Positions 1 through 64,000 of a stretch of DNA of 64,000 bases are shown piece after piece. The notes under the pieces are model-generated. The model was not told the origin of the DNA and did no database searches. It was given only the letters and a program-made list of their open reading frames with translations. The position numbers were made by a program, and so were the translations under genes. The DNA is from Lutibacter sp. B2 (lineage in GTDB: Bacteria; Bacillota; Clostridia; Peptostreptococcales; Thermotaleaceae): assembly GCA_015686845.1 (NCBI GenBank), contig JADPRS010000012.1, positions 1 through 64,000 of the forward strand, given 5' to 3'. Numbering within the stretch: the first letter of the stretch is position 1; the number at the start of each line of letters is the position of its first letter.

Positions 1-200
1 GCTAAAGATGATGGTTTAGCTTGATTTTACCACCGCTTCAGCGGTTTAGTTCAACTCTTCATTTCACGAACCTAGTTCGCTTTTTCTCGATATATGATGG
101 GATTAGCGAACTTGGTTCGCGAATATTAACTTATGTAAGAACTCTTATTAACTAACATCATACAATATTATGGAATATTTTTCAATTTTAAACAAAAAAT
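1..200. other. Gene-free start of window with small dyads
   Basis: No coding region is visible. The stretch carries several short inverted repeats: GCTAAA/TTTAGC near base 1-20, CCGC/GCGG near 33-44, CGAAC-cta-GTTCG at 67-79 followed by CTTTTT, and GCGAAC-ttg-GTTCGC at 106-120. The last two are near-copies of each other. The 67-79 hairpin with its T tract could end a plus-strand transcript entering from the left. The rest has no assigned function. Confidence 0.4.
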
Positions 201-220
201 AAGAGCATTTCTCTTGCTCT
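194..220 (-). terminator. Second terminator behind rbsB
   Basis: On the minus strand AGAGCA (220-215) pairs with TGCTCT (207-202) around a seven-base loop, followed by TATTTTTT. It lies about 40 bases beyond the first rbs terminator, giving a tandem pair. Confidence 0.5.
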
Positions 221-252
221 CTAAGCACCACTTATGATCTTTTCATTGCCCA

Positions 253-287
253 ACAAAAAAACTGTGCATAATCACTTTATGCACAGT
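253..287 (-). terminator. Rho-independent terminator of the rbs operon
   Basis: An 11-bp perfect stem (ACTGTGCATAA at 261-271 with TTATGCACAGT at 277-287) is followed on the minus strand by seven T residues. It starts ten bases after the rbsB stop codon. Confidence 0.85.
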
Positions 288-296
288 CTCTACTTA

Positions 297-1193
297 TTAT
301 TCAGTTACTAACTTTAATTCTACAGGAATAGCGGTATCAACCTTTTCCCCTTTGATTGTCTTGTCTGCCATCTCAACACCTAAAGAACCAATAAGCGTTG
401 GTTGTTGTGCTACTGTTGCAAGCATTTTTCCGTCTTTAACTGCTTTTACAGCATCATCTGTTGCGTCAAAACCTACTACTTTAATATCTCTTCCTGAAGC
501 TTCAATAGCTTTTAATGCACCTAGAGCCATTTCATCATTGTGAGCAAATACAGCATTAATTTCTGGTTGTGCTTGTAGTATATTTTCCATTACATTTAAT
601 CCTTTTGTTCTGTCAAAATCAGCAACTTGTTTAGCTACTACTTTGATCTCAGAAGCTTTGATAGCATCATTAAATCCTTGACCTCTATCTCTTGCAGCAG
701 AAGTTCCTGCGATACCTTCTAATTCTACTACTTTTCCTGCATTATTTAATTCTTTAACGATATATTCCCCTGCCATTTTTCCTCCAGCAGCATTATCTGA
801 AGCAATGTGTGTTACTACATCTCCTGCATTTGCTCCTCTATCTAATGTGATCACTGGAATCTCTTTTTGATTTGCTGCTTTTACTGCATTTACTACTGAA
901 TCTGAATCTGTTGGGTTAATCATAATTACTTTAACATCTTGAGTAAGTAAATCTTCCACATTTGCTAATTCTTTTGCTGGGTCATTTTGTGAATCTAATA
1001 CTACTAATTCATACCCAAGTTCTTTTGCTTTTGCAACTGCACCATCTTTTAAAGTAACAAAGAATGGATTGTCTAATGTAGATATTACAAGACCAATTTT
1101 TTCAACACCGGTAGCTTCTTGTTTAGCACCACAACCTACCAATGAACCCATTACCAATATTACGATTAATAGTACTGACATAATTTTTTTCAT
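297..1193 (-). CDS. rbsB: Ribose ABC transporter, substrate-binding lipoprotein
   Basis: Periplasmic-binding-protein type 1 fold that captures ribose outside the cell and hands it to RbsC. The 298-residue protein begins with a lipoprotein signal peptide ending in LVGC, so Cys21 is the expected lipid anchor. The mature part has the sugar-binding pattern of RbsB/LacI periplasmic domains ([48 protein letters not shown]). It is the last gene of the ribose operon, with GAGGAGG upstream of its ATG and a strong terminator behind it. Family substrates include other pentoses, but rbsD, rbsK and rbsA next to it make ribose the likely ligand. Confidence 0.93.
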
Positions 1194-1253
1194 TTTACTT
1201 CCTCCTCATATTCATTTATTTAAAAACTTTAAATAAAAGTTTTTAATACATTA

Positions 1254-2192
1254 TTATCGATCTTTTCGATCTAACAATACAGCGATTAATATTACGATCC
1301 CTTTTGCCATAAGTTGATAATACGAAGTAACATTCATTAGATTTAGTGCATTACTTAAAACCCCTATAATCAATGCACCAACAACAGTTCCAATTACACT
1401 TCCTACGCCTCCTGCTAGGCTTGTCCCTCCTAATACAACTGCTGCTATTGCATCTAATTCATATCCAGATCCTGCCGTAGGTTGTGCAGATGATAATCTA
1501 GCCGTAATGATAATTCCTGCTAAAGCTGCTAAAACACCACTTATTGCATAAATATACGTCTTTATTCTTTGTGTATTGATCCCTGATAATTTTGACGCTT
1601 CTTCATTTCCACCGATTGCATATGTGTATCTTCCTAATCTAGTATGCTTTAGTATATAATAAGCTGCTATAAATACTGCTACTAAAATATATATAGGAAT
1701 GGGTATTCCTAAGAAATATCCTGCTCCAATTTTATTAAATATTTCTGCATTTTTTTCATATCCTATACTGATAGGCTTTCCTTTTGTAAATACTAATGTA
1801 GCCCCTCTTAATAATGTCATAATCGCTAAAGTTGCTATAAATGGTTGAACTTTTCCTTTGTTAATAATAATTCCATTAACAGCACCTGCAAGAAGACCTG
1901 TGATCAACCCTATTAGGACTGCTAATACCACATTCATTCCACCTGCTATTAATGCTGCAACAACAGCACCTGTAATTGCAACGATAGATCCAACGGATAA
2001 ATCGATTCCTCCAGTTAAAATTACAAATGTCATACCCGCTGCTATTATTGCATTTATTGAAGTCTGCCTAAAAATATTTAGTACATTAGATAGTGTTAGA
2101 AATCGGTCATTTACAAATGCCATGATGACTGAAAAAACAATTAATCCAAGTACTGATTTATATTTCATTAAAAAATCCTTATTTACTTTCAT
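1254..2192 (-). CDS. rbsC: Ribose ABC transporter, permease
   Basis: Integral membrane subunit of the ribose importer, about 312 residues with eight to ten hydrophobic segments, as is usual for the RbsC/BPD_transp_2 family. The conserved loop GINTQRIKTYIYAISG and the motif AAVVLGGTSLAGG near the C-terminus are typical of sugar permeases of this family. The start codon follows AAGGAGG, and the gene lies only two bases from the end of rbsA, so the two are translated from one message. Confidence 0.93.
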   Translation of the reverse strand: MKVNKDFLMKYKSVLGLIVFSVIMAFVNDRFLTLSNVLNIFRQTSINAIIAAGMTFVILTGGIDLSVGSIVAITGAVVAALIAGGMNVVLAVLIGLITGLLAGAVNGIIINKGKVQPFIATLAIMTLLRGATLVFTKGKPISIGYEKNAEIFNKIGAGYFLGIPIPIYILVAVFIAAYYILKHTRLGRYTYAIGGNEEASKLSGINTQRIKTYIYAISGVLAALAGIIITARLSSAQPTAGSGYELDAIAAVVLGGTSLAGGVGSVIGTVVGALIIGVLSNALNLMNVTSYYQLMAKGIVILIAVLLDRKDR

Positions 2193-2194
2193 GC

Positions 2195-3691
2195 TTATTT
2201 TTCCTCCTTAATCCCAACAGCATAACTCATGATAGTTTCTTGCGTTGCTTCATTTTCAGGTAATTCTCCAGAAATTCTGCCTTCATGCATTACTAATATT
2301 CTGTCACTCATACCTAATATTTCTGTTATTTCAGAAGAGATCATTATAATACTTAATCCTTCTTTTTTCAGGTTATTAATAAGATCATATATCTCTTTTT
2401 TTGCGCCTACATCGATCCCACGAGTTGGTTCATCTAGAATTAAGATCTTTGGCTTACACATTAAACTTTTAGAAATACAAACCTTTTGTTGATTTCCACC
2501 ACTTAAATTTTTAATCAATTGATTTTTGCTAGGTGTTTTTATATTGATGCTTTTAATATAATAATCTACAACCTTTTCTTCTTCTATACTATCTATTTTA
2601 GAAAATTGATTTGTAAATTCTTTTAGTGAAGATAAGCTCATATTTTCTTTTACACTTAACCCTAAAACCAATCCATCCTTTTTTCGATCTTCTGATACAT
2701 AGTTAATACCCTTTTTTATGGCTTCTTGTGTGCTTGAAATATTTACTCTTTCACCCTCTATTAAAATTTCTCCAGACTCTTTTTTTATTGCGCCACATAT
2801 GGTCTTTGCAAGTTCCGTTCTTCCTGAACCCATAAGCCCTGCTATTCCAAGAATTTCTCCTTGCTGAAGTTTAAAACTAACATTTTTTACAAATTTGTTC
2901 GTTAACCCATTTACTTCTAATGCTACATTTCCTTTTTTAACCTTTACCGTTGGAAATTGTTCGCTTATTTTTCGTCCTACCATCTTTTCAATTATTTCAT
3001 TTTGATCTAAATCTTTCACTTCTTTTTCTTCTATAAATTGCCCATCTCTTAATATAGTCGCCCGATCACATATTTGAAAAATTTCTTCTAATCTATGGGA
3101 AATATAAACAATACTCTTTCCCTGAGACCTCAAAGACCTTATTACCTTAAATAAACTTTCTGTTTCTTTATCCGTTAGTGCATCTGTTGGCTCATCCATA
3201 ATTATGATTTGAGCATCTAACGAAAGGGTCTTAGCAATCTCAACCATTTGTCTTTGTCCGATACTTAAGTTTATTACTAATTCTTTAGAACTAATTTTCA
3301 TATTCAGTAAATCTAATAGTTGATCCGCTTCTGAATATAGCTTATTCCAATCTATTTTTTTGAAAGTATTAATGGGTTCTCTTCCTAAGAAAATATTCTC
3401 TGCAATCGTTAAATTAGGAATTAGATTTAATTCTTGATGAATGATTCCGATTTTAGCCTTTTGAGAATCATTTATGCTATTAAACTTTACTAATTTTCCA
3501 TTCAAATAAATTTCTCCAGCCGTTTTTTGATAAACCCCTGTTAATATTTTCATCAAAGTAGATTTACCTGCTCCATTTTCACCAAGTAGAGCCATTACTT
3601 CTCCATGATAAATAGTAAGATTAACACCAGATAAAGCCTTTACACCTGGAAACTCTTTAGAGATATTTTTCATTTCTAATATCTTTTTCAT
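2195..3691 (-). CDS. rbsA: Ribose ABC transporter, double ATPase subunit
   Basis: Energises ribose import in the cytoplasm. It has two fused nucleotide-binding domains. The first has an intact Walker A (GENGAGKST, residues 37-45), signature LSIGQRQ and Walker B IIIMDEPT. The second has the degenerate P-loop GLMGSGRTE normal for RbsA/MglA, then LSGGNQQK and ILILDEPTRGID. I place the start at 3691 because AGGGGTGA stands just before that ATG; an in-frame ATG seven codons upstream lacks such a site and would overlap rbsD. The ribosome site overlaps the rbsD stop codon, implying coupled translation. Length 498 aa fits the family. Confidence 0.93.
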   Translation of the reverse strand: MKKILEMKNISKEFPGVKALSGVNLTIYHGEVMALLGENGAGKSTLMKILTGVYQKTAGEIYLNGKLVKFNSINDSQKAKIGIIHQELNLIPNLTIAENIFLGREPINTFKKIDWNKLYSEADQLLDLLNMKISSKELVINLSIGQRQMVEIAKTLSLDAQIIIMDEPTDALTDKETESLFKVIRSLRSQGKSIVYISHRLEEIFQICDRATILRDGQFIEEKEVKDLDQNEIIEKMVGRKISEQFPTVKVKKGNVALEVNGLTNKFVKNVSFKLQQGEILGIAGLMGSGRTELAKTICGAIKKESGEILIEGERVNISSTQEAIKKGINYVSEDRKKDGLVLGLSVKENMSLSSLKEFTNQFSKIDSIEEEKVVDYYIKSINIKTPSKNQLIKNLSGGNQQKVCISKSLMCKPKILILDEPTRGIDVGAKKEIYDLINNLKKEGLSIIMISSEITEILGMSDRILVMHEGRISGELPENEATQETIMSYAVGIKEEK

Positions 3692-3701
3692 CTTTTCACC
3701 C

Positions 3702-4121
3702 CTAAAATACAACGCCTGATTTTAAAATAATATTTGCATAAGGTGTACATTCTCCGGTTCTAATTACAGCTTTGGATTCTTTCGTCATTTCTTTAAATTC
3801 TTCATGTGAAATGGTATGAACCGTTATTTTTTTACCTTTATCCTTTTCTAATTCGTTCATTCTTTTCATTATGTCCTCGTATAGATCTTTACTTACCTCT
3901 GTCATTTCTTTTGCAATTATAATTTCCTCTACCTCAAGTTCTTCTAAAACTGTATCTAATGTATCTAAAAAGCTTGGTATTCCTTTTTTCAGTGCTAAAT
4001 CAATTCTCTTCGTTTCACTAGGTATAGGCAACCCACTATCCCCTATAGTTAAATGATCTGTATGTCCCATTTTAGAAATCACATAAGAAATCTCTGAATT
4101 TAATAAAGTTCCTTTTTTCAT
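3702..4121 (-). CDS. rbsD: D-ribose pyranase
   Basis: Interconverts the pyranose and furanose forms of ribose so that RbsK receives its substrate. The 139-residue product matches the family length and carries the N-terminal pattern [15 protein letters not shown], the [17 protein letters not shown] segment with the catalytic His, and the C-terminal [13 protein letters not shown]. The start is the ATG at 4121 with GAGGTG six bases upstream; a GTG nine bases earlier is part of that ribosome site. It begins right after the rbsK stop, so translation is probably coupled. Confidence 0.93.
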
Positions 4122-4122
4122 A

Positions 4123-5037
4123 TTATTCACCTCTGAAATTATTTACTTCTTCTCTACTTGGTAATGAACTTTGTGCTCCTTTTTTGGTAACGGTCAAAGC
4201 ACCAACCTTTGATGCAAATACGATAGCATCATCTAATTTCATATCCTCACTCTTTCCAACTGCAATTGCAGCTGTAAAACTATCTCCTGCTGCTGTTGTA
4301 TCTATAGCTTTTACTTTAAAAGTAGGAAAATGCTTTATTCTATCTTTGTTTATATACAAAGAACCAGCTTCTCCTAAAGTAACAAGTACTTCTTTTAATC
4401 CTTTATCTATTAATACTTTTGCTGCTATTTTTGCTTCCTCTATAGTTGAAACCTTACATCCACTAATGGTTTCTAATTCCGTTTCATTGGGTGTTAATAA
4501 ATCTATATGCTTAATCAGTTCATCCGAAAGATGTTTTGCTGGTGCTGGGTTTAAAATAGTATATTTACCACGTTTTTTTGAATTAACAATAAAATGTTCT
4601 ACTACTTCTAATGGCACTTCTAATTGTGAAACGGCAATTTTACAATCATCTATTAATTTTTCATTTTCATCAATTAATCTTTGATCTACTGAATAATTTG
4701 CTCCAGGAATAACCACGATTGAATTATCTGCTCTTTCATCTACCATAATCATTGCGATACCCGTAGATACACCATCAACACTTTTCACACTAGAAACATC
4801 TGCACCATCATTTTTAAGAGATGCTTTTAGTACTTTTCCAAAATCATCCTCTCCCACACATCCAATCATGCTAACAGATGCACCTAACCTTGCCATTGCA
4901 CAAACTTGATTGCCACCTTTTCCACCTGGAATCTGACTAAATTGATCTCCTACTATGGTTTCTCCGATTCTAGGCATTTTTTTTACATTTGCTACTAAAT
5001 CCATATTCAAACTACCCAAAACTAATATTTCACTCAT
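4123..5037 (-). CDS. rbsK: Ribokinase
   Basis: PfkB-family kinase that phosphorylates ribose to ribose 5-phosphate. Seen in the sequence are the N-terminal [15 protein letters not shown], the [16 protein letters not shown] substrate-binding segment, [12 protein letters not shown], and the C-terminal [15 protein letters not shown], whose Asp is the expected catalytic base. I start at 5037, where the protein aligns with typical ribokinases. A longer frame opens at 5070 and would add eleven charged residues; it has a weaker ribosome site, so the upstream start is possible but less likely. First structural gene after the regulator. Confidence 0.9.
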
Positions 5038-5194
5038 CCTATCAGGCTCCCTCTTTTTCAATTTTTTCATCTTTTCAACCTAGAATATTACTATATTATT
5101 TCCCTAATACCATCTTTTCTACTCTATATTTATACATTTCCCACTTAATTCAAAATTTTATTTTTTTTATCACTTTCCGGGTTTTTCAACCAGG

Positions 5195-5204
5195 TAAACG
5201 TTTA
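5195..5204. promoter_or_regulatory. LacI-type operator before rbsK
   Basis: A perfect ten-base palindrome TAAACGTTTA with the central CG typical of LacI/RbsR/CcpA sites lies between the rbsR stop and rbsK. The wider sequence also resembles a catabolite-responsive element but matches it incompletely. It probably lets RbsR, and perhaps CcpA, control rbsKDACB separately from rbsR. No clear -35/-10 pair could be placed beside it. Confidence 0.6.
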
Positions 5205-5222
5205 ACTAACCATCAAAAAAAA

Positions 5223-6224
5223 TTACAAACTATCTCTAATAATTAATTCTGTATCTAATGTAATATCCTTATTATTCGTTGTATTTTTGTTAATAACATC
5301 TATTAAAACCTCTGCTGACTTATATCCCATCATATAGTTAGGTTGTTTTATTGTACTTAGTGTAGGATCAATGATTTCTCCAATATAGATTCCATCAAAG
5401 CCTAATATGCCAACATCTTTTGGTATGGATTTTTTTACACTTTTTAATTCCTTTATGGCACCTATGGCGATCAAATCATTTGCACAAAATATAGCATCAA
5501 ATTCTACGTTCTTTTCTAAAAGCTTTTTTACGCCTTCTTTTCCCCATTCAAGAGAATATTTTCCTTCTACTACGCATTCAAACTGTATATTATGATCTTT
5601 TAAAGCTTGTTTATATGCTTCTACACGGTCATATGATGTATTTTTACTTTCAGGACCACTGAGCATTACAATTTTTTTATATCCTTTATGAATCATATAT
5701 GAAACTCCATTGTATGCACCTTTAAAATTATCAACCAATACTCTACCCTTTACCATATCTATATTTATATCTCGATCTACTAACACGATTGGTATATCAA
5801 TTCTTTTATAAAAATCTATATTTTCATTTTCCTTTTCTGCGGCAGTCATAATAATTCCATCTACCATTTTTTCCATAAGCATAGAAATATATTTTTCTTC
5901 TTTTTCTACAGAATTATCTGTATTACATACAATAACACTATACCCTTCTGAATTCGCATGATCTTCTACCCCTCGTGCAATTTCTGGAAAAAATGGATTT
6001 GAAATATCTGGTATTACCAAACCGATGGTTTTTGTCTTCTTCGTAACCAAACTACTTGCCATTCTATTAGGAATATAATTATATTTCTCTATAATATTTA
6101 ATACTTTTTCTCTCGTTTCTTTGCTAATATTTGTGTCTTTATTATTTATTATTTTCGAAACCGTTGCAGTAGAAACTTGTGCATATAAAGCTATGTCTTT
6201 TATTGTCACTTTGTTTTTAGACAC
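5223..6224 (-). CDS. rbsR: LacI-family repressor of the ribose operon
   Basis: The N-terminal helix-turn-helix (TIKDIALYAQVSTATVSKIIN, residues 7-27, described here in part) is classic LacI, followed by the hinge YNYIPNRMASSLVTKKT and a periplasmic-binding-protein-like effector domain (IGLVIPDISNPFFPEI, IVLVDRDI, GILGFDGI). At 333 residues it has the normal length. The start is GTG with a weak ribosome site, which would keep expression low. Gene order and the operators at 5195 and near 6293 point to ribose as inducer and to autoregulation. Confidence 0.88.
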   Translation of the reverse strand: MSKNKVTIKDIALYAQVSTATVSKIINNKDTNISKETREKVLNIIEKYNYIPNRMASSLVTKKTKTIGLVIPDISNPFFPEIARGVEDHANSEGYSVIVCNTDNSVEKEEKYISMLMEKMVDGIIMTAAEKENENIDFYKRIDIPIVLVDRDINIDMVKGRVLVDNFKGAYNGVSYMIHKGYKKIVMLSGPESKNTSYDRVEAYKQALKDHNIQFECVVEGKYSLEWGKEGVKKLLEKNVEFDAIFCANDLIAIGAIKELKSVKKSIPKDVGILGFDGIYIGEIIDPTLSTIKQPNYMMGYKSAEVLIDVINKNTTNNKDITLDTELIIRDSL

Positions 6225-6264
6225 GCAACCAACTCTTTTCTTAATTCCTCATAAATTTATTTAT

Positions 6265-6302
6265 ATAATACCATTATTCTGTTTTTTTATCAATAACGTT
6301 TT
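6265..6302 (-). promoter_or_regulatory. rbsR promoter with operator half-site
   Basis: On the minus strand TTGATA (6293-6288), a 17-base spacer and TATTAT (6270-6265) form a good vegetative promoter. ATAACGTTTT at 6293-6302 just upstream of the -35 shares the CG-centred core of the 5195 operator, which suggests autoregulation. Confidence 0.65.
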
Positions 6303-6330
6303 CCTTTTTTTTATTAATGACATATAAAAA

Positions 6331-6370
6331 CATCGGATACAAGTATATATACCATACTTATTATCCGATG
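6331..6370. terminator. Terminator between rbsR and the beta-CASP nuclease gene
   Basis: CATCGGATA (6331-6339) pairs with TATCCGATG (6362-6370), and an inner stem AAGTAT/ATACTT extends the hairpin. T-rich runs follow in both directions (TTTTCTTT on plus, TTTTTAT on minus). It ends the minus-strand nuclease transcript. Confidence 0.75.
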
Positions 6371-6394
6371 TTTTCTTTATATGCCTATAATTTC

Positions 6395-8026
6395 TTATTT
6401 GCTTATAATCATATTAATGTCCATTAATTTTTGATTTACTTCTAATAGCTTATTTTTTAATTGATCATAATCTTTTTGTAATATTTTTTCGTTGATAAGA
6501 ACATCTCTTTTACTAACCAAATTTTCAAATTCTTCCTTCACTTCTTGAAATTCTTTTTCAATATTTTCTTTTTTCTTTTTTGGTTCTAGGATTTCACCAG
6601 CATAGATTGTTAGCCCATCATCTTTCATTTCAACTTCATCCCCTAGTGCTGGTACAATGGTTTGAACATGCAACTTTTCTTCAATTAATTTTGCAAATGC
6701 TTCCGCTGATTCTTCTTCTCCATGTACAACAAAAATCTTCTTAGGCAATCTTTTAAATCCCTTTAACCAATCCATTAAATCCTTTTGATCTGCATGTCCT
6801 GAAAATCCTTCTATACTATATATTTCAGCATTAACAGCAATTTCTTCCCCAAGCAGTTTAACCTTTTTAATGCCTTCTTTTAATTGACGCCCTAATGTCC
6901 CTTGCGCTTGATATCCTACAAAGACAACACTATTTTCGTTCTTCCATAAATTATGTTTTAGATGATGACGAACTCTTCCAGCTGTACACATACCACTGGC
7001 AGAAATAATAACTTTTGGGAAAGATTCTTTATTTAATCTCATGGATTCTGATTGTCTTTTTACATAATACAGATTTGCAAACTTAAATGGATCATCCCCA
7101 CTTAAAATAAGTTTTTTTGATTCCTCATCAAAGCAATAAGAGTTATCTCTATAAACCTCGGTTGCAGATACGGCCATTGGGCTATCTATATAGATTGGAA
7201 CTTTCATAAAGTTTTCTAGTCCCTCTGTATGTTCATAGTATTCATTTAATTCATATATAAGTTCTTGTGTTCTGCTTACTGCAAAAGATGGTATTATTAC
7301 TGTTCCGCCACGTACAACAGTTTTATTAATGATATCTGTCAATTGTTTTCTTCTTTCTTCTTTCTTTTCATGTAATCTATTTCCATACGTTGATTCTATA
7401 ATTAGATAATCAGCTTCTTCAACCAATTCAGGATTTTTAAGAATAGGTTTGTTTTTCACACCTAAATCACCCGAAAATACAATTTTAACAGTTTTATTAT
7501 TTTCAGTAATCCATAATTCAATAATTGCAGAACCTAATATATGACCAGCATCTTTAAAACGTACAGTGATTTCTTCATTCAACTTTATTTTTTGATCATA
7601 CAAAACAGGATTAAAATAATTAAGACTAGCCTTGGCATCATCTGAATTATATAGTGGTTCAATTAAAGGAAGTCCTGATCTTTTTCGCCTCTCATTTTCC
7701 CATTTTGCATCCGATTCTTGGATATGTGCACTATCCACTAACATAATATCACATAGATCTTTGGTTGCTTTTGTAGTTATAACCTTTCCTTTAAATCCTT
7801 CTTTTACTAATTTAGGAATCCTACCACTATGATCAATATGTGCATGACTCAGTAACAGAAAATCTACTTGTGAAGGATTAAATTCAAAATTTTTAAAATT
7901 GAGTTTTTCTAATTCTTTACTCCCTTGAAACATACCACAATCTAATACTATTTTATATTTATTTGTTGTAATCAAGTAATTTGATCCAGTTACGACTTTA
8001 GCAGCTCCCAAAAATTGTATTTTCAT
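6395..8026 (-). CDS. Metallo-beta-lactamase/beta-CASP RNase-type protein
   Basis: Zinc-dependent nucleic-acid hydrolase family (CPSF/RNase J-like, RMMBL type). The metal motif SHAHIDHSGRIP is near residue 60, further metal ligands lie in GHILGSA and SGDLG, the beta-CASP insert carries IIESTYGNR, and the C-terminal part has ISASGMCTAGR, EGFSGHADQKDL and FVVHGEEES, the usual order. The last 60 residues form a charged coiled-coil tail. The start at 8026 follows AAAGGAG; an upstream ATG frame would add 20 residues without support. RNA processing is likely, the substrate unknown. Confidence 0.85.
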   Translation of the reverse strand: MKIQFLGAAKVVTGSNYLITTNKYKIVLDCGMFQGSKELEKLNFKNFEFNPSQVDFLLLSHAHIDHSGRIPKLVKEGFKGKVITTKATKDLCDIMLVDSAHIQESDAKWENERRKRSGLPLIEPLYNSDDAKASLNYFNPVLYDQKIKLNEEITVRFKDAGHILGSAIIELWITENNKTVKIVFSGDLGVKNKPILKNPELVEEADYLIIESTYGNRLHEKKEERRKQLTDIINKTVVRGGTVIIPSFAVSRTQELIYELNEYYEHTEGLENFMKVPIYIDSPMAVSATEVYRDNSYCFDEESKKLILSGDDPFKFANLYYVKRQSESMRLNKESFPKVIISASGMCTAGRVRHHLKHNLWKNENSVVFVGYQAQGTLGRQLKEGIKKVKLLGEEIAVNAEIYSIEGFSGHADQKDLMDWLKGFKRLPKKIFVVHGEEESAEAFAKLIEEKLHVQTIVPALGDEVEMKDDGLTIYAGEILEPKKKKENIEKEFQEVKEEFENLVSKRDVLINEKILQKDYDQLKNKLLEVNQKLMDINMIISK

Positions 8027-8107
8027 GTCAAGTTCTCCTTTAATAAGATATTTTCTCATATTATACCCCATAAAGAACAAGCTCACTCACAATTATATTA
8101 TTAATTC

Positions 8108-9052
8108 TTATTCATAATACTTTGATGCTTTTAACTGGTGGATCAGCTTTCTAATGTACTGACTTAAAGCTTCTTCTTTCTTAGATCCTTCATAGCTAAA
8201 AAATCCTTCCCCTGTCTTAATTCCTAATTTTCCTTCTTTCATTTTATGACGGAGTAGTTGATTTGCTTTTAATGAATGATCCATTTCTTTTAACAGATTA
8301 TCTCCCACAATACACCAAATATCAATTCCTCCAAAATCCGCTACTTCTAATTGTCCTGTAGTAGCATAACGAAAAGCAGGTCCAAATTTTAAAGCCTTAT
8401 CTATATCTTCAGGAGATGCAATTCCATTTTCCATCAACGAAAAAACTTCTCTCGCCACACCTTGTTGTATTCTATTTGCCACTAATCCTGGCACTTCTTT
8501 TAATACCTTTACCGTTTGCTTTCCAATGGATTGGTATAAGGTTTCTACTTCTTTATATGTTTCTTCTTCCATATTTCCAAAGAATGACAACTCTGCTATA
8601 GGCATTATATATGCAGGATTATACCAATGAGTTAGCATTACTCTCTTTTTTCTTTCTTCTGAAACATTCATCGTTATATCTGATAATTTGAGGCTTGAAG
8701 TATTACTTGATAATATTGCACTTTCTTTACAGTATTCATCAAGTAACTTGAAAATTTCTTGCTTTAACCCTAATGCTTCTGGTACTGATTCTATTATATA
8801 ATCTCTATCCTCTACTGTATCTTTCAAATCTGAAAATATGCTTATATGATCTAATGTTTTTTCTATATCTTCTTTCGCTATAACCCCTTCTTCATTAAAA
8901 ACCTTCAACTTTTCTTTGATAGCAGTTTTGAATCTATTCTGTTTGTCTTTATTTCTTACCATAACATTTACATCATACCCATGCATAGCAAAAGCCTGTA
9001 CAATTCCAGCACCCATCGTACCGGCACCTAGTACTGCGATTTTTTTTATCAT
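8108..9052 (-). CDS. 3-hydroxyacyl-CoA dehydrogenase family protein
   Basis: NAD-dependent oxidoreductase with the N-terminal Rossmann motif VLGAGTMGAGI (residues 6-16) and the C-terminal 3HCDH domain (VPGLVANRIQQ, ADFGGIDIW, KTGEGFFSYEG). The catalytic segment reads LTHWYNPAYIMPIAEL rather than the HFFNPAPVMKLVE of butyrate-type enzymes. That form is commoner in lambda-crystallin and carnitine dehydrogenase-like members, so the substrate is uncertain. The start at 9052 has AGAGGG upstream. It stands alone, far from the phaC operon, and no thiolase or crotonase neighbours it. Confidence 0.8.
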   Translation of the reverse strand: MIKKIAVLGAGTMGAGIVQAFAMHGYDVNVMVRNKDKQNRFKTAIKEKLKVFNEEGVIAKEDIEKTLDHISIFSDLKDTVEDRDYIIESVPEALGLKQEIFKLLDEYCKESAILSSNTSSLKLSDITMNVSEERKKRVMLTHWYNPAYIMPIAELSFFGNMEEETYKEVETLYQSIGKQTVKVLKEVPGLVANRIQQGVAREVFSLMENGIASPEDIDKALKFGPAFRYATTGQLEVADFGGIDIWCIVGDNLLKEMDHSLKANQLLRHKMKEGKLGIKTGEGFFSYEGSKKEEALSQYIRKLIHQLKASKYYE

Positions 9053-9126
9053 CCTTATCCCTCTTTCTCTAAAATAGTCCATATATACCCATTATATATT
9101 CTTTTGTTATTTGATCTTTGGGATTA

Positions 9127-12100
9127 TTAAATATATTTCTTTAATATTTCTTTTGCATTTTCATCACTATTATGAAATCTTTTAACCAACATATAATTAT
9201 ACTTATTTAAATCTTCTTCAGAATAATTACCTAAAATCTTGTCTACTAGACTTCTCACTCGATCTGATGAATCACTTGCCATATCTCCAATGAAGTCCGC
9301 TAAACTAGGCTTATAAGAAGCCATTTCAAGTGCCTTTATCCTATCTCCCACAGACATACCCTTTACATACTCAAAAGGATTTAACCTCATGGCAAATTCA
9401 CAATAAGCATCTTCATCATATAGATCTATTAAAAACTCATTAACTATTTTATAAGGCGTATTCATATCCATTAATAATTCTATATATTCAATAGCTTCTA
9501 CTTCATAGGAGTCAAAGGCTGCCTCAATACCACCTAATCCAAATTCCTTTAAGAATAACAATAGTCTCCTACGTTTATCTTCATCTATTTTCCATAGGCC
9601 ACTTGTGAAATAAGAATTAGCACGTAAATCACCAATCTCATCCTTTATATATTCTATTGAATCCATATCTATATTTCCTTTTATGTACTCAATTAGATCC
9701 TTTGTTATTTCATCTATTCTTTCCTTTGGTGCATCCTCACATGATTTTAAACTATCCTCTATGAAATCAGGGATTGTGTCATAGAACATCTTATCATGAA
9801 CATCTCCTAAAACTGTTTCATCTTCTTCAGCAACAGCTTCATAGAATCTTTCCTTTTCAGAATGGCATAAATGACTTAAAGCCTTTTCTATATCAGCACG
9901 ACTCTCTACCTTTATAAAGCTAAATCCACTAGAATCTTCATCTTCAATATAAGCTTGTACTAAAGCGTTATATCTATCATCATTACGATCTAATATCTCC
10001 CAAGCAAGGACTTTACTATGATCTTTACACAGTGATTTCATGTGCTGTCTAAAATCATACCACATTCCATTATCATGAATGCCATCTAGTCCAGATTCAG
10101 GGTTTATATAAAAAGCAGATTTCATCACCCTCATAGGCGCTAATTCAAGCAGTATTTTAATTGCTCTTTTCATAGATTGACTAGAAGGCATTCTCACCTT
10201 TAAAGCCCCTAAGTATAAGGCTGGTATTAATACCAACATGGATTCATTATCAAAGGTATCGAATATCTCATATTGAATTTGAGGATCATCACGATCTATT
10301 TCTTGCTCTAATTTTTCTTTTAATATAGGAATTATTTCTTCTAATTCTACAGTCTCTGCCTTTGGATTTAACAATGTCTTTTCTTCTATTGTCAATGAAT
10401 CTGGACCTTCCTTCATTACTTTCATCATAAGTTCTCTTGGAGGCATTGGCCTTCCCATTATATGTCTCTTTACTAGATGTAAATCTTCCTCCGTTAATTC
10501 ACTTTCTTCCTTTAGGATTTCTAAGAACATATTGATCCAGTTTTCTTCTACTATTTCCATAAAGAACTTCGTTAAGTCATCCATAACTCTATTTTCAAAA
10601 TCCTTATTAAGCATGTAAGTGGCAAATCTTATGGAAGTAGATTCAATTTCTAAACCATTTTTATAGAATTGTGCTTGAACTTCTCTTGTGATACTATCTT
10701 CTGATAATGATTTTTTAATGTCCTCTACCTCTATATTCCCCTTTAGTGCCTCTCCTTTTAATAAAATTAAAGCTTCCTCTCTATTTGCTCCCATAAATTC
10801 ATATATTCTATTTAATGCTCCACCAATAGACCTACTTCCACCCCATGATGCTTCACCAATTAAATTAGACAGTCCACCTAAGAAAAATTTACACTTTGAA
10901 TCATATCTTTCAATAAATTTTTTAGAATTCATAATTCCATAAGATACTACGTCCCTGTATAAGTCATAGTTATATACGTGATGATCTAAAAGCATTGTAA
11001 ACACATCCAATGCCCTTATTACTATATCCCGTCCTGAAGGGTCTACCCCATTAACATTCATTATAAATCCATTATTATCTTCTTCATAATAATCATTTAT
11101 GAAATCTTGAAATATATTATGAAATTCTCCCATAAAGGAATCACCTTCCCCTATGTGCCACTTTATTTTCTTTTGTATTAATAAATCCTTTTCTTTAGCA
11201 AGTTTTATTATATTAATAGGTTTGATTTCTTCTAATATGGAATCATCTTCTCCATATAATATATAGTTCCATATTTCTTCCCCATATTCAAATCCATTAA
11301 CAAAGAAATCTTCCCAAATGTTTTCTTCCTCTTCTTCATATTCATCATCTTCATCATCATACGGGTCCTTATATGGATCTGTAAGAGGTTCTCCCACATA
11401 TTCTTCTATTTCCATATGAAGTTTATAGGCTTCATTATCATAAGTATCATCTATAAATAGAACTTCTAAGTCAAGTTCTTCATCTTCATCTACTTTGTTA
11501 GATTTACTTGAATTTAATATTGTGCAATAAAAATCCTCAATAGGTCTTTTTGTATGATTCTGTTCTGAGTATTGAATATATCTTTGATTTTTAAATCGAT
11601 CCTTCATCATGGATTTAAACAGTTCATATTTTTCACTATTCTCTTTAAAATACGTTTCTAAATCAAAGGCATCATTATCATAGGCATGCCAATCATTATT
11701 AATAAGGGCATCCCTTCCTTCACTATTATCACAATAACAAAAGGCTTTCATAACTTCATCATCAAAACCTCTCTCAAAATAGATGCTTGCCATGTACTCT
11801 AATACATACCGAGCATGTTCCGTATCCCAATAGGGAATCATATATGCACCCATTAAATAAGTATACTCAGGATGCTTTTTAGCTAATATGTAAATTGGAT
11901 CAAGACCAAATACACTCATATCATCTGCCCACATTTCCCAAGTGTCATTATGTCTTCTTGCGTAATTAACTATTTCCTTAGCCGTCTTTACCACATCAGT
12001 TAATAGTTCTGGATACGTAAGCGCATGGGAGAAAAATATTCCCTCTGATGTGCTATCATTAAAATCTAACGCTCTATTGGTATAAGTTCCCTGTGAATAT

Positions 12101-12315
12101 TCCTCTATTTTTTTAAGTATTTCCAAATCTCCATGAATAGATTGAAGTGGTTTTATTGTTCTATTTTCCACATGTACAAACTCCACATCATGGACTTGAT
12201 CTATTACTACCTCATCATTCTGAAGTAAAAATTGGTATTTCTTAAGAGCATTTTTAATACTCTCGATATTACCTAGTATAAACTCTATCTTTTGATTTTT
12301 TCCAAATTGTCCCAT
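9127..12315 (-). CDS. Large acidic protein of unknown function (paralogue of its neighbour)
   Basis: I do not recognise this 1062-residue protein. It is soluble, mostly alpha-helical and very acidic, with a DEDDEYEEEEE stretch near residue 345. No membrane segment, signal peptide or nucleotide-binding motif was seen. Residues 1-250 resemble the N-terminal half of the protein encoded just upstream: both contain a segment of the type YLMGAYM..WDTEHA..VLEYM followed by a CDNSEGRDAL-like motif. The ATG at 12315 is preceded by GGAGG at ideal distance; an ATG directly after the upstream stop is part of that ribosome site. The two genes form an operon. Confidence 0.8.
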   Translation of the reverse strand: MGQFGKNQKIEFILGNIESIKNALKKYQFLLQNDEVVIDQVHDVEFVHVENRTIKPLQSIHGDLEILKKIEEYSQGTYTNRALDFNDSTSEGIFFSHALTYPELLTDVVKTAKEIVNYARRHNDTWEMWADDMSVFGLDPIYILAKKHPEYTYLMGAYMIPYWDTEHARYVLEYMASIYFERGFDDEVMKAFCYCDNSEGRDALINNDWHAYDNDAFDLETYFKENSEKYELFKSMMKDRFKNQRYIQYSEQNHTKRPIEDFYCTILNSSKSNKVDEDEELDLEVLFIDDTYDNEAYKLHMEIEEYVGEPLTDPYKDPYDDEDDEYEEEEENIWEDFFVNGFEYGEEIWNYILYGEDDSILEEIKPINIIKLAKEKDLLIQKKIKWHIGEGDSFMGEFHNIFQDFINDYYEEDNNGFIMNVNGVDPSGRDIVIRALDVFTMLLDHHVYNYDLYRDVVSYGIMNSKKFIERYDSKCKFFLGGLSNLIGEASWGGSRSIGGALNRIYEFMGANREEALILLKGEALKGNIEVEDIKKSLSEDSITREVQAQFYKNGLEIESTSIRFATYMLNKDFENRVMDDLTKFFMEIVEENWINMFLEILKEESELTEEDLHLVKRHIMGRPMPPRELMMKVMKEGPDSLTIEEKTLLNPKAETVELEEIIPILKEKLEQEIDRDDPQIQYEIFDTFDNESMLVLIPALYLGALKVRMPSSQSMKRAIKILLELAPMRVMKSAFYINPESGLDGIHDNGMWYDFRQHMKSLCKDHSKVLAWEILDRNDDRYNALVQAYIEDEDSSGFSFIKVESRADIEKALSHLCHSEKERFYEAVAEEDETVLGDVHDKMFYDTIPDFIEDSLKSCEDAPKERIDEITKDLIEYIKGNIDMDSIEYIKDEIGDLRANSYFTSGLWKIDEDKRRRLLLFLKEFGLGGIEAAFDSYEVEAIEYIELLMDMNTPYKIVNEFLIDLYDEDAYCEFAMRLNPFEYVKGMSVGDRIKALEMASYKPSLADFIGDMASDSSDRVRSLVDKILGNYSEEDLNKYNYMLVKRFHNSDENAKEILKKYI

Positions 12316-12327
12316 AGTAGCCTCCAT

Positions 12328-13770
12328 TTATATATTCATATTAAATCTCTGTTCTAGGATTATTTTCTCTTCATAGACTAATGTAAATATCCAAGGACCC
12401 TCTCTAAGTTCACATTGCTTTTCAATTATGTATACAAAGTTATTAGCTTTATGAGCATAAGCTATATCGTCCCAACTTTCATCTATAATTAGATTTCCAT
12501 ATTCATCCTTTGATTGTACCTTACACTTCACATTTATAGTTCCTTTGAAAATAGACTTATTTAAGTTATAAGTTATTCCAAAATAACTTCCTAAAGTGGG
12601 TTTTCTATCTAGTCTTTGAGGAGTTAGAGATATATTATGTCCTTCCTTATGATCGTGGTTAAACCCATAGACACCATAATTTATAATCTCTGTATAACTT
12701 ATATCCTCCAAAACTTCAATCTTACTTTCCTTTGGATACGCTAATAATATTCTCTCTTTTATGAGTGGCTTACCCTTAACCACAATAGTAAATACATATA
12801 CACCTTCATTTTCTGGAACCCACTTTATATTATTAATTGCTCCATCCTTACAAGAAAATCTCCACTTAGTTAAAGTCTCCCCCTCCTTATTAGGTGGATG
12901 ATTCACCTTAACGAATACAGATTCTTCTTCTTCTGCTAAGGCCAATATATATTTAAGTTCTATAACTTCTTGAGATACATTTTTCTCTAGGACATATCCT
13001 TTAACTTGAAAGGATATTTTTTCACCCCTAGAATTTTTCTTTACTTTTAATGTCCCTTGAATATCTTTAACTGAATAGTTAATATCTGCATCTCTAAAGT
13101 ATTCTTCAACGAGTTCTGAATTGGCCGCATCCTTTAATTTTAAACCTAGAACCTTTTTAAAACTATCAAATTTTCCTCTTACTCCTAAGTAATATTTCAA
13201 ATCATGTTTAGCTAGTAACTTCCTTCCAATGGATGAATCGCAATTTATGAACATTTCTACCATGTCCTTGTTCCAATGATCCTTTAATAATATATTCTCC
13301 ATCATATTAAAGGGTAGACTAGCCTCTTCATAAGTCCAATCCTTTTGTATATACTTCCCCATAATATAGGACCAGGTTGGCCAAGTTCTACCTATTGCAT
13401 ATAAAATATCTGTTCCAAAAAAAAATCCATCTATAGTTATTAGCTTTTTAGGATCTTTTAACTTTTTTGCCAGTTTATAGATTTCCCATCCTATGTCTGT
13501 TACTTGATCTTCCATATCCAGCTCTATTAATTTTAATATAAATAAAAGTTCACTTGCAAATTTAGGGGTTAAATCTATAATCTCAGTAAGCAATTTTTTT
13601 CTAGTCAGTATGGAGGGGGTAAGTATTTCATCCTTGTTGTCTCTAAACTCAATTTCCTTAATACCATTAATACCTACTACATCACTTTTCAACAATTTTA
13701 TAAACGTTTTAATAGCAACCTCTATACTGTTATTATCAAAGAAATTTACCTTTATAATATATTTGTTCAA
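12328..13770 (-). CDS. Protein of unknown function, N-terminal paralogue of next gene plus C-terminal beta domain
   Basis: About 480 residues. The N-terminal half matches the start of the 1062-residue neighbour (YIMGKYIQKDWTYEEAS, MVEMFINCDSSIGRKLL). The C-terminal half is predicted to be beta-rich, with the pattern EIINYGVYGF ... GSYFGITYNL ... GPWIFTLVYEEKIILEQRF that resembles the DUF3859 family; I hold that only moderately. The likely start is TTG at 13770, seven bases after GGTGG; a GTG five codons earlier lies within that ribosome site. A TATAAT-like -10 lies just upstream. Function unknown. Confidence 0.75.
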   Translation of the reverse strand: MNKYIIKVNFFDNNSIEVAIKTFIKLLKSDVVGINGIKEIEFRDNKDEILTPSILTRKKLLTEIIDLTPKFASELLFILKLIELDMEDQVTDIGWEIYKLAKKLKDPKKLITIDGFFFGTDILYAIGRTWPTWSYIMGKYIQKDWTYEEASLPFNMMENILLKDHWNKDMVEMFINCDSSIGRKLLAKHDLKYYLGVRGKFDSFKKVLGLKLKDAANSELVEEYFRDADINYSVKDIQGTLKVKKNSRGEKISFQVKGYVLEKNVSQEVIELKYILALAEEEESVFVKVNHPPNKEGETLTKWRFSCKDGAINNIKWVPENEGVYVFTIVVKGKPLIKERILLAYPKESKIEVLEDISYTEIINYGVYGFNHDHKEGHNISLTPQRLDRKPTLGSYFGITYNLNKSIFKGTINVKCKVQSKDEYGNLIIDESWDDIAYAHKANNFVYIIEKQCELREGPWIFTLVYEEKIILEQRFNMNI

Positions 13771-13860
13771 TTTACTTCCACCCACTTTCTAAATGCTATT
13801 ATAATATATTTCATCTATATATTTCCATATAAACATTTTGTTCTCTCTTTTAGACAACCA

Positions 13861-13899
13861 AAAAGCAAGGTCGTATTATGTAAATAAAACCTTGCTTTT
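13861..13899. terminator. Terminator behind glcK
   Basis: An 11-bp perfect stem, AAAAGCAAGGT (13861-13871) with ACCTTGCTTTT (13889-13899), is followed on the minus strand by T-rich sequence. It separates the kinase gene from the paralogue pair. Confidence 0.8.
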
Positions 13900-13908
13900 T
13901 ATTATTGT

Positions 13909-14850
13909 CTACCTCTTGTATTTTCCAAGAATTGCTGCCCCAATGATACCAGCTTCATTCCCTAACTGTGCTAGTACAATCTTTCCTACTGGTAATGTTT
14001 TATAATGTTTATTTTTTAAAACCTCTTCTCTTACCTTATCTAGTAAAAATGTTCCTACCTTTGAAAGACCTCCCCCTAAAGCAAAAATCTCAGGGTCTAA
14101 AATATTCACCAAATTAACAATACCAATTCCTAGATACTTAACCAATCTATCCACTGCTAAATTCGCAATCTGATCTCCTTCAATAGCCGCATCAAAAATC
14201 ATTTTTCCGTTCAAATCATTTATATTTTCTTTTAATATGGTTTCATACTTTTCTTCCATTATTAATTTCTTTGTATAATTAATCAAAGCAGTTGAGGAAG
14301 AAAATGTTTCTAAACAACCATTTTTTCCACAATTACATTCGTAATAATTTTCACCAACAACCATGTGACCAAATTCTGATCCCACCCCATTAGCTCCACT
14401 GTATACCTGACCATTTAAAATAATGCCTCCACCTATACCTGTCCCTAAGGTTATGAATACGCCACTTTGTACACCTTTCATTACACCTGCTTCGTATTCA
14501 GCCAAACCTGCTACTGTAGCATCATTATCGATGAAAACAGGGATGCCTAGTGCTTTTTCTATGGATTTTCCTAATGGTACATTATTCCATCCTAAATTCA
14601 CACAATGTATTACTTCTCCTGTATCAGGATCTGCTAAGCCAGGGATTCCAATTCCAATAGACTTAATCTCATTCTTATGAATCCAATAATCATCTATTAC
14701 TTCTATAATTGTTTCTATCATATCTTTTATAATTTCTTCTTGCTTTCTCTCTCTTTTGGTTGGTATAGATTTTTGATATTTCAATGTACCTTTTTCATCC
14801 ACTATACCCACAGCAATATTTGTTCCCCCTAAATCTACGCCTATATACAT
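13909..14850 (-). CDS. glcK: ROK-family glucokinase
   Basis: Phosphorylates glucose with ATP in the cytoplasm. The phosphate-binding motif VDLGGTNIAVGI is at residues 4-15, the sugar-binding region has PGLADPDTG, FIDNDATVAGLAE and TLGTGIGGGII, and the ROK zinc site is present as HMVVGENYYECNCGKNGCLE. Length 313 fits glucokinases; other ROK sugar kinases or NagC-type enzymes cannot be excluded, but the absence of an N-terminal DNA-binding domain makes a repressor unlikely. It follows pstB on the same strand after a 138-base gap. Confidence 0.85.
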   Translation of the reverse strand: MYIGVDLGGTNIAVGIVDEKGTLKYQKSIPTKRERKQEEIIKDMIETIIEVIDDYWIHKNEIKSIGIGIPGLADPDTGEVIHCVNLGWNNVPLGKSIEKALGIPVFIDNDATVAGLAEYEAGVMKGVQSGVFITLGTGIGGGIILNGQVYSGANGVGSEFGHMVVGENYYECNCGKNGCLETFSSSTALINYTKKLIMEEKYETILKENINDLNGKMIFDAAIEGDQIANLAVDRLVKYLGIGIVNLVNILDPEIFALGGGLSKVGTFLLDKVREEVLKNKHYKTLPVGKIVLAQLGNEAGIIGAAILGKYKR

Positions 14851-14988
14851 TCTTTCACCACCTTTTAATATCTTTTGTGTTTAAATCTCCTATACAAAAA
14901 TTTCATTTATTGTAAACTTTTTCATACTATAATTTTATTATATCGCATCTTTTTATATTTTTAAATGTTTTGCTTTTTCGCTTTATCG

Positions 14989-15735
14989 CTAACCATATAT
15001 GCCCATTACATATTCCTTTGTTCTTTGTTCTTTTGGATGATTAAATATATTTTCAGTAAGATCAAACTCTATCACTTCTCCATCTAACATAAACAATGTT
15101 TCATCTGCAATTCTTGATGCTTGGAATAAATTATGGGTTACAATAATAATTGTATATTGATCTTTTAATGCTAACAGCATATGCTCAATATTTTTCGTAT
15201 TTTTCACATCTAAAGAAGAACAAGGTTCATCTAATAATAAGATCTCTGGTTCTATGCTAAGAGCTCTTGCAATACAAAGCCTCTGCTGCTGACCCCCTGA
15301 GAGCTTTAGAGCACTTTTATTTAAAGAATCTTTAACCTCTTCATATAGTCCAGTTACTTTTAACTTTTCCTCTATAATCATTTTTCTTTCATCTTTTTTC
15401 ACGCCATAATATTTTAATGCATATTCCATATTTTTATATATACTCAGTGGAAATGGTACTGGATTTTGAAATACCATTCCTATTTTTTGTCTTATTTTTT
15501 CTTTCTCTATTTTGTCTATATTTTCATTATCAAATAATATTTTTCCTTCTATGTTAGCTTCATGATCTTCCATCAAAAGCGTATTCAAAGTTTTTAAGAG
15601 GGTAGATTTTCCACAACCCGATGGTCCTATAATGGCAGTTATTTTATTTTTCTTAAAAGAAGCATTTATATTACGTAATACCTTTTGATCATGAAATCTT
15701 ACACTAAGATTTTCTACGCTTAATAAATCTAACAA
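14989..15735 (-). CDS. pstB: Phosphate ABC transporter, ATPase
   Basis: Cytoplasmic ATPase of the high-affinity phosphate importer. It has Walker A GPSGCGKST (residues 37-45), the signature LSGGQQQRLCIARAL, Walker B EILLLDEPCSSLD, and the switch His in IIVTHNLFQA. The start is TTG with AGGAGGG seven bases upstream, inside the end of pstA (32-base overlap), so translation is coupled. Slightly short at 248 aa but complete. No phoU follows, which is unusual for this operon. Confidence 0.92.
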   Translation of the reverse strand: MLDLLSVENLSVRFHDQKVLRNINASFKKNKITAIIGPSGCGKSTLLKTLNTLLMEDHEANIEGKILFDNENIDKIEKEKIRQKIGMVFQNPVPFPLSIYKNMEYALKYYGVKKDERKMIIEEKLKVTGLYEEVKDSLNKSALKLSGGQQQRLCIARALSIEPEILLLDEPCSSLDVKNTKNIEHMLLALKDQYTIIIVTHNLFQASRIADETLFMLDGEVIEFDLTENIFNHPKEQRTKEYVMGIYG

Positions 15736-16555
15736 TCTTATTCCCTCCTATCATATCTAAAACTGTTGGTATACTATTGATCAATAAAAGAAGTACAATT
15801 AAAACCAAAGCAGTAGCATATGCATTTTTTAAAGAAATACCTTCAGATATTAATAAATATAAATGAAGAGGTAATGCCATAGCTGGTGAAAATATACTAT
15901 TTGGAATATCTGCATAATAAACTGCACCCGTCAATAATATAGGCGCAGTAGCACCCATGGCAAAACTAGCTGAAAGGCATGTAGCTCTTATCATATCTTT
16001 ATAACAAATAGGCAGTATTATTTTAAAAAAAGTATAAGTTCTGTTTACGCCCATACTTAAAGATGCATATATTAAATTTATATCTACCTCTAATAAGGTT
16101 TTTTCAAATCTTATCTCCATAAATGGAAAGATCATAATTCCAAGTACAATCCCACCTGTTAAAATACTGATTCCAATTTTAAGATATACCACTAAAAAGC
16201 TATATCCAAACAATCCTAATACAATAGATGGAACCCCTGCTATTATTCCTATAATAAACCGTATAAAGCTTTTTATTTTTTCATTTTTCTCATAGAAAAC
16301 CAGATATGTTGCAATAGATAGTGCAAAAACAAATGAAAATATAGTCGCTATACCAGTAAAGCAAATGCTTCCTATTATGGCGTTATATACGCCTCCTTCT
16401 GAGCCTAAAGGCATTCCATTTGGTTCTTTTATAAAAAATTCATAGCTTATTCCCTCATATCCATGAATGAATAAAAAGCCAAATATACAAGATATAATGA
16501 TCATTACCAGGGAAATACTTATTATTGACCATAATTTTATAGATAGATGTTTCAT
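15704..16555 (-). CDS. pstA: Phosphate ABC transporter, permease PstA
   Basis: Membrane subunit with six hydrophobic segments and the BPD_transp_1 coupling loop (YASLSMGVNRTYTFFKIILP). The C-terminal half shows the LPLHLYLL and ANAYAT-like features of PstA. The ATG at 16555 has AAGGGTG six bases upstream; an in-frame GTG three codons earlier is part of that site. It starts 15 bases after the pstC stop and overlaps pstB. Confidence 0.92.
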   Translation of the reverse strand: MKHLSIKLWSIISISLVMIIISCIFGFLFIHGYEGISYEFFIKEPNGMPLGSEGGVYNAIIGSICFTGIATIFSFVFALSIATYLVFYEKNEKIKSFIRFIIGIIAGVPSIVLGLFGYSFLVVYLKIGISILTGGIVLGIMIFPFMEIRFEKTLLEVDINLIYASLSMGVNRTYTFFKIILPICYKDMIRATCLSASFAMGATAPILLTGAVYYADIPNSIFSPAMALPLHLYLLISEGISLKNAYATALVLIVLLLLINSIPTVLDMIGGNKIVRFIKRRKS

Positions 16556-16569
16556 TTTTATCACCCTTC

Positions 16570-17451
16570 TTATTCTTCACTAACCGTCCCCATCATTTTT
16601 CTTATAAAGTAAAATAATACATTTATAATCATCAGCATCATCATCAAGATAAGTCCTGATGCAAATAAAGCATGATAATGTATGCTATTTACAGATGCTC
16701 CTCCCATTTCTAGCGCAATAAGTCCTGGAATGGTTTGTCCTTTTCCAAATAATTTGGGATATAGAGGGCTGTTTCCTATGACCATCATAACAGCCATAGT
16801 CTCACCCATTCCTCTACTCAATCCTAAAACAACAGAGGCTAATATTCCTTTTTTCGCAGTTGGGAGTATTAAGTATCTGATCATATGATACTTAGAAACA
16901 CCTAATGCTTTTGATGTGCTTTCATATTTTTTTAATATCTTAATCATAGATTCATCACAAGTGGATATGATATAAGGTAAAATCATAATAGCTAAAAGTA
17001 TAGATGCTGCTAATATGCTCTCTCCTGATGAAAATGATAATTTTCTTTCAAAAAATTTTACAATTAAAAGTAGCCCCATAAAACCATATACCACGGAAGG
17101 AATACCTGCCATTAAATCAATAATTGGTTTTATGAAATTCCTGTTTTTTTCATTTACCATACAGCTAAGAAAAATACTACTTCCGACCCCTAGTGGTAGT
17201 GCAATTCCTAATGCCAATATAGAAACATATAGTGTACTTAAAATCATAGGCAAAATCCCGAGTTCTGGATTTTCTGAAATAGGACGCCAACCTTTCTTAA
17301 ATACAAAATCATAAAAGGACACTTCTTCAAAGGTCAACAAACTTTCTTTTAAAATAAAAATCACTATAAAAACCAATAATAACACACTGATCATACTAAC
17401 AAACCTAATCAAATATAAAAATAATTTATCTATTATTTTATAAATGTTCAC
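16570..17451 (-). CDS. pstC: Phosphate ABC transporter, permease PstC
   Basis: Partner permease of PstA, with six hydrophobic stretches and the signature GLSRGMGETMAVMMVIGN near residue 215, typical of PstC. The real start is the GTG at 17451 (VNIYKII), preceded by AGGAGGG. The longer frame to 17496 would translate through the hairpin that follows pstS and encode MPEGSTSG, which has no homology expected for PstC, so I reject it. Confidence 0.9.
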   Translation of the reverse strand: MNIYKIIDKLFLYLIRFVSMISVLLLVFIVIFILKESLLTFEEVSFYDFVFKKGWRPISENPELGILPMILSTLYVSILALGIALPLGVGSSIFLSCMVNEKNRNFIKPIIDLMAGIPSVVYGFMGLLLIVKFFERKLSFSSGESILAASILLAIMILPYIISTCDESMIKILKKYESTSKALGVSKYHMIRYLILPTAKKGILASVVLGLSRGMGETMAVMMVIGNSPLYPKLFGKGQTIPGLIALEMGGASVNSIHYHALFASGLILMMMLMIINVLFYFIRKMMGTVSEE

Positions 17452-17467
17452 TTTTTCCCTCCTACGC

Positions 17468-17494
17468 AAAAAGCCAGAGGTAGATCCCTCTGGC
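17468..17494 (-). terminator. Hairpin terminator or attenuator between pstS and pstC
   Basis: On the minus strand GCCAGAGG (17494-17487) and CCTCTGGC (17480-17473) form a perfect 8-bp stem with a six-base loop, then TTTTT. It lies inside the operon and should reduce read-through from pstS into pstCAB, giving an excess of binding protein over transporter. Confidence 0.8.
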
Positions 17495-17501
17495 ATAACA
17501 A

Positions 17502-18401
17502 TTATTTCCCTGGTACAAAACCTAATTCTTCAACTACTTTAAGACCTTCTTCAGATACGATCTGATCTAATAATACTTGTTCACTTTCTGTTACATCTTT
17601 GTTTGTAATGACTAGTAATGGACGAGATATTATATAGCTTCCATTTTTAATATTTTCTGCTGTTGGCTCAACGCCATCTACTTTTAATGGCATGATTTTA
17701 CCTTCATTTTGATTCACAACACCATAAGAAGCATATCCTATTGCATTTTTATTTTCTATTATTTTCGTTACTAAAGCGCCCATTGATGGAGCTTGAATTA
17801 CATTTTCACTCACCTTTGAATCGCCCATAATCTTCTCTTCAAATACTTTATGCGCACCACCACCAATATCTCTAGTGATTAAAACGATCTCTTCATGTGC
17901 TAATTTAGCATCCAACTCATCCCAATACTTATATTCTCCAGAGAAAATCTTTTTTAATTCTTCTGTTGTTAAAGTATCCTTTACCTCATAAATTTTATTT
18001 TCAGGATTTACAGAAATTGTTAGTGCATCTGTTCCTAGCTTATATTCTTTATATCCTTCTATGGTTTTCTGTTCTTCTTCCGTTACTGGTCTTGAAACCA
18101 TTCCTACGTTAGCTGAACCATCTATAACAGATTTTACACCTGCACCAGAACCTCCACCTGTTATAAATATTTCTATATCTTCATTTGCAAAATTTTCATT
18201 TACCTGATCCCATGTTTTATATTTCTCTTTAAAATCTTTTGTTATTTGTGTAATTACGGGTGCTAATGTAGATGAACCTTTAAATACTATTTTTCCTACT
18301 GGTTCTTTAGCTTCCGCTTTCGTAGGTTCTGAATTTGAACAACCTACTGCTAAACTTACTATTAATATCATCATTAGAAAAATCATTGATAATCTTTTCA
18401 T
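17502..18401 (-). CDS. pstS: Phosphate-binding lipoprotein
   Basis: Binds phosphate outside the membrane for PstCAB. Signal peptide with lipobox LAVGC places the lipid anchor on Cys21. The phosphate-binding segments KGSSTLAPV, TGGGSGAGVKSVIDGSANVGMVSR and TRDIGGGAHKVFEEKIMG are present. 299 residues, normal for Clostridia. First gene of the pst operon; a TATAAT-like element lies about 40 bases upstream, but no convincing -35 or Pho box was found. Confidence 0.92.
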   Translation of the reverse strand: MKRLSMIFLMMILIVSLAVGCSNSEPTKAEAKEPVGKIVFKGSSTLAPVITQITKDFKEKYKTWDQVNENFANEDIEIFITGGGSGAGVKSVIDGSANVGMVSRPVTEEEQKTIEGYKEYKLGTDALTISVNPENKIYEVKDTLTTEELKKIFSGEYKYWDELDAKLAHEEIVLITRDIGGGAHKVFEEKIMGDSKVSENVIQAPSMGALVTKIIENKNAIGYASYGVVNQNEGKIMPLKVDGVEPTAENIKNGSYIISRPLLVITNKDVTESEQVLLDQIVSEEGLKVVEELGFVPGK

Positions 18402-18430
18402 TTTTTATTCCTCCCTATGTATCTAAACTC

Positions 18431-18506
18431 TCGGTTTATTATAACAGATTATAGAATGGTAAAAAATGATTATAAAGTTTTTCTATGACAACTCGGTTTA
18501 TTATAA
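18431..18506. repeat. Short direct repeat around the end of the RDD gene
   Basis: TCGGTTTATTATAA occurs at 18431-18444 and again at 18493-18506. A second shared segment, TATAAAGTTT followed by TCTAT, occurs at 18471 and 18502. The region looks like a small tandem duplication that copied the last codons of the RDD gene into the pstS upstream region. Confidence 0.55.
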
Positions 18507-19214
18507 AGTTTCTCTATTCACCAATTCTTTCAAGAACCCATCATACTCTTTTTCTGATTTTTGAACTTCAAACTTTTCACAAAAGTATTTTCCTAATTCT
18601 ATCTCTAATTCTACTGCATGTTCCCCTAAATTTTCTTTTCTATTAAAATAGTCTTTTAACAAGCTATATTCTTCTTGTGTAATAGAATATTTATAATTTA
18701 CTTTTCCACTAAATTCAATCTCTAAATTCGCTGGAATTTCTTTTTTCTCTTCTACGATAACCATAGTGGATGCAGCATAATCGCCTACTCTTTTATGCTC
18801 TTTTGAAAAGAAAATAAGAACAGTACCTATTCCATATAGATCTATGATTACACGAAATAAATTTCTGATAATAGAATGCTTTATGGTAATTGGCTGACCA
18901 TTATTACGAATGGTTCTTAGATGAAACATTTTTTTTCCCGGTGTTTTTCCATTCATGGTTAATTCACATATTATAAAATATCCATAGGTTATTACAAAAA
19001 ATATAATTAAAGAAATACCAATTACCCAACCGCTATAGGTTTCATATGCATCCAAAGGATTAAATTCAGCAATCATTAAACCTATTGCTAATATTAATAA
19101 TGCAACCCCCTGTATAAGAAAATCGATTACTACGGCAGCGGCCCTAGATCCTAATCCAGCCAAATCATATTCTATTTCTATATTTTCAGGTGTAGTAATT
19201 TTTACCGTTTTCAT
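18501..19214 (-). CDS. RDD-family membrane protein
   Basis: The RDD domain occupies residues 15-150: GLGSRAAAVVIDFLIQG (with the R and D that name the family), three hydrophobic segments, and MNGKTPGKKMFHLRTIRNNG and KEHKRVGDYAASTMVIVEEK at its end. A soluble charged tail of about 80 residues follows. RDD genes commonly sit with SpoIIM-like, MoxR and DUF58 genes; here that cluster begins 2 kb away, separated by the HD-GYP gene. Molecular role unknown, possibly transport. Confidence 0.85.
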   Translation of the reverse strand: MKTVKITTPENIEIEYDLAGLGSRAAAVVIDFLIQGVALLILAIGLMIAEFNPLDAYETYSGWVIGISLIIFFVITYGYFIICELTMNGKTPGKKMFHLRTIRNNGQPITIKHSIIRNLFRVIIDLYGIGTVLIFFSKEHKRVGDYAASTMVIVEEKKEIPANLEIEFSGKVNYKYSITQEEYSLLKDYFNRKENLGEHAVELEIELGKYFCEKFEVQKSEKEYDGFLKELVNRETL

Positions 19215-19293
19215 TTTATCACTCCATTCTACATCTAGTGTCGTATCTTATAGGTTACTACTCAATTCAAGAATATTAAGATATTTCCCAAAC

Positions 19294-21036
19294 TTATACA
19301 TAAGGATTAATACTTTTTCTAAATTCAATTTGTTTTCTAAATAGATATTTATATATTTTATCTTTTTTGCTATCATGAAGATTACTATAATCAAATTCAA
19401 AGTATTGATTTATACCTATTTTATAACTTTTAATAATCTTTCCTGTAATATCAATGTTCTCTTCATCAAAAAATATTTTTAGATAGCTTATTTCACTATT
19501 GATTAAATCATTAATTTCATACTCACTTATATAGAAAGATAAAACATTCCCTCCAATCATATGTATATTTATATCATAGACCTTTTGGTGTTTACTCATA
19601 TCGATATGTATTAATCCATATAAATTCCATGATAGTTTGAAGGCAGTTGATTTAGGTTTTAATTTTAAATTAGAGATATAAATGGTCTCATTTTTTAGTT
19701 CTTTTATTCTCACACTATATTCAAAAATATTTTGCCTATCATTGATATACAAATCCATTTGCTTAATATTTATTTTATCTAATTCATCTAGACTATTCTC
19801 TGGATCCATTTTAAATATAAAACCAGGATCCATTTTAATTAACTGCCCTTGATTAAAATAGATTTTATCTTTTAGAGTGATAGCCATAGTGGCTTGAACA
19901 ATAGGAACTGAAAAAATCTCTGTTTGCTTCTGTTTTGAAGAAGCTAATATCTGTATAATTGCATCAGTAATCTTAGCATCAAACTGTTTGCTTTTTTGTA
20001 ATGCCAGCTCTTTCATTACAGCTTGAATGGATTTTGCTTCTGAGTACTCTCGTTTTGAAAGCATCGCATCAACTGCATCTGCAACTGCTAATATACTACT
20101 TTCAATTGGTATTTCCTTTCCTTTCAACCCCTCTGGATAACCGGTTCCATCATATCGTTCATGATGATGTTTTATGATTCTAGGAATGTGATGTAAATCT
20201 TGAATGTTTTTACAAAATTCTTTGGTTATATGATAACTATACATGGAATGTTTTTTTATGATATCATATTCCTCTTCTGTCAATTTCTCTGGCTTTTCTA
20301 ATATATTTTTACCTATATGTATTTTTCCTATATCATGTAGTATCCCGGCAATATATATTTGTTGTATTGTTATTTCATCAAGAGACAAGTATTCTGCAAT
20401 TTCCTTAGCCCAATGTGCTACGTTATATGAATGATTAGGTAATGAAGCTTGCCTATCTTCTAAAAGAGTAGAAAAAACATGAATCATATTGAGCGTATTT
20501 AAAAATCGTTCCGATCTTCCATATATTATTTCTAAGTGCTTTGATAATCTATAAACTCTATATATTATTTCGTCCCCTTCTAACGCTTGAGCACGAATGC
20601 TATTTTCCGAAAGAAAAGTTCCTAAGTATAAGCATCCAATTATATTTTGAGAATCATATTCTCCGAATAAGGGAATATACACTTCTTGCTGTATATCTTT
20701 TATAAGAGGAGTATACTCCACATCTTCATGCGTTAAATTTCCATCATTGTTAAATATAACCACTTCTTTTTCTTTCATAACAATATTTAATATGGTAGGT
20801 ACTCTTTCTGATATATAATCAATTTGTAGTATAGGTTCTTTCAAATTAATATTCTCTCTAACGTATTTACTTCTAAAGGTAATAGAGTTTCTTTCGCTAT
20901 CAAACATAACAACTTTTCCTATATCAAAATTCAAGAAAATAGTAATATCTTTAATGAAATATAATAGTCTGTCTTTCATGTGCATATCTTTGTATTTTGC
21001 ATATTTGTTAGTAGAATTGTCTACTACTTGTATCAT
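19294..21036 (-). CDS. HD-GYP domain protein, probable cyclic-di-GMP phosphodiesterase
   Basis: Three parts are visible in 580 residues: an N-terminal GAF-like sensory region (1-180), a complete HD-GYP domain (about 195-360; HSYNVA, GILHDIGKIHIG, HHHERYDGTGYPEGLKG, ILAVADAVDAM), and a C-terminal beta-rich region (about 385-580) that ends in YLFRKQIEFRKS like PilZ proteins but lacks a clear RxxxR/NxSxxG signature. It probably degrades cyclic di-GMP and may sense it or another signal. The ribosome site AAAGGAG is ten bases upstream of the ATG. It has its own gap on both sides. Confidence 0.85.
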   Translation of the reverse strand: MIQVVDNSTNKYAKYKDMHMKDRLLYFIKDITIFLNFDIGKVVMFDSERNSITFRSKYVRENINLKEPILQIDYISERVPTILNIVMKEKEVVIFNNDGNLTHEDVEYTPLIKDIQQEVYIPLFGEYDSQNIIGCLYLGTFLSENSIRAQALEGDEIIYRVYRLSKHLEIIYGRSERFLNTLNMIHVFSTLLEDRQASLPNHSYNVAHWAKEIAEYLSLDEITIQQIYIAGILHDIGKIHIGKNILEKPEKLTEEEYDIIKKHSMYSYHITKEFCKNIQDLHHIPRIIKHHHERYDGTGYPEGLKGKEIPIESSILAVADAVDAMLSKREYSEAKSIQAVMKELALQKSKQFDAKITDAIIQILASSKQKQTEIFSVPIVQATMAITLKDKIYFNQGQLIKMDPGFIFKMDPENSLDELDKINIKQMDLYINDRQNIFEYSVRIKELKNETIYISNLKLKPKSTAFKLSWNLYGLIHIDMSKHQKVYDINIHMIGGNVLSFYISEYEINDLINSEISYLKIFFDEENIDITGKIIKSYKIGINQYFEFDYSNLHDSKKDKIYKYLFRKQIEFRKSINPYV

Positions 21037-21264
21037 AACACTTCATCTCCTTTGCAAAAAAAACTATGATAAACTATAAGGTAATAATACATTTCATTGT
21101 AATTATTCACCTTTTCGTCTTATTAAACATCTATAAACAATTCTAGAAGAAGAAGCAAATGAGTTTTCTAAGTTTTAATTATCTATATTATATTTCATTC
21201 TTTTAAAAAAATGGTGAACTATCCCTTAAAATTTGGTAAAATATTCAACAAGGGGTGAAATCAA

Positions 21265-22215
21265 TTGAAAGAGAATCAATTTATTCAAAAAAATACATCT
21301 TCATGGACAATATTAAAAGATCTTACAAATACACTCGAAAAAAAAGGACCATCCAAACTTACAGCAAAAGAACTAAGAAAATTTTTACATCTTTTTCGTC
21401 AGGCTAGTCATCATCTTGCATATGCTAGAACCCATTTTCCAAGTAGTGATGTAGTCTTATATTTAAATTCTTTAGTCGGACAAGCGCATAATCATATTTA
21501 TGCAGTAAAGAAAAATACCTTTAAAGAAATTTTATCTTATATTACCTTTGGATTTCCAAAACAAATTCAAAAATTTCGCTCTTACATCCTTACTTCTTTC
21601 TTTATTTTTCTACTTGGCTCTTTAGTAAGCTTTATCCTTGTAAAAGTCAATACAGATTCTGCTTATTATTTTTTACCAAAGGCAATGGCTGAAAATACGA
21701 ATTGGGATATGACGGGCTCAAATGATTGGAATTATCCATTGATGTCAAGTATAATCATGGTTAATAACATAGCTGTTTGCCTAAAAGCTTTTATATTTGG
21801 AATTACCCTTGGATTAGGGACTATTTATGTTTTATTCTTTAACGGCACAATGTTAGGAAGTTTAACAGCATTAGTATATACATTTGGAAATACTACGAAT
21901 TATTGGTCCCTAATTTTACCTCATGGAATAATAGAATTAACGGCTATTTTCATATCTGGTGGTGCTGGACTAATCATGGCTCGTTCATTTTTAATCCCAA
22001 ATGAATATTCAAGAAAACATTCTTTAATAAAAGGATCAAAAGAAGCGGTTTCTTTGGTTCCTGGAATCGCTATTATGCTTGTAATCGCAGGTATTATTGA
22101 AGGCTTTTTTACGCCTCTTGCCATCTCTGCCATTGCAAAATTACTATTTGCGCTAGCAACAGCTATCGGGTTAATTTTTTACTTTTGTATTCCTTATTTA
22201 AAATCGGATGATTAG
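21265..22215 (+). CDS. SpoIIM-like membrane protein (DUF95 family)
   Basis: About 316 residues with a cytoplasmic N-terminal helical part and five to six membrane segments. The motif PHGIIELTAIFISGGAGL is diagnostic for the stage II sporulation protein M family. Such proteins also occur outside sporulation beside RDD, MoxR and DUF58 genes, as here, so a sporulation role is not assured. Start is TTG with AAGGGGTGA seven bases upstream. It is convergent with the DUF58 gene and overlaps its end by four bases. Confidence 0.85.
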   Translation: MKENQFIQKNTSSWTILKDLTNTLEKKGPSKLTAKELRKFLHLFRQASHHLAYARTHFPSSDVVLYLNSLVGQAHNHIYAVKKNTFKEILSYITFGFPKQIQKFRSYILTSFFIFLLGSLVSFILVKVNTDSAYYFLPKAMAENTNWDMTGSNDWNYPLMSSIIMVNNIAVCLKAFIFGITLGLGTIYVLFFNGTMLGSLTALVYTFGNTTNYWSLILPHGIIELTAIFISGGAGLIMARSFLIPNEYSRKHSLIKGSKEAVSLVPGIAIMLVIAGIIEGFFTPLAISAIAKLLFALATAIGLIFYFCIPYLKSDD

Positions 22216-22230
22216 AAATACATCCGATTT
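22201..22230. terminator. Bidirectional terminator holding both stop codons
   Basis: AAATCGGATG (22201-22210) pairs perfectly with CATCCGATTT (22221-22230), flanked by T runs on both strands. The stop codons of the plus-strand SpoIIM-like gene and the minus-strand DUF58 gene both lie in the ten-base loop. Confidence 0.85.
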
Positions 22231-23534
22231 TTTATTTGTAGATACCCATTGATTACATTCATGGCTAGTTTTTCTGGAGGACACTCCATACACATGATCC
22301 CCTTTTTGTTTAAGGTATTTATGATATGTTTTCTTTCTCTTAGCATTTCTAATGCTACACCCTTATTAAAGACCTCTTCTTCACTGTTAGCCCACATCTT
22401 TGCTATCTTTTTCGTCTTTTCATTTTCCATCATAATGAGCATTACAATATTATTCTTAGATAATATAGGTAATACCCTCATCATATCTTCAGCTTCTTCT
22501 ACTGTATTAAAATCAGTAAATAAACAAATCAAACTTCTTCGTCTTTCTTTTCTCTTTAAATGATAAAAAGCTTCTTCATAATTTGATGTAAGATTTGTAT
22601 CTTCAACATGATATAGAGCTTCCATCATACTATTTCTATGTACATTTCCTTTTCCAGGCATAATTAACTTTTCTACATTCGTATTAAATACCATGATTCC
22701 AGACTGATCTCCATTTTGGTTTACGATATCTGCAAGCAATAACCCTGTATTAATGGCAACATCCAGCTTTTTATAGCCCCTCACAGAATGACTCATGGCT
22801 CTACCTGTATCGATCAATGCATATACGTGTTGATTTTTTTCTGGTTCATATTGATTAACAATGGGTTTATTTTCCCTTGCCGTTGCCTTCCAGTTGATTG
22901 TTCTATACTCATCTCCAGCAACATATTCTCTCAAACTCTCAAACTCGGCTCCACTACCAAACATTTTAAAAGGTTTCTGTCCCATATTGTGAACCTTACT
23001 ATTATATAAAGCCAAACGATATTTTCTTAAATCTTTTAGATTGGGATATACCTTATATTCACGAGGAACAGAAGCTATAAATTCTTTCATACAAAGCTTT
23101 AATTTACTTTCATATCGAACATGTAAAGCCCCAAACTCAAATGCCCCTCTTTTTTTAGGCACAACCTCATATTCAAAGATTTGTTTGCTATGTGGCAAAA
23201 CAGACCCTTTCATCATTTTTTCTTTTACCTCAAAGTGAAAATCAGGAATTTCATCTTTCATTTCCACATATATTTCTTGATCACTTTTATTATAAATACT
23301 GAATTGTATTTTTTCCTTTCCGTAAACAGATAACTTATCTTCTCCGATTCTTTCTATTTCTACGATTTCACTATTTGGAGAACTAAAATAATCTACCATT
23401 AAAGCAATGAAACATAATACATTATAGGAAACAAATGTAAATACAGAAAGATTGATAAAATAAGCCATTGTTGAAAATAAAATTCCAATTCCAATCATCC
23501 AAATAAACTTTTTTGTTATTTTCAATATAATCAC
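22212..23534 (-). CDS. DUF58 domain protein
   Basis: 440 residues with two N-terminal membrane segments, a beta-rich extracytoplasmic middle and the DUF58/vWA-like region (FESLREYVAGDEYRTINWKA, VYALIDTGRAMSH, LICLFTDFNT). Proteins of this family work with the MoxR ATPase encoded directly upstream, by analogy in complex assembly or metal insertion; the target here is unknown. The start is GTG at 23534 or a TTG three codons later; both have a ribosome site. Confidence 0.87.
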   Translation of the reverse strand: MIILKITKKFIWMIGIGILFSTMAYFINLSVFTFVSYNVLCFIALMVDYFSSPNSEIVEIERIGEDKLSVYGKEKIQFSIYNKSDQEIYVEMKDEIPDFHFEVKEKMMKGSVLPHSKQIFEYEVVPKKRGAFEFGALHVRYESKLKLCMKEFIASVPREYKVYPNLKDLRKYRLALYNSKVHNMGQKPFKMFGSGAEFESLREYVAGDEYRTINWKATARENKPIVNQYEPEKNQHVYALIDTGRAMSHSVRGYKKLDVAINTGLLLADIVNQNGDQSGIMVFNTNVEKLIMPGKGNVHRNSMMEALYHVEDTNLTSNYEEAFYHLKRKERRRSLICLFTDFNTVEEAEDMMRVLPILSKNNIVMLIMMENEKTKKIAKMWANSEEEVFNKGVALEMLRERKHIINTLNKKGIMCMECPPEKLAMNVINGYLQIKNRMYF

Positions 23535-23546
23535 CTAACTCCCTAG

Positions 23547-24512
23547 TTATCTAGGTACTTTTATTTGAGACAAAATATTATTTAGCACCTGTTCTACTTT
23601 CATTCCTTCCATTTCTACTTCAGGCTTTAATGCAATACGATGTCTTAAAGAAGGAATAGCTATTTTTTTAATATCTTCTGGAATCATAAAATCTCGTCCT
23701 TCAATCACTGCATATACCTTTGCTGCTTGTAGCAATGCAATAGAACCTCTCGGAGAACTTCCTCTGTCAATGAGTGGATGATTTCTAGTTTCCGCTATGA
23801 TTTTTACTATGTATTCCATCAATCCATCATCAACTTCTACACTTTTTATTTCCTCACTACATAATAATAGATCCTCTGCACTACATACGGATTCAATGGA
23901 TACACTCTCTAACTCAGTGCTTTTAAATCCTTTTTGATATCTCTTTAAAACCTCTTTTTCACCTTCTAATGAAGGGTATTCAACAACAAGTTTCATTAAA
24001 AATCTATCCACTAGTGCTTCTGGTAATGGATACGTTCCCTCATATTCGATTGGATTTTGTGTAGCGAATACCATATATGGTTTAGAAAGAGGTATAATTT
24101 CTCCATCAATAGATACAGTTTTCTCCTCCATTGCTTCTAAAAGTCCAGCCTGTGTCTTTGGTGGCGTACGATTGATCTCATCTGCTAATAAGAAATTTGT
24201 AAATATAGGCCCTTTCTTTAATTCAAACTCTCTTGTTTGCATATTATAAATCTTTGTTCCTGTTACATCTGATGGCATTAAATCTGGTGTAAATTGAATT
24301 CTCTTAAAATCTACACTCATAGTTCTTGCCAATGTTCTAACCATTAATGTTTTAGCAAGACCTGGTACCCCCTCAATTAAAACATGTCCCCCACAAAGAA
24401 GTGACACTAAAGAATACGCTATTAATTCATCCTGCTCTACAATAACTTTTTTCATTTCATTGGTAATTTTATCTACTATATTTTTTGTATATCCCTTGTA
24501 AGATTTCTCCAA
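23547..24512 (-). CDS. moxR: MoxR-family AAA+ ATPase
   Basis: Chaperone-like AAA+ ATPase with Walker A IEGVPGLAKT, Walker B NFLLADEINRTPPKTQ, sensor 1 VFATQNP and arginine finger segment PLPEALVDRF; the C-terminal lid is present. Start is TTG with GGAGAG upstream, lying within the DUF4350 gene (37-base overlap). It should act on or with the DUF58 protein. 321 residues, normal. Confidence 0.9.
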   Translation of the reverse strand: MEKSYKGYTKNIVDKITNEMKKVIVEQDELIAYSLVSLLCGGHVLIEGVPGLAKTLMVRTLARTMSVDFKRIQFTPDLMPSDVTGTKIYNMQTREFELKKGPIFTNFLLADEINRTPPKTQAGLLEAMEEKTVSIDGEIIPLSKPYMVFATQNPIEYEGTYPLPEALVDRFLMKLVVEYPSLEGEKEVLKRYQKGFKSTELESVSIESVCSAEDLLLCSEEIKSVEVDDGLMEYIVKIIAETRNHPLIDRGSSPRGSIALLQAAKVYAVIEGRDFMIPEDIKKIAIPSLRHRIALKPEVEMEGMKVEQVLNNILSQIKVPR

Positions 24513-25537
24513 TTGCGCTCTCTCCTTTTCTCCAGTATTTTTTTGAGTTCTTCTATGATCAATATGATTTCTAAAAATTTCTTAGCCTTTTTCTTTTTAC
24601 TTTTATATTCGTGTGTAGGTTCTTTGCTAAATTCATATAATTTCTTTGCTTTATGATTCTTTCCTAGTTCTTCTTTTTCCCAAAGTTCAAACCATATTTC
24701 TCTTACGATTACTTCATCCCTAACAAATACTTTATTTGCCCCTATTAAAAAATCCTTGTAATAATGATCAAAAACGACCTCCCAGCATCCTGCCTGTTGG
24801 TATAAACTGGCTACTGACAGAAGCTGTTCATTTTCTGACCTTTCTACTTCTTCATAAAGAAGAACTACTTTTCCAAATCTTTTTCCTTTATAAATAATAA
24901 TACATATAATCAAAAGTAATAATTGGCATACTATTAATTTGATACCTCTTGGTGTATCTTTCCATAATGAAGGTTTTTCTTTAGCCGCATAATGATAATA
25001 TTCATTAAATTCTATATGCTCATATTTCCACTGACCCATTTGTTCTAGAATCCAATAGGCTCCATCTGTATTCTCTACTAGGGTTTTATTGATTAAAAGA
25101 TCTGTATTTCCAACTACTATTTTTCCTTTTTCACAAGAAAATACAGTTGCTTCTTTATTGTACGAGGCAATTTTTTTACCATATTTTACCTTTGTATCTT
25201 TCCAATCAGGAGATAGATAAATAATATTTCCACCCTTTTCAATCCAATTTTTAATATCTGTATTATTAACATCAAAATTAGTAGACTTCTCTTCCTGCGA
25301 GATTATTTGTACCGTATCTACACTTCTATTTTGAACTTTTTTAATGGATAATTCAGTTGGATAGTTAAGTTCCTTCATGGTTTCATACATTACACTAAAA
25401 CCTTTTGTTTTGTTATTTAGCACTGTATAAGGTTTCAGATTATCTTCACTTTTACTAGAAAAATTTAAACTAATCCATAAAAAAATTGGAATCAAAATGA
25501 TTAGTATAATAACGTCTCTTTTATTTGTATTTTTCAA
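24476..25537 (-). CDS. DUF4350 membrane-anchored protein
   Basis: One N-terminal membrane segment, a domain resembling DUF4350 (NNKTKGFSVMYETMKELN, IEKGGNIIYLSPDW), a second membrane segment near residue 205 and a charged cytoplasmic tail. The family is found almost only in MoxR-DUF58-DUF4129 operons. TTG start with AGGTG seven bases upstream, overlapping the previous gene by 17 bases. Confidence 0.75.
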   Translation of the reverse strand: MKNTNKRDVIILIILIPIFLWISLNFSSKSEDNLKPYTVLNNKTKGFSVMYETMKELNYPTELSIKKVQNRSVDTVQIISQEEKSTNFDVNNTDIKNWIEKGGNIIYLSPDWKDTKVKYGKKIASYNKEATVFSCEKGKIVVGNTDLLINKTLVENTDGAYWILEQMGQWKYEHIEFNEYYHYAAKEKPSLWKDTPRGIKLIVCQLLLLIICIIIYKGKRFGKVVLLYEEVERSENEQLLSVASLYQQAGCWEVVFDHYYKDFLIGANKVFVRDEVIVREIWFELWEKEELGKNHKAKKLYEFSKEPTHEYKSKKKKAKKFLEIILIIEELKKILEKRRERNWRNLTRDIQKI

Positions 25538-26201
25538 TACTAATCACCTCATTCCACAACAAATTCATCTTTTCTTCCCATAACAAACACATTTCTTCAT
25601 TCACTTCTTTATGCCCATACCAAGCTTTATTAAATAAATAAACCAAATCCTCAAATAACGCTACATGTTTAAAGTTATTTTTTCTAAGGCTTTTAACCAT
25701 TTCTTTATTTGTCATAGATTCATCTAAATATAAAATATTTTTTTCATTCATGTGAAATAAAATTGCTATAAAACCATATCGTACCGCTTCTCTATACTCT
25801 CCATGAGCTTTGTACTTTCTAGCCTTTTCATTTAATGTTTCTGTCGTTGTTTGTTCATCGATCACTTCTCCAAGTATGTTTTTGATTTTCGTATCTTTTC
25901 TAACCATTTTTCTTATATATATAAACAATATAATGAGTATAATACTCATCAAAATGATTCCTGTAATCATCCATCCTTTAGATATAGAAGCACTACTTGG
26001 CTGAATTTTATTTCCGCCAAATTTCATATTACTAAAGATATCTGTTATCCACTTTATGATTGTTTCTTTCATCTTTTCAATCATTTCTTTATATCCATTT
26101 CTAAGGAACAGATACTTTGACTTTTTTAACACCTCAACTACTGCTTGATCAAATACTTCTTTCGAAGGAGTTGTAACCCCTAATAAATAAAAGTTTCTCA
26201 C
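25521..26201 (-). CDS. DUF4129 domain protein
   Basis: A single strong membrane segment (residues 75-95) is followed by the DUF4129 domain: ARKYKAHGEYREAVRYGFIAILFHM and a conserved W in LFNKAWYGHKE. GTG start with AAGGAGAAG upstream; its GTGA overlaps the preceding stop codon. Part of the MoxR operon, function unknown. Confidence 0.78.
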   Translation of the reverse strand: MRNFYLLGVTTPSKEVFDQAVVEVLKKSKYLFLRNGYKEMIEKMKETIIKWITDIFSNMKFGGNKIQPSSASISKGWMITGIILMSIILIILFIYIRKMVRKDTKIKNILGEVIDEQTTTETLNEKARKYKAHGEYREAVRYGFIAILFHMNEKNILYLDESMTNKEMVKSLRKNNFKHVALFEDLVYLFNKAWYGHKEVNEEMCLLWEEKMNLLWNEVISIEKYK

Positions 26202-27199
26202 TTTTCTTCTCCTTTTATAATACTTTCAGTTTCTTTCATTTTTTCAAGTCTTAAGGTCAAATCATATCCTTCTTTTTTAAATCTTTGATTATAGTACAAT
26301 AGGGTAGTAAATATTCCCCCTATGGGTGCAATAAATAATGATAAAATTAATTGTAAAGGCGTTCTTATTAAATTTCCAATCATTGCTAATGAAGCTAATA
26401 TTTCTGTTTCTATTCCACTGGCCATTAAGATTAAATAAAAAATCCCCAAAATAACACCGAAAAAGGAGTATATCGAATAAGTAATTGCCCCAATTGCTAA
26501 AGTAGATATTAATAATGATCCATAAATCTTCCAAAAATTATTTTTCACAAGCTGTCTACTTCTTTTTAATGCCTTGAAGAAATATAAATTTTCCAATACA
26601 GCAACCTGAACAGAAAATACATGTACCGTTAGAAAGCAAGTAACTACAGCAATGAAACTAAGCCCAAACAAAATTGCTCCAATAATAAAATGCATAGTAT
26701 TATTTTCCAAACTGATTCCAAAACCAATTACAATTCCACCGAATACTATAATTGCAGGAAGAAACAATATAGTCCCTGCGATTATTACACTTAGAATTCG
26801 TGGAATATTTTTAAAAGCCACCCCTAATACTTTTACTATATCGGCACGCTTATTAAAAAGTTTCTTATTCGTAATTTCTACAATTCCTACTTTTTTAGTT
26901 AATGTAAATGAAAAAATACCCAAATAAATAATGCCCGCAAAAATTGTAATATTCGTATACATAAATGGTGAAGCAATATCCTCTAACATAGAAATCTTAT
27001 TGTATCCAAATCCACCAAACATGGTAAATGCTCCAAATCCTAAAACTAATACAATTAAAATTACAACACCAACTATGAGCCCTATAAGATTATATATAAA
27101 CATATAAGGTGCTGAGGTCCATATACTATTTTTGTGTGTATCAAGTGCTTTATCTAAGATTTTCGTAATGGACATGCTTGAAAATTTTTCAGTATCCAT
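26198..27199 (-). CDS. Polytopic membrane protein, first gene of the MoxR operon
   Basis: 333 residues with about six hydrophobic segments. It resembles the membrane domains found beside DUF4129/MoxR genes and the glycerophosphodiester phosphodiesterase membrane domain, but no catalytic motif is present. AAAGGAG precedes the ATG. It starts the five-gene operon that runs down to 22212. Confidence 0.65.
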   Translation of the reverse strand: MDTEKFSSMSITKILDKALDTHKNSIWTSAPYMFIYNLIGLIVGVVILIVLVLGFGAFTMFGGFGYNKISMLEDIASPFMYTNITIFAGIIYLGIFSFTLTKKVGIVEITNKKLFNKRADIVKVLGVAFKNIPRILSVIIAGTILFLPAIIVFGGIVIGFGISLENNTMHFIIGAILFGLSFIAVVTCFLTVHVFSVQVAVLENLYFFKALKRSRQLVKNNFWKIYGSLLISTLAIGAITYSIYSFFGVILGIFYLILMASGIETEILASLAMIGNLIRTPLQLILSLFIAPIGGIFTTLLYYNQRFKKEGYDLTLRLEKMKETESIIKGEEK

Positions 27200-27282
27200 C
27201 TTATCACTCCTTTGTTATAAATTTTCTTACACGTTGAATTATAAATGATTTGAGAAAATTTTACAATGAAATTGAAAAAAGC

Positions 27283-27337
27283 AAAAAAATACACCCCTTC
27301 CACATTGTTTATATCCTAAAATAAACAATGTGGAAGG
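27283..27337 (-). terminator. Terminator behind tubZ
   Basis: A 17-bp perfect stem (27296-27312 with 27321-27337) around an eight-base loop. On the minus strand TTTTTTT follows after a short GGTGTA spacer. It separates tubZ from the MoxR operon. Confidence 0.7.
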
Positions 27338-27369
27338 AATGATTTATACATAACTTTACCCATTAGATT

Positions 27370-28596
27370 CTACCACTCTATATCATCCATTGTATCTCTT
27401 GTGGTTTTACGCCTACGTCTACTACTTCTTGATATTGTTTTATTATCATCCTCTTTAGGTACTTCAATCATAGATTTAAGTTCATCACTTACAGTAGCAG
27501 CCACTTCATAACTGTGTAGTTTATAATCTAAATTAATTGATCCTATATCATCTCTTTCTTTCTTTTTATTTTCTGATACTTTATTCTTTACTTCTATCTC
27601 TTTTAATTTGCACTCATATTTATCAAAAATTGCTACTGGTCGGGATAGTCCTGCAAAATAACCAATACTCACTGCATCTGGATTATGATTTATTGCTTTA
27701 AAAGTTTTCTTAGGATTATTGCCTCCCACAGTAGCTAATTCTTTTATTAAACTATCTAATTCAACTAAACGACTAGCCTCATTTTCTAATTTCCCTTTAT
27801 ATTTCTCCATATCTTTTATTGACATAACTGCACTAATTAATTCTGCATCATCCGATTCTAAAATACAAGTATCTGATTGAAAGATAGAACAATCCGTTTC
27901 ATTTGTATTCTTCCCAAAATAATAACTTAAATTTAACTTTCCTATGTAGGAGTATCCTTTATATGTAATCGTTTCAAATTGTTCTGCAGTATCAAAATTA
28001 GCATAAGTATTGCCGTTTAAAACATCTATTATTGAATTGGCTAAAGTACAAAACTTTTTATTTACTATATCTACTGTTCCACTATTATTATCTATTAACA
28101 TGATATTATTTATGTGACCCATTTGCATCAATCCATGAAATTCAAGTAGTGCATTTCTAGTATTTAATATAGTAATTCCATCTATTTCTGAGTCAGGAGG
28201 TAATATTGCTATCAAATTTATAATTTTAGGAGCCACATCCTCCTCTTTCCATAATCTATTAAGTTCACTTACAATTACGGGTGTTCCTCCTGAGCCTGTC
28301 CCTCCCGAGAGAGAAGTTATAATATATATAACATCCTTATGCTGAAATTTGCGTTCTATTTTATCAAATAAACTTACACCTTTTATCATATTACTAAATG
28401 TTACTTTTTTAGCTTTATCTCTGTCCTTGCCTACCCCATCCGCTCCTTCAAGTTTTACAGCTTCTGCCACATTTATATTAGACAAGTCATCTGCTGAAGT
28501 ATTAATTGCTAATGCTTCATAGCTTCTTTTAGCGAAATATTCTGTCATATTTCCACCGGCCATGCCCATTCCTATAATCCCTACACGACTTTTCAT
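27370..28596 (-). CDS. tubZ: TubZ-like tubulin/FtsZ-family GTPase
   Basis: Cytomotive filament protein. The tubulin signature SGGTGSG is at residues 97-103. The N-terminal Rossmann segment (VGIIGMGMAGGNM), ALAINTSADDL, KLEGADGVGKDRDKA, LIAILPPDSE and NIMLIDNN line up in order with the TubZ of the Bacillus thuringiensis pBtoxis plasmid as I recall it. Cell-division FtsZ features are missing (no GGGTGTG loop or FtsZ C-terminal peptide). The C-terminal tail has a basic patch (SRSSRRRRKTTR) like the TubR-contacting tails of TubZ, then an acidic end. AAGGGGAGA precedes the ATG and overlaps the tubR stop. Confidence 0.85.
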   Translation of the reverse strand: MKSRVGIIGMGMAGGNMTEYFAKRSYEALAINTSADDLSNINVAEAVKLEGADGVGKDRDKAKKVTFSNMIKGVSLFDKIERKFQHKDVIYIITSLSGGTGSGGTPVIVSELNRLWKEEDVAPKIINLIAILPPDSEIDGITILNTRNALLEFHGLMQMGHINNIMLIDNNSGTVDIVNKKFCTLANSIIDVLNGNTYANFDTAEQFETITYKGYSYIGKLNLSYYFGKNTNETDCSIFQSDTCILESDDAELISAVMSIKDMEKYKGKLENEASRLVELDSLIKELATVGGNNPKKTFKAINHNPDAVSIGYFAGLSRPVAIFDKYECKLKEIEVKNKVSENKKKERDDIGSINLDYKLHSYEVAATVSDELKSMIEVPKEDDNKTISRSSRRRRKTTRDTMDDIEW

Positions 28597-28611
28597 TTTA
28601 ATTTCTCCCCT

Positions 28612-28899
28612 TTATCTCTCGTATTCTATTGTAATCGCTTCACCTTCTGTTGTTATACAAAATGTTTTAGTCATATTTACTCTGACCCCATCCTGTATAT
28701 ACCCCTTCTTTTTTAATGCAGCTATTCTTTTGCGAAGTGTACTCTCTGATGCACTTAGGATGCTTATTCCCTTTTTTTCATTTTGTATTTGTGCTTCTTC
28801 TTTTATATGTTTTACTATCATTTTAAAAGATGCTCCTTTTATTCTATTAAACCCTTCTAAAAAAAATAAAAGTTCCACATCTGTCATTGTCATGCCCAT
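28612..28899 (-). CDS. tubR: TubR-like winged-helix DNA-binding protein
   Basis: A 95-residue winged helix-turn-helix protein (SASESTLRKRIAALKKKGYIQDG as recognition region and wing, given in part). Position directly before tubZ and behind a phased repeat array is that of TubR, the adaptor that binds the centromere and links it to the TubZ filament, and usually represses its own operon. The ATG at 28899 has AGGAG nine bases upstream; a TTG three codons earlier is too close to that site. Assignment rests on context as much as on sequence. Confidence 0.72.
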   Translation of the reverse strand: MGMTMTDVELLFFLEGFNRIKGASFKMIVKHIKEEAQIQNEKKGISILSASESTLRKRIAALKKKGYIQDGVRVNMTKTFCITTEGEAITIEYER

Positions 28900-28922
28900 T
28901 TTTTCCAACTCCTTACAATATA

Positions 28923-28951
28923 AGTATAATGTTTAATTGTAATTTTGTCAA
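28923..28951 (-). promoter_or_regulatory. Promoter of tubRZ
   Basis: On the minus strand TTGACA (28951-28946), exactly 17 bases, then TATACT (28928-28923). The repeat array begins 14 bases upstream of the -35, so bound TubR would lie next to RNA polymerase. Confidence 0.8.
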
Positions 28952-28965
28952 TATTCTAACATCTA

Positions 28966-29145
28966 TTTTTCCATTCATTTTCCACCTAATCGTTCGTCAT
29001 ATTCCTACCATTTTCTAACCCTTTACAATTCACATATATTACTTTTATCCTTTATCAGTGTTCTTTTTCCATCCGTTTTCCATTAAAATTCCATTTATTT
29101 ACCATCTATATTTATAGTCCCTTCCTCTATTCTTCTTTCATTCAT
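28966..29145. repeat. Candidate tubC centromere: helically phased TTTTCCA repeats
   Basis: Degenerate units of about 11 bases with core TTTTCCAT recur in register: TTCCA at 28969, 28980, 29067, 29078 and 29089, with weaker units TTCCT at 29002, TTCTA at 29013, TTACC at 29099, TTCCT at 29122 and TTCTT at 29133. The block 29065-29108 has four units in tandem. The plus strand is strongly pyrimidine-rich. There is no gene here. Location upstream of tubR matches known tubC sites. Confidence 0.6.
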
Positions 29146-29199
29146 CCCCCTTATTATTTAAATATTCTTTTATTCCTTAAACTCTTTTATAAATAAATT

Positions 29200-29246
29200 A
29201 CCCCTTAAAGTAGTTTATTGACAATTTCTTGTCTACTTTAAGGGGT
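29200..29246. terminator. Long hairpin behind phaC
   Basis: ACCCCTTAAAGTAG (29200-29213) pairs perfectly with CTACTTTAAGGGGT (29233-29246) around a 19-base loop. It is about 70 bases past the phaC stop. Only a weak T-rich tail follows, so it may terminate or stabilise the pha message. A role as boundary of the tubC region is also possible. Confidence 0.45.
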
Positions 29247-29317
29247 GAAAATCATATTCCTTATTTTCTATCCAATAAAATTCTTAAATATAAGAGATAT
29301 TAATAACATACCAATTA

Positions 29318-30394
29318 CTACTTAGATTTTGAATGATCCTTTGTCCATTTAGCCATTTTAGGAGCAATTTCCTTTTGGGATTTGGAACTTACGTACATAC
29401 CAATATGTCCTACTGAGAAAGAAAATGATTCCTTGTCTTTACTAGATACTAAATCATTTAAAGGTTTACTTGACGCAGGAGGAACCAAGTGATCATACTC
29501 TGCATAAATATTAAGTAGTGGCATATTTATATTTTTTAAATCAACTTTTTGTTCACCAATTTCTAATGTTCCTTTCACAAGTTTATTTTCCTTGTATAAA
29601 TCATTAACAAATTGACGAAGCGTCTCACCTGCTTGATCAGGACTGTCGAATATCCACTTTTCCATCCTCATAAAATTCTTCATCATATCTGGATCATCTA
29701 TATTTTCCAAAACACCAACATATTTATCTAACATCAATTGAAAAGGTTTAAGCATCATATACCCATAATTCATCATAGAACCAGGTATAACACCATAAGC
29801 ATCTACCATATTATCTATATTTAAATGTTTCCCCCATTTAAACAATAAGCCATCTTCTATATCAAAGTCTATAGGCGTAACCATAGTAATTAAACTATTA
29901 ACCTTCTGTGGATTAAGAGCTGAGTAAATTGTAGAGAAAGTACCGCCTTGGCATACACCTATAATATTTAATTTATCTATATTATTAGACTGTAAAATAT
30001 GATCTACTGCATCATTAATATACCCGTTGATATAGTCATCCATAGTAAGATACCTATCTTCTTGTGTAGGATATCCCCAATCCACAATATATAAATCAAG
30101 ACCTAATTCTAATAAGTTTTTTATTATACTGCGATCTGGCTGAATATCCATCATATATGGACGATTCACTAGAGCATAAACAATCAAAGTAGGAACTTTA
30201 CAAGGTCTTTTAGACTGATTTTCATAATGGTAAAGCTTCATTTTATCTTCTTGAAATACAAGTTCTTTTGGTGTTACATCTACTTCTATATCCTCAAGAT
30301 TTTGTAAAACCTCTATCCCTTTAACAAATTTTTTCTGTACATCAAGCATTTCTTTCATAGATTTTTCCATATCTATTCCCAAAGTTGAATACAT
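29318..30394 (-). CDS. phaC: Class III poly(3-hydroxyalkanoate) synthase subunit PhaC
   Basis: Polymerises (R)-3-hydroxyacyl-CoA into storage polyester on granules, together with PhaE. The alpha/beta-hydrolase has the nucleophile Cys148 in GVCQGG, Asp301 in IYAEYDHLVPP and His330 in SVGHIG. These positions match the catalytic triad of class III synthases. Length 358 is typical of class III rather than the longer class I/II enzymes. Last gene of phaJ-phaE-phaC. Confidence 0.93.
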   Translation of the reverse strand: MYSTLGIDMEKSMKEMLDVQKKFVKGIEVLQNLEDIEVDVTPKELVFQEDKMKLYHYENQSKRPCKVPTLIVYALVNRPYMMDIQPDRSIIKNLLELGLDLYIVDWGYPTQEDRYLTMDDYINGYINDAVDHILQSNNIDKLNIIGVCQGGTFSTIYSALNPQKVNSLITMVTPIDFDIEDGLLFKWGKHLNIDNMVDAYGVIPGSMMNYGYMMLKPFQLMLDKYVGVLENIDDPDMMKNFMRMEKWIFDSPDQAGETLRQFVNDLYKENKLVKGTLEIGEQKVDLKNINMPLLNIYAEYDHLVPPASSKPLNDLVSSKDKESFSFSVGHIGMYVSSKSQKEIAPKMAKWTKDHSKSK

Positions 30395-30429
30395 TGGTAA
30401 ATACCCCCTTAGTTATTTTTTCTTTCGTT

Positions 30430-30575
30430 ATTATAGATAAACTACTTCATTCTTTAATCTAAAAGGGTGTAATTATATAATAAGGAATGACTTGCAATCT
30501 TCATACTTGCCGGAATGACGTTTATATCATTACACCCCTGCCATACATTTAATTTAGAAGTAGTTTGTCTATAAT
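30430..30575. repeat. Nested inverted repeat between phaE and phaC
   Basis: ATTATAGATAAACTACTTC (30430-30448) faces GAAGTAGTTTGTCTATAAT (30557-30575) with one mismatch, which would be a G-U pair in RNA. Inside them GGGTGTAAT (30465-30473) faces ATTACACCC (30529-30537). The 146-base unit fills most of the phaE-phaC gap. It could be a miniature transposable element or a folded mRNA segment that sets the PhaC:PhaE ratio. No clear target duplication was found. Confidence 0.6.
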
Positions 30576-30579
30576 GCAT

Positions 30580-31686
30580 TTATGCATTCTTTTCCTTATC
30601 ATTTAATCTATTTTTTACTTCCTTAAGTTCTTTAGTTGTGTTTCTTACTGATTTCTTTAATTCATAGATTGTCTTATACATGCTATTCATATCTGTCTTA
30701 GTAGGAAAAGGTAGAAAAGCTAATTGTTGCTCAAGTACTTTATCATAATTTTTTTTAAACTCACCACCTGCATCAACAACTTGACTTAGCAGTTTAGAAA
30801 AGCCATCTGTTTCAAAAAGATTGTTATAAGCCTCTTCATTTTTTCTCGACCAATATTCATAAAATTCTTTAAAAGTTTTAGGTTGCGTTTCGTCTTTTAT
30901 CATATCTTGTAAATCTTGTGAAATTTTTTCCATTGTTTCTATTCCAACTCTAGAAATAGTTGCTGTAAACTCATTTATTGAATTTGTATATTTCATAAAA
31001 GAATCTACACTACCTACTTGTTTTTCAAAATACTCTCTATTTATGCCCATAATAGGAGCACCAAATAATTTGCCAAATGTCTGTTCGTAATTTCCACCCA
31101 AAAGTTTTGCATAGTTAATATAAGCATCTTTATCTTCAAAAATATTTGTACCCATTAATTTTTGAAATTCCTTAGCATGATCAGTCCATGGTTGGAACAA
31201 TTTATTACTATTTTCAAAATACATTTGATATGTTTCCATAGACTGTTTAAATAAACTCTGTGTAGGCTCAGGCAAATAAGAAATAAAGGTATTAGAAAAA
31301 CTCTTCATATATTCATCTTGCCATTTGCTAAAAAACTTTTTCACTTGATCATTAGAATTTCCTGAAATTTGTTTCGTCAAGTCCTCCCAAAAACCATATA
31401 AGGAAGAATAAGTATTTGTGCTATTGGTCATTTTTTCAAAAACCTCTTGAAAAGGATTTTGTCCAAATAGCATACTGTTTTTTGTAAACATATCACCATT
31501 CATCATTCCAACCCAATTATTAAACATCTCCATTGGCTTTTTTACCATATTATTCATATTATTCACTGTATCTGACTCTTTTTTTTCATCTTTAGGTGAA
31601 AAACTTTCTTGCCACATATCTAAAGCTTTCTTTTGTGTATCAAAGCATTGTCCCATAAATTTATTATAATTATCTAAAAATAACAT
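30580..31686 (-). CDS. phaE: Class III PHA synthase subunit PhaE
   Basis: Non-catalytic partner of PhaC. The 368-residue, highly charged helical protein shows the PhaE-type features QKKALDMWQESF near the N-terminus, FKEFYEYWSRKNEEAYNNLF in the C-terminal half, and a heptad-rich end (TKTDMNSMYKTIYELKKSV). Identity rests on these and on lying between phaJ and phaC. The ATG is preceded by AGGGGG. Confidence 0.85.
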   Translation of the reverse strand: MLFLDNYNKFMGQCFDTQKKALDMWQESFSPKDEKKESDTVNNMNNMVKKPMEMFNNWVGMMNGDMFTKNSMLFGQNPFQEVFEKMTNSTNTYSSLYGFWEDLTKQISGNSNDQVKKFFSKWQDEYMKSFSNTFISYLPEPTQSLFKQSMETYQMYFENSNKLFQPWTDHAKEFQKLMGTNIFEDKDAYINYAKLLGGNYEQTFGKLFGAPIMGINREYFEKQVGSVDSFMKYTNSINEFTATISRVGIETMEKISQDLQDMIKDETQPKTFKEFYEYWSRKNEEAYNNLFETDGFSKLLSQVVDAGGEFKKNYDKVLEQQLAFLPFPTKTDMNSMYKTIYELKKSVRNTTKELKEVKNRLNDKEKNA

Positions 31687-31722
31687 TTAAATTCCCCCTT
31701 ATGTTTTAGAATAATATTAGAA

Positions 31723-32139
31723 TTACATTTTTTTTACCACAGCTTCTCCCGCTAAAATCTCATTTCCTAATTGGTTCTTTACAATTGTATTTAAAATAAT
31801 AATCTTTTTTTCATCCCTTTTTTCTTTCACCTCTACAGTAGCTGTCAGATGGTCTCCTATATACGCAGGTGCTAAAAATTTCACATTTTGAGATAAATAT
31901 AGGGTATTTTCACCGGGTAATTGGGTTCCTAAAACAGCGGAAATTAAAGAACTAGTAAGCATACCATGGGCAATTCTCTTTTTAAATCTAGTTTTAGAAG
32001 CATACTCTGCATTAAGATGTATGGGATTATAATCTCCTGAAATATTTGCAAATCCTGAAATATCACTTTCTGTTATAATCTTAGAAACACTTGCCTTTTC
32101 TCCTATCATTATTTCCTCATATCTTTTCTCTGCTCCCAT
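31723..32139 (-). CDS. phaJ: (R)-specific enoyl-CoA hydratase, MaoC family
   Basis: Hot-dog-fold hydratase that converts trans-2-enoyl-CoA to (R)-3-hydroxyacyl-CoA, the PhaC/PhaE substrate. The hydratase-2 motif is visible as ANISGDYNPIHLN, with catalytic Asp and His, followed by RIAHGMLTSSLIS. 138 residues, normal for PhaJ. First gene of the pha operon, so monomers probably come from enoyl-CoAs rather than through a PhaB reductase, which is not in the window. Confidence 0.88.
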   Translation of the reverse strand: MGAEKRYEEIMIGEKASVSKIITESDISGFANISGDYNPIHLNAEYASKTRFKKRIAHGMLTSSLISAVLGTQLPGENTLYLSQNVKFLAPAYIGDHLTATVEVKEKRDEKKIIILNTIVKNQLGNEILAGEAVVKKM

Positions 32140-32256
32140 ATTATCCCCCTTATTCTTTCGTATATATCCTTTAAATATCCAGTTTTATATTTTCTGTAAA
32201 TCTTATCAAAACTAGATACAGTTTTCATAATCTTTTAAACTGATAATCCATATTGT

Positions 32257-32284
32257 ATAGTACTACACGTTAATATTTTGTAAA
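32257..32284 (-). promoter_or_regulatory. Probable promoter of phaJEC
   Basis: On the minus strand TTTACA (32284-32279), 16 bases and TACTAT (32262-32257), about 115 bases upstream of phaJ. The leader between them shows no riboswitch that I recognise. Confidence 0.5.
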
Positions 32285-32339
32285 AACTTGGTATTTATAC
32301 ATGCTTTTTTATATGCAAAAATCGATATATTATAAAGGT

Positions 32340-32387
32340 AAAAATGCTAAAAAAAGAAGTATTTCGACTTCTTTTTTTAGCATTTTT
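32340..32387. terminator. Strong bidirectional terminator
   Basis: A 21-bp perfect stem (32340-32360 with 32367-32387) around the loop ATTTCG, with T runs at both ends. It closes the transcript of the zinc-protease-like gene on the minus strand and insulates the pha promoter. Confidence 0.85.
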
Positions 32388-32476
32388 ATAATTTCGGTAT
32401 AAACTATTCAATTTTGCTGCTTACAATCATACATTAATTGTGTCGAATGTTTGATGTGACGATTAAATTTTTTTTA

Positions 32477-33190
32477 CTATACATCCATCATTACCCCATA
32501 CTTTTTCAACCAATTCCTTCTTTCTTTATAATCTGGAATAATAGATTCTACAAGGGCCCAAAAATCTTTCGAATGATTCTTATGTACCATATGACACATT
32601 TCATGAACGACTATATAATCTAGAACTGAAGGTAGTGCCATACTGCCTCTCCAATTGAATAAAATCTCATCTTTATAAGTACAACTTGCCCATCTTTTTT
32701 TCTGCTCTTTTACTCTTATATTTGATGGATCTTTATGAAAATAAGGTCTATAATATTTTACCTTTTCTTGTACTTGTTCTAGGGTTTGTTTTCTATACCA
32801 TTTTTCTAATGTTTCTGATAGTATACTTTTGCTTTTTTTAGGTGTGATTATATGAATTTGTTCTTCCTCTAGTTTTACTTCTGGTATTTTTATATCTTTA
32901 TCTATACTAATTTTTAAAAAATAATCTTTTCCTAAGTACATGAATTTTTCGCCATCTTCAAATTTTCTTTCTATGGGTAGATAATCTAAATCTTTAAATT
33001 GATCCAATTTTTTTACGATCCATGAACCTTTATTTTTAAGTTTTTCTATGATCCATTCTTTCGGTGCTGCACTTGGAGCAATTACTCTTACTTGATCAGG
33101 TGGCGTGATCCTTATTTCCATGGTTCTTCTTTTTCTCTGTATTAATTCAAATTCTATGGTTTTATTTTCATATTCAAATGTATATCTCAT
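32477..33190 (-). CDS. YgjP/DUF45-type zinc metalloprotease-like protein
   Basis: A WLM/SprT-like metal hydrolase of the YgjP family. The zinc motif HEMCHMVHKNHSKDFW (His, Glu, His, then a third His) lies at about residue 190, preceded by KRWASCTYKDEILFNW, a segment conserved in the family. The start at 33190 has AAGGGA upstream; the longer frame runs back into the HTH gene. Substrate unknown. Confidence 0.85.
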   Translation of the reverse strand: MRYTFEYENKTIEFELIQRKRRTMEIRITPPDQVRVIAPSAAPKEWIIEKLKNKGSWIVKKLDQFKDLDYLPIERKFEDGEKFMYLGKDYFLKISIDKDIKIPEVKLEEEQIHIITPKKSKSILSETLEKWYRKQTLEQVQEKVKYYRPYFHKDPSNIRVKEQKKRWASCTYKDEILFNWRGSMALPSVLDYIVVHEMCHMVHKNHSKDFWALVESIIPDYKERRNWLKKYGVMMDV

Positions 33191-33200
33191 AACGATTCCC

Positions 33201-33416
33201 TTAGCTCTCCTCATCTGGTGCATATTCTAACAGATCTCCTGGTTGACAATTTAATTCTTTGCATATAGCTTCCAACGTAGTAAATCTAACTGCCTTCGCT
33301 TTGTTGTTTTTTAATATAGATAGATTTGCATTCGTTATTCCAACTCTTGATGCCAAATCAGATAAGGAGATTTTTCTCTTTGCCATCATAACATCTAAGT
33401 TTATAATAATAGCCAT
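33201..33416 (-). CDS. Small Cro/C1-type HTH regulator (YozG-like)
   Basis: 71 residues, nearly all helix-turn-helix: KISLSDLASRVGITNANLS followed by FTTLEAICKELNCQPGDLLEY. Such regulators typically sit next to a DUF2975 membrane protein, which is the case here (11 bases upstream), and the pair probably acts together. Confidence 0.85.
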   Translation of the reverse strand: MAIIINLDVMMAKRKISLSDLASRVGITNANLSILKNNKAKAVRFTTLEAICKELNCQPGDLLEYAPDEES

Positions 33417-33427
33417 AATATCCTCCT

Positions 33428-33922
33428 TTAAATCGTAAAATCATTCTCTTCTTTCACTTCAACAGCCCGCTCAAAGACCTTGGATAATATCAATATGAAA
33501 CACCCTGCAAAGAAAAATATGAAAAATTCCATATCTGTGTGTATCCCTTTCATATCAATGGTGATCAAGTTAAATTCCGTATATTTAGGATTTATAAAAA
33601 AGTTGATTAAGTAACATGCTGTAATGATAAAGCATTCTATAGATATATTACTTAAACTTTTTACATTTTCTCTTATAAATGGATCTGCCTTCACAAGGGA
33701 ATGTACTATTTTCCTTAAATTGTATACAATAAGAATCAATGATATAGTCCCTACTAAAAACAAAGAATATATAAGTGTTTTTCTAAACATACCTATTTGA
33801 AGATCATTTGAAGTAATAACACCTTTCGAAATATAAATAAACATAATTACACCTATAACTAATATACTACTTAGCATAATTTTTAATAAACTTGCCAAAG
33901 AAGAATTTCCATAATATTTCAT
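33428..33922 (-). CDS. DUF2975 membrane protein
   Basis: 164 residues with four membrane segments. The segment RKIVHSLVKADPFIRENVKSL is characteristic of DUF2975. ATG at 33922 follows AGGAGG at seven bases; a TTG two codons earlier is closer than usual to that site. Forms a two-gene unit with the HTH regulator. Confidence 0.8.
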   Translation of the reverse strand: MKYYGNSSLASLLKIMLSSILVIGVIMFIYISKGVITSNDLQIGMFRKTLIYSLFLVGTISLILIVYNLRKIVHSLVKADPFIRENVKSLSNISIECFIITACYLINFFINPKYTEFNLITIDMKGIHTDMEFFIFFFAGCFILILSKVFERAVEVKEENDFTI

Positions 33923-34002
33923 ACTCAAGCCTCCTATAAATTTGTTAAATTAAATTCCTAAGTAACATGTTACCACGAAAAAGGTATTTTTAACACTTTA
34001 GA

Positions 34003-35490
34003 TTATTTCTTATATACTGCTAAAATTTTATGCTTATAATAATTGTATTCATACCACTGATTATAAGATTTATCTACTTCATCAACCGTTCTATTTATAT
34101 ACTTTATTGTCCTTATTTTAATATTACCATCTCCTATTTTCATTAATTCACCAATTTCCTCTGTTGCATCATAGGATAAACTTTCTAGATAATCCATATC
34201 AATCACATTTCTATTCTTATACCTTTCAATATTATTTTTGGCAATCACCTTATCTACATTCACAAAATTTATGCCTACATAGATAGTTATGGTTGCTATA
34301 ATAGCTAATTTCAATATGGGCATTTTCTTGATCCATATACCTAAAAATATGATTACAAGTAATATGGCCAACAAAATCATAAAGACCTGTACAAATAATC
34401 TTAATCTTGTAAATCCAAATTTATTTTCATATACCATCATTTTATAACTTGCTGAAGCTAGCATATTAAATGTAAATAAAATCAGCAAACTATAGGCTCC
34501 ATTTGCTATCTTATTCACATTTTTATTGTCTTTCTTAGAAAACGTCATACTGGATAGCACTATGCTGAAGTTTATCAATGTAACCACAATAAGCTCAAAG
34601 AATCCTTTTCTAGCATAAGCAGCGTGAGAAAGTCCTCCAGGAAGAAGATCACTACCCCCCCCATATAAGTACGAAATTTGAATAATGGTAAATAACAAAT
34701 ATACGATAGAGATTAAAAATATGATTGTAATAATTGTAACTGGCTCCCAAATAGCGTTTTTTTGTATGCTCTTTTTCTCTGTATTCAATTCTTTTTTATA
34801 TTGAAAACTCCACAAAAATCCAAACATATATAAAGTTGTAATGATCACAACCATACTGTGTCCTATTACACTAAATAAATCTAATTTTTTTCCCATATTA
34901 TCAATATAATACTCAAATACCATATCTGCTGATGAAAGTAACCCTACAATAATTAATAGTAATGGTAATGCAACTATTAGTCCTTTAAATATATTTTTAT
35001 GTACTTCACTTACTTTTGAATTTTTCTCTGAAGTTATCATTTTTTTTGTGAAAACGAAAAACTTAGGTATATTAACAAATGACGCAGGTACAATCCTCAC
35101 CAAAACTTTTTCTATAAAAGAGAACTTTATATCTTTTATATGCTCATACCTGATCGTGATTATATAACTAGCCATCAATAATGGAATTACGATTGTATTT
35201 ATTAATCTTAATATTTCGTTCGTGTAAATACTATATGCTATCGATAATAAAATAATAGGTATTAAAAATATAAAACTTATTCTTTTCTTTAAATCAATTT
35301 GAGGATACAAATACCATATTGCTCCTGCGATAATAAAACCATTATAAATCACTGCTGAAATTCCTATTGTATTCCAAATAAAAAAATAATTAAATAAAAG
35401 CCCTATTATAAAAGCTACCCCCATAACTTTTAACTTTTCATTTGTTGATTTACTTTCATCAATTAAACTTCTTTCTATTTTTTCCATCAT
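34003..35490 (-). CDS. DUF4153/DUF4173-type polytopic membrane protein
   Basis: 495 residues with about eleven to twelve hydrophobic segments. The motif GLSHAAYARKGFFELIVVTLIN corresponds in type to the YxxYARxGFFEL signature of this family (given here in part). A soluble C-terminal tail of about 70 residues follows. Two adjacent ATG codons could serve as start; the second is better spaced from GGAGTG. Function unknown. Confidence 0.7.
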   Translation of the reverse strand: MMEKIERSLIDESKSTNEKLKVMGVAFIIGLLFNYFFIWNTIGISAVIYNGFIIAGAIWYLYPQIDLKKRISFIFLIPIILLSIAYSIYTNEILRLINTIVIPLLMASYIITIRYEHIKDIKFSFIEKVLVRIVPASFVNIPKFFVFTKKMITSEKNSKVSEVHKNIFKGLIVALPLLLIIVGLLSSADMVFEYYIDNMGKKLDLFSVIGHSMVVIITTLYMFGFLWSFQYKKELNTEKKSIQKNAIWEPVTIITIIFLISIVYLLFTIIQISYLYGGGSDLLPGGLSHAAYARKGFFELIVVTLINFSIVLSSMTFSKKDNKNVNKIANGAYSLLILFTFNMLASASYKMMVYENKFGFTRLRLFVQVFMILLAILLVIIFLGIWIKKMPILKLAIIATITIYVGINFVNVDKVIAKNNIERYKNRNVIDMDYLESLSYDATEEIGELMKIGDGNIKIRTIKYINRTVDEVDKSYNQWYEYNYYKHKILAVYKK

Positions 35491-35561
35491 CTCACTCCTA
35501 TTCTATTTAAATATATGTATTGCAATAAATAAGACCTGTCTTTTTCATAAAATCGTCGCCT

Positions 35562-36845
35562 TTACTCCTTCATTCTTTTTATTAATTCAGCCCTTTCTTT
35601 TTTCACAATATTATACATCCTATCCTCTCCCCCTTCGTCTTTTAACTCTTTTAACCTTTCATCATATCTCTTTATGATTGCTTCAAACCCTTCTTTATAG
35701 TCTGCCTTTATCAAAAAATCTGCTGTTTCATACTCCCTGCATACTCTATCACTTTTTAGTTTTTCTACAAATAGCGGACATAAAAAAGCATACTCCTCTA
35801 CTTTTTCTAGCACCTCATCAATATTCAATACATCATAATATTGATCATCTTTACAATAAAAAACATCTCCCCATCTCGAATGAATAACCGTATAATCAAC
35901 TCCATCATACTTATAGTTAAGCTTATTTAAATGATCATCACTTTTCATCACACTACTTAAACGCTCCATGATCTTTTTATTTTCCTCTACCGTATTTACT
36001 TCTATTAAAAACTTCAATTTATCTTTATCTATTTCATCTTTTTGTATATTTTCTGCAATTACTGGCTTTAGAAAACCATAAGCCTTTGGATTTTCAAATA
36101 ATTCCTTTAACCATACCATTTCATATTTATGATGATCTTTTTCATATACAATAAACTCCTCCAAATAAGTGTTGTTATACCCTACATTGTAATCTGCAAT
36201 TTCATATCTATAATGAAATTCTTTCATATACTTATCTTCATTTTGTTTATATATTTTTTTTAGGTCTTTTATGATTTCTTCATAACTTAATGCATCTCCC
36301 TGAAATCCCTCTCTTTTTTCCATCTCCATCAAAAACTTTAAATCTCCACCCTCCCCATATTTTTCAAATCGTTCTTTTATGGGTTCATACAAAAAAGTAT
36401 CTTTTCTATGAGCATCTACCAAATTTTCTCTTGACACATATTTATATTTTTCTGATCCATCCTTCTTATACAGAATAAAGTTTTCAATTTGATGCATTGT
36501 ATAGTTTTCATTTTGATATGTATACATAGTAGATACAACATCATCCTTCACACTAAAATTCTCTTCATCAATATAAAATTCTGGATTTCTACCTGATTCA
36601 CCAGATTTCATTAATACTTTTTTCCCATTTCTAATCTCATATATAGCATATTTATATCCATATAGTTTTGGAAAAGTATTCTCTATACTTCCCTCAAAAT
36701 AAAATTTTTCTCCTGTATTTGTTTTTATGTTTATATGATCACTTACTCCAGCAGGAATTATAAAAAATAAAATCACAGGAAAGCACATAATAGTTAGTAT
36801 AATCAAAACTGCACTTACCCCTAAAAATTTAGCCATTTTTTTCAT
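35562..36845 (-). CDS. Membrane-anchored protein of unknown function
   Basis: I do not recognise this 427-residue protein. One N-terminal hydrophobic segment (residues 10-32) acts as anchor or uncleaved signal, and the rest is soluble, charged and rich in Tyr and Lys, probably outside the cell. No Cys lipobox. Two loosely similar parts (FLMEMEKREGF..., FLIKADYKEGFEAII...) suggest internal repetition. GGGGG precedes the ATG. It is upstream of the DUF4153-type gene on the same strand and may be co-transcribed. Confidence 0.6.
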   Translation of the reverse strand: MKKMAKFLGVSAVLIILTIMCFPVILFFIIPAGVSDHINIKTNTGEKFYFEGSIENTFPKLYGYKYAIYEIRNGKKVLMKSGESGRNPEFYIDEENFSVKDDVVSTMYTYQNENYTMHQIENFILYKKDGSEKYKYVSRENLVDAHRKDTFLYEPIKERFEKYGEGGDLKFLMEMEKREGFQGDALSYEEIIKDLKKIYKQNEDKYMKEFHYRYEIADYNVGYNNTYLEEFIVYEKDHHKYEMVWLKELFENPKAYGFLKPVIAENIQKDEIDKDKLKFLIEVNTVEENKKIMERLSSVMKSDDHLNKLNYKYDGVDYTVIHSRWGDVFYCKDDQYYDVLNIDEVLEKVEEYAFLCPLFVEKLKSDRVCREYETADFLIKADYKEGFEAIIKRYDERLKELKDEGGEDRMYNIVKKERAELIKRMKE

Positions 36846-36995
36846 CTGCCATTCCCCCTCTTATCTTATCTACATATATTCACAAACTTAATTCCCCAGT
36901 AATATTTTATCATCCATTCCATTCTTTTTCAATATATTATTATCGAAATACAATAAAATCATATTGAAAAAGAACTAAGCGAGCCATTTCAGAGC

Positions 36996-37034
36996 AAAAA
37001 AATACAGGATGGACAAAAAAGTTCCAACCTGTAT
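36996..37034 (-). terminator. Terminator behind the LysO-type gene
   Basis: On the minus strand ATACAGGTTGGA pairs with TCCATCCTGTAT with one T-T mismatch, then TTTTTTT. It lies about 50 bases past the stop codon at 37086. Confidence 0.85.
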
Positions 37035-37085
37035 CAATAGAAAAAAATATTCAAAATATATATAAGTTAAAGCAATGTTTTTTTA

Positions 37086-38051
37086 TCATGAAAAAACATG
37101 GTAAAACATAGGCAATATAAATGGTACCGCAAAGGTAAGAATCGTTCCTGTAACCAAAGTGACTAATCCTAATTCGGGTCCAACAAATTTTGTTACTGGC
37201 ACCAACATGGTATCCATATTTCCAGCAGCACCTGAAGCAATGGGACTACCTTTACTTATTTTAACAATGAACGGTAAAAACAAAACAGTGATAAATTCTC
37301 TCATGACATTTACCATAAATCCATATGTCCCAACTTCAACTCCATATACCTGACTCATATACGCACCGGTTATACTATAATAACTCATGCCACTGGCAGA
37401 CATGATTGGAATATGCATCGGTAAATGAAGGATGATCCCTGATAAAATCCCCCCTACGATACTTCCAATAAAAATAGCAACGGAAAGGAAAACAATCTTC
37501 CATCCCAATACTTTAATATACTTAAATACCATACGATTGGAACCCAAACCGATGCCAACACTGACGTAAAGAGTTATCAGTGAGATCATCAATGAATAAT
37601 CTAAAACAAAAATAAAATTCTGCGGAATTATAAAATTTCCGAAAAGGATGCCCACAATTATGCTGATCGGCATCACCCAAATCAAGGGTGATGTTTTTTT
37701 CTCTTCTTCTTCTGAAAGATCAATTTCACCATCTACATTATTTACATTGATTTTTTCTACTGATAATTTCCTACTGACTTCTTCTAACGGTAAAATTGTT
37801 TTCTCAAGAAGAAAGGTAAAAAAGATACTAAACGCGATAGCCAGTGAAGCAATTACCATACAATTTAATCCAATCCGTGGCAAATTAGGCATAATTAAAT
37901 CGTTGGTCCCAATATTGGCACCAATGGTTAACATGAGCACTACCAAAGAGAGATTCGTTACCCAGTCTATGACTTTCAAAAAAGAATTTGTCAACCTTTG
38001 AAGTCCAACAATCAAACCTATTCCCAAGCATAAAAAAGGAATCCAACTCAT
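37086..38051 (-). CDS. LysO-family (lysine exporter-type) membrane protein
   Basis: About 321 residues with eight or more hydrophobic segments in two halves joined by an acidic loop (DGEIDLSEEEEKK). The C-terminal half carries SASGMSYYSITGAYM, VNVMREF and AGNMDTMLVPVTKF, the conserved features of the LysO/YbjE export family. Lysine is the substrate of characterised members; it is inferred here. ATG at 38051 follows GGGGTG; a GTG four codons earlier is part of that site. Confidence 0.75.
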   Translation of the reverse strand: MSWIPFLCLGIGLIVGLQRLTNSFLKVIDWVTNLSLVVLMLTIGANIGTNDLIMPNLPRIGLNCMVIASLAIAFSIFFTFLLEKTILPLEEVSRKLSVEKINVNNVDGEIDLSEEEEKKTSPLIWVMPISIIVGILFGNFIIPQNFIFVLDYSLMISLITLYVSVGIGLGSNRMVFKYIKVLGWKIVFLSVAIFIGSIVGGILSGIILHLPMHIPIMSASGMSYYSITGAYMSQVYGVEVGTYGFMVNVMREFITVLFLPFIVKISKGSPIASGAAGNMDTMLVPVTKFVGPELGLVTLVTGTILTFAVPFILPMFYHVFS

Positions 38052-38180
38052 TTGTTTTATCACCCCATTTTCTGTTTTATAACTTATAATTTTATATATT
38101 CTGATTATTCTAATTATATGTATATTATCACTTTAAAAATCATATAGCAATACCGTCAAAAAGAACATCCTTTCAGTATC

Positions 38181-40529
38181 CTAATTTTCATTATGAAACT
38201 TTTCCAAACTCTTTATGATCTCTTGTTCTGATTTTATAGTTCTGTTATTATTCCATTCCCTAGGAAATAATTTTCTATAACTTGAATAATTAAATCTTTC
38301 ATCTATAAGAAGGACGACACCTTTATCTTTTTCTGTACGAATCACCCGCCCTGCTGCTTGTAAAACTTTGTTCATTCCTGGATATGTATAAGAATAATCA
38401 AATCCCTTATTATTTTTTTCATTAAAATAATCTTTTATGATATTTCTCTCTAAACATATTTGAGGAAGCCCTACCCCTACTATGATTGTTCCTATAAGCC
38501 GATCTCCTTTTAGATCAATTCCTTCGCCAAATATCCCACCCATTACAGCAAAGCCAATTAAAGTATCTTTAGGATTTTCTTTAAACTCTGATAAGTACGC
38601 TTCTCTTTCTTCTTCGCTCATTATATTTCCTTGTATGATTGTATTGTATTCAGAATATTTTTCTTGAAACCTTTCATAAACATCTTGCATATATTTATAA
38701 GATGGAAAAAATGCTAAATAATTGCCTTTCATTCGAGATGAGATTGTTTTTATATGGTCAGCTATTCTATTATAACTATTTTCTCGATCCTTATATTTGG
38801 TTGAAATATTATTGGCTATCATAAGGCAAAGATTCTTTTTATCAAAAGGAGAAGGTAGAATAATCATTTGTTCCTCTTCATCCCCACCCAAAATATCCTT
38901 GAAATATTCTATTGGAGATAATGTAGCCGAAAAAAATATTGCTGCTTTTCCCTGCTTGATTGCTTCCCTTAATAAATAGGAAGGATCAAGACAAAACATC
39001 TTTAGTTTTACATCTTTATTTTCCTTTTCTATGTAAGATACATACCGCTCGTCATAAAATTCAGCTATTCTTATAAAGTCTAAAGATAAAAAGAACAATT
39101 CTAGTAATTCTTTATGTCCTTCTGCGCCCTGCTTCGTAACTAAAAATTCTTCACTAGCAGATATGAATTTATTTAACAAATATAATAGATCCCCATGGAT
39201 ATCCTTTTGCATATGAAATTCATCTTCTTCACAAAGCTTGTTTAATTTAAGCATATAGGCATTAATTTTTCCTAATTCTTTCGCTATATTATGTTCTTTA
39301 TCTTTAAACACTCTTCTCAACTCTAAAAAGGGCTTTTTATAAAGCGTAACAGAAAACATTTCTCTAGCTCTATCTACTAGATTGTGTGCTTCGTCTATTA
39401 AAAATGTATACTCATTATCACCAAAATCAAAGATACCTCTCAGATATACTTTAGGGTCAAACACATAATTATAATCTGCAATAACGCTATCTACCCAAGT
39501 AACTAAATCTAATGCAAACTCAAATGGACAAACCTTATGCTTTTTTGAATATGCTTCTATTACGTATCTAGACATTTCATCTTCATTTTTTAGAATATCT
39601 AACAGTGCATTATTCACTCTATTAAAATGTCCATTTGCATATTCACAGTATTCTGGATCACATCTTTGTTCTTCTTTAAAACAGACCTTCTCCTTCGCTG
39701 TTAATGTAATGGTTTTAAAGCGTAATCCTTTTTCTCTCATTTTTATAAAGGCTTCCTCAGCAACCTGTCTAGTGATTGTTTTGGCTGTAAGATAGAATAT
39801 TTTTGAAGTATGTCCTTCACTAAATGCCTTTACGGTAGGAAAAAGCGTTGAAATTGTTTTTCCTATTCCTGTAGGTGCTTGGACAAATAATTTTTTCTTA
39901 TCTCTAATAGTTCTGTATACTGAAACTGCCAGCTCTCTTTGACCAATTCTATATTTTTCAAAAGGAAATACTAAATCTTTTACTGATTTGTCACGTATAA
40001 TACACCATTCAGAAGTAAATTTTGCCCAAATGATATATTTATTTATGATGTCATAAAAGAATTGCTTTAAATTACTCAAGCTAAAGGTTTTCCTTATCAT
40101 TTTAATAAACTCTGTTTCTAACTGAAAATAGGTTAATTGAACATCAATATTTTCTAATTCATTTTGAAGTGCATAAATATATGCATAGAATTTTGCTTGT
40201 GCCCAATGAACCTCATTATAATTTTCATCAATCATTTCAAGGGGCTTTGTTGTAGATTTTATTTCATCTACACAAATAATGTTCTGTTCTTTTATAATTC
40301 CATCTGCTCTGCCTTCAATTGAAAATGTAAATCCTTCATATTCAAAGCTATGTTTTAGTGTAACTTCCGCTTCATAATTTTCATCTTTAGATTTTTGTAC
40401 CTTTTGATGTGCTCTTGTTCCGTCTACAGCTCTTGACCTACTTCTAAAGCTTGTGTCTAAGCTTCCAGAACGTAAGACAAATTCAATTAGATTTCTAACG
40501 GATATTTTTATCTCATTTGTATTAACCAT
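38181..40529 (-). CDS. DinG/XPD-like Fe-S helicase with N-terminal nuclease-like domain
   Basis: 782 residues. The N-terminal 110 contain a PD-(D/E)XK-type pattern, Asp76 in GRADG and DEIK at 88-91, as in RecB/Cas4-like nucleases. The helicase follows with Walker A APTGIGKT (218-225), four Cys (283, 290, 295, 334) spaced as an XPD-type 4Fe-4S cluster, DEAH (379-382), FFSATLSP, and the C-terminal motif AAGRVIRTEKDKG. It should unwind DNA 5'-3' and may cut it; a repair role is likely. Confidence 0.85.
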   Translation of the reverse strand: MVNTNEIKISVRNLIEFVLRSGSLDTSFRSRSRAVDGTRAHQKVQKSKDENYEAEVTLKHSFEYEGFTFSIEGRADGIIKEQNIICVDEIKSTTKPLEMIDENYNEVHWAQAKFYAYIYALQNELENIDVQLTYFQLETEFIKMIRKTFSLSNLKQFFYDIINKYIIWAKFTSEWCIIRDKSVKDLVFPFEKYRIGQRELAVSVYRTIRDKKKLFVQAPTGIGKTISTLFPTVKAFSEGHTSKIFYLTAKTITRQVAEEAFIKMREKGLRFKTITLTAKEKVCFKEEQRCDPEYCEYANGHFNRVNNALLDILKNEDEMSRYVIEAYSKKHKVCPFEFALDLVTWVDSVIADYNYVFDPKVYLRGIFDFGDNEYTFLIDEAHNLVDRAREMFSVTLYKKPFLELRRVFKDKEHNIAKELGKINAYMLKLNKLCEEDEFHMQKDIHGDLLYLLNKFISASEEFLVTKQGAEGHKELLELFFLSLDFIRIAEFYDERYVSYIEKENKDVKLKMFCLDPSYLLREAIKQGKAAIFFSATLSPIEYFKDILGGDEEEQMIILPSPFDKKNLCLMIANNISTKYKDRENSYNRIADHIKTISSRMKGNYLAFFPSYKYMQDVYERFQEKYSEYNTIIQGNIMSEEEREAYLSEFKENPKDTLIGFAVMGGIFGEGIDLKGDRLIGTIIVGVGLPQICLERNIIKDYFNEKNNKGFDYSYTYPGMNKVLQAAGRVIRTEKDKGVVLLIDERFNYSSYRKLFPREWNNNRTIKSEQEIIKSLEKFHNEN

Positions 40530-40728
40530 ATCATCAGCCTCTCAACTTACTATATACATATATTCAATTTATTATAAAATCAAAAATCACCATATACCCC
40601 TAAATACCATTATAGTATTAAAATACAAATTTATCATGTAGAAACTTAACCTTATACCTAAAATTGTTAATATGTACTATCACAATATTGTATTGATCTA
40701 CATTGAAAATTAACAGAATAAGTAAAAA

Positions 40729-40751
40729 GAGCTAGTCAAAAAGACTACCTC
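40729..40751 (-). terminator. Terminator behind the phosphoesterase gene
   Basis: On the minus strand GAGGTAGTC and GACTAGCTC pair with one mismatch around five T, followed by TTTTT. It starts about 20 bases after the stop codon at 40773. Confidence 0.75.
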
Positions 40752-40772
40752 CTTATAAATGAATAAAAATAA

Positions 40773-41486
40773 CTACGATATACCCTTTCGGATTTTATCA
40801 GCAAATTCACTTGGAATTTCACTATCTTCTATGGCTTTAGCCATTTTTTCGTAATCATATTCTACTTCAACCATTTTGGTTTTTATATCATCAATATTCA
40901 CATCTATGATCATATACGTAGCATTTGGATTTCCGTGCTTTGGTTTTCCTACACTTCCTGAATTGATCATATGAATCCCTTTTACCTGCTTATGAAATGG
41001 TTTATGTGTATGACCACAGACCATAATATCTGCATCAATGATATTAGCAATTTCTTCTAATTCTTTTGAGTTTTCATAAAGATATTCATTATTTTTTCTA
41101 GGACTTCCATGGACTAATAATATCTTTTGACCTTTAACTTCAAATTCTATTTTTTTAGGTAGTTCTTTAAGCCACTTCTTGTTTTCATCCGTCGTATTTT
41201 CTTGCGACCAATATAAAGATTTTGTTCCTAACGCCATTACTTTATCGTCTTTATAATCACAACCACAAGCAAATAATCCTTCTCCTACACTCTGGTCATA
41301 GTTTCCTTGTATCGTAGAAATATTCTTTTCTTTAATCAAATGGATTACTTCATTTGGAAATGGTCCATATCCTACTAAATCTCCTAAGCAATATATCATA
41401 TCTATCCCTTTATTTTCTATATCTTTAAGCACTGCTTCTAGTGCAAATATATTAGAATGAATATCAGTAATTATAGCTATTTTCAT
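40773..41486 (-). CDS. Metallophosphoesterase (YfcE/MJ0936-like)
   Basis: Calcineurin-like phosphoesterase. Metal and catalytic motifs appear in the right order: TDIHSN (residues 7-12), GDLVGYGP, QGNYDQ, LVHGSP and MVCGHTHKPF. 237 residues from the ATG at 41486, which has GGAGG eight bases upstream. Probably a phosphodiesterase; substrate unknown. Confidence 0.87.
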   Translation of the reverse strand: MKIAIITDIHSNIFALEAVLKDIENKGIDMIYCLGDLVGYGPFPNEVIHLIKEKNISTIQGNYDQSVGEGLFACGCDYKDDKVMALGTKSLYWSQENTTDENKKWLKELPKKIEFEVKGQKILLVHGSPRKNNEYLYENSKELEEIANIIDADIMVCGHTHKPFHKQVKGIHMINSGSVGKPKHGNPNATYMIIDVNIDDIKTKMVEVEYDYEKMAKAIEDSEIPSEFADKIRKGIS

Positions 41487-41529
41487 AGATAAAACCTCCA
41501 TTGTATCAAACTATTTTTTATAATATTCT

Positions 41530-42597
41530 TTACTGTAATTTTTCACTTTTAGGAAACCAATGTTTTGTGTTATTTGCTATTTTAACAAGGGTCAGCATCA
41601 AAGGTACTTCAACCAAAACGCCAACGACTGTAGCCAAAGCCGCCCCTGACTTTAAGCCAAACAATGCTATTGCAACAGCAACTGCTAATTCGAAGAAATT
41701 ACTTGCTCCAATCATTGATGCCGGTGCCGCTATATTATGCGGAATCTTCCACACTTTTGCCCATCCATAAGCGATTATAAATATAAAAAAGGTTTGTATA
41801 ATTAGTGGAACAGCAATTAAAACAATGTGTATAGGATTATTTAATATGACATCTCCTTGGAAAGAAAAGATAATAAGAAGTGTAAGTAATAGTCCTACTT
41901 CTGTAATTCCATTAAATTTCTTTAAAAATACACTTTCAAAATAGTCTTTTCCTTTGCTTTTTATAATATACGTTCTTGATAAATATCCACCCAATAAAGG
42001 AGTCACTACAAATAAAGCTACTGATAAAAATAATGTATCATAAGGAACAACTACATTACTTACACCTAATAAAAGTGCCACGATTGGCGTAAATGCTATT
42101 AATAATATTAAATCGTTCACAGCAACCTGCACCAAGGTATAAGCAGTATCTCCTTTTGTAAGATGACTCCAAACAAATACCATAGCAGTACATGGGGCAG
42201 CACCTAAAAGAACTGCTCCAGCTAAGTATTGTGATCCTAATTCATCAGGTATAAAAGATTTAAAAATAACTTTTAGAAAAATCCATGCAAAAAAATACAT
42301 TGTAAAAGGCTTTATGACCCAATTTGTAACACACGTAATCGTTAAACCTTTTGGTTTTTTTGTAGCTTCAACAATACTTGAGAAATCAATTTTTAACATC
42401 ATAGGATAAATCATTACCCATATAAGTATAGCAATAGGTATAGAAACTTGTGCATACTCAAATTTACTCAATATTTTTGGAAATTGTGGAAATACTTGTC
42501 CAATCATAACGCCTGCTACAATACAAAGCGCCACCCACACAGTAAGATAATTCCCAAAAACTCCTAATATTTGTTTTGTTTTTTCTTTATTTTTCAT
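41530..42597 (-). CDS. arsB: ACR3-type arsenite efflux permease
   Basis: Exports arsenite (sometimes antimonite) from the cytoplasm. About ten membrane segments in 354 residues; the diagnostic GAAPCTAMVFVWS holds the conserved Cys of ACR3 transporters. ATG at 42597 follows AGGAG. It starts 14 bases after the stop of the ArsR regulator, so the two form an operon. No arsC reductase is nearby. Confidence 0.92.
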   Translation of the reverse strand: MKNKEKTKQILGVFGNYLTVWVALCIVAGVMIGQVFPQFPKILSKFEYAQVSIPIAILIWVMIYPMMLKIDFSSIVEATKKPKGLTITCVTNWVIKPFTMYFFAWIFLKVIFKSFIPDELGSQYLAGAVLLGAAPCTAMVFVWSHLTKGDTAYTLVQVAVNDLILLIAFTPIVALLLGVSNVVVPYDTLFLSVALFVVTPLLGGYLSRTYIIKSKGKDYFESVFLKKFNGITEVGLLLTLLIIFSFQGDVILNNPIHIVLIAVPLIIQTFFIFIIAYGWAKVWKIPHNIAAPASMIGASNFFELAVAVAIALFGLKSGAALATVVGVLVEVPLMLTLVKIANNTKHWFPKSEKLQ

Positions 42598-42610
42598 AAT
42601 CAACACTCCT

Positions 42611-42934
42611 TTATACTTTCCTTTTTCCATCACAATCTGTATTGCTGCGTTTCACTTCAATATCTAATTCTTTATTTAAAATCATTTCAAAGAATTGTTT
42701 AATTTTGATAACTTTTTCATCATTTATTGAATAGTATTTCCATTTACCTCTTTTTTCAACATGAATCAACTCTGCCTGATAAAGTACTTTTAAATGATGT
42801 GATACAGTCGGTTGCGTTAAATCTAAATTTTCTATAATATCACAAACGCATAACTCTCCTTGCGTTAATAACTTAAATATTGTTATCCTATTTTCATCAG
42901 ATAAAGCTTTAAAAATTTCTACTGATTCCTCCAA
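42611..42934 (-). CDS. arsR: ArsR-family repressor, first copy
   Basis: 107-residue winged-helix metalloregulator. The metal site ELCVCDI (Cys29, Cys31) is at the start of the DNA-contacting helix, as in classical ArsR, with LTQPTVSHHLKVL as recognition helix. It should leave its operator when As(III) or Sb(III) binds. Leads the arsR-acr3 operon. Confidence 0.9.
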   Translation of the reverse strand: MEESVEIFKALSDENRITIFKLLTQGELCVCDIIENLDLTQPTVSHHLKVLYQAELIHVEKRGKWKYYSINDEKVIKIKQFFEMILNKELDIEVKRSNTDCDGKRKV

Positions 42935-42981
42935 AATCTCACCTCCGTTTTATCTCTAGTTTTAATTTTATTATATTTCAT

Positions 42982-43009
42982 ATATAGATACATGTAAATA
43001 TGTCTATAT
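42982..43009. promoter_or_regulatory. Candidate ArsR operator
   Basis: ATATAGA (42982-42988) faces TCTATAT (43003-43009) around a 14-base centre, about 50 bases upstream of arsR. Dyads of this size and AT content are usual ArsR targets. Confidence 0.55.
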
Positions 43010-43065
43010 GTTAATTTCTTGTTAAATTATTTCCTATATCTTTTAAAACCGATTTACTACAAAAT

Positions 43066-43090
43066 AAAACCCCTAGAAACTAGAGGTTTT
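43066..43090 (-). terminator. Terminator behind the thioredoxin-like gene
   Basis: AAAACCCCTAG (43066-43076) pairs with CTAGAGGTTTT (43080-43090) with one mismatch; ATTTT follows on the minus strand. Confidence 0.7.
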
Positions 43091-43097
43091 ATTTTTA

Positions 43098-43334
43098 TTA
43101 CTTTTGAATTAACTTTTTAATTTCATCTTTTTTAGCTACTTTCCCCATTACTTTTACTTGTTCATCAATGACCAATGCTGGCGTTTTCATCACACCATAC
43201 TTCATAATACTTGGAATGTCTTCTACTTTTTCAATGGTTACATTTTCCAGACCTAATTCTTTAACAGCTTCTTTTGCATTTGCTTCTAATTTCTTGCAAT
43301 TTGCACATCCTGTTCCTAAAACCTTAATATTCAT
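43098..43334 (-). CDS. Small thioredoxin-like redox protein
   Basis: 78 residues with a thioredoxin-type active site CANC (Cys10, Cys13) and the cis-proline segment VMKTPALVID. Proteins of this 'redox-active disulfide protein 2' type are often encoded next to ArsP-like permeases, as here. It may reduce or deliver the metalloid substrate; this is inferred from position. Confidence 0.85.
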   Translation of the reverse strand: MNIKVLGTGCANCKKLEANAKEAVKELGLENVTIEKVEDIPSIMKYGVMKTPALVIDEQVKVMGKVAKKDEIKKLIQK

Positions 43335-43434
43335 ATAAAACCCTCCTATTTTAACTTTATTTTATAAATAAAATTTAATTAACAATTAACGGGATATGAT
43401 TTTTCGCCATTTAAATCTTTCCTTTATATAATAT

Positions 43435-44430
43435 TTATATTAATAGATGTGCGATTGCATTAAATAAATATCCAACAAAAATGATTCCTATTCCTGTAAT
43501 AATTACAAAAGCTTTTATTAATTTAGGTTTAATAACTTTTCTTAAAAGAATCATTTCTGGTAAAGATAAAGCTGTTACTGCCATCATAAATGATAGTGCC
43601 GTTCCTATGCCTACGCCTTTATTAATCAATGCTTCAGCAATAGGAATCGTTCCTAAAGCATTTGAATATAGTGGTATTCCAAGGACTACAGCTACAATTA
43701 CTGAAAATGGATTATTAGGTCCTGCATATTTTGCAAGTAGTGGCGCTGGTGCCCATCCATGAATAATTGCCCCTACAGCAATCCCTATTACTAAATAGAT
43801 CCATACTCTTTTTATAATGTCCTTAACATTATCTATTGCAAATCTAATTCTATCTTGACTACTTAGTTCTTCTATTGCTATTTCACCCATTTGTATTTCA
43901 TAAACATACTCTTCAACTTCTTTTTCTAAGTGAAGACTACCTATTATTAAGCCTCCTACTATACCAACAACAACTCCTGTTATTACATAGACTACTGCTA
44001 TCTTTAATCCAAATGAAGCAAGTAGTATAGCAAATGCAGCTTCATTTACTATCGGTGAGGTTATTAAAAATGAGAAAGTTAATCCTAATGGAACCCCTGC
44101 TTCAACAAACCCTATGAAAATTGGTACAGACGAACAAGAGCAAAAAGGTGTAACAATTCCTAAAAGCGATGCCATTATATTTCCTGTAATCCCACTGAAT
44201 CTACTTAATATTTTTTTGGTTTTCTCAGGTGGAAAATAGCTTCTAATATAAGAGATGGCAAAAATCATAATTCCAAGCAAAATAATAATCTTAATTGAGT
44301 CATAAATAAAGAAATGTACACTTGAACCTAAATTAGTCGTCATAGAAATACCAAATACATTTTCAACTAATTTTGCAACTAGCTTATCAAGCCATGAAAA
44401 CTTTAATATTCCACTAATCCATTTTAACAT
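43435..44430 (-). CDS. ArsP/DUF318-type permease
   Basis: 331 residues, about eight membrane segments. The motif PFCSCSSVPIFIGF matches the Cys-pair motif of ArsP-type organoarsenical exporters and the wider YraQ/DUF318 family; SPIVNEAAF is also conserved. Likely exports a thiol-binding metalloid; trivalent organoarsenicals are the known ArsP substrate. It starts 5 bases after the second ArsR gene. Confidence 0.82.
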   Translation of the reverse strand: MLKWISGILKFSWLDKLVAKLVENVFGISMTTNLGSSVHFFIYDSIKIIILLGIMIFAISYIRSYFPPEKTKKILSRFSGITGNIMASLLGIVTPFCSCSSVPIFIGFVEAGVPLGLTFSFLITSPIVNEAAFAILLASFGLKIAVVYVITGVVVGIVGGLIIGSLHLEKEVEEYVYEIQMGEIAIEELSSQDRIRFAIDNVKDIIKRVWIYLVIGIAVGAIIHGWAPAPLLAKYAGPNNPFSVIVAVVLGIPLYSNALGTIPIAEALINKGVGIGTALSFMMAVTALSLPEMILLRKVIKPKLIKAFVIITGIGIIFVGYLFNAIAHLLI

Positions 44431-44435
44431 CTAAA

Positions 44436-44744
44436 TCAGCTCCTTATTTGTTTAGTTATATCTTTTATTTCCTTTGCAACGATCTGTTCAACAATATTTA
44501 TTAGTTCAATGATTTTTTCGTTTTTAATACCATAGTTAATCCTTAAACCATCTCTCTCTTGAATAAGTATATATGCATCTTTCAAAATTTTAAGGTGTTG
44601 AGAAAGATTAGATTGGCTAAGCTCAATATCTTCATTCAACTCACAAACACACAACTTTCCTTCTACTAACTGCTTTACGATCTTTAATCTAGTTGGGTGT
44701 GCTAATGCTTTGAATAATTTTACTTCCATATTTTCAATGACCAT
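44436..44744 (-). CDS. ArsR-family repressor, second copy
   Basis: 102-residue winged-helix regulator with the metal site KLCVCELN (Cys32, Cys34) and recognition helix LSQSNLSQHLKIL. It differs clearly from the first copy, so this is a separate unit and not a recent duplication. It should control itself, the permease and perhaps the thioredoxin-like gene. AT-rich inverted repeats (AATATTAT type) about 50-90 bases upstream may be its operator. Confidence 0.88.
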   Translation of the reverse strand: MVIENMEVKLFKALAHPTRLKIVKQLVEGKLCVCELNEDIELSQSNLSQHLKILKDAYILIQERDGLRINYGIKNEKIIELINIVEQIVAKEIKDITKQIRS

Positions 44745-44968
44745 TTCTTTTTCACCCCTTCATGAACATAGTAAATATATTATCATGCAAATATATTAGA
44801 ATATTATAATATACTTCTTTATTAATATAATATTCCTTCTTTTTCTATTTGTCAACATAATCAATAAAGTTTTTATTTTTCATATCGTAACAAGAGTTAC
44901 AGCACTCCATGCATAAAATTGGTATTATTGTATTAACTTAAAGATATAAAAAATTTGGAGGGATTATT

Positions 44969-45331
44969 GTGGATAGAAAAAAACTACAAGAAGAATTTAA
45001 AGAAGAAATCGGTTTTGTTCCACCTGGAGTCATGGTATCTAATGCATTTGGAGATGATTTTCAAAAGATTATATCTGAGTATCATCATGAAATTTGGAGA
45101 GAGGGAGTCATTCCTTTAAAATATAGATATTTAATCGCTTTAGCTACCGCAGTTTTTGATGAGAATGAATCTAGAGCAAAATTAGAAATGAACAAAGCAA
45201 TAAAATATAATGCTACGAAAGAAGAAATACTAGAAGTCCTAAAGCAACAAGTCTGGATGAAGGGGGCACCTACACTATTACAAATAGCACCTCTTGTAAA
45301 ATATATGGGAAGTAAATTCAACAATAAGTAA
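44969..45331 (+). CDS. Carboxymuconolactone decarboxylase/AhpD-fold protein
   Basis: 120-residue all-helical protein of the CMD family (KYRYLIALATAVF, EMNKAIKYNATKEEILEVLKQ). It has no Cys at all, so the CxxC redox site of AhpD is missing and peroxidase-reductase activity is unlikely. GTG start with GGAGGG upstream. Single-gene unit. Confidence 0.75.
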   Translation: MDRKKLQEEFKEEIGFVPPGVMVSNAFGDDFQKIISEYHHEIWREGVIPLKYRYLIALATAVFDENESRAKLEMNKAIKYNATKEEILEVLKQQVWMKGAPTLLQIAPLVKYMGSKFNNK

Positions 45332-45435
45332 TTTATTCAAACTTCTTAAATTTTGTAACCTTTTTTTAACTACATAAAATCAAAAAACGAGTATACTTGA
45401 TATATGTTTTATGTAAAAAAATTGGAGGTTATATC

Positions 45436-45981
45436 ATGAAAAAACTATTATTATGCGGAATCCTAATTTTAGGATTAATATCTACTGTAGGTTGTTCAAA
45501 AAAGGAAGAAGTACAAGTTCCACAAAATAATCTAACTTCAACAAATGAATTAGTTGAAGAAACATCAATAAATAAAGATGAATCTAAAGATCCATATCAA
45601 GTTGCAATGGAACAAGTAGGAATGATTGATACGCAGTTGGACAAATATACAAAAGAAGAAATAAAACTACCCGCATTAAAAGAAGGATGGGAAGAACAGA
45701 CACTTTGCCTTTGGAGCGAAAACGGAAATCCAATGAAATTAACAACTACAGAAGCAGATGATATTGGAAAAATGGATGGTTTATCTTCTACTTACTTCAA
45801 AGATGGAAAAATAATATTTTACAAAGCTCCTTTCTCAAATCACATTTTCGAAAATGAAAAAATAATTCTTTGGATGGATGAAAATATGAATCCTTTAGAT
45901 ATCCCTGAAAATAATATCAAAGATGCTGAAAAAGGAATATTAAAAGTAACAAAGGAACGTCTTTCTGCTTTTACTAAATAA
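45436..45981 (+). CDS. Lipoprotein of unknown function
   Basis: 181 residues. Signal peptide with lipobox STVGC puts the lipid on Cys20, then a low-complexity linker rich in Glu, Asn and Thr, then a small globular domain of about 120 residues that I do not recognise. ATG at 45436 follows TGGAGG; the longer frame upstream has no ribosome site. Confidence 0.7.
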   Translation: MKKLLLCGILILGLISTVGCSKKEEVQVPQNNLTSTNELVEETSINKDESKDPYQVAMEQVGMIDTQLDKYTKEEIKLPALKEGWEEQTLCLWSENGNPMKLTTTEADDIGKMDGLSSTYFKDGKIIFYKAPFSNHIFENEKIILWMDENMNPLDIPENNIKDAEKGILKVTKERLSAFTK

Positions 45982-46047
45982 ACCATCGTAAATAAATTGT
46001 TTTCACACGCTATACAGTATCATACATGTTTGATTTATTAATTGATT

Positions 46048-46100
46048 TAATAACGAAGGGACTAAATTACATTAAGCGTTGTAATTTAGCCCCGTTATTA
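46048..46100 (+). terminator. Large hairpin behind the lipoprotein gene
   Basis: TAATAACG, GGG and CTAAATTACA pair in turn with TGTAATTTAG, CCC and CGTTATTA, with a small bulge and an eight-base loop. No strong T run follows, so it may stabilise RNA as well as terminate. Confidence 0.55.
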
Positions 46101-46196
46101 GTCTTTCATACGAATTCAAAGATACAGTATGCTTTCCTATATTTTTTATATCTAAGGCAGTAATAGTTGTGTTAGACATTGGCTATGTAAAAACCA

Positions 46197-46706
46197 CTAT
46201 CCAAATTTAACGATCAGAGTAATAATAGTCGCAAAAATACCAATGATTGTAACCACTTTCAAAATAAACTTCTGTTTCACTTCTTCTTCCTGTTTCTTTG
46301 CATCGATCTTCAATTCTGTTTTTCGATCCTCAACCTCAAATAAAACAGCCTTCTGTATTACTGCTTTTTCTTCTTCAAATTCTACCATGTATTTTTTTAA
46401 CTGTACTGCTAGGGTTGAAACAGTAGCAATAATGATTGCTGCATCATCAGCTAGTCCCGCAACAGGTATAATATCAGGAACAGCATCCATAGGTGATACT
46501 AAATATAGTAAGGCTCCTATTGCCATAGCCTTTGACGACCAAGCTGCTTTAGGATCTTTAATCATCTGATACAAGGCTTGTATTTTAGGCCAGATATCTT
46601 TTATTTTTCCTTTATTCATATTAGCTAAATGATGATCTATCTTCCGTATATCAGACTCACTTGCCTGCTTTTGGAATGTTCTTACTAGTTCTTCTTTCTT
46701 TCCCAT
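46197..46706 (-). CDS. YkvA-family (DUF1232) membrane protein
   Basis: 169 residues. The DUF1232 core is KAMAIGALLYLVSPMDAVPD followed by IIPVAGLADDAAII. A charged helix and one C-terminal membrane segment follow. Function unknown. GGAGGAATT precedes the ATG. Confidence 0.85.
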   Translation of the reverse strand: MGKKEELVRTFQKQASESDIRKIDHHLANMNKGKIKDIWPKIQALYQMIKDPKAAWSSKAMAIGALLYLVSPMDAVPDIIPVAGLADDAAIIIATVSTLAVQLKKYMVEFEEEKAVIQKAVLFEVEDRKTELKIDAKKQEEEVKQKFILKVVTIIGIFATIITLIVKFG

Positions 46707-46955
46707 GTAAAATTCCTCCTACTATACAACTCTGAAATCCCTTCTTTGTAATCCATACTTTACCTTATTGTATAACTAAAAATCATAAATATAAATAAAA
46801 AGTACACTTTACATAAAAATAAAAAATAACATTTCGAAATAATCTCATTATCAAAAAACACAATGTTTTTCGACAAATTATTGCTTTTCTCGATGTTTTA
46901 TGGTTTAATGATAACTAATTATAATTTTTTACACTATAAAAAGGAGGTCATTGAA

Positions 46956-48194
46956 ATGACACAGAAGAAAAGTTTCCTCAAAAATTCAGCCAATCTTATT
47001 TTAATTGCAATGGTTATAGGTATTATAACTGGCGTATTAATGGGTGAAAAGGCTTCCATGTTTGCACCTTTAGGGCAATTATTTATGCAACTTATTAAAA
47101 TGCTTGTAATCCCACTTGTAAGTGTATCTATTATTTCTGGTGCTGCTTCTCTTGGAAATACTAAATCTGCTGGTAAAATAGGTTTAGCTACATTTTCATA
47201 CTATATGGGTACAACAGTGGTAGCTGTTATTATCGGACTTATTTTTGGTATTATCTTTAAACCTGGATTAGGACTTGATATGTCTACAATCCAATCAATG
47301 TTTTCTAACGAATATGCTGGTAGAGGTACTACCCCAGGATTTTGGGATACGGTCCTTGGTATGATTCCACTAAATCCATTTACAGCATTAATAGAGGGAA
47401 ATATCCTTCAAGTTTTATTTTTCTGTTTATTCTTAGGATTTGGCGTAGCATCTCTTGAAAAGAACAAAAAAGATAATCTATTAAATACTTTTAATTATTT
47501 AATAGAAGCACTTATATGGATGATTGAAAAAGTAATTCTAATAGCACCAATAGGTGTTTTCGGTCTTATGGCAGACTCTGTTGGTACCTTTGGATATCAT
47601 ACCCTTGCTCTTGTATTTAAACTATTATTAGTTTATATAGTTGCTATTATAGTACACACTTATGGATTCTATCCATTAATGCTAAAAGTTTTTTCTAAGA
47701 TGTCTATTATTAAATTTTTCAGCAAAATATATAAAGCTCAAGTTGTTGCATTCTCAAGCGCTTCTTCAATGGGTACGCTTCCTGTTACCCTTGAAGTATG
47801 TGAAGATGAACTTGGCGTTTCAAATGAAACCGCTTCCTTCGTACTTCCTTTAGGTGCAACTATTAATATGGATGGTAATGCGATCTACTATGCACTTGCA
47901 GCTACATTCTTTGCACAAATGTTTGGAATAGATTTAGGAATTCCACAATATATAGCTATTATATTTACTGCTACAATCGGATCTATTGGACAAGCAGGTG
48001 TTCCCGGTCCAACCCTTCTAGTAGTTGCCGTTTTATTATCAGCAAATATTCCTATAGTAGGACTACCTCTGTTGTTTGGAGTAGACCGTTTATTTGATAT
48101 GATTAGAACTGCTGTAAATATAACCGGAGATGCTACATGTGCTGTTATTGTAGATCAATTAAAAGATACAGATCCAAACGAAAAAACAATATAA
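46956..48194 (+). CDS. Dicarboxylate/amino acid:cation symporter (DAACS family)
   Basis: Imports glutamate, aspartate or C4-dicarboxylates with Na+ or H+. 412 residues, eight membrane helices and two hairpins; the serine-rich hairpin SSASSMGTLPVTLE, the cation site LPLGATINMDGNAIY and the C-terminal FGVDRLFDMIRTAVNITGD are all present. ATG at 46956 follows AAGGAGG; the frame upstream has no ribosome site. A possible promoter is TTGCTT (46881)-17-TTTAAT (46904). Confidence 0.9.
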   Translation: MTQKKSFLKNSANLILIAMVIGIITGVLMGEKASMFAPLGQLFMQLIKMLVIPLVSVSIISGAASLGNTKSAGKIGLATFSYYMGTTVVAVIIGLIFGIIFKPGLGLDMSTIQSMFSNEYAGRGTTPGFWDTVLGMIPLNPFTALIEGNILQVLFFCLFLGFGVASLEKNKKDNLLNTFNYLIEALIWMIEKVILIAPIGVFGLMADSVGTFGYHTLALVFKLLLVYIVAIIVHTYGFYPLMLKVFSKMSIIKFFSKIYKAQVVAFSSASSMGTLPVTLEVCEDELGVSNETASFVLPLGATINMDGNAIYYALAATFFAQMFGIDLGIPQYIAIIFTATIGSIGQAGVPGPTLLVVAVLLSANIPIVGLPLLFGVDRLFDMIRTAVNITGDATCAVIVDQLKDTDPNEKTI

Positions 48195-48207
48195 CTTAAT
48201 GCACTGG

Positions 48208-48246
48208 AAACCACCTGTAATTTCATCTAAAAACAGGTGGTTTTTT
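48208..48246 (+). terminator. Terminator behind the symporter gene
   Basis: AAACCACCTGT (48208-48218) pairs perfectly with ACAGGTGGTTT (48233-48243), followed by TTT. Confidence 0.85.
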
Positions 48247-48297
48247 ACGCCCCTTTGTGTATAATGATATTAGAAAATATTTTTAGGTGGTTTTATT

Positions 48298-49488
48298 ATG
48301 AATAGAATAATTTTTCACATAGATGTAAACTCTGCTTTTCTTTCTTGGGAAGCAGTAGAAAGATTAAAAAACGGTGAAAGTACAGATTTAAGAAAAATCC
48401 CGTCTGCTATAGGTGGAGATCCTCAAAAAAGACATGGAATCATCCTTGCAGCATCAACCTCTGCTAAAAAGTATGGCGTAAAAACTGGCGAGAGTCTATA
48501 TCATGCATTCAAAAAATGTCCTCCTCTTTTAATCGCAAAACCCAATCACAAGTTGTACTATGAATATAGCCAAGCAATGATTCATTTTCTTACAAATTAT
48601 TCACCCCTTTTAGAAGTGTATTCTGTAGACGAATGTTTTTTAGATGTTACAAATACGCCTGGAAGTAATAATCCATACGCGTTAGCTTTAGAAATAAAAA
48701 ATGCCATTTATAATAAATTAGGATTTACTGTAAATATAGGAATATCTGACAAGAAAATTTTAGCAAAGATGGCCTCTGATTTTGAAAAACCTAATAAAGT
48801 ACATACCTTATATACAAATGAAATAAAATCTAAAATGTGGCCACTGCCTATAAGGAATTTATTTATGGTGGGAAAATCAACAGAAGATAAACTCAAAAGA
48901 ATTGGCATCTATACAATAGGCGATTTAGCCAATAGTAATTTATTAGCCGTAAAAAATATGCTGAAAAAACAAGGGGAAACCATCTATAGATATTCAAATG
49001 GAATGGATTCTTCACAAGTAGAACCTAATAATTATGAAGATATAAAAGGAATAGGAAATTCTACTACTATAGCCTATGACATTGATAATAAATTTGAAGC
49101 CTACAGAATATTACTCTCCTTGACTGAAAATGTTTCTATGCGACTAAGAATTAAAAAATACAAATGTAGATTAATCTGTGTAGAAATAAAAAATAGTGAT
49201 TTTAAAAAATACACACACCAAAATAAATTATTATCTCAAACGGATTGTACTGATACCATATACAATATAGCAAAAAAACTGTTTGATGAAAGTTGGATGG
49301 GCGAGCCCATAAGGTATTTAGGCATACGTCTTTCAGACTTAACGAATGATCCTATGGTTCAAATATCTATGTTCGATGACACTAAAGAAGATAAAAAAAA
49401 CAAATTAGATCATGTACTAGATGGTTTAAAGATTCACTATGGACAAGATATAATTACAAGAGCAAGTCTTTTAGATTATAATAAATAA
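48298..49488 (+). CDS. dinB: Y-family DNA polymerase (DinB/Pol IV type)
   Basis: Translesion polymerase. Catalytic acidic residues are in HIDVNSAF (residues 7-14) and YSVDECFLDVT; the finger has ILAASTSAKKYGVKTGE, and the HhH region has MVGKSTEDKLKRIGIYTIGDLA. The end carries QISMFDD, a sliding-clamp binding motif. 396 residues, complete. Two cysteines and high Lys content are unremarkable. No SOS box was recognised upstream. Confidence 0.9.
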   Translation: MNRIIFHIDVNSAFLSWEAVERLKNGESTDLRKIPSAIGGDPQKRHGIILAASTSAKKYGVKTGESLYHAFKKCPPLLIAKPNHKLYYEYSQAMIHFLTNYSPLLEVYSVDECFLDVTNTPGSNNPYALALEIKNAIYNKLGFTVNIGISDKKILAKMASDFEKPNKVHTLYTNEIKSKMWPLPIRNLFMVGKSTEDKLKRIGIYTIGDLANSNLLAVKNMLKKQGETIYRYSNGMDSSQVEPNNYEDIKGIGNSTTIAYDIDNKFEAYRILLSLTENVSMRLRIKKYKCRLICVEIKNSDFKKYTHQNKLLSQTDCTDTIYNIAKKLFDESWMGEPIRYLGIRLSDLTNDPMVQISMFDDTKEDKKNKLDHVLDGLKIHYGQDIITRASLLDYNK

Positions 49489-49516
49489 ATCACCCACATA
49501 ATAGGGTGATTTATTT
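49483..49516. terminator. Bidirectional terminator between dinB and the SulP gene
   Basis: A 13-bp perfect stem, AAATAAATCACCC (49483-49495) with GGGTGATTTATTT (49504-49516), with the dinB stop inside its left arm and T-rich flanks. It serves both convergent genes. Confidence 0.8.
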
Positions 49517-49523
49517 ATTTTAT

Positions 49524-51173
49524 TTAAGCTGCTGTTGATAATTTTTGAGTAATCTCAACGACCTCATCTATATTATCACAAAATCTTTCTCTTCCTAGTA
49601 AATCAACAAACCCATAATTTTCAAGAATTTTATAAGGTTCTTCTTGCATTTGCATAAAGACAAGCCTCGTATTACTCTTCGTACACATTTCATACAATCT
49701 ACATAAAGCACTATAACCGGTAGCATCAATAATTGGTACTTGTTTTAAATCTAAAACAAGTATTTTAGGCATCTTATGTGTAGATCTTACAGTCTTAATA
49801 AATTTATCTGCAGCGCCAAAGAAAAAAGGCCCTATAATCTCATAAAAATCTATATCACTTGAAATCTTAAATTCTTCTTTTAGTCTTAACTGATCACTAC
49901 TAGAATTATCTTCTCCTAACATATAATTAAACTGGGTAATATTTGCCATTCTCTTCATAAATAAGAATGCTGAAAGTACCATACCCACTTCTATGGCAAC
50001 CACTAAATCAAATATAATTGTAAGTAAAAATGTAACTATGAAAACCAACGCATCACTCTTTGGGCATTTGTTTAGTTGCTTAAACTCATCCCATTCTCCC
50101 ATATTATATGAAACCACAATCAGTATACCTGCTAATGATGCCATAGGAATATACTTAACATAAGGCATTAATATAATCATCATAAAAAATAAGGTAATAG
50201 AATGAACGATCCCTGATATAGGCGTTCTTGCACCATTTTTAACATTGGCTGCAGTTCTAGCAATTGCTCCTGTAACTGGAATTCCTCCAAATAAAGCCGA
50301 AAAAATATTTGCAACCCCTTGTCCAACCAATTCCATATTTGATCTATGGTTTCCTCCAATCATTCCATCTGCTACAACTGCTGAAAGTAATGATTCTACA
50401 CTTCCAAGTACAGCTATGGCAACAGCAGGAATAATTAACTCCTCTATTTTTGAAAAATCAAAGGTTGGAAAATGAATACTAGGTATACTTCCTGAAATTT
50501 CTCCAAATTGAGTTTGAATTGTTGAAACTTCAAGATTTAAGCCCTTCGCTAATAGGGTCGCTACAAATATAGCGATCAGGGTTGATGGTACTTTTCTATT
50601 GATTTTAGGAAATAAAACAATTATTAATATGGTTAAGAAACCAATCATTAAAGCTTGCATATTGGTTTGTCCTAAATTTTTCAGATACACCATCCACTTT
50701 GCTATAAACTCTGATGGTATATTCTCAATATTTAATCCTAAGAAATCCTTAACTTGCGTAGAAAAAATAATAATTGCTATACCGCTAGTAAATCCTGTGG
50801 TTATAGGATATGGTATGAATTCTACTAAACTTCCTAGTTTAAAAACACCCATAAAAATAAGAATCATTCCCGCCATTAGGGTTGCAAAAATTAATCCATC
50901 TAATCCATACTTTTGTATAATCCCTAGTATTATCACTACAAAAGCTCCAGTAGGCCCTCCGATCTGTACCCTACTTCCGCCTAACAAAGAAACGAAAAAA
51001 CCACCAATAATAGCAGTAATGATTCCTTTTTCTGGCGTAACGCCGGAAGCAATTCCTAATGCTATGGAAAGTGGTAGCGCAATAATAGCAACTATAATTC
51101 CTGCTATTAAATCTTTAAAAAACTGTTCCTTACTATAATCTTTCATACATGTAAATAATTTTGGTAATAACAT
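49524..51173 (-). CDS. SulP-family anion transporter with STAS domain
   Basis: About 549 residues: ten or more membrane segments (residues 25-400; GVTPEKGIITAIIGGFFVSLLGG is split here, with QIGGPTGAF and FGGIPVTGAIARTAANVKNG as family marks) and a cytoplasmic C-terminal STAS domain (ILVLDLKQVPIIDATG). Substrate could be sulfate, bicarbonate or a dicarboxylate. ATG at 51173 follows GGAGG at ten bases; a frame 13 codons longer lacks support. Confidence 0.88.
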   Translation of the reverse strand: MLLPKLFTCMKDYSKEQFFKDLIAGIIVAIIALPLSIALGIASGVTPEKGIITAIIGGFFVSLLGGSRVQIGGPTGAFVVIILGIIQKYGLDGLIFATLMAGMILIFMGVFKLGSLVEFIPYPITTGFTSGIAIIIFSTQVKDFLGLNIENIPSEFIAKWMVYLKNLGQTNMQALMIGFLTILIIVLFPKINRKVPSTLIAIFVATLLAKGLNLEVSTIQTQFGEISGSIPSIHFPTFDFSKIEELIIPAVAIAVLGSVESLLSAVVADGMIGGNHRSNMELVGQGVANIFSALFGGIPVTGAIARTAANVKNGARTPISGIVHSITLFFMMIILMPYVKYIPMASLAGILIVVSYNMGEWDEFKQLNKCPKSDALVFIVTFLLTIIFDLVVAIEVGMVLSAFLFMKRMANITQFNYMLGEDNSSSDQLRLKEEFKISSDIDFYEIIGPFFFGAADKFIKTVRSTHKMPKILVLDLKQVPIIDATGYSALCRLYEMCTKSNTRLVFMQMQEEPYKILENYGFVDLLGRERFCDNIDEVVEITQKLSTAA

Positions 51174-51416
51174 TTGTCTAAAGCCTCCAAGTCTAATAAA
51201 TATATCGTCCAACGACTATTATAGTCCTTTTCTTCTTTTTTTCAATATGTAAATCAAAAAGAATTGAACTGAACGTGGACTTTTGAACTTTTTAACATAT
51301 ATATATATATCCCTTTTATTGTATAACATTCAAAAATAATGTAAAATAATATTATATAGAAAATCTAATAAGATATTATTTTGAAATATTCTATTGTTTA
51401 CAGGGGGAAAACACAA

Positions 51417-53657
51417 ATGTTTTCGATAAAAAAATGTCAAATTACCGAAACAATTTACAAAAATAAAAACACAATAGATATGAATGCTGTTTTGAAAACT
51501 TTCCAAACTATTTCAAGTGAAATTGAGTTAGATAAACTGGTTGAAAAACTTCTTGAGAATGCAATAGAACATTTACATGCTCATAAAGCATTTTTTATAA
51601 TGGAATCTAAAGGTACACTTATTATTGAAGGTGAAATGAGTAATCATCATTTATCTGTAATGCAAGGTATTCCTCTAGCATCTTGTCAAAACATTGCCCA
51701 CAGTATTATCAATTATGTAGCCAGAACAAGGGAAAATATTATTTTAGATGATGCTTTTCATGAGGAATTATTTGCTACAGATCCTTATATAGTAAAAAAT
51801 AAATCTAAATCTATTTTATGCCTTCCAATTATTTATGGCGGTAATTTAAAGGGCATTGTATATTTAGAAAATAATCTCATAACAAGTGCATTTCCCAGAA
51901 AACATTTTGATTTTTTTAAATTACTAGCTTCTCAAACAGCTATTTCAATAGAAAATGCTTCTATGTATAAAGAAATTAAAGAGCTTAATTGTGATTTAGA
52001 AAAAAAAGTAGAAAAAAGAACGGAAGAGCTAAATAAAACAATACAAAAATTACAATCTGAAATTTATGAACGTAAGAAAGTAGAAAAAGATTTAGAGGAA
52101 AACAAGGAAAGACTGTATACCCTTATAAATGCTTTGCCTACTATTATATGTTTTAAAGATGGAGAAGGTAAATGGCTTGAAGTAAATGAAGCTTGTGGAA
52201 AACTTTTTGGATTTGAGGGAAAAGATTACAAAGGGTTAAATGACTTAGAGTTAGCAGAAAATAGTTTATGTAAAAATACTTTTCTTAATTGTAGAGAAAC
52301 AGATGAAAAGACCTGGAGAAAAGGTACTATAACAAGAGGTGAAGAGGAATTTTTATGTCATGATGGTACAAAAAAACTCATGGATGTTATAAAAGTTCCT
52401 ATTTTTCATCCAAATGGAAAACGGAAAGCAATGGTTGTTGCTTGTAGTGATATTACAAAGAGAAAAAGATCCGAATTAGCATTAAAGGAAAGTGAAGAAC
52501 GCTATCGTCTTTTAGTAGAACTCTTACCCGATGCGGTTTTAATTCATCGTAATCATAAGATTGTATTGGCTAATGAAGCAGGGGTAAAAATGTTTGGCGC
52601 TAAAAAGAACGAAGAATTAATTGGAAAATCCATGAAAAATTTTGTGCATCCAAATTGTTATGAAATTTTTAATAAAAGAATGAATTTAGTGCAGAATGAA
52701 GGTAAAATTGCTCCTTTATCTGAACAAAAATATATAAAAATAGATGGCACTATGATGAATATAGAAATCGCATCAAATGCTTTTCCCCATAAAGGAAACA
52801 TGTCTGTTTTAAGTGTTATACGAGATATAACAGAGCGTAAACAAGCAGAAAAACTACGTAAGTATGATAGACTCAAAACTGAATTTTTTGCTAATATATC
52901 TCATGAATTTAAAACACCCTTAAATGTTTTGTTAGGTGCATTGCAAATGCTAAACCTCATGTTAAAGAATCCTTCAATAGATATGAACATGAATAAAATT
53001 AGTAAATATTCTAATATGATGACCCAAAATGCCTATAGATTAATACGATTAGTTAATAATCTTATTGATATTACCAAGATAGATGCTGGATATTTTCAAA
53101 TACATTTAAAAAATCATAATATTGTAAGTATTGTTGAAGGCATTACACTATCTGTTGCAGAATATATTCAAGATAAAGGGATAGAACTAACATTTGATAC
53201 AGATATAGAAGAAAAAATTGTAGCTTGCGATGATGATAAAATGGAAAGAATAATACTAAATCTCCTTTCTAATTCAATAAAATTTACAGAACCCGGAGGC
53301 CGTATATTTGTAAATATGATAGATCAAGGAGAAAGCATCATTATTTCAATAAAGGATACAGGCATCGGAATCCCAAAAGAAAAACAACATCTGATTTTCG
53401 AAAGGTTTATACAAGTTGATAAATCACTTTCAAGAAATAAAGAAGGAAGCGGAATAGGATTATCTCTTGTTCAGTCACTTATTGAAATGCACTCAGGTAA
53501 AATTTCTATTGCTAGTGAATATGGATTGGGCAGCGAATTCATTATTGAAATTCCTGCTGTAATATTACAGGATGAAATGATAGAAACAAGAAATTATCAT
53601 AGTGAAAATGACAATATTGAAAGGATCAACATTGAATTTTCAGATATATATTTTTAG
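51417..53657 (+). CDS. Sensor histidine kinase with GAF and two PAS domains
   Basis: Soluble, about 746 residues. Order: GAF (about 20-180), coiled coil (185-220), PAS (225-340), PAS (350-470), HisKA with phospho-His in NISHEFKTPLN, and HATPase (NLLSNSIKFT, DTGIGIPKEK, GSGIGLSLVQSLIEMHSG). No membrane segment, so it senses a cytoplasmic signal. ATG at 51417 follows AGGGGG. No response regulator adjoins it; it is an orphan kinase and its partner cannot be told from this window. Confidence 0.88.
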   Translation: MFSIKKCQITETIYKNKNTIDMNAVLKTFQTISSEIELDKLVEKLLENAIEHLHAHKAFFIMESKGTLIIEGEMSNHHLSVMQGIPLASCQNIAHSIINYVARTRENIILDDAFHEELFATDPYIVKNKSKSILCLPIIYGGNLKGIVYLENNLITSAFPRKHFDFFKLLASQTAISIENASMYKEIKELNCDLEKKVEKRTEELNKTIQKLQSEIYERKKVEKDLEENKERLYTLINALPTIICFKDGEGKWLEVNEACGKLFGFEGKDYKGLNDLELAENSLCKNTFLNCRETDEKTWRKGTITRGEEEFLCHDGTKKLMDVIKVPIFHPNGKRKAMVVACSDITKRKRSELALKESEERYRLLVELLPDAVLIHRNHKIVLANEAGVKMFGAKKNEELIGKSMKNFVHPNCYEIFNKRMNLVQNEGKIAPLSEQKYIKIDGTMMNIEIASNAFPHKGNMSVLSVIRDITERKQAEKLRKYDRLKTEFFANISHEFKTPLNVLLGALQMLNLMLKNPSIDMNMNKISKYSNMMTQNAYRLIRLVNNLIDITKIDAGYFQIHLKNHNIVSIVEGITLSVAEYIQDKGIELTFDTDIEEKIVACDDDKMERIILNLLSNSIKFTEPGGRIFVNMIDQGESIIISIKDTGIGIPKEKQHLIFERFIQVDKSLSRNKEGSGIGLSLVQSLIEMHSGKISIASEYGLGSEFIIEIPAVILQDEMIETRNYHSENDNIERINIEFSDIYF

Positions 53658-53672
53658 ATAAAAGTCACTCTC

Positions 53673-53717
53673 AATATAATAGTCCTTGGCATTCGTATGC
53701 TCAAGGACTATTATATT
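53673..53717. terminator. Bidirectional hairpin between the kinase gene and queC
   Basis: A 16-bp perfect stem, AATATAATAGTCCTTG (53673-53688) with CAAGGACTATTATATT (53702-53717). The queC stop codon lies in the right arm. T runs are weak, but the stem is long and AT-rich at the base. Confidence 0.7.
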
Positions 53718-54375
53718 ATAGACAATTTGATTTTTTAAAATCAATATATCCTTTCTTTCTTAAACCACAAGCTGGACATTCACCGCAGCCATTCCCTTTT
53801 ATCCCATTATAACAAGTTAATGTTTCATTTTTAATAATAGGAAGAACGCCTAAATCATCTGCCATTTTCCATGTTTCCTCTTTATTGATCCACATTAGAG
53901 GGGTATGAATAACAAATTCATAATCCATAGCTAAATTTAAAGTAATATTCATTGATTTTATAAATACATCTCTGCAATCTGGATATCCACTAAAATCACT
54001 TTGAGATACGCCTGTTATAATATGATTTATTCCTCTTTGCTTAGCAAAAATTCCTACAAAGGATAAGAATAGCATATTTCTTCCATCCACAAATGAATTC
54101 GGGATTTCTCCTTTGGGTGATTCTTTATCTACTTCTATATCCGTTCTCGTTAAAGAATTGGGTGCTAATTGATTTAATAAAGATAAATCTAAAATATGAT
54201 GTTCTATATTATATTTTTCACAAATATCTTTTGCACAATCTAGCTCTAATTTATGCTTTTGATTATAATCAAAAGATACTGCTATCACCTCTTTAAATCT
54301 TTCTTTTGCCCAAAATAAACAGGTTGTACTGTCCTGTCCTCCACTAAATACAACGATAGCTTTTTCTGTATTCAT
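53716..54375 (-). CDS. queC: 7-cyano-7-deazaguanine (preQ0) synthase
   Basis: Converts 7-carboxy-7-deazaguanine to preQ0 with ATP and ammonia. PP-loop [16 protein letters not shown] at residues 8-23, and the C-terminal zinc site with four Cys in [17 protein letters not shown]. 219 residues, normal. Last gene of the preQ1-controlled operon; starts three bases after queE. Confidence 0.93.
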
Positions 54376-54378
54376 CCT

Positions 54379-55044
54379 TTACACACCTCTCTTTTCCGGG
54401 TCCCATATAACCTTATGAAGCTGAACCTGTAACGTAACTTTATTCATTTTATTATGCTTCATGAATTCTACCATTTCATTCAAATCAATTTTTCCAAACA
54501 CTGGACTTATATATACCTTTCCTTTACTGGTTAAATCATATTGATCCACTATATCCTTTGCTCTGCTTAAATCATTCATATTCCCAACTACAAATTTAAC
54601 CGTATCCTCTTTTCTCATATAATGAAAATTATCCATAAACATTTGATCTTCCATCTTGCTAGATGGCAACTTATAGTCAATCGTAAATTTGGGTGGGTTT
54701 TCTATGGTAACAAACTCTTTTATAGAAACACTTCCATTGGTTTCTATTTCTATATATAATCCTTCGTCCTTTGATAGAAATTTTATTAAATCTACTATTT
54801 CAATTTGCAATAAAGGCTCTCCACCTGTTAAAGTTATATTTGTAACCTCTGTAAACTTTATATATTCATAGATCTCTTCTTTTGTCATTAACTCATAGGC
54901 TACATTTTTTTCATTTGCCCATGATGTATCACAATAACTACACTCTAAATTACAACCTGCAAACCTTATAAATACTGCTAATTGTCCTGATAAACGCCCT
55001 TCCCCATTGATACTTACAAACTTTTCAACTATTTTATATTTCAT
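54379..55044 (-). CDS. queE: 7-carboxy-7-deazaguanine synthase (radical SAM)
   Basis: Radical SAM enzyme that rearranges 6-carboxytetrahydropterin to 7-carboxy-7-deazaguanine. Cluster Cys31, Cys35 and Cys38 are in the canonical CxxxCxxC (CNLECSYCD); the SAM motif is TLTGGEPLLQ, and the N-terminus VEKFVSINGEG is typical of QueE. ATG at 55044 follows GAGGG; the longer frame starts inside queD. 221 residues. Confidence 0.92.
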   Translation of the reverse strand: MKYKIVEKFVSINGEGRLSGQLAVFIRFAGCNLECSYCDTSWANEKNVAYELMTKEEIYEYIKFTEVTNITLTGGEPLLQIEIVDLIKFLSKDEGLYIEIETNGSVSIKEFVTIENPPKFTIDYKLPSSKMEDQMFMDNFHYMRKEDTVKFVVGNMNDLSRAKDIVDQYDLTSKGKVYISPVFGKIDLNEMVEFMKHNKMNKVTLQVQLHKVIWDPEKRGV

Positions 55045-55054
55045 CTTCTTTCCC

Positions 55055-55474
55055 TCACTTTTCATATACTGCACAATTGGTCGGTGTCTCATATACGGTA
55101 GCTCTTTTTACGTTATATCCCTTTTGCTGCATCCAATCAAAGAAATCTTTTGCAAACTTCTCAGCAGTGGGCCTAAATTTTACATTTATGATTTTAAATC
55201 CATCTTTTATCAAATTTTCAACTGTTTCTTTTCTCATGGTATCTTCCTCAATGATTAAAGCATGGTCGTAAAAATCAACCATTTCTTTTATATCTTTTTT
55301 TAAATCTCCAAAGTCTACTACCATTCCATCAAGCTGTCCGCCCTCTATCAATTCTTCTGACTGAACTTCAATCTTAACCTTCCACCTATGCCCATGTATA
55401 TTCGCACATTTCCCCTCATAATTAGCAAGAAAATGAGCACTATCAAAGCTATGTTCTGCTTTTAAAATATACAT
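55055..55474 (-). CDS. queD: 6-carboxy-5,6,7,8-tetrahydropterin synthase
   Basis: First committed step from dihydroneopterin triphosphate to queuosine. Zinc ligands His14, His27 and His29 (DSAHFL, CANIHGHRWKV) with catalytic Cys23, and the C-terminal ETPTNCAVYE. 139 residues from the ATG at 55474, which follows GGGAGGG; the frame upstream overlaps the activator gene. Confidence 0.93.
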   Translation of the reverse strand: MYILKAEHSFDSAHFLANYEGKCANIHGHRWKVKIEVQSEELIEGGQLDGMVVDFGDLKKDIKEMVDFYDHALIIEEDTMRKETVENLIKDGFKIINVKFRPTAEKFAKDFFDWMQQKGYNVKRATVYETPTNCAVYEK

Positions 55475-55488
55475 ATAATCCCTCCCAT

Positions 55489-56241
55489 CTAAATACTTCC
55501 ATAGTAACAACACCCTATTGCTCCATTAAATTGTGGCTCATCAATAGGAATTATTTCATCATAATCTTGTTTTAAATATTCGTTTAGTGCTATATTGTTG
55601 GCAACTCCACCTGTTAACACTAACTTTCTTCCTCTAAATTTATTAAGCAATGGGTGTAATCTCTTATATAATGAATAATTCACACCTGCACATAATCTTT
55701 TTAGATCTATTCCTTCCGCTATTTTTCCAATTAATTCTGATTCAGAAAATACAGCACATGTAGAATTAAGGGATACGGGTTCCTTGTAATGTTTACTCAT
55801 TTCATCAATAGATATTTCTAACACATTTGCCATATTCTCTAGATATCTTCCACATGATGCAGCACATTTTTCATTAAGCTCTAAATCTGTAATAATCCCC
55901 TTTTCTACCTTAACGACCTTTACATCTTGTCCGCCTACATCTAATAATATAAAATCCTTTAATCCTGTTTGATAAAAAGCACCATATACATGTGCCTTCA
56001 ACTCATTTATAGGTTTAAACTTATTTAAATCCGTATTATTTCTGCCATATCCTGTTGATATACCCTGATCAACTCTGCCAATATTTAATTTATCCAAATC
56101 AACAATGATCTTTTTGTCAAAACTACAATAATCTCTGTAAAAAGACATTGTACTTATTTTTGTCTTTTTAACTATTTTATGATCTTCCATTAATACAATT
56201 TTTACTTCTCTACTTCCAAGATCTATTCCTAATATTTTCAT
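55489..56241 (-). CDS. HgdC/BadF-type ATPase, reductase activator
   Basis: ASKHA-fold ATPase that drives single electrons at low potential into an HgdB-like partner, with a 4Fe-4S cluster shared between two subunits. Evidence: IDLGSREVKIV at the start, LLDVGGQDVKVV, Cys126 in NEKCAASCGR and Cys162 in NSTCAVFSESE (the two cluster ligands), and LTGGVANN. 250 residues. It overlaps the preceding gene by four bases and precedes queD by 15. Its tie to queuosine genes is inferred from operon and riboswitch. Confidence 0.88.
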   Translation of the reverse strand: MKILGIDLGSREVKIVLMEDHKIVKKTKISTMSFYRDYCSFDKKIIVDLDKLNIGRVDQGISTGYGRNNTDLNKFKPINELKAHVYGAFYQTGLKDFILLDVGGQDVKVVKVEKGIITDLELNEKCAASCGRYLENMANVLEISIDEMSKHYKEPVSLNSTCAVFSESELIGKIAEGIDLKRLCAGVNYSLYKRLHPLLNKFRGRKLVLTGGVANNIALNEYLKQDYDEIIPIDEPQFNGAIGCCYYGSI

Positions 56242-57239
56242 CTAGACTCTCCCTTCAGATCAGACAACATATCTAAAAAAGCCTCTAATCTAAGTTTTGT
56301 TCTAGCATCTAATGTATTTAGCTTATCCCCTTCTATATTTAGAATTGGAATATCTAATTGCTTTTTTAAAATAATATCTTCTACTGCTCTATAACAAAAG
56401 GCTTGGGTATAGTGAATAACCCCATCTATTTTTCTTTCCTTCATTTGTTTTTTTAATTCAATCATTCTAAAATCAGTATCATATGGATATGTGTAGTCAT
56501 AATACTGCTCATATATATTTAAAGCCTTATCAGCTCTTGGAAAAGCAAATTCTCTTTGAACCTCATTATAGACAAACTGTGCATCAAATTTCTCTACAAA
56601 ACTATACATATCAGCTGTCATAGGTGGAACACCAATATAAGCCAATCTTATTTTTTTATTCATCGGTTCTCTTTTTTTCATGTCTAAGATTATATTTTCT
56701 AACTCTTTTTCAAATACATCCACATCTCCATTTAAATCACTTAAACTAACTTGATATAGATGATTTTCAAATCCATTGGCTTTATGATCTATATATGTCA
56801 TTCTATCTATTCGTTTCGCTAAATCTCTTGTTTTATTTAATCTATTTCTTACAGCTTCAACATCTTTTAAAGAAACGTTAAAAATATTTATAAATTTATC
56901 TATCTCTTTTTTTACATCTTCTTTTTTATGACTATGAGGGAATGAAAATGGATAAACATTTATTCCTTTTAACGCTAATACCTCTATAAGTGCTTTTGTA
57001 TTAGAACAATCCCCTTCCATAACCCCTACTATTTCTTTTATATCATTCTCTATACATGCTCCATATATTCCTTTGATCCAAGCACATAAACTTTTTGGAA
57101 ATCCATCTCTTTCTGCTATATCTATATATTTTTCATAATTTTTTGAAGTTATAAAAAGATTATTTAAATCTATTGGCGTATATCCAGCCGCTAAAAGAAC
57201 CTCTATAGGAACTGTAGTAGTTAAACCTATTTTTTTCAT
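56238..57239 (-). CDS. HgdB/2-hydroxyacyl-CoA dehydratase D-component-like Fe-S protein
   Basis: 333 residues of the superfamily that holds 2-hydroxyglutaryl-CoA dehydratases, benzoyl-CoA reductases and double-cubane cluster proteins. Likely cluster ligands are Cys52 (KSLCAWIKG), Cys78 (EGDCSN) and Cys282 (TQAFCYRA). The end IPILNIEGDKLNTLDARTKLR resembles the family's IxGDxxD region. It is a single protein, without the separate HgdA subunit of dehydratases, as in stand-alone reductases. First gene under the preQ1 riboswitch, so a reductive step of queuosine synthesis or salvage is a reasonable guess; no such role is established by the sequence. Confidence 0.82.
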   Translation of the reverse strand: MKKIGLTTTVPIEVLLAAGYTPIDLNNLFITSKNYEKYIDIAERDGFPKSLCAWIKGIYGACIENDIKEIVGVMEGDCSNTKALIEVLALKGINVYPFSFPHSHKKEDVKKEIDKFINIFNVSLKDVEAVRNRLNKTRDLAKRIDRMTYIDHKANGFENHLYQVSLSDLNGDVDVFEKELENIILDMKKREPMNKKIRLAYIGVPPMTADMYSFVEKFDAQFVYNEVQREFAFPRADKALNIYEQYYDYTYPYDTDFRMIELKKQMKERKIDGVIHYTQAFCYRAVEDIILKKQLDIPILNIEGDKLNTLDARTKLRLEAFLDMLSDLKGESR

Positions 57240-57267
57240 TTTTTATCCTCCATTTCTAAAAAGGACA

Positions 57268-57290
57268 CAAAAAAAGGGCGTAATTCGCCC
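57268..57290 (-). terminator. Expression-platform terminator of the preQ1 riboswitch
   Basis: GGGCG (57290-57286) pairs with CGCCC (57280-57276), then eight T, directly before the HgdB-like gene. GGGC in the preceding CTAGGGC (about 57329-57323) could compete for GCCC and act as antiterminator. Confidence 0.85.
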
Positions 57291-57326
57291 ATAAACAAAA
57301 GAACTACCTCAAAGGGTAGTATGCCC

Positions 57327-57363
57327 TAGTTTTGTTTATAGACAGGATGGTGAACGAACTGTC
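57327..57363 (-). ncRNA. preQ1-I riboswitch aptamer
   Basis: Minus strand: stem GACAG/CTGTC with loop TTCGTTCACCATC, then the A-rich tail TATAAACAAAACTA. The TTC after the 5' arm, the CAC near the end of the loop and the A-rich tail after the 3' arm match the class I preQ1 pseudoknot. It is 16 bases downstream of a good promoter and precedes an intrinsic terminator and an operon containing queD, queE and queC, which is the standard context. Confidence 0.8.
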
Positions 57364-57382
57364 TTCTTATATTGTAGAAACA

Positions 57383-57411
57383 AGTATATCATACATTTAT
57401 ATTGTGTACAA
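57383..57411 (-). promoter_or_regulatory. Promoter of the preQ1-controlled operon
   Basis: Minus strand TTGTAC (57411-57406), 17 bases, TATACT (57388-57383). The start of transcription would be near 57376, leaving a leader of about 137 bases. Confidence 0.75.
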
Positions 57412-57414
57412 TTT

Positions 57415-58089
57415 TTATAATCTTACTGCTCCACGCTTTCTTCTTTTTGAAGTAGGCCTTAATATTATGTATATAATAATTGCTATTATAATAAAAAATA
57501 AAATAATATTTATATTACTCATGTATTCCTTCGGTAGTGTAGTATATAATTTTGTTATCCCACATAACATAAATACAGCTGATGAAACAATTTTTATTGT
57601 AATTTTGGGAACCTTATCACCAATTTTACTTCCAACAAAAATACCTAATGTACTTGTAAATACCATTCCTAATACAGTTCCCATCAAAACAAATATAGGA
57701 AAATTTGCATCTGCTGCTAAAGTAATTGCCGTAAGCTGTGTTTTATCTCCAAGCTCTCCTATGAAAAACGCTATAGCAACTGTCAAAATCGGGCCAAAAA
57801 AATTTTTATGATTCGCATCTTCATCTTCATCCCCTTTTAATGTCCAAAGGGCAAATCCTATAAATAAAAATCCTGCTACAATTTGAATAGCTCCTATTGG
57901 TATGATATCCGAAATATAAGAACCTACACCTACTGCTATACCATGATTTAAAAGTGAACCGATAAATATACCTAATAATACTTGATGTATTTTAAATTGT
58001 GTTGCAAATGCCATTGCCAAAATCTGTGTCTTATCACCCATTTCTGCCATAAATATTAAAATTAATGATTTCATAAATTCATGTAACAT
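57415..58089 (-). CDS. GDT1/TMEM165-family (UPF0016) cation transporter
   Basis: 224 residues, six membrane segments in two repeats, each with the family motif: FMAEMGDKTQILAMA near residue 15 and FIGELGDKTQLTAI near residue 115. Members export Mn2+ or exchange Ca2+/Mn2+ for protons. The Mn2+-type riboswitch upstream makes manganese export the best guess. AAAGGAGG precedes the ATG. Confidence 0.88.
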   Translation of the reverse strand: MLHEFMKSLILIFMAEMGDKTQILAMAFATQFKIHQVLLGIFIGSLLNHGIAVGVGSYISDIIPIGAIQIVAGFLFIGFALWTLKGDEDEDANHKNFFGPILTVAIAFFIGELGDKTQLTAITLAADANFPIFVLMGTVLGMVFTSTLGIFVGSKIGDKVPKITIKIVSSAVFMLCGITKLYTTLPKEYMSNINIILFFIIIAIIIYIILRPTSKRRKRGAVRL

Positions 58090-58114
58090 TTAAAAACGTC
58101 CTCCTTTGTAATAG

Positions 58115-58275
58115 AACAAACGAGACTCATAACTTAATAAAGCTATTACTATCCATAGCTTTATTAAGTTAAAAGTCTCGCTCCTTTAAAGTTTAAAGTA
58201 AATAGGACCAGGTATTTTCACCAGTATGTTGATCCATATTTATAGGATTTTCCCATAGCTACTCCCTTTTAACCT
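58115..58275 (-). ncRNA. yybP-ykoY (Mn2+) riboswitch with terminator
   Basis: Minus strand leader of the GDT1-type gene. The aptamer motif AAAAGGGAGTAGCT lies at 58270-58257 and the second conserved segment AAAGGAGCGAGAC at 58187-58175. The sequence after it folds into a long hairpin, CGAGACT/AGTCTCG plus a 16-bp perfect inner stem (58131-58146 with 58155-58170), followed by a T-rich run. Known members of this class turn transporter genes on when Mn2+ is high. Confidence 0.78.
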
Positions 58276-58434
58276 ACATTTACAATCTAAAATATATCAT
58301 ATATTTTTATTTATTTCAATATTTTAGAATTATATAAGAGCGTTTTTTCTTCCCTATTTTCTTATTAACATTTTTAATTACAATAGAATACTATAAAAAA
58401 TAGATATTAAAATTTAGAGTATGAGGTGAATAAT

Positions 58435-58929
58435 ATGAAAAATAAATATCCTTGCATGATGGCTACAGCCTATATACAGGGTGGGAAACTTGCACCTACC
58501 CTAAAAGGCTTTGTTGTTTTTAAAGATGTATTCATTGGTACTGAAGTATATGTCCATGTTACAGGTCTTCCAACCTATGAACCTGCACAAGAAGGCAAGG
58601 CCCCTATTGGCCCTCATGGATTTCATATACATGAATTTGGAAATTGTACTATAGATTCACATGAAAATTCTTTTAAAAATGCAGGTGGGCATTGGAATCC
58701 AAATAATCAACCTCATGGAAATCATGCTGGAGATTTCCCTGTCCTATTCTCAAATAATGGTACCTCTATTATGTCTTTTTTCACAAACAAATTTAATGTT
58801 AAAGATATCATTGGAAAGTCAGTCATTATTCATGAAAGTCCCGATGATTATAGATTTCAACCATCTGGTAATGCTGGTAGACGGCTTGCATGTGGCGTCA
58901 TAAAATGCACCTTTCCCTGGTTTTCCTAA
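58435..58929 (+). CDS. sodC: Cu/Zn superoxide dismutase family protein
   Basis: 164 residues. Copper ligands His64, His66, His86 and His133, zinc ligands His86, His94, His97 and Asp100, the structural Cys pair Cys71/Cys153 and an Arg near 149 are all present (GFHIHEFGNC, GGHWNP, HGNHAGDFP, RRLACGVI). So the site looks functional. There is no signal peptide, which is unusual since bacterial SodC is mostly exported. ATG follows GAGGTG at six bases; a GTG three codons earlier is within that site. Single-gene unit. Confidence 0.88.
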   Translation: MKNKYPCMMATAYIQGGKLAPTLKGFVVFKDVFIGTEVYVHVTGLPTYEPAQEGKAPIGPHGFHIHEFGNCTIDSHENSFKNAGGHWNPNNQPHGNHAGDFPVLFSNNGTSIMSFFTNKFNVKDIIGKSVIIHESPDDYRFQPSGNAGRRLACGVIKCTFPWFS

Positions 58930-58973
58930 CAAACAAAAGTTATACCTTTTAAAAATATTTCATATTCCTATAT

Positions 58974-59384
58974 TTATCTTTGCTTGAATTTCAAATTATT
59001 GTAGGTATTAATAATATAATAGGTTGCAATGCAAATAATGAGTAAATTATAAGCCTTTATTGAAAAACAAATATAATTACCTAAAATACAGCTTACAATA
59101 ACAGTGCTTAAAATAATAAATATAGAAATCAATCTTTCTCTATCATATCCCTTTTCATATTTCCCTATATCTATATATCGAAACAATTGAACTACAAATA
59201 CAGCCATCCCTATATACATAAATAGATCACCAAGGGATATTTCTAAAATATAAGATATATTTAAAGTTTTAAATCCTGTATTTCCAACAAAATCTATGAG
59301 TGTAATCATTCCTATAATAATACACATGTATTTTATATATCCCATTAAGCTATATTTTTTTATTAAAATACTTGATTTGGTCAT
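58974..59384 (-). CDS. Small membrane protein of unknown function
   Basis: 136 residues with four membrane segments and a charged cytoplasmic loop (RYIDIGKYEKGYDRERL). No family recognised. ATG at 59384 follows AAGGGGGAAGGAG; the longer frame is unsupported. Confidence 0.55.
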   Translation of the reverse strand: MTKSSILIKKYSLMGYIKYMCIIIGMITLIDFVGNTGFKTLNISYILEISLGDLFMYIGMAVFVVQLFRYIDIGKYEKGYDRERLISIFIILSTVIVSCILGNYICFSIKAYNLLIICIATYYIINTYNNLKFKQR

Positions 59385-59562
59385 ACTCCTTCCCCCTTTA
59401 TAAATAATCAATCCTATAGTATAAAGCATCCTATATAAATCTTCCCCTTATCAATAACTCTTTAAACCTATTTTAAAAAAAGTTTCATTATTTAAAATAT
59501 TCTATCAATTTCTTTTTATTCCTTTTTTAATACTTCATTTTATTTTAAAATATAAAAAACAA

Positions 59563-59585
59563 CCTTAGACCATAACGGTCTAAGG
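59563..59585. terminator. Terminator behind the Cof-type phosphatase gene
   Basis: CCTTAGACC (59563-59571) pairs perfectly with GGTCTAAGG (59577-59585); TTGTTTTTT follows on the minus strand. Confidence 0.85.
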
Positions 59586-59606
59586 CTTTATTCATTTACT
59601 ATTGAT

Positions 59607-60407
59607 CTATAAAAAAAGTTTCTCAAGATAATTTGCTACGCCATTATCATCATTTGTTTGTATAATCTCATTTTCCGTAAGAACATTTTTCAGATTATCT
59701 TGTGCATTTCCCATTACAAGACCTTTCCCAACAAACGTAAGCATTTCTAAATCATTTAATCCATCTCCAAAAGCAACGACTTCTTTTGGATGAATATCAT
59801 ATTGCTTTAAAACTTTTTCTAATGCCGTTCCTTTTGAAACTCCCGAAGCCATAATTTCTAAGCACTGGGGAAGTGAAAATGTTACATTTAATTTTTCCCC
59901 AAATTTTTCTTCTATTTGTTCCTTTACTTGTAGTAATTTCTCATTATTTTCACAAAGAAAAAATACCTTTGATGCTGTATAACTTTTTAATTTTTTTAAA
60001 TCCCTAATATCATAACAAAATCCTGTTTCATTGTGAAATTGTCTTACCCATTCATTTTCCTTTGCAGCAAACCATTGATCTCCTTGGTACATATTTACAT
60101 GTACTTCGCAGTCATACTCCATATTCAAAATATCTTTTACCGTTTTTTCATCTAAATCACAAGCAAAAATTTCTTTTCTTTCTCCATTATGAACTCTAGA
60201 ACCATTGGATGTAATAAATGTTGTATCTAATCCTAATTCTTCTCGAATACAGGTCACATCCATATGGTGTCTTCCTGTTGCAATAAAAAATTTAATTCCC
60301 TTTTCGATCACCTTATTTATTACTTCTTTTGTGTAACTACTTACTTGATGGTTACTATTTAATAGTGTACCATCTAAATCTGATATTACCGCCTTATATT
60401 TCATCAT
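59607..60407 (-). CDS. Cof-type HAD phosphatase
   Basis: 266 residues. HAD motif I is SDLDGTLLNS (residues 9-18), motif II FIATGRHH, motif III the Lys in SKGTALEKVL, and motif IV FGDGLNDLEML. The cap between them is type C2B, as in Cof/YidA sugar-phosphate or nucleotide phosphatases. Two ATG codons in a row could be the start. Substrate unknown. Confidence 0.87.
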   Translation of the reverse strand: MMKYKAVISDLDGTLLNSNHQVSSYTKEVINKVIEKGIKFFIATGRHHMDVTCIREELGLDTTFITSNGSRVHNGERKEIFACDLDEKTVKDILNMEYDCEVHVNMYQGDQWFAAKENEWVRQFHNETGFCYDIRDLKKLKSYTASKVFFLCENNEKLLQVKEQIEEKFGEKLNVTFSLPQCLEIMASGVSKGTALEKVLKQYDIHPKEVVAFGDGLNDLEMLTFVGKGLVMGNAQDNLKNVLTENEIIQTNDDNGVANYLEKLFL

Positions 60408-60530
60408 TACTTCATCAGCCTTTCTTTAACTTACTCTCTACAATATTCTTCGTTATCATTTATAATATATCCTAGTTCTTATATATATTCAATTCATAGC
60501 AGTAATAAATATTTTCTTTCGTATAAAAAA

Positions 60531-60568
60531 AGCAGATATAATAATTAAAACTTTTTATTATATCTGCT
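60531..60568 (-). terminator. Terminator behind the ECF S-component gene
   Basis: AGCAGATATAATAA (60531-60544) pairs with TTATTATATCTGCT (60555-60568), followed on the minus strand by TTTTTTT. Confidence 0.8.
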
Positions 60569-60579
60569 AAAATATTTTG

Positions 60580-61101
60580 TTATATACTTTTAAAAATCTT
60601 TTTCTTAATTTGTATACCTATAGGTAATGCAATTATAATCCCTACACTTGTAGTCAATAGGGACCCAGGAATTTTTGCTAAAGGTGCAATGAAGTTTCCA
60701 GTAAAGTACACATTCGTTAGATAATATCCTACTAATGAAATAATTCCTCCAACTACATAAGCTATAAAATTTACAGTCATATTTTCACTATTATAATCCT
60801 TTCTCTGAACAATTTTAGCTACAACAAACGCCATTATTCCCTTTATTACTAAAGTAAATGGTGCATAACTAAAATACCCACCTAAAAGATCAAATAAAAA
60901 CATTCCTCCACCTGCTGCAATTGCTGAATCAATAGGATTTAAAATAAGTGCTGTAATAAATAAAGTGGTTGTTCCTAAATGCATCATACTAGGTCCTATC
61001 GGAATGTGTATATAGGTAGCTACCATATTAATAGCTATGAAAAGGGCTAATCTTACAATCCTTTTCGTTGAGTATTTCTGACTTACATTTGAATTTTCCA
61101 T
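60580..61101 (-). CDS. ECF-transporter S component
   Basis: 173 residues with five to six membrane segments. RIVRLALFIAINMVATYIHI near the N-terminus, followed by GGGMFLFDLLGGYFSYAPFTLVIKGI in the middle (given in part), is the pattern of the riboflavin/HmpT/CblT-like S-component family. It would use an energising module encoded elsewhere. Substrate is not set by the sequence: vitamin precursor, or a queuosine precursor given the nearby que genes. AAGGAGG precedes the ATG. Confidence 0.75.
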   Translation of the reverse strand: MENSNVSQKYSTKRIVRLALFIAINMVATYIHIPIGPSMMHLGTTTLFITALILNPIDSAIAAGGGMFLFDLLGGYFSYAPFTLVIKGIMAFVVAKIVQRKDYNSENMTVNFIAYVVGGIISLVGYYLTNVYFTGNFIAPLAKIPGSLLTTSVGIIIALPIGIQIKKKIFKSI

Positions 61102-61159
61102 TTTAGTTCATCCTCCTTATTAATTGTATCGTTAATATTTACTAAAACATCATATAACT

Positions 61160-61199
61160 GGAATAATTGTATTATTCCATAAAAATCGTATCGTGTCAA
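61160..61199 (-). promoter_or_regulatory. Promoter with palindromic operator
   Basis: Minus strand TTGACA (61199-61194), 18 bases, ATAATA (61175-61170). A perfect dyad GGAATAAT-tgt-ATTATTCC (61160-61178) covers the -10, as a repressor site would. I do not recognise the regulator. Confidence 0.65.
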
Positions 61200-61322
61200 C
61201 AGTGTTTTTACAACTATTGTACCGGTACTATTTTTGCGAACAAAAAATTCTGAATTCTAAATAAAGAACCCAGATTAACATAACTTATTTATTTTTCATA
61301 TTTTCACCTTTAACATTCTAAA

Positions 61323-61676
61323 CTATTCGTAAATTTCTACTGGTGTTTTCAATTTAGCATACGTCCAAAGAATTCTAATATCTTTATCTGACAATGCCAT
61401 ACACCCCCAAGTCCAATCTGTTGATGTCCTGCCTCCATGAATACCAACCTCACCACCTAATTCAGTGTACCAATTAGAATGAGTTTTATCCCCTTTAACT
61501 TCTCCTCCAATTGCAACTTTAAATCTAGCAATTAACTGATCATCTCCATGCATTTCTAAAAATCTTGATTCTTTAAATACTTTAATCAAAACCTTTTTAG
61601 GTTTGTTTTCCGGCTCTTTTAAGAATTTTTCAAAAGTATCATTTTCTAAGGTTAAAAAGACTATGTATGGATAAAG
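61323..61676 (-). pseudogene. Remnant of an L,D-transpeptidase (YkuD)
   Basis: The frame ends with an intact-looking YkuD C-terminus: LGGEVGIHGG, then DWTWGCMALSDKD with the catalytic Cys. The start of the domain is also there (KVFKESRFLEMHGDDQ, FKVAIGGEV), but the central part of the fold, including the usual GDGxTPxGxY segment, is missing: only about a dozen residues join the two ends where roughly 40-60 are expected. No convincing start exists; the frame is open without ATG back to a stop near 61677. Most likely decayed by in-frame internal deletion. Confidence 0.65.
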
Positions 61677-61700
61677 TTACTTTGCATATATAGTAACTTT
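61673..61700. other. Hairpin at the decayed junction
   Basis: AAAGTTACT (61673-61681) faces AGTAACTTT (61692-61700). It lies between the transpeptidase remnant and the transposase remnant and may mark a rearrangement boundary. No T run follows. Confidence 0.4.
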
Positions 61701-61753
61701 GCTGGTTATAGGCCGATATATAGGAAGTAACTAACTTCTAGGAAATGTAAATA

Positions 61754-62032
61754 ATGAAATATGATGTTTTTATTGCTGCTTTAGTACGAGGAGCTAATTC
61801 AAGCTCAATAATATATAGCATTGTTGAAACGGCTAAAGAACAGGGGCTTAACCCTATGAATTATATTACTTATTTATTTGAGCAAATTCCTAATATGGAT
61901 TTAAAGAATAATCCTGAGTTGCTTAAATCTTTATTACCTTGGGGTGTGCTTCCTAAGAAATGTTATTTAACTAAAAAAGATTAAAAATGAGCGATTAATA
62001 GCTGTCCATGTGACATGTTATTAATCGCTTAC
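61754..62032 (+). mobile_element. IS66-family remnant: transposase C-terminus and end
   Basis: The 76-codon frame 61754-61984 contains RGANSSSIIYSIVETAKEQG and NPMNYITYLFEQIPN, then LLPWGVLPKKC: the extreme C-terminus of IS66 TnpC transposases. The first dozen residues do not match IS66 and come from a junction. The dyad AGCGATTAATA/TATTAATCGCT follows, and GCTTAC at 62027-62032 matches the usual outer end of IS66 elements. The rest of the element is absent from the window. Confidence 0.7.
61990..62029. terminator. Hairpin at the end of the IS66 remnant
   Basis: AGCGATTAATA (61990-62000) pairs perfectly with TATTAATCGCT (62019-62029). No good T run follows; it may end the transposase message or be part of the element's end. 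Confidence 0.5.
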
Positions 62033-62118
62033 ATTAAAATAATAATTTACAGTTTATACATTCAGTTCTTTTATTTATTCAGTCTGTTTCACTGAAGCAA
62101 ATATGGATATTTTGCAAA

Positions 62119-63201
62119 TTAACTTTTCCTTTTTGCGATAACTTCCATTGAGCCATTGTAATGCTGTGATATTTTGTAATCTTTCACTTCAAAACCAAGA
62201 TTATTTAATACGTTATTTAGAGAAGTATATGAAAAATAATTCAAATGTTCCCATACCCTCCACATTGCATCTTTATCTTTCATAGTATTAGAAAATGCAC
62301 TTTCGAAGTTTGGAGTAGAAATCCAAATAACACCCTTTTCATTTAACATCTTGCTACATTTTATTAGCAAATCCGTTGGTTTTGAAAGATGTTCAATTAC
62401 ATCTCCTAATATAATAACATCAAATAATTTATCAGTTTCAAACCTCATAATATCTATTGAATATACAGGTACACCAAGTCTTTCCGAGACATTTTGAGCA
62501 TAGACAGGCCTAATGTCTAAACCAGTAACATCATATAACATTCCTTTAGCAACCGATATCATTTCGCCAGCTCCTACGCCCACCTCTAAAAGCTTATTAC
62601 CACTGACAACACTATTTATATTGGAAATAATACTACTTAAAATTGAAAATAACCCTACATTTGGCTTAAGGTAGTTCTTAGACCCAGTGCTAGAAAATAT
62701 TTCTTCTAGATTTTTTGGATAGTTCTCAGCAAAAATATGATTACATTTTCTGCAGAGTCTCCATTTTCTTATGGGGTTAAATCCATATAGTTTAGCATTA
62801 TTAGATATCATATTAAAACAACTGTGTAGCTCACTTTCACCGTTACAAAGCGGGCATATTTTGACTTCAATTTCTTCTACTTCATCATATTGATAGTAAT
62901 AATTCGGGTGATCTGGCGCTACTAACCTTAATGTTAGTTTTTTATCAAGTTTAAAAGCTTTCGTATGATAGAAAGATGATTTTTCAATATCTTTATTTCT
63001 ATTTTCAATTTCTCCTAATCTAAAATAAGCCAATGGAGCCAAGTTGGTATTATTTAATAGTTTTTTATATACAATTTCTGCTTTTGGATCGTGACCTTCC
63101 TTTATTAACTTCTCTGCCATATCCCAAAGTTCTTTTGGGGTTTGATCAAGATTTAGTTCTGTACTTGTATTTGTACTAATATTTTGAAAATTTAACATCA
63201 T
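62119..63201 (-). CDS. TPR and zinc-ribbon class I SAM methyltransferase
   Basis: 360 residues in three parts: an N-terminal TPR-like helical region (20-95), a zinc ribbon with CPLC (116-119) and CRKC (150-153), and a Methyltransf_23-type domain starting at LLEVGVGAGE (204-213) with GLDIRP, VIILGDVIEHL and WISTPNFES. Such proteins often act on sugars or in surface-glycan clusters, but no glycan gene is in view. GGAGG precedes the first of two ATG codons. Confidence 0.8.
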   Translation of the reverse strand: MMLNFQNISTNTSTELNLDQTPKELWDMAEKLIKEGHDPKAEIVYKKLLNNTNLAPLAYFRLGEIENRNKDIEKSSFYHTKAFKLDKKLTLRLVAPDHPNYYYQYDEVEEIEVKICPLCNGESELHSCFNMISNNAKLYGFNPIRKWRLCRKCNHIFAENYPKNLEEIFSSTGSKNYLKPNVGLFSILSSIISNINSVVSGNKLLEVGVGAGEMISVAKGMLYDVTGLDIRPVYAQNVSERLGVPVYSIDIMRFETDKLFDVIILGDVIEHLSKPTDLLIKCSKMLNEKGVIWISTPNFESAFSNTMKDKDAMWRVWEHLNYFSYTSLNNVLNNLGFEVKDYKISQHYNGSMEVIAKRKS

Positions 63202-63502
63202 CTAATCGCCTCCGTTACTTAGTTTAATATATAGTAGCAATTATTGGCATCACCTTTCTCTTTTCTCAAAATAAAAATTAGATAAAACTTAGCCAATTCA
63301 TTATACTACTACATTTTATTCAAGTGTTTCCAAAAATGTAACAAATAGGCATAGTACCAGCGAATCTGCTATACGTGCAAAGTAGAATAAAAAGCATTGG
63401 AATTACTTGATTGCAGTCATTTAACTCTGTCTATTTATGGACTTTGATTTTAGGATGAGTTTTAGAACTACATAGCCTTAAAATGCTGATATTTACTACA
63501 GT
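63202..63502. other. Gene-free stretch
   Basis: No supported gene, RNA or hairpin of note in about 300 bases upstream of the methyltransferase gene. Its promoter should be here, but no good -35/-10 pair stood out. Confidence 0.4.
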
Positions 63503-63640
63503 CTATAAAACGAAGGTTTTTTCATCAGCAATTGCTACTTCCTCTTTTTTATCTATTTTTTGAATCGTATTTGCTTCTTTTACCTGGCATCCAGTTATTA
63601 AAAAGATTCCTATCAGTAATAATATTTTTTCGTGAATCAA
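63503..63640 (-). pseudogene. Remnant of a small lipoprotein gene
   Basis: A 45-codon frame reads HEKILLLIGIFLITGCQV: a lipoprotein signal peptide with lipobox LITGC, then a short charged tail and a stop. Ribosome-site-like AAGGAG stands one base before the only possible start, a TTG, and there is no ATG at the proper distance. Most likely a truncated lipoprotein gene; expression as a tiny lipoprotein is possible but doubtful. Confidence 0.45.
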
Positions 63641-63839
63641 TCTCCTTATCTAATTTTAGTTTTTTCTAACTACAATAAAAAAATTTACATTATAGTTAAT
63701 ATAATCTTTTTTTACGTTCGCCAAGGAAAATAAGTTTTAAACTTGGATGAAAATACCAATCAATAAATAGTTATCTTAAGGGAATACTATATATAGAATT
63801 TTGAACAGTATTAAAATAAAAAACAAGGGAACGAAGAAA

Positions 63840-64000
63840 ATGAAAGCGAATACTAATAAATATTATAGACCTACAAAAATTATTTTAATACTGTTATTAT
63901 CCATTCTTTTAGTATCCGTCATAACCATGTCTTTTACATATTATAAAGTAAGTAATTCTTTAATACATAGAGAAAAAGAAATACAAATACAAGTATCTTT
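63840..64000 (+). CDS. Start of a membrane sensor, cut by window end
   Basis: ATG at 63840 with AAGGGA upstream opens a frame running to the end of the window. A short basic leader (MKANTNKYYRPTK) is followed by a membrane segment (about residues 14-34) and a helical, charged stretch. This is the layout of methyl-accepting chemotaxis proteins or sensor kinases with an extracytoplasmic domain; the rest is outside the window, so the class is not certain. Confidence 0.6.
   Translation, partial: MKANTNKYYRPTKIILILLLSILLVSVITMSFTYYKVSNSLIHREKEIQIQVS

Follow-up and report, generated by a model that had tools for sequence, protein, structure and literature searches.

A TubR–TubZ module between chromosomal operons of Lutibacter sp. 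B2 and a second TubR-type repeat array elsewhere in the genome

The tubulin-like motors of bacteria are familiar chiefly as plasmid and phage tools. The TubZRC system of Clostridium botulinum phage c-st (TubZ 3v3t/4xcq, TubR 6tey) is phage-borne, has a small winged helix-turn-helix TubR gene directly upstream of tubZ and repeats upstream of tubR, and includes TubY (PMC7762940, PMC5322520). TubR at tubC both builds the segrosome and represses tubRZ (PMC7762940), and the TubZ tail contacts the TubR–tubC complex (PMC7762940, PMC5322520). The type III systems of Bacillus plasmids (pBtoxis TubZ, B. cereus TubZ/TubR) have the order tubC-tubR-tubZ, and tubZ/tubR of such plasmids also act as minireplicons (PMC4219350). 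On some clostridial chromosomes, TubY and TubZ have been reported without TubR (PMC7762940); noted with TubY and without a DNA adaptor, chromosomal TubZ did not seem likely to move host DNA.

The locus described here lies in a 64,000-nucleotide stretch of DNA from Lutibacter sp. B2 (the window), part of a 90,522-bp contig (C54) in a draft genome of 77 contigs. A sequence-only reading of the window had described a repeat array, a promoter, a winged-helix gene and a TubZ-like GTPase gene in the order of a type III partition system, and we found every one of these elements in its place. On the minus strand, from 29105 to 27293, a phased repeat array, a promoter, the winged-helix gene, a 408-aa GTPase gene and a terminator follow one another, with an inverted repeat upstream:

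29201..29245, minus strand: inverted repeat after phaC (CCCCTTAAAGTAG...CTACTTTAAGGGG), read directly from the sequence
29062..29105, minus strand: tubC block 1, four 11-bp units, ATGGTAAATAA ATGGAATTTTA ATGGAAAACGG ATGGAAAAAGA
28964..28985, minus strand: tubC block 2, two 11-bp units, GTGGAAAATGA ATGGAAAAATA
28923..28951, minus strand: tubRZ promoter, TTGACA-17-TATACT, matching the consensus at 11/12 positions
28612..28899, minus strand: tubR, winged-helix centromere-binding protein, by TubR profile match and structure model
27370..28596, minus strand: tubZ, TubZ-type GTPase of the tubulin/FtsZ superfamily, 408 aa, by sequence, tree and predicted structure
27293..27340, minus strand: tubRZ intrinsic terminator, 20-pair stem then T run, from the terminator scan

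The inverted repeat at 29245-29201 is the probable end of the phaC transcript and the probable upstream border of the module; its loop is long, so it does not appear in the terminator scan listing. Together with the terminator after tubZ, it separates the module from its neighbours. The tubRZ promoter was the best of the promoter-like matches and is rightly placed, its -35 box lying 12 bp past the last tubC unit, but such matches as a class were not above shuffles. The winged-helix ORF (28908..28612, minus strand) encodes 98 aa from TTG 28908 or 95 aa from ATG 28899, and the ATG is the likelier tubR start because just 1 nt separates the TTG from the AAGGAG at 28915-28910.

By sequence, tree and predicted structure, the 408-aa GTPase belongs with TubZ, and it comes nearest to the TubZ of clostridial phage c-st. 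It matched Pfam Tubulin (E 2e-9) and the phage families phrog_17961 (E 3e-12) and PhuZ (E 1e-8), and c-st phage TubZ gave its best solved relatives (phmmer, E 1.5e-13). An AlphaFold2 model built on 17 sequences (pLDDT 79, pTM 0.79) again placed c-st TubZ at the top in both Foldseek and VIA-align (Z 33.9, rmsd 2.3 over 295 residues), followed by Bacillus TubZ (Z 29-31) and CetZ. The sequence-only reading had proposed structure prediction against TubZ and FtsZ as a check, and the best FtsZ reached only Z 26.3. FtsZ shares the superfamily and the GTP-binding loop with this protein, but we rejected an FtsZ identity: the score on the FtsZ model TIGR00065 was 30.2 bits against a cut-off of 295.2, and FtsZ formed its own branch in the tree (100/100). 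Placement of the GTPase outside TubZ, which that reading had named as grounds for giving up its proposal, was not seen; the protein fell within phage TubZ on a long branch. Residues G98-G101 of the GTP-binding loop (GGTGSG) and the T7 residue D202 are invariant among relatives. The genome's true ftsZ is on another contig (C13), away from tubZ. Compared with c-st TubZ, the fold is the same at 22% identity, and the protein is longer (408 aa versus about 360 aa). The model becomes low in confidence from residue 352 (pLDDT <50 across residues 352-399), and this tail contains a basic cluster, SRSSRRRRKTTR, so model and sequence together give TubZ a predicted flexible, basic C-terminal tail.

Judged by its sequence, the small gene upstream of tubZ is TubR, and this agrees with the TubR-TubZ identity first proposed for the pair. 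A profile of 13 phage and element TubRs that excluded the gene itself matched it with E 3.2e-11 in a search of 600 ORFs, the next ORF reaching E 0.014; c-st TubR (6tey) matched with E 0.089. The predicted structure is a winged helix (pLDDT 82), like the Bacillus TubRs (6aht, 4asn) that were among its fold matches. A winged helix fits TubR but also many repressors, and VIA-align of the model did not separate TubR from PadR, MarR and RosR folds. The identification therefore relies on sequence and position, the fold comparison being unable to discriminate.

As in type III systems, a repeat array stands upstream of the tubR-tubZ operon; tubC consists of six degenerate units at 11-bp phase; four, at exact 11-bp steps, span 29105-29062, and the other two 28985-28964. 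In a blind analysis, the lag of 11 bp upstream of tubR exceeded shuffles only modestly (z 3.4 for lag 11; P 0.04 over all lags). The array became much more convincing with the discovery of a second copy elsewhere in the genome. A whole-genome search with the iteron pattern found, apart from tubC and scattered matches, five units, ATGGAAAATGA ACGGAAAAAAG ATGGAATAAAG ATGGAAAAAGG ATGGGCGACAA, in exact 11-bp phase on contig C31 (C31:93882-93936, equal to L176:5883-5937), oriented to the downstream gene as tubC is. On the tubC-defined grid of ATGGAA x4, tubC block 1 and the C31 array each scored 23/24. In a fourth-order Markov simulation of 600 Mb on the same grid, 0.054 arrays per genome were expected at a score of at least 21 and none was seen at 22 or above; the chance expectation for an array like that on C31 is well under 0.05 per genome. 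Among 16 family genomes, tubC and the C31 array were the only overlapping matches (arrays of at least four units), all others being single. This family comparison is weak by itself, as one extra array has an approximately 6% chance of falling in the tubRZ-bearing genome, and the simulation carries the weight. We dismissed an exact iteron match at C8:25786, inside a dapF-like gene, as chance, and a match at C66:54653 and the single matches in relatives occurred near the rate expected by chance.

Two divergent ABC-transporter operons flank the C31 array, which stops about 85 bp short of the ATG of a gene for a MacB-like 769-aa ABC exporter. No clear promoter for the exporter gene was made out beside the array. 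An ECF sigma-factor-like gene is present further downstream of the exporter.

The chromosomal TubY-TubZ loci of Clostridiaceae resemble the C54 locus in having TubZ among ordinary chromosomal genes. In the family of one such genome (G632), relatives of its chromosomal TubZ were found in 30 of 207 genomes, most copies being 74-89% identical across genera. TubY was divergently encoded at 19 of the 20 loci whose flanks were read, and a separate small TubR at none of the 20; a TubR-profile match at one locus (L158) was set aside, being the TubY reading frame. Accompanied by a divergent TubY but by no TubR, this conserved chromosomal TubZ (L074 of G632, L141-L160) resembles a maintained host function. 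The module on C54, in contrast, has TubR and tubC, and its TubZ is only 26% identical to the G632 type. No TubY was found on C54, and genome-wide there was only a weak 129-aa MerR match, from a profile of two TubYs that could miss a divergent one; TubY was also unseen at most TubRZ phage loci. With TubR present and TubY not found, the module falls outside the TubY-TubZ class. The suggestion that a chromosomal TubZ would be notable holds for the presence of TubR and tubC with TubY not found, but a TubZ on a chromosome has precedent (PMC7762940) and is not new in itself; the C54 locus is the reverse form.

Closer parallels in gene content are found on mobile elements. Clostridial phage-plasmids (61 IMG/VR loci and a 146-kb Clostridium rectalis contig) have the same two-gene tubR-tubZ operon, with TubY seen in only 2 of the 61 loci, and the C. 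rectalis tubR has 11- and 22-bp lags upstream, similar to tubC. These TubR-paired relatives differ in sitting on viral or element contigs and in TubZ sequence (approximately 20-30% identical to the C54 protein), and the Bacillus proteins are more distant in sequence and plasmid-borne. In another genome (G446), tubRZ is found near dapA/dapB, within an integrated element-like stretch and next to an FtsK-like gene. In two elements, at L076:7453-9467 and L075:11532-13731, an FtsK/SpoIIIE-like gene and a partner of about 230 aa lacking a Pfam match occur near tubRZ. Relatives were few in class-wide and phylum-wide samples, the nearest known TubR and TubZ being approximately 25-30% identical to the C54 proteins, and a single-sequence search of plasmids, phages, and viral and genome contigs found no close homologs and only weak plasmid matches. 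Matches to phrog_17961 across the order proved, C54's own protein aside, to be FtsZ in the proteins checked, and a 485-aa tubulin-like protein with a 119-aa winged helix-turn-helix neighbour (G063:C52) grouped with the long-branch L138 in the tree and was set aside.

Upstream of tubRZ is phaJ-phaE-phaC, and downstream is a MoxR/DUF58 operon that includes SpoIIM and RDD genes. There are two phaJ-phaE-phaC operons in the genome (window 29318-32139 and G000:C62:17331-18392, L068), with PhaC copies 75% identical, and at 9127-12327 the window also encodes a 1066-aa protein with no Pfam match. The MoxR and pha operons are each syntenic in same-family genomes but lie apart there (for example, at 2.03 and 2.31 Mb of a 3.05-Mb contig in G006), placing tubRZ at a synteny breakpoint between two chromosomal blocks. 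These flanks uphold the chromosomal setting first proposed for the module and leave the alternative of a megaplasmid or chromid unsupported as far as can be judged. C54 showed no circularity, and the genes scanned around the module included none of phage, plasmid or conjugation type, in agreement with the earlier description of the neighbourhood. With chromosomal flanks on both sides rather than residence on a low-copy plasmid or phage that it segregates, we class the locus as a TubR-TubZ module and not as a plasmid partition system. The term partition module describes its parts (tubC, TubR and TubZ) and not a demonstrated function, since no plasmid is attached and a second array lies elsewhere. 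The same locus had also been expected to be worth seeking at the same place in relatives, but a TubZ relative and the module were missing from all 15 same-family genomes compared, which provides no evidence of long-term selection on it.

We suggest, at about even odds in our own judgement, that the locus is a type III (tubC-TubR-TubZ) module of phage or plasmid ancestry, still intact and now alone on the chromosome, with two chromosomal targets for TubR. The TubZ and TubR identities, the phased array, an operon that has a promoter and a terminator of its own, the chromosomal blocks on both sides and the C31 array can all be read from the sequence. TubR would bind the 11-bp units and repress its own promoter, and would also occupy the C31 array, so that its chromosomal targets would include at least one site other than its own operator. 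In the presence of GTP, TubZ would polymerise; its basic tail could touch TubR–DNA complexes, and TubZ may link the sites to which TubR is bound. The repeats' second occurrence hints that the host has taken the module over, and a TubR-type array away from tubC suggests that its role has changed. Since the module has an additional chromosomal site but no plasmid to segregate, we favour a host role, in regulation or in the positioning of loci, and would give it roughly half our confidence. In its likeliest present role the module would control the exporter gene, position the two loci or do both, and would not serve plasmid inheritance. That the chromosome has taken over the module, with TubR binding both arrays as a regulator, TubZ filaments positioning the loci, or both, without TubY, is a tentative proposal.

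The main rival to a host role is an eroding relic, which we consider possible but doubtful. A phage-plasmid may have integrated and been lost except for tubC-tubR-tubZ, leaving the module functionless or merely autorepressed and the C31 array as a rearranged remnant; that array could indeed be a leftover and not a working site. The synteny breakpoint, the absence from relatives, the TubR-paired relatives on viral or element contigs and the element-like stretch in G446 are all consistent with such a scar. However, the ORFs, promoter, array and terminator are all intact, nothing else of an element remains, GC content and GC3 of the module are similar to those of its neighbours and match the host, and a scar leaves unexplained a same-orientation array upstream of a gene on another contig. 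We found no tRNA or Rfam element as an integration site.

Less probable, and in our view unlikely, is that the module is kept as protection, with chromosomal TubR and the tubC arrays upsetting the partition of incoming phage-plasmids that share TubR sites. Related TubRZ loci do occur on large clostridial phage-plasmid contigs, and an integrative element is reported to interfere with the parABS of a plasmid and to expel that plasmid (PMC10954446), but the nearest known TubR and TubZ are only about 25-30% identical, which speaks against this reading. We think it very improbable that TubRZ is a host partition system that separates chromosomal sites. Chromosomal contigs do carry the motor, the adaptor and two adaptor-type arrays, but the search found just one strong array in addition to tubC, relatives do without the module, and the presence of ParB-family genes in the genome makes a main role in chromosome segregation unlikely. 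The slimmest prospect is an assembly artefact, in which a piece of some unassembled plasmid or phage, carrying tubRZ, was misjoined between two chromosomal contigs, as a 77-contig draft and the breakpoint might allow, but the foreign part would be only about 1.9 kb, has no long repeat at its edges and no other element gene alongside, and GC content and the sign of GC skew hold steady across the junctions.

A host role remains our preferred reading of the module. A chromosomal motor together with its adaptor and two adaptor-type arrays makes a role in moving host DNA directly testable, and the C54 locus would be an example of a selfish segregation machine handed over to its host.
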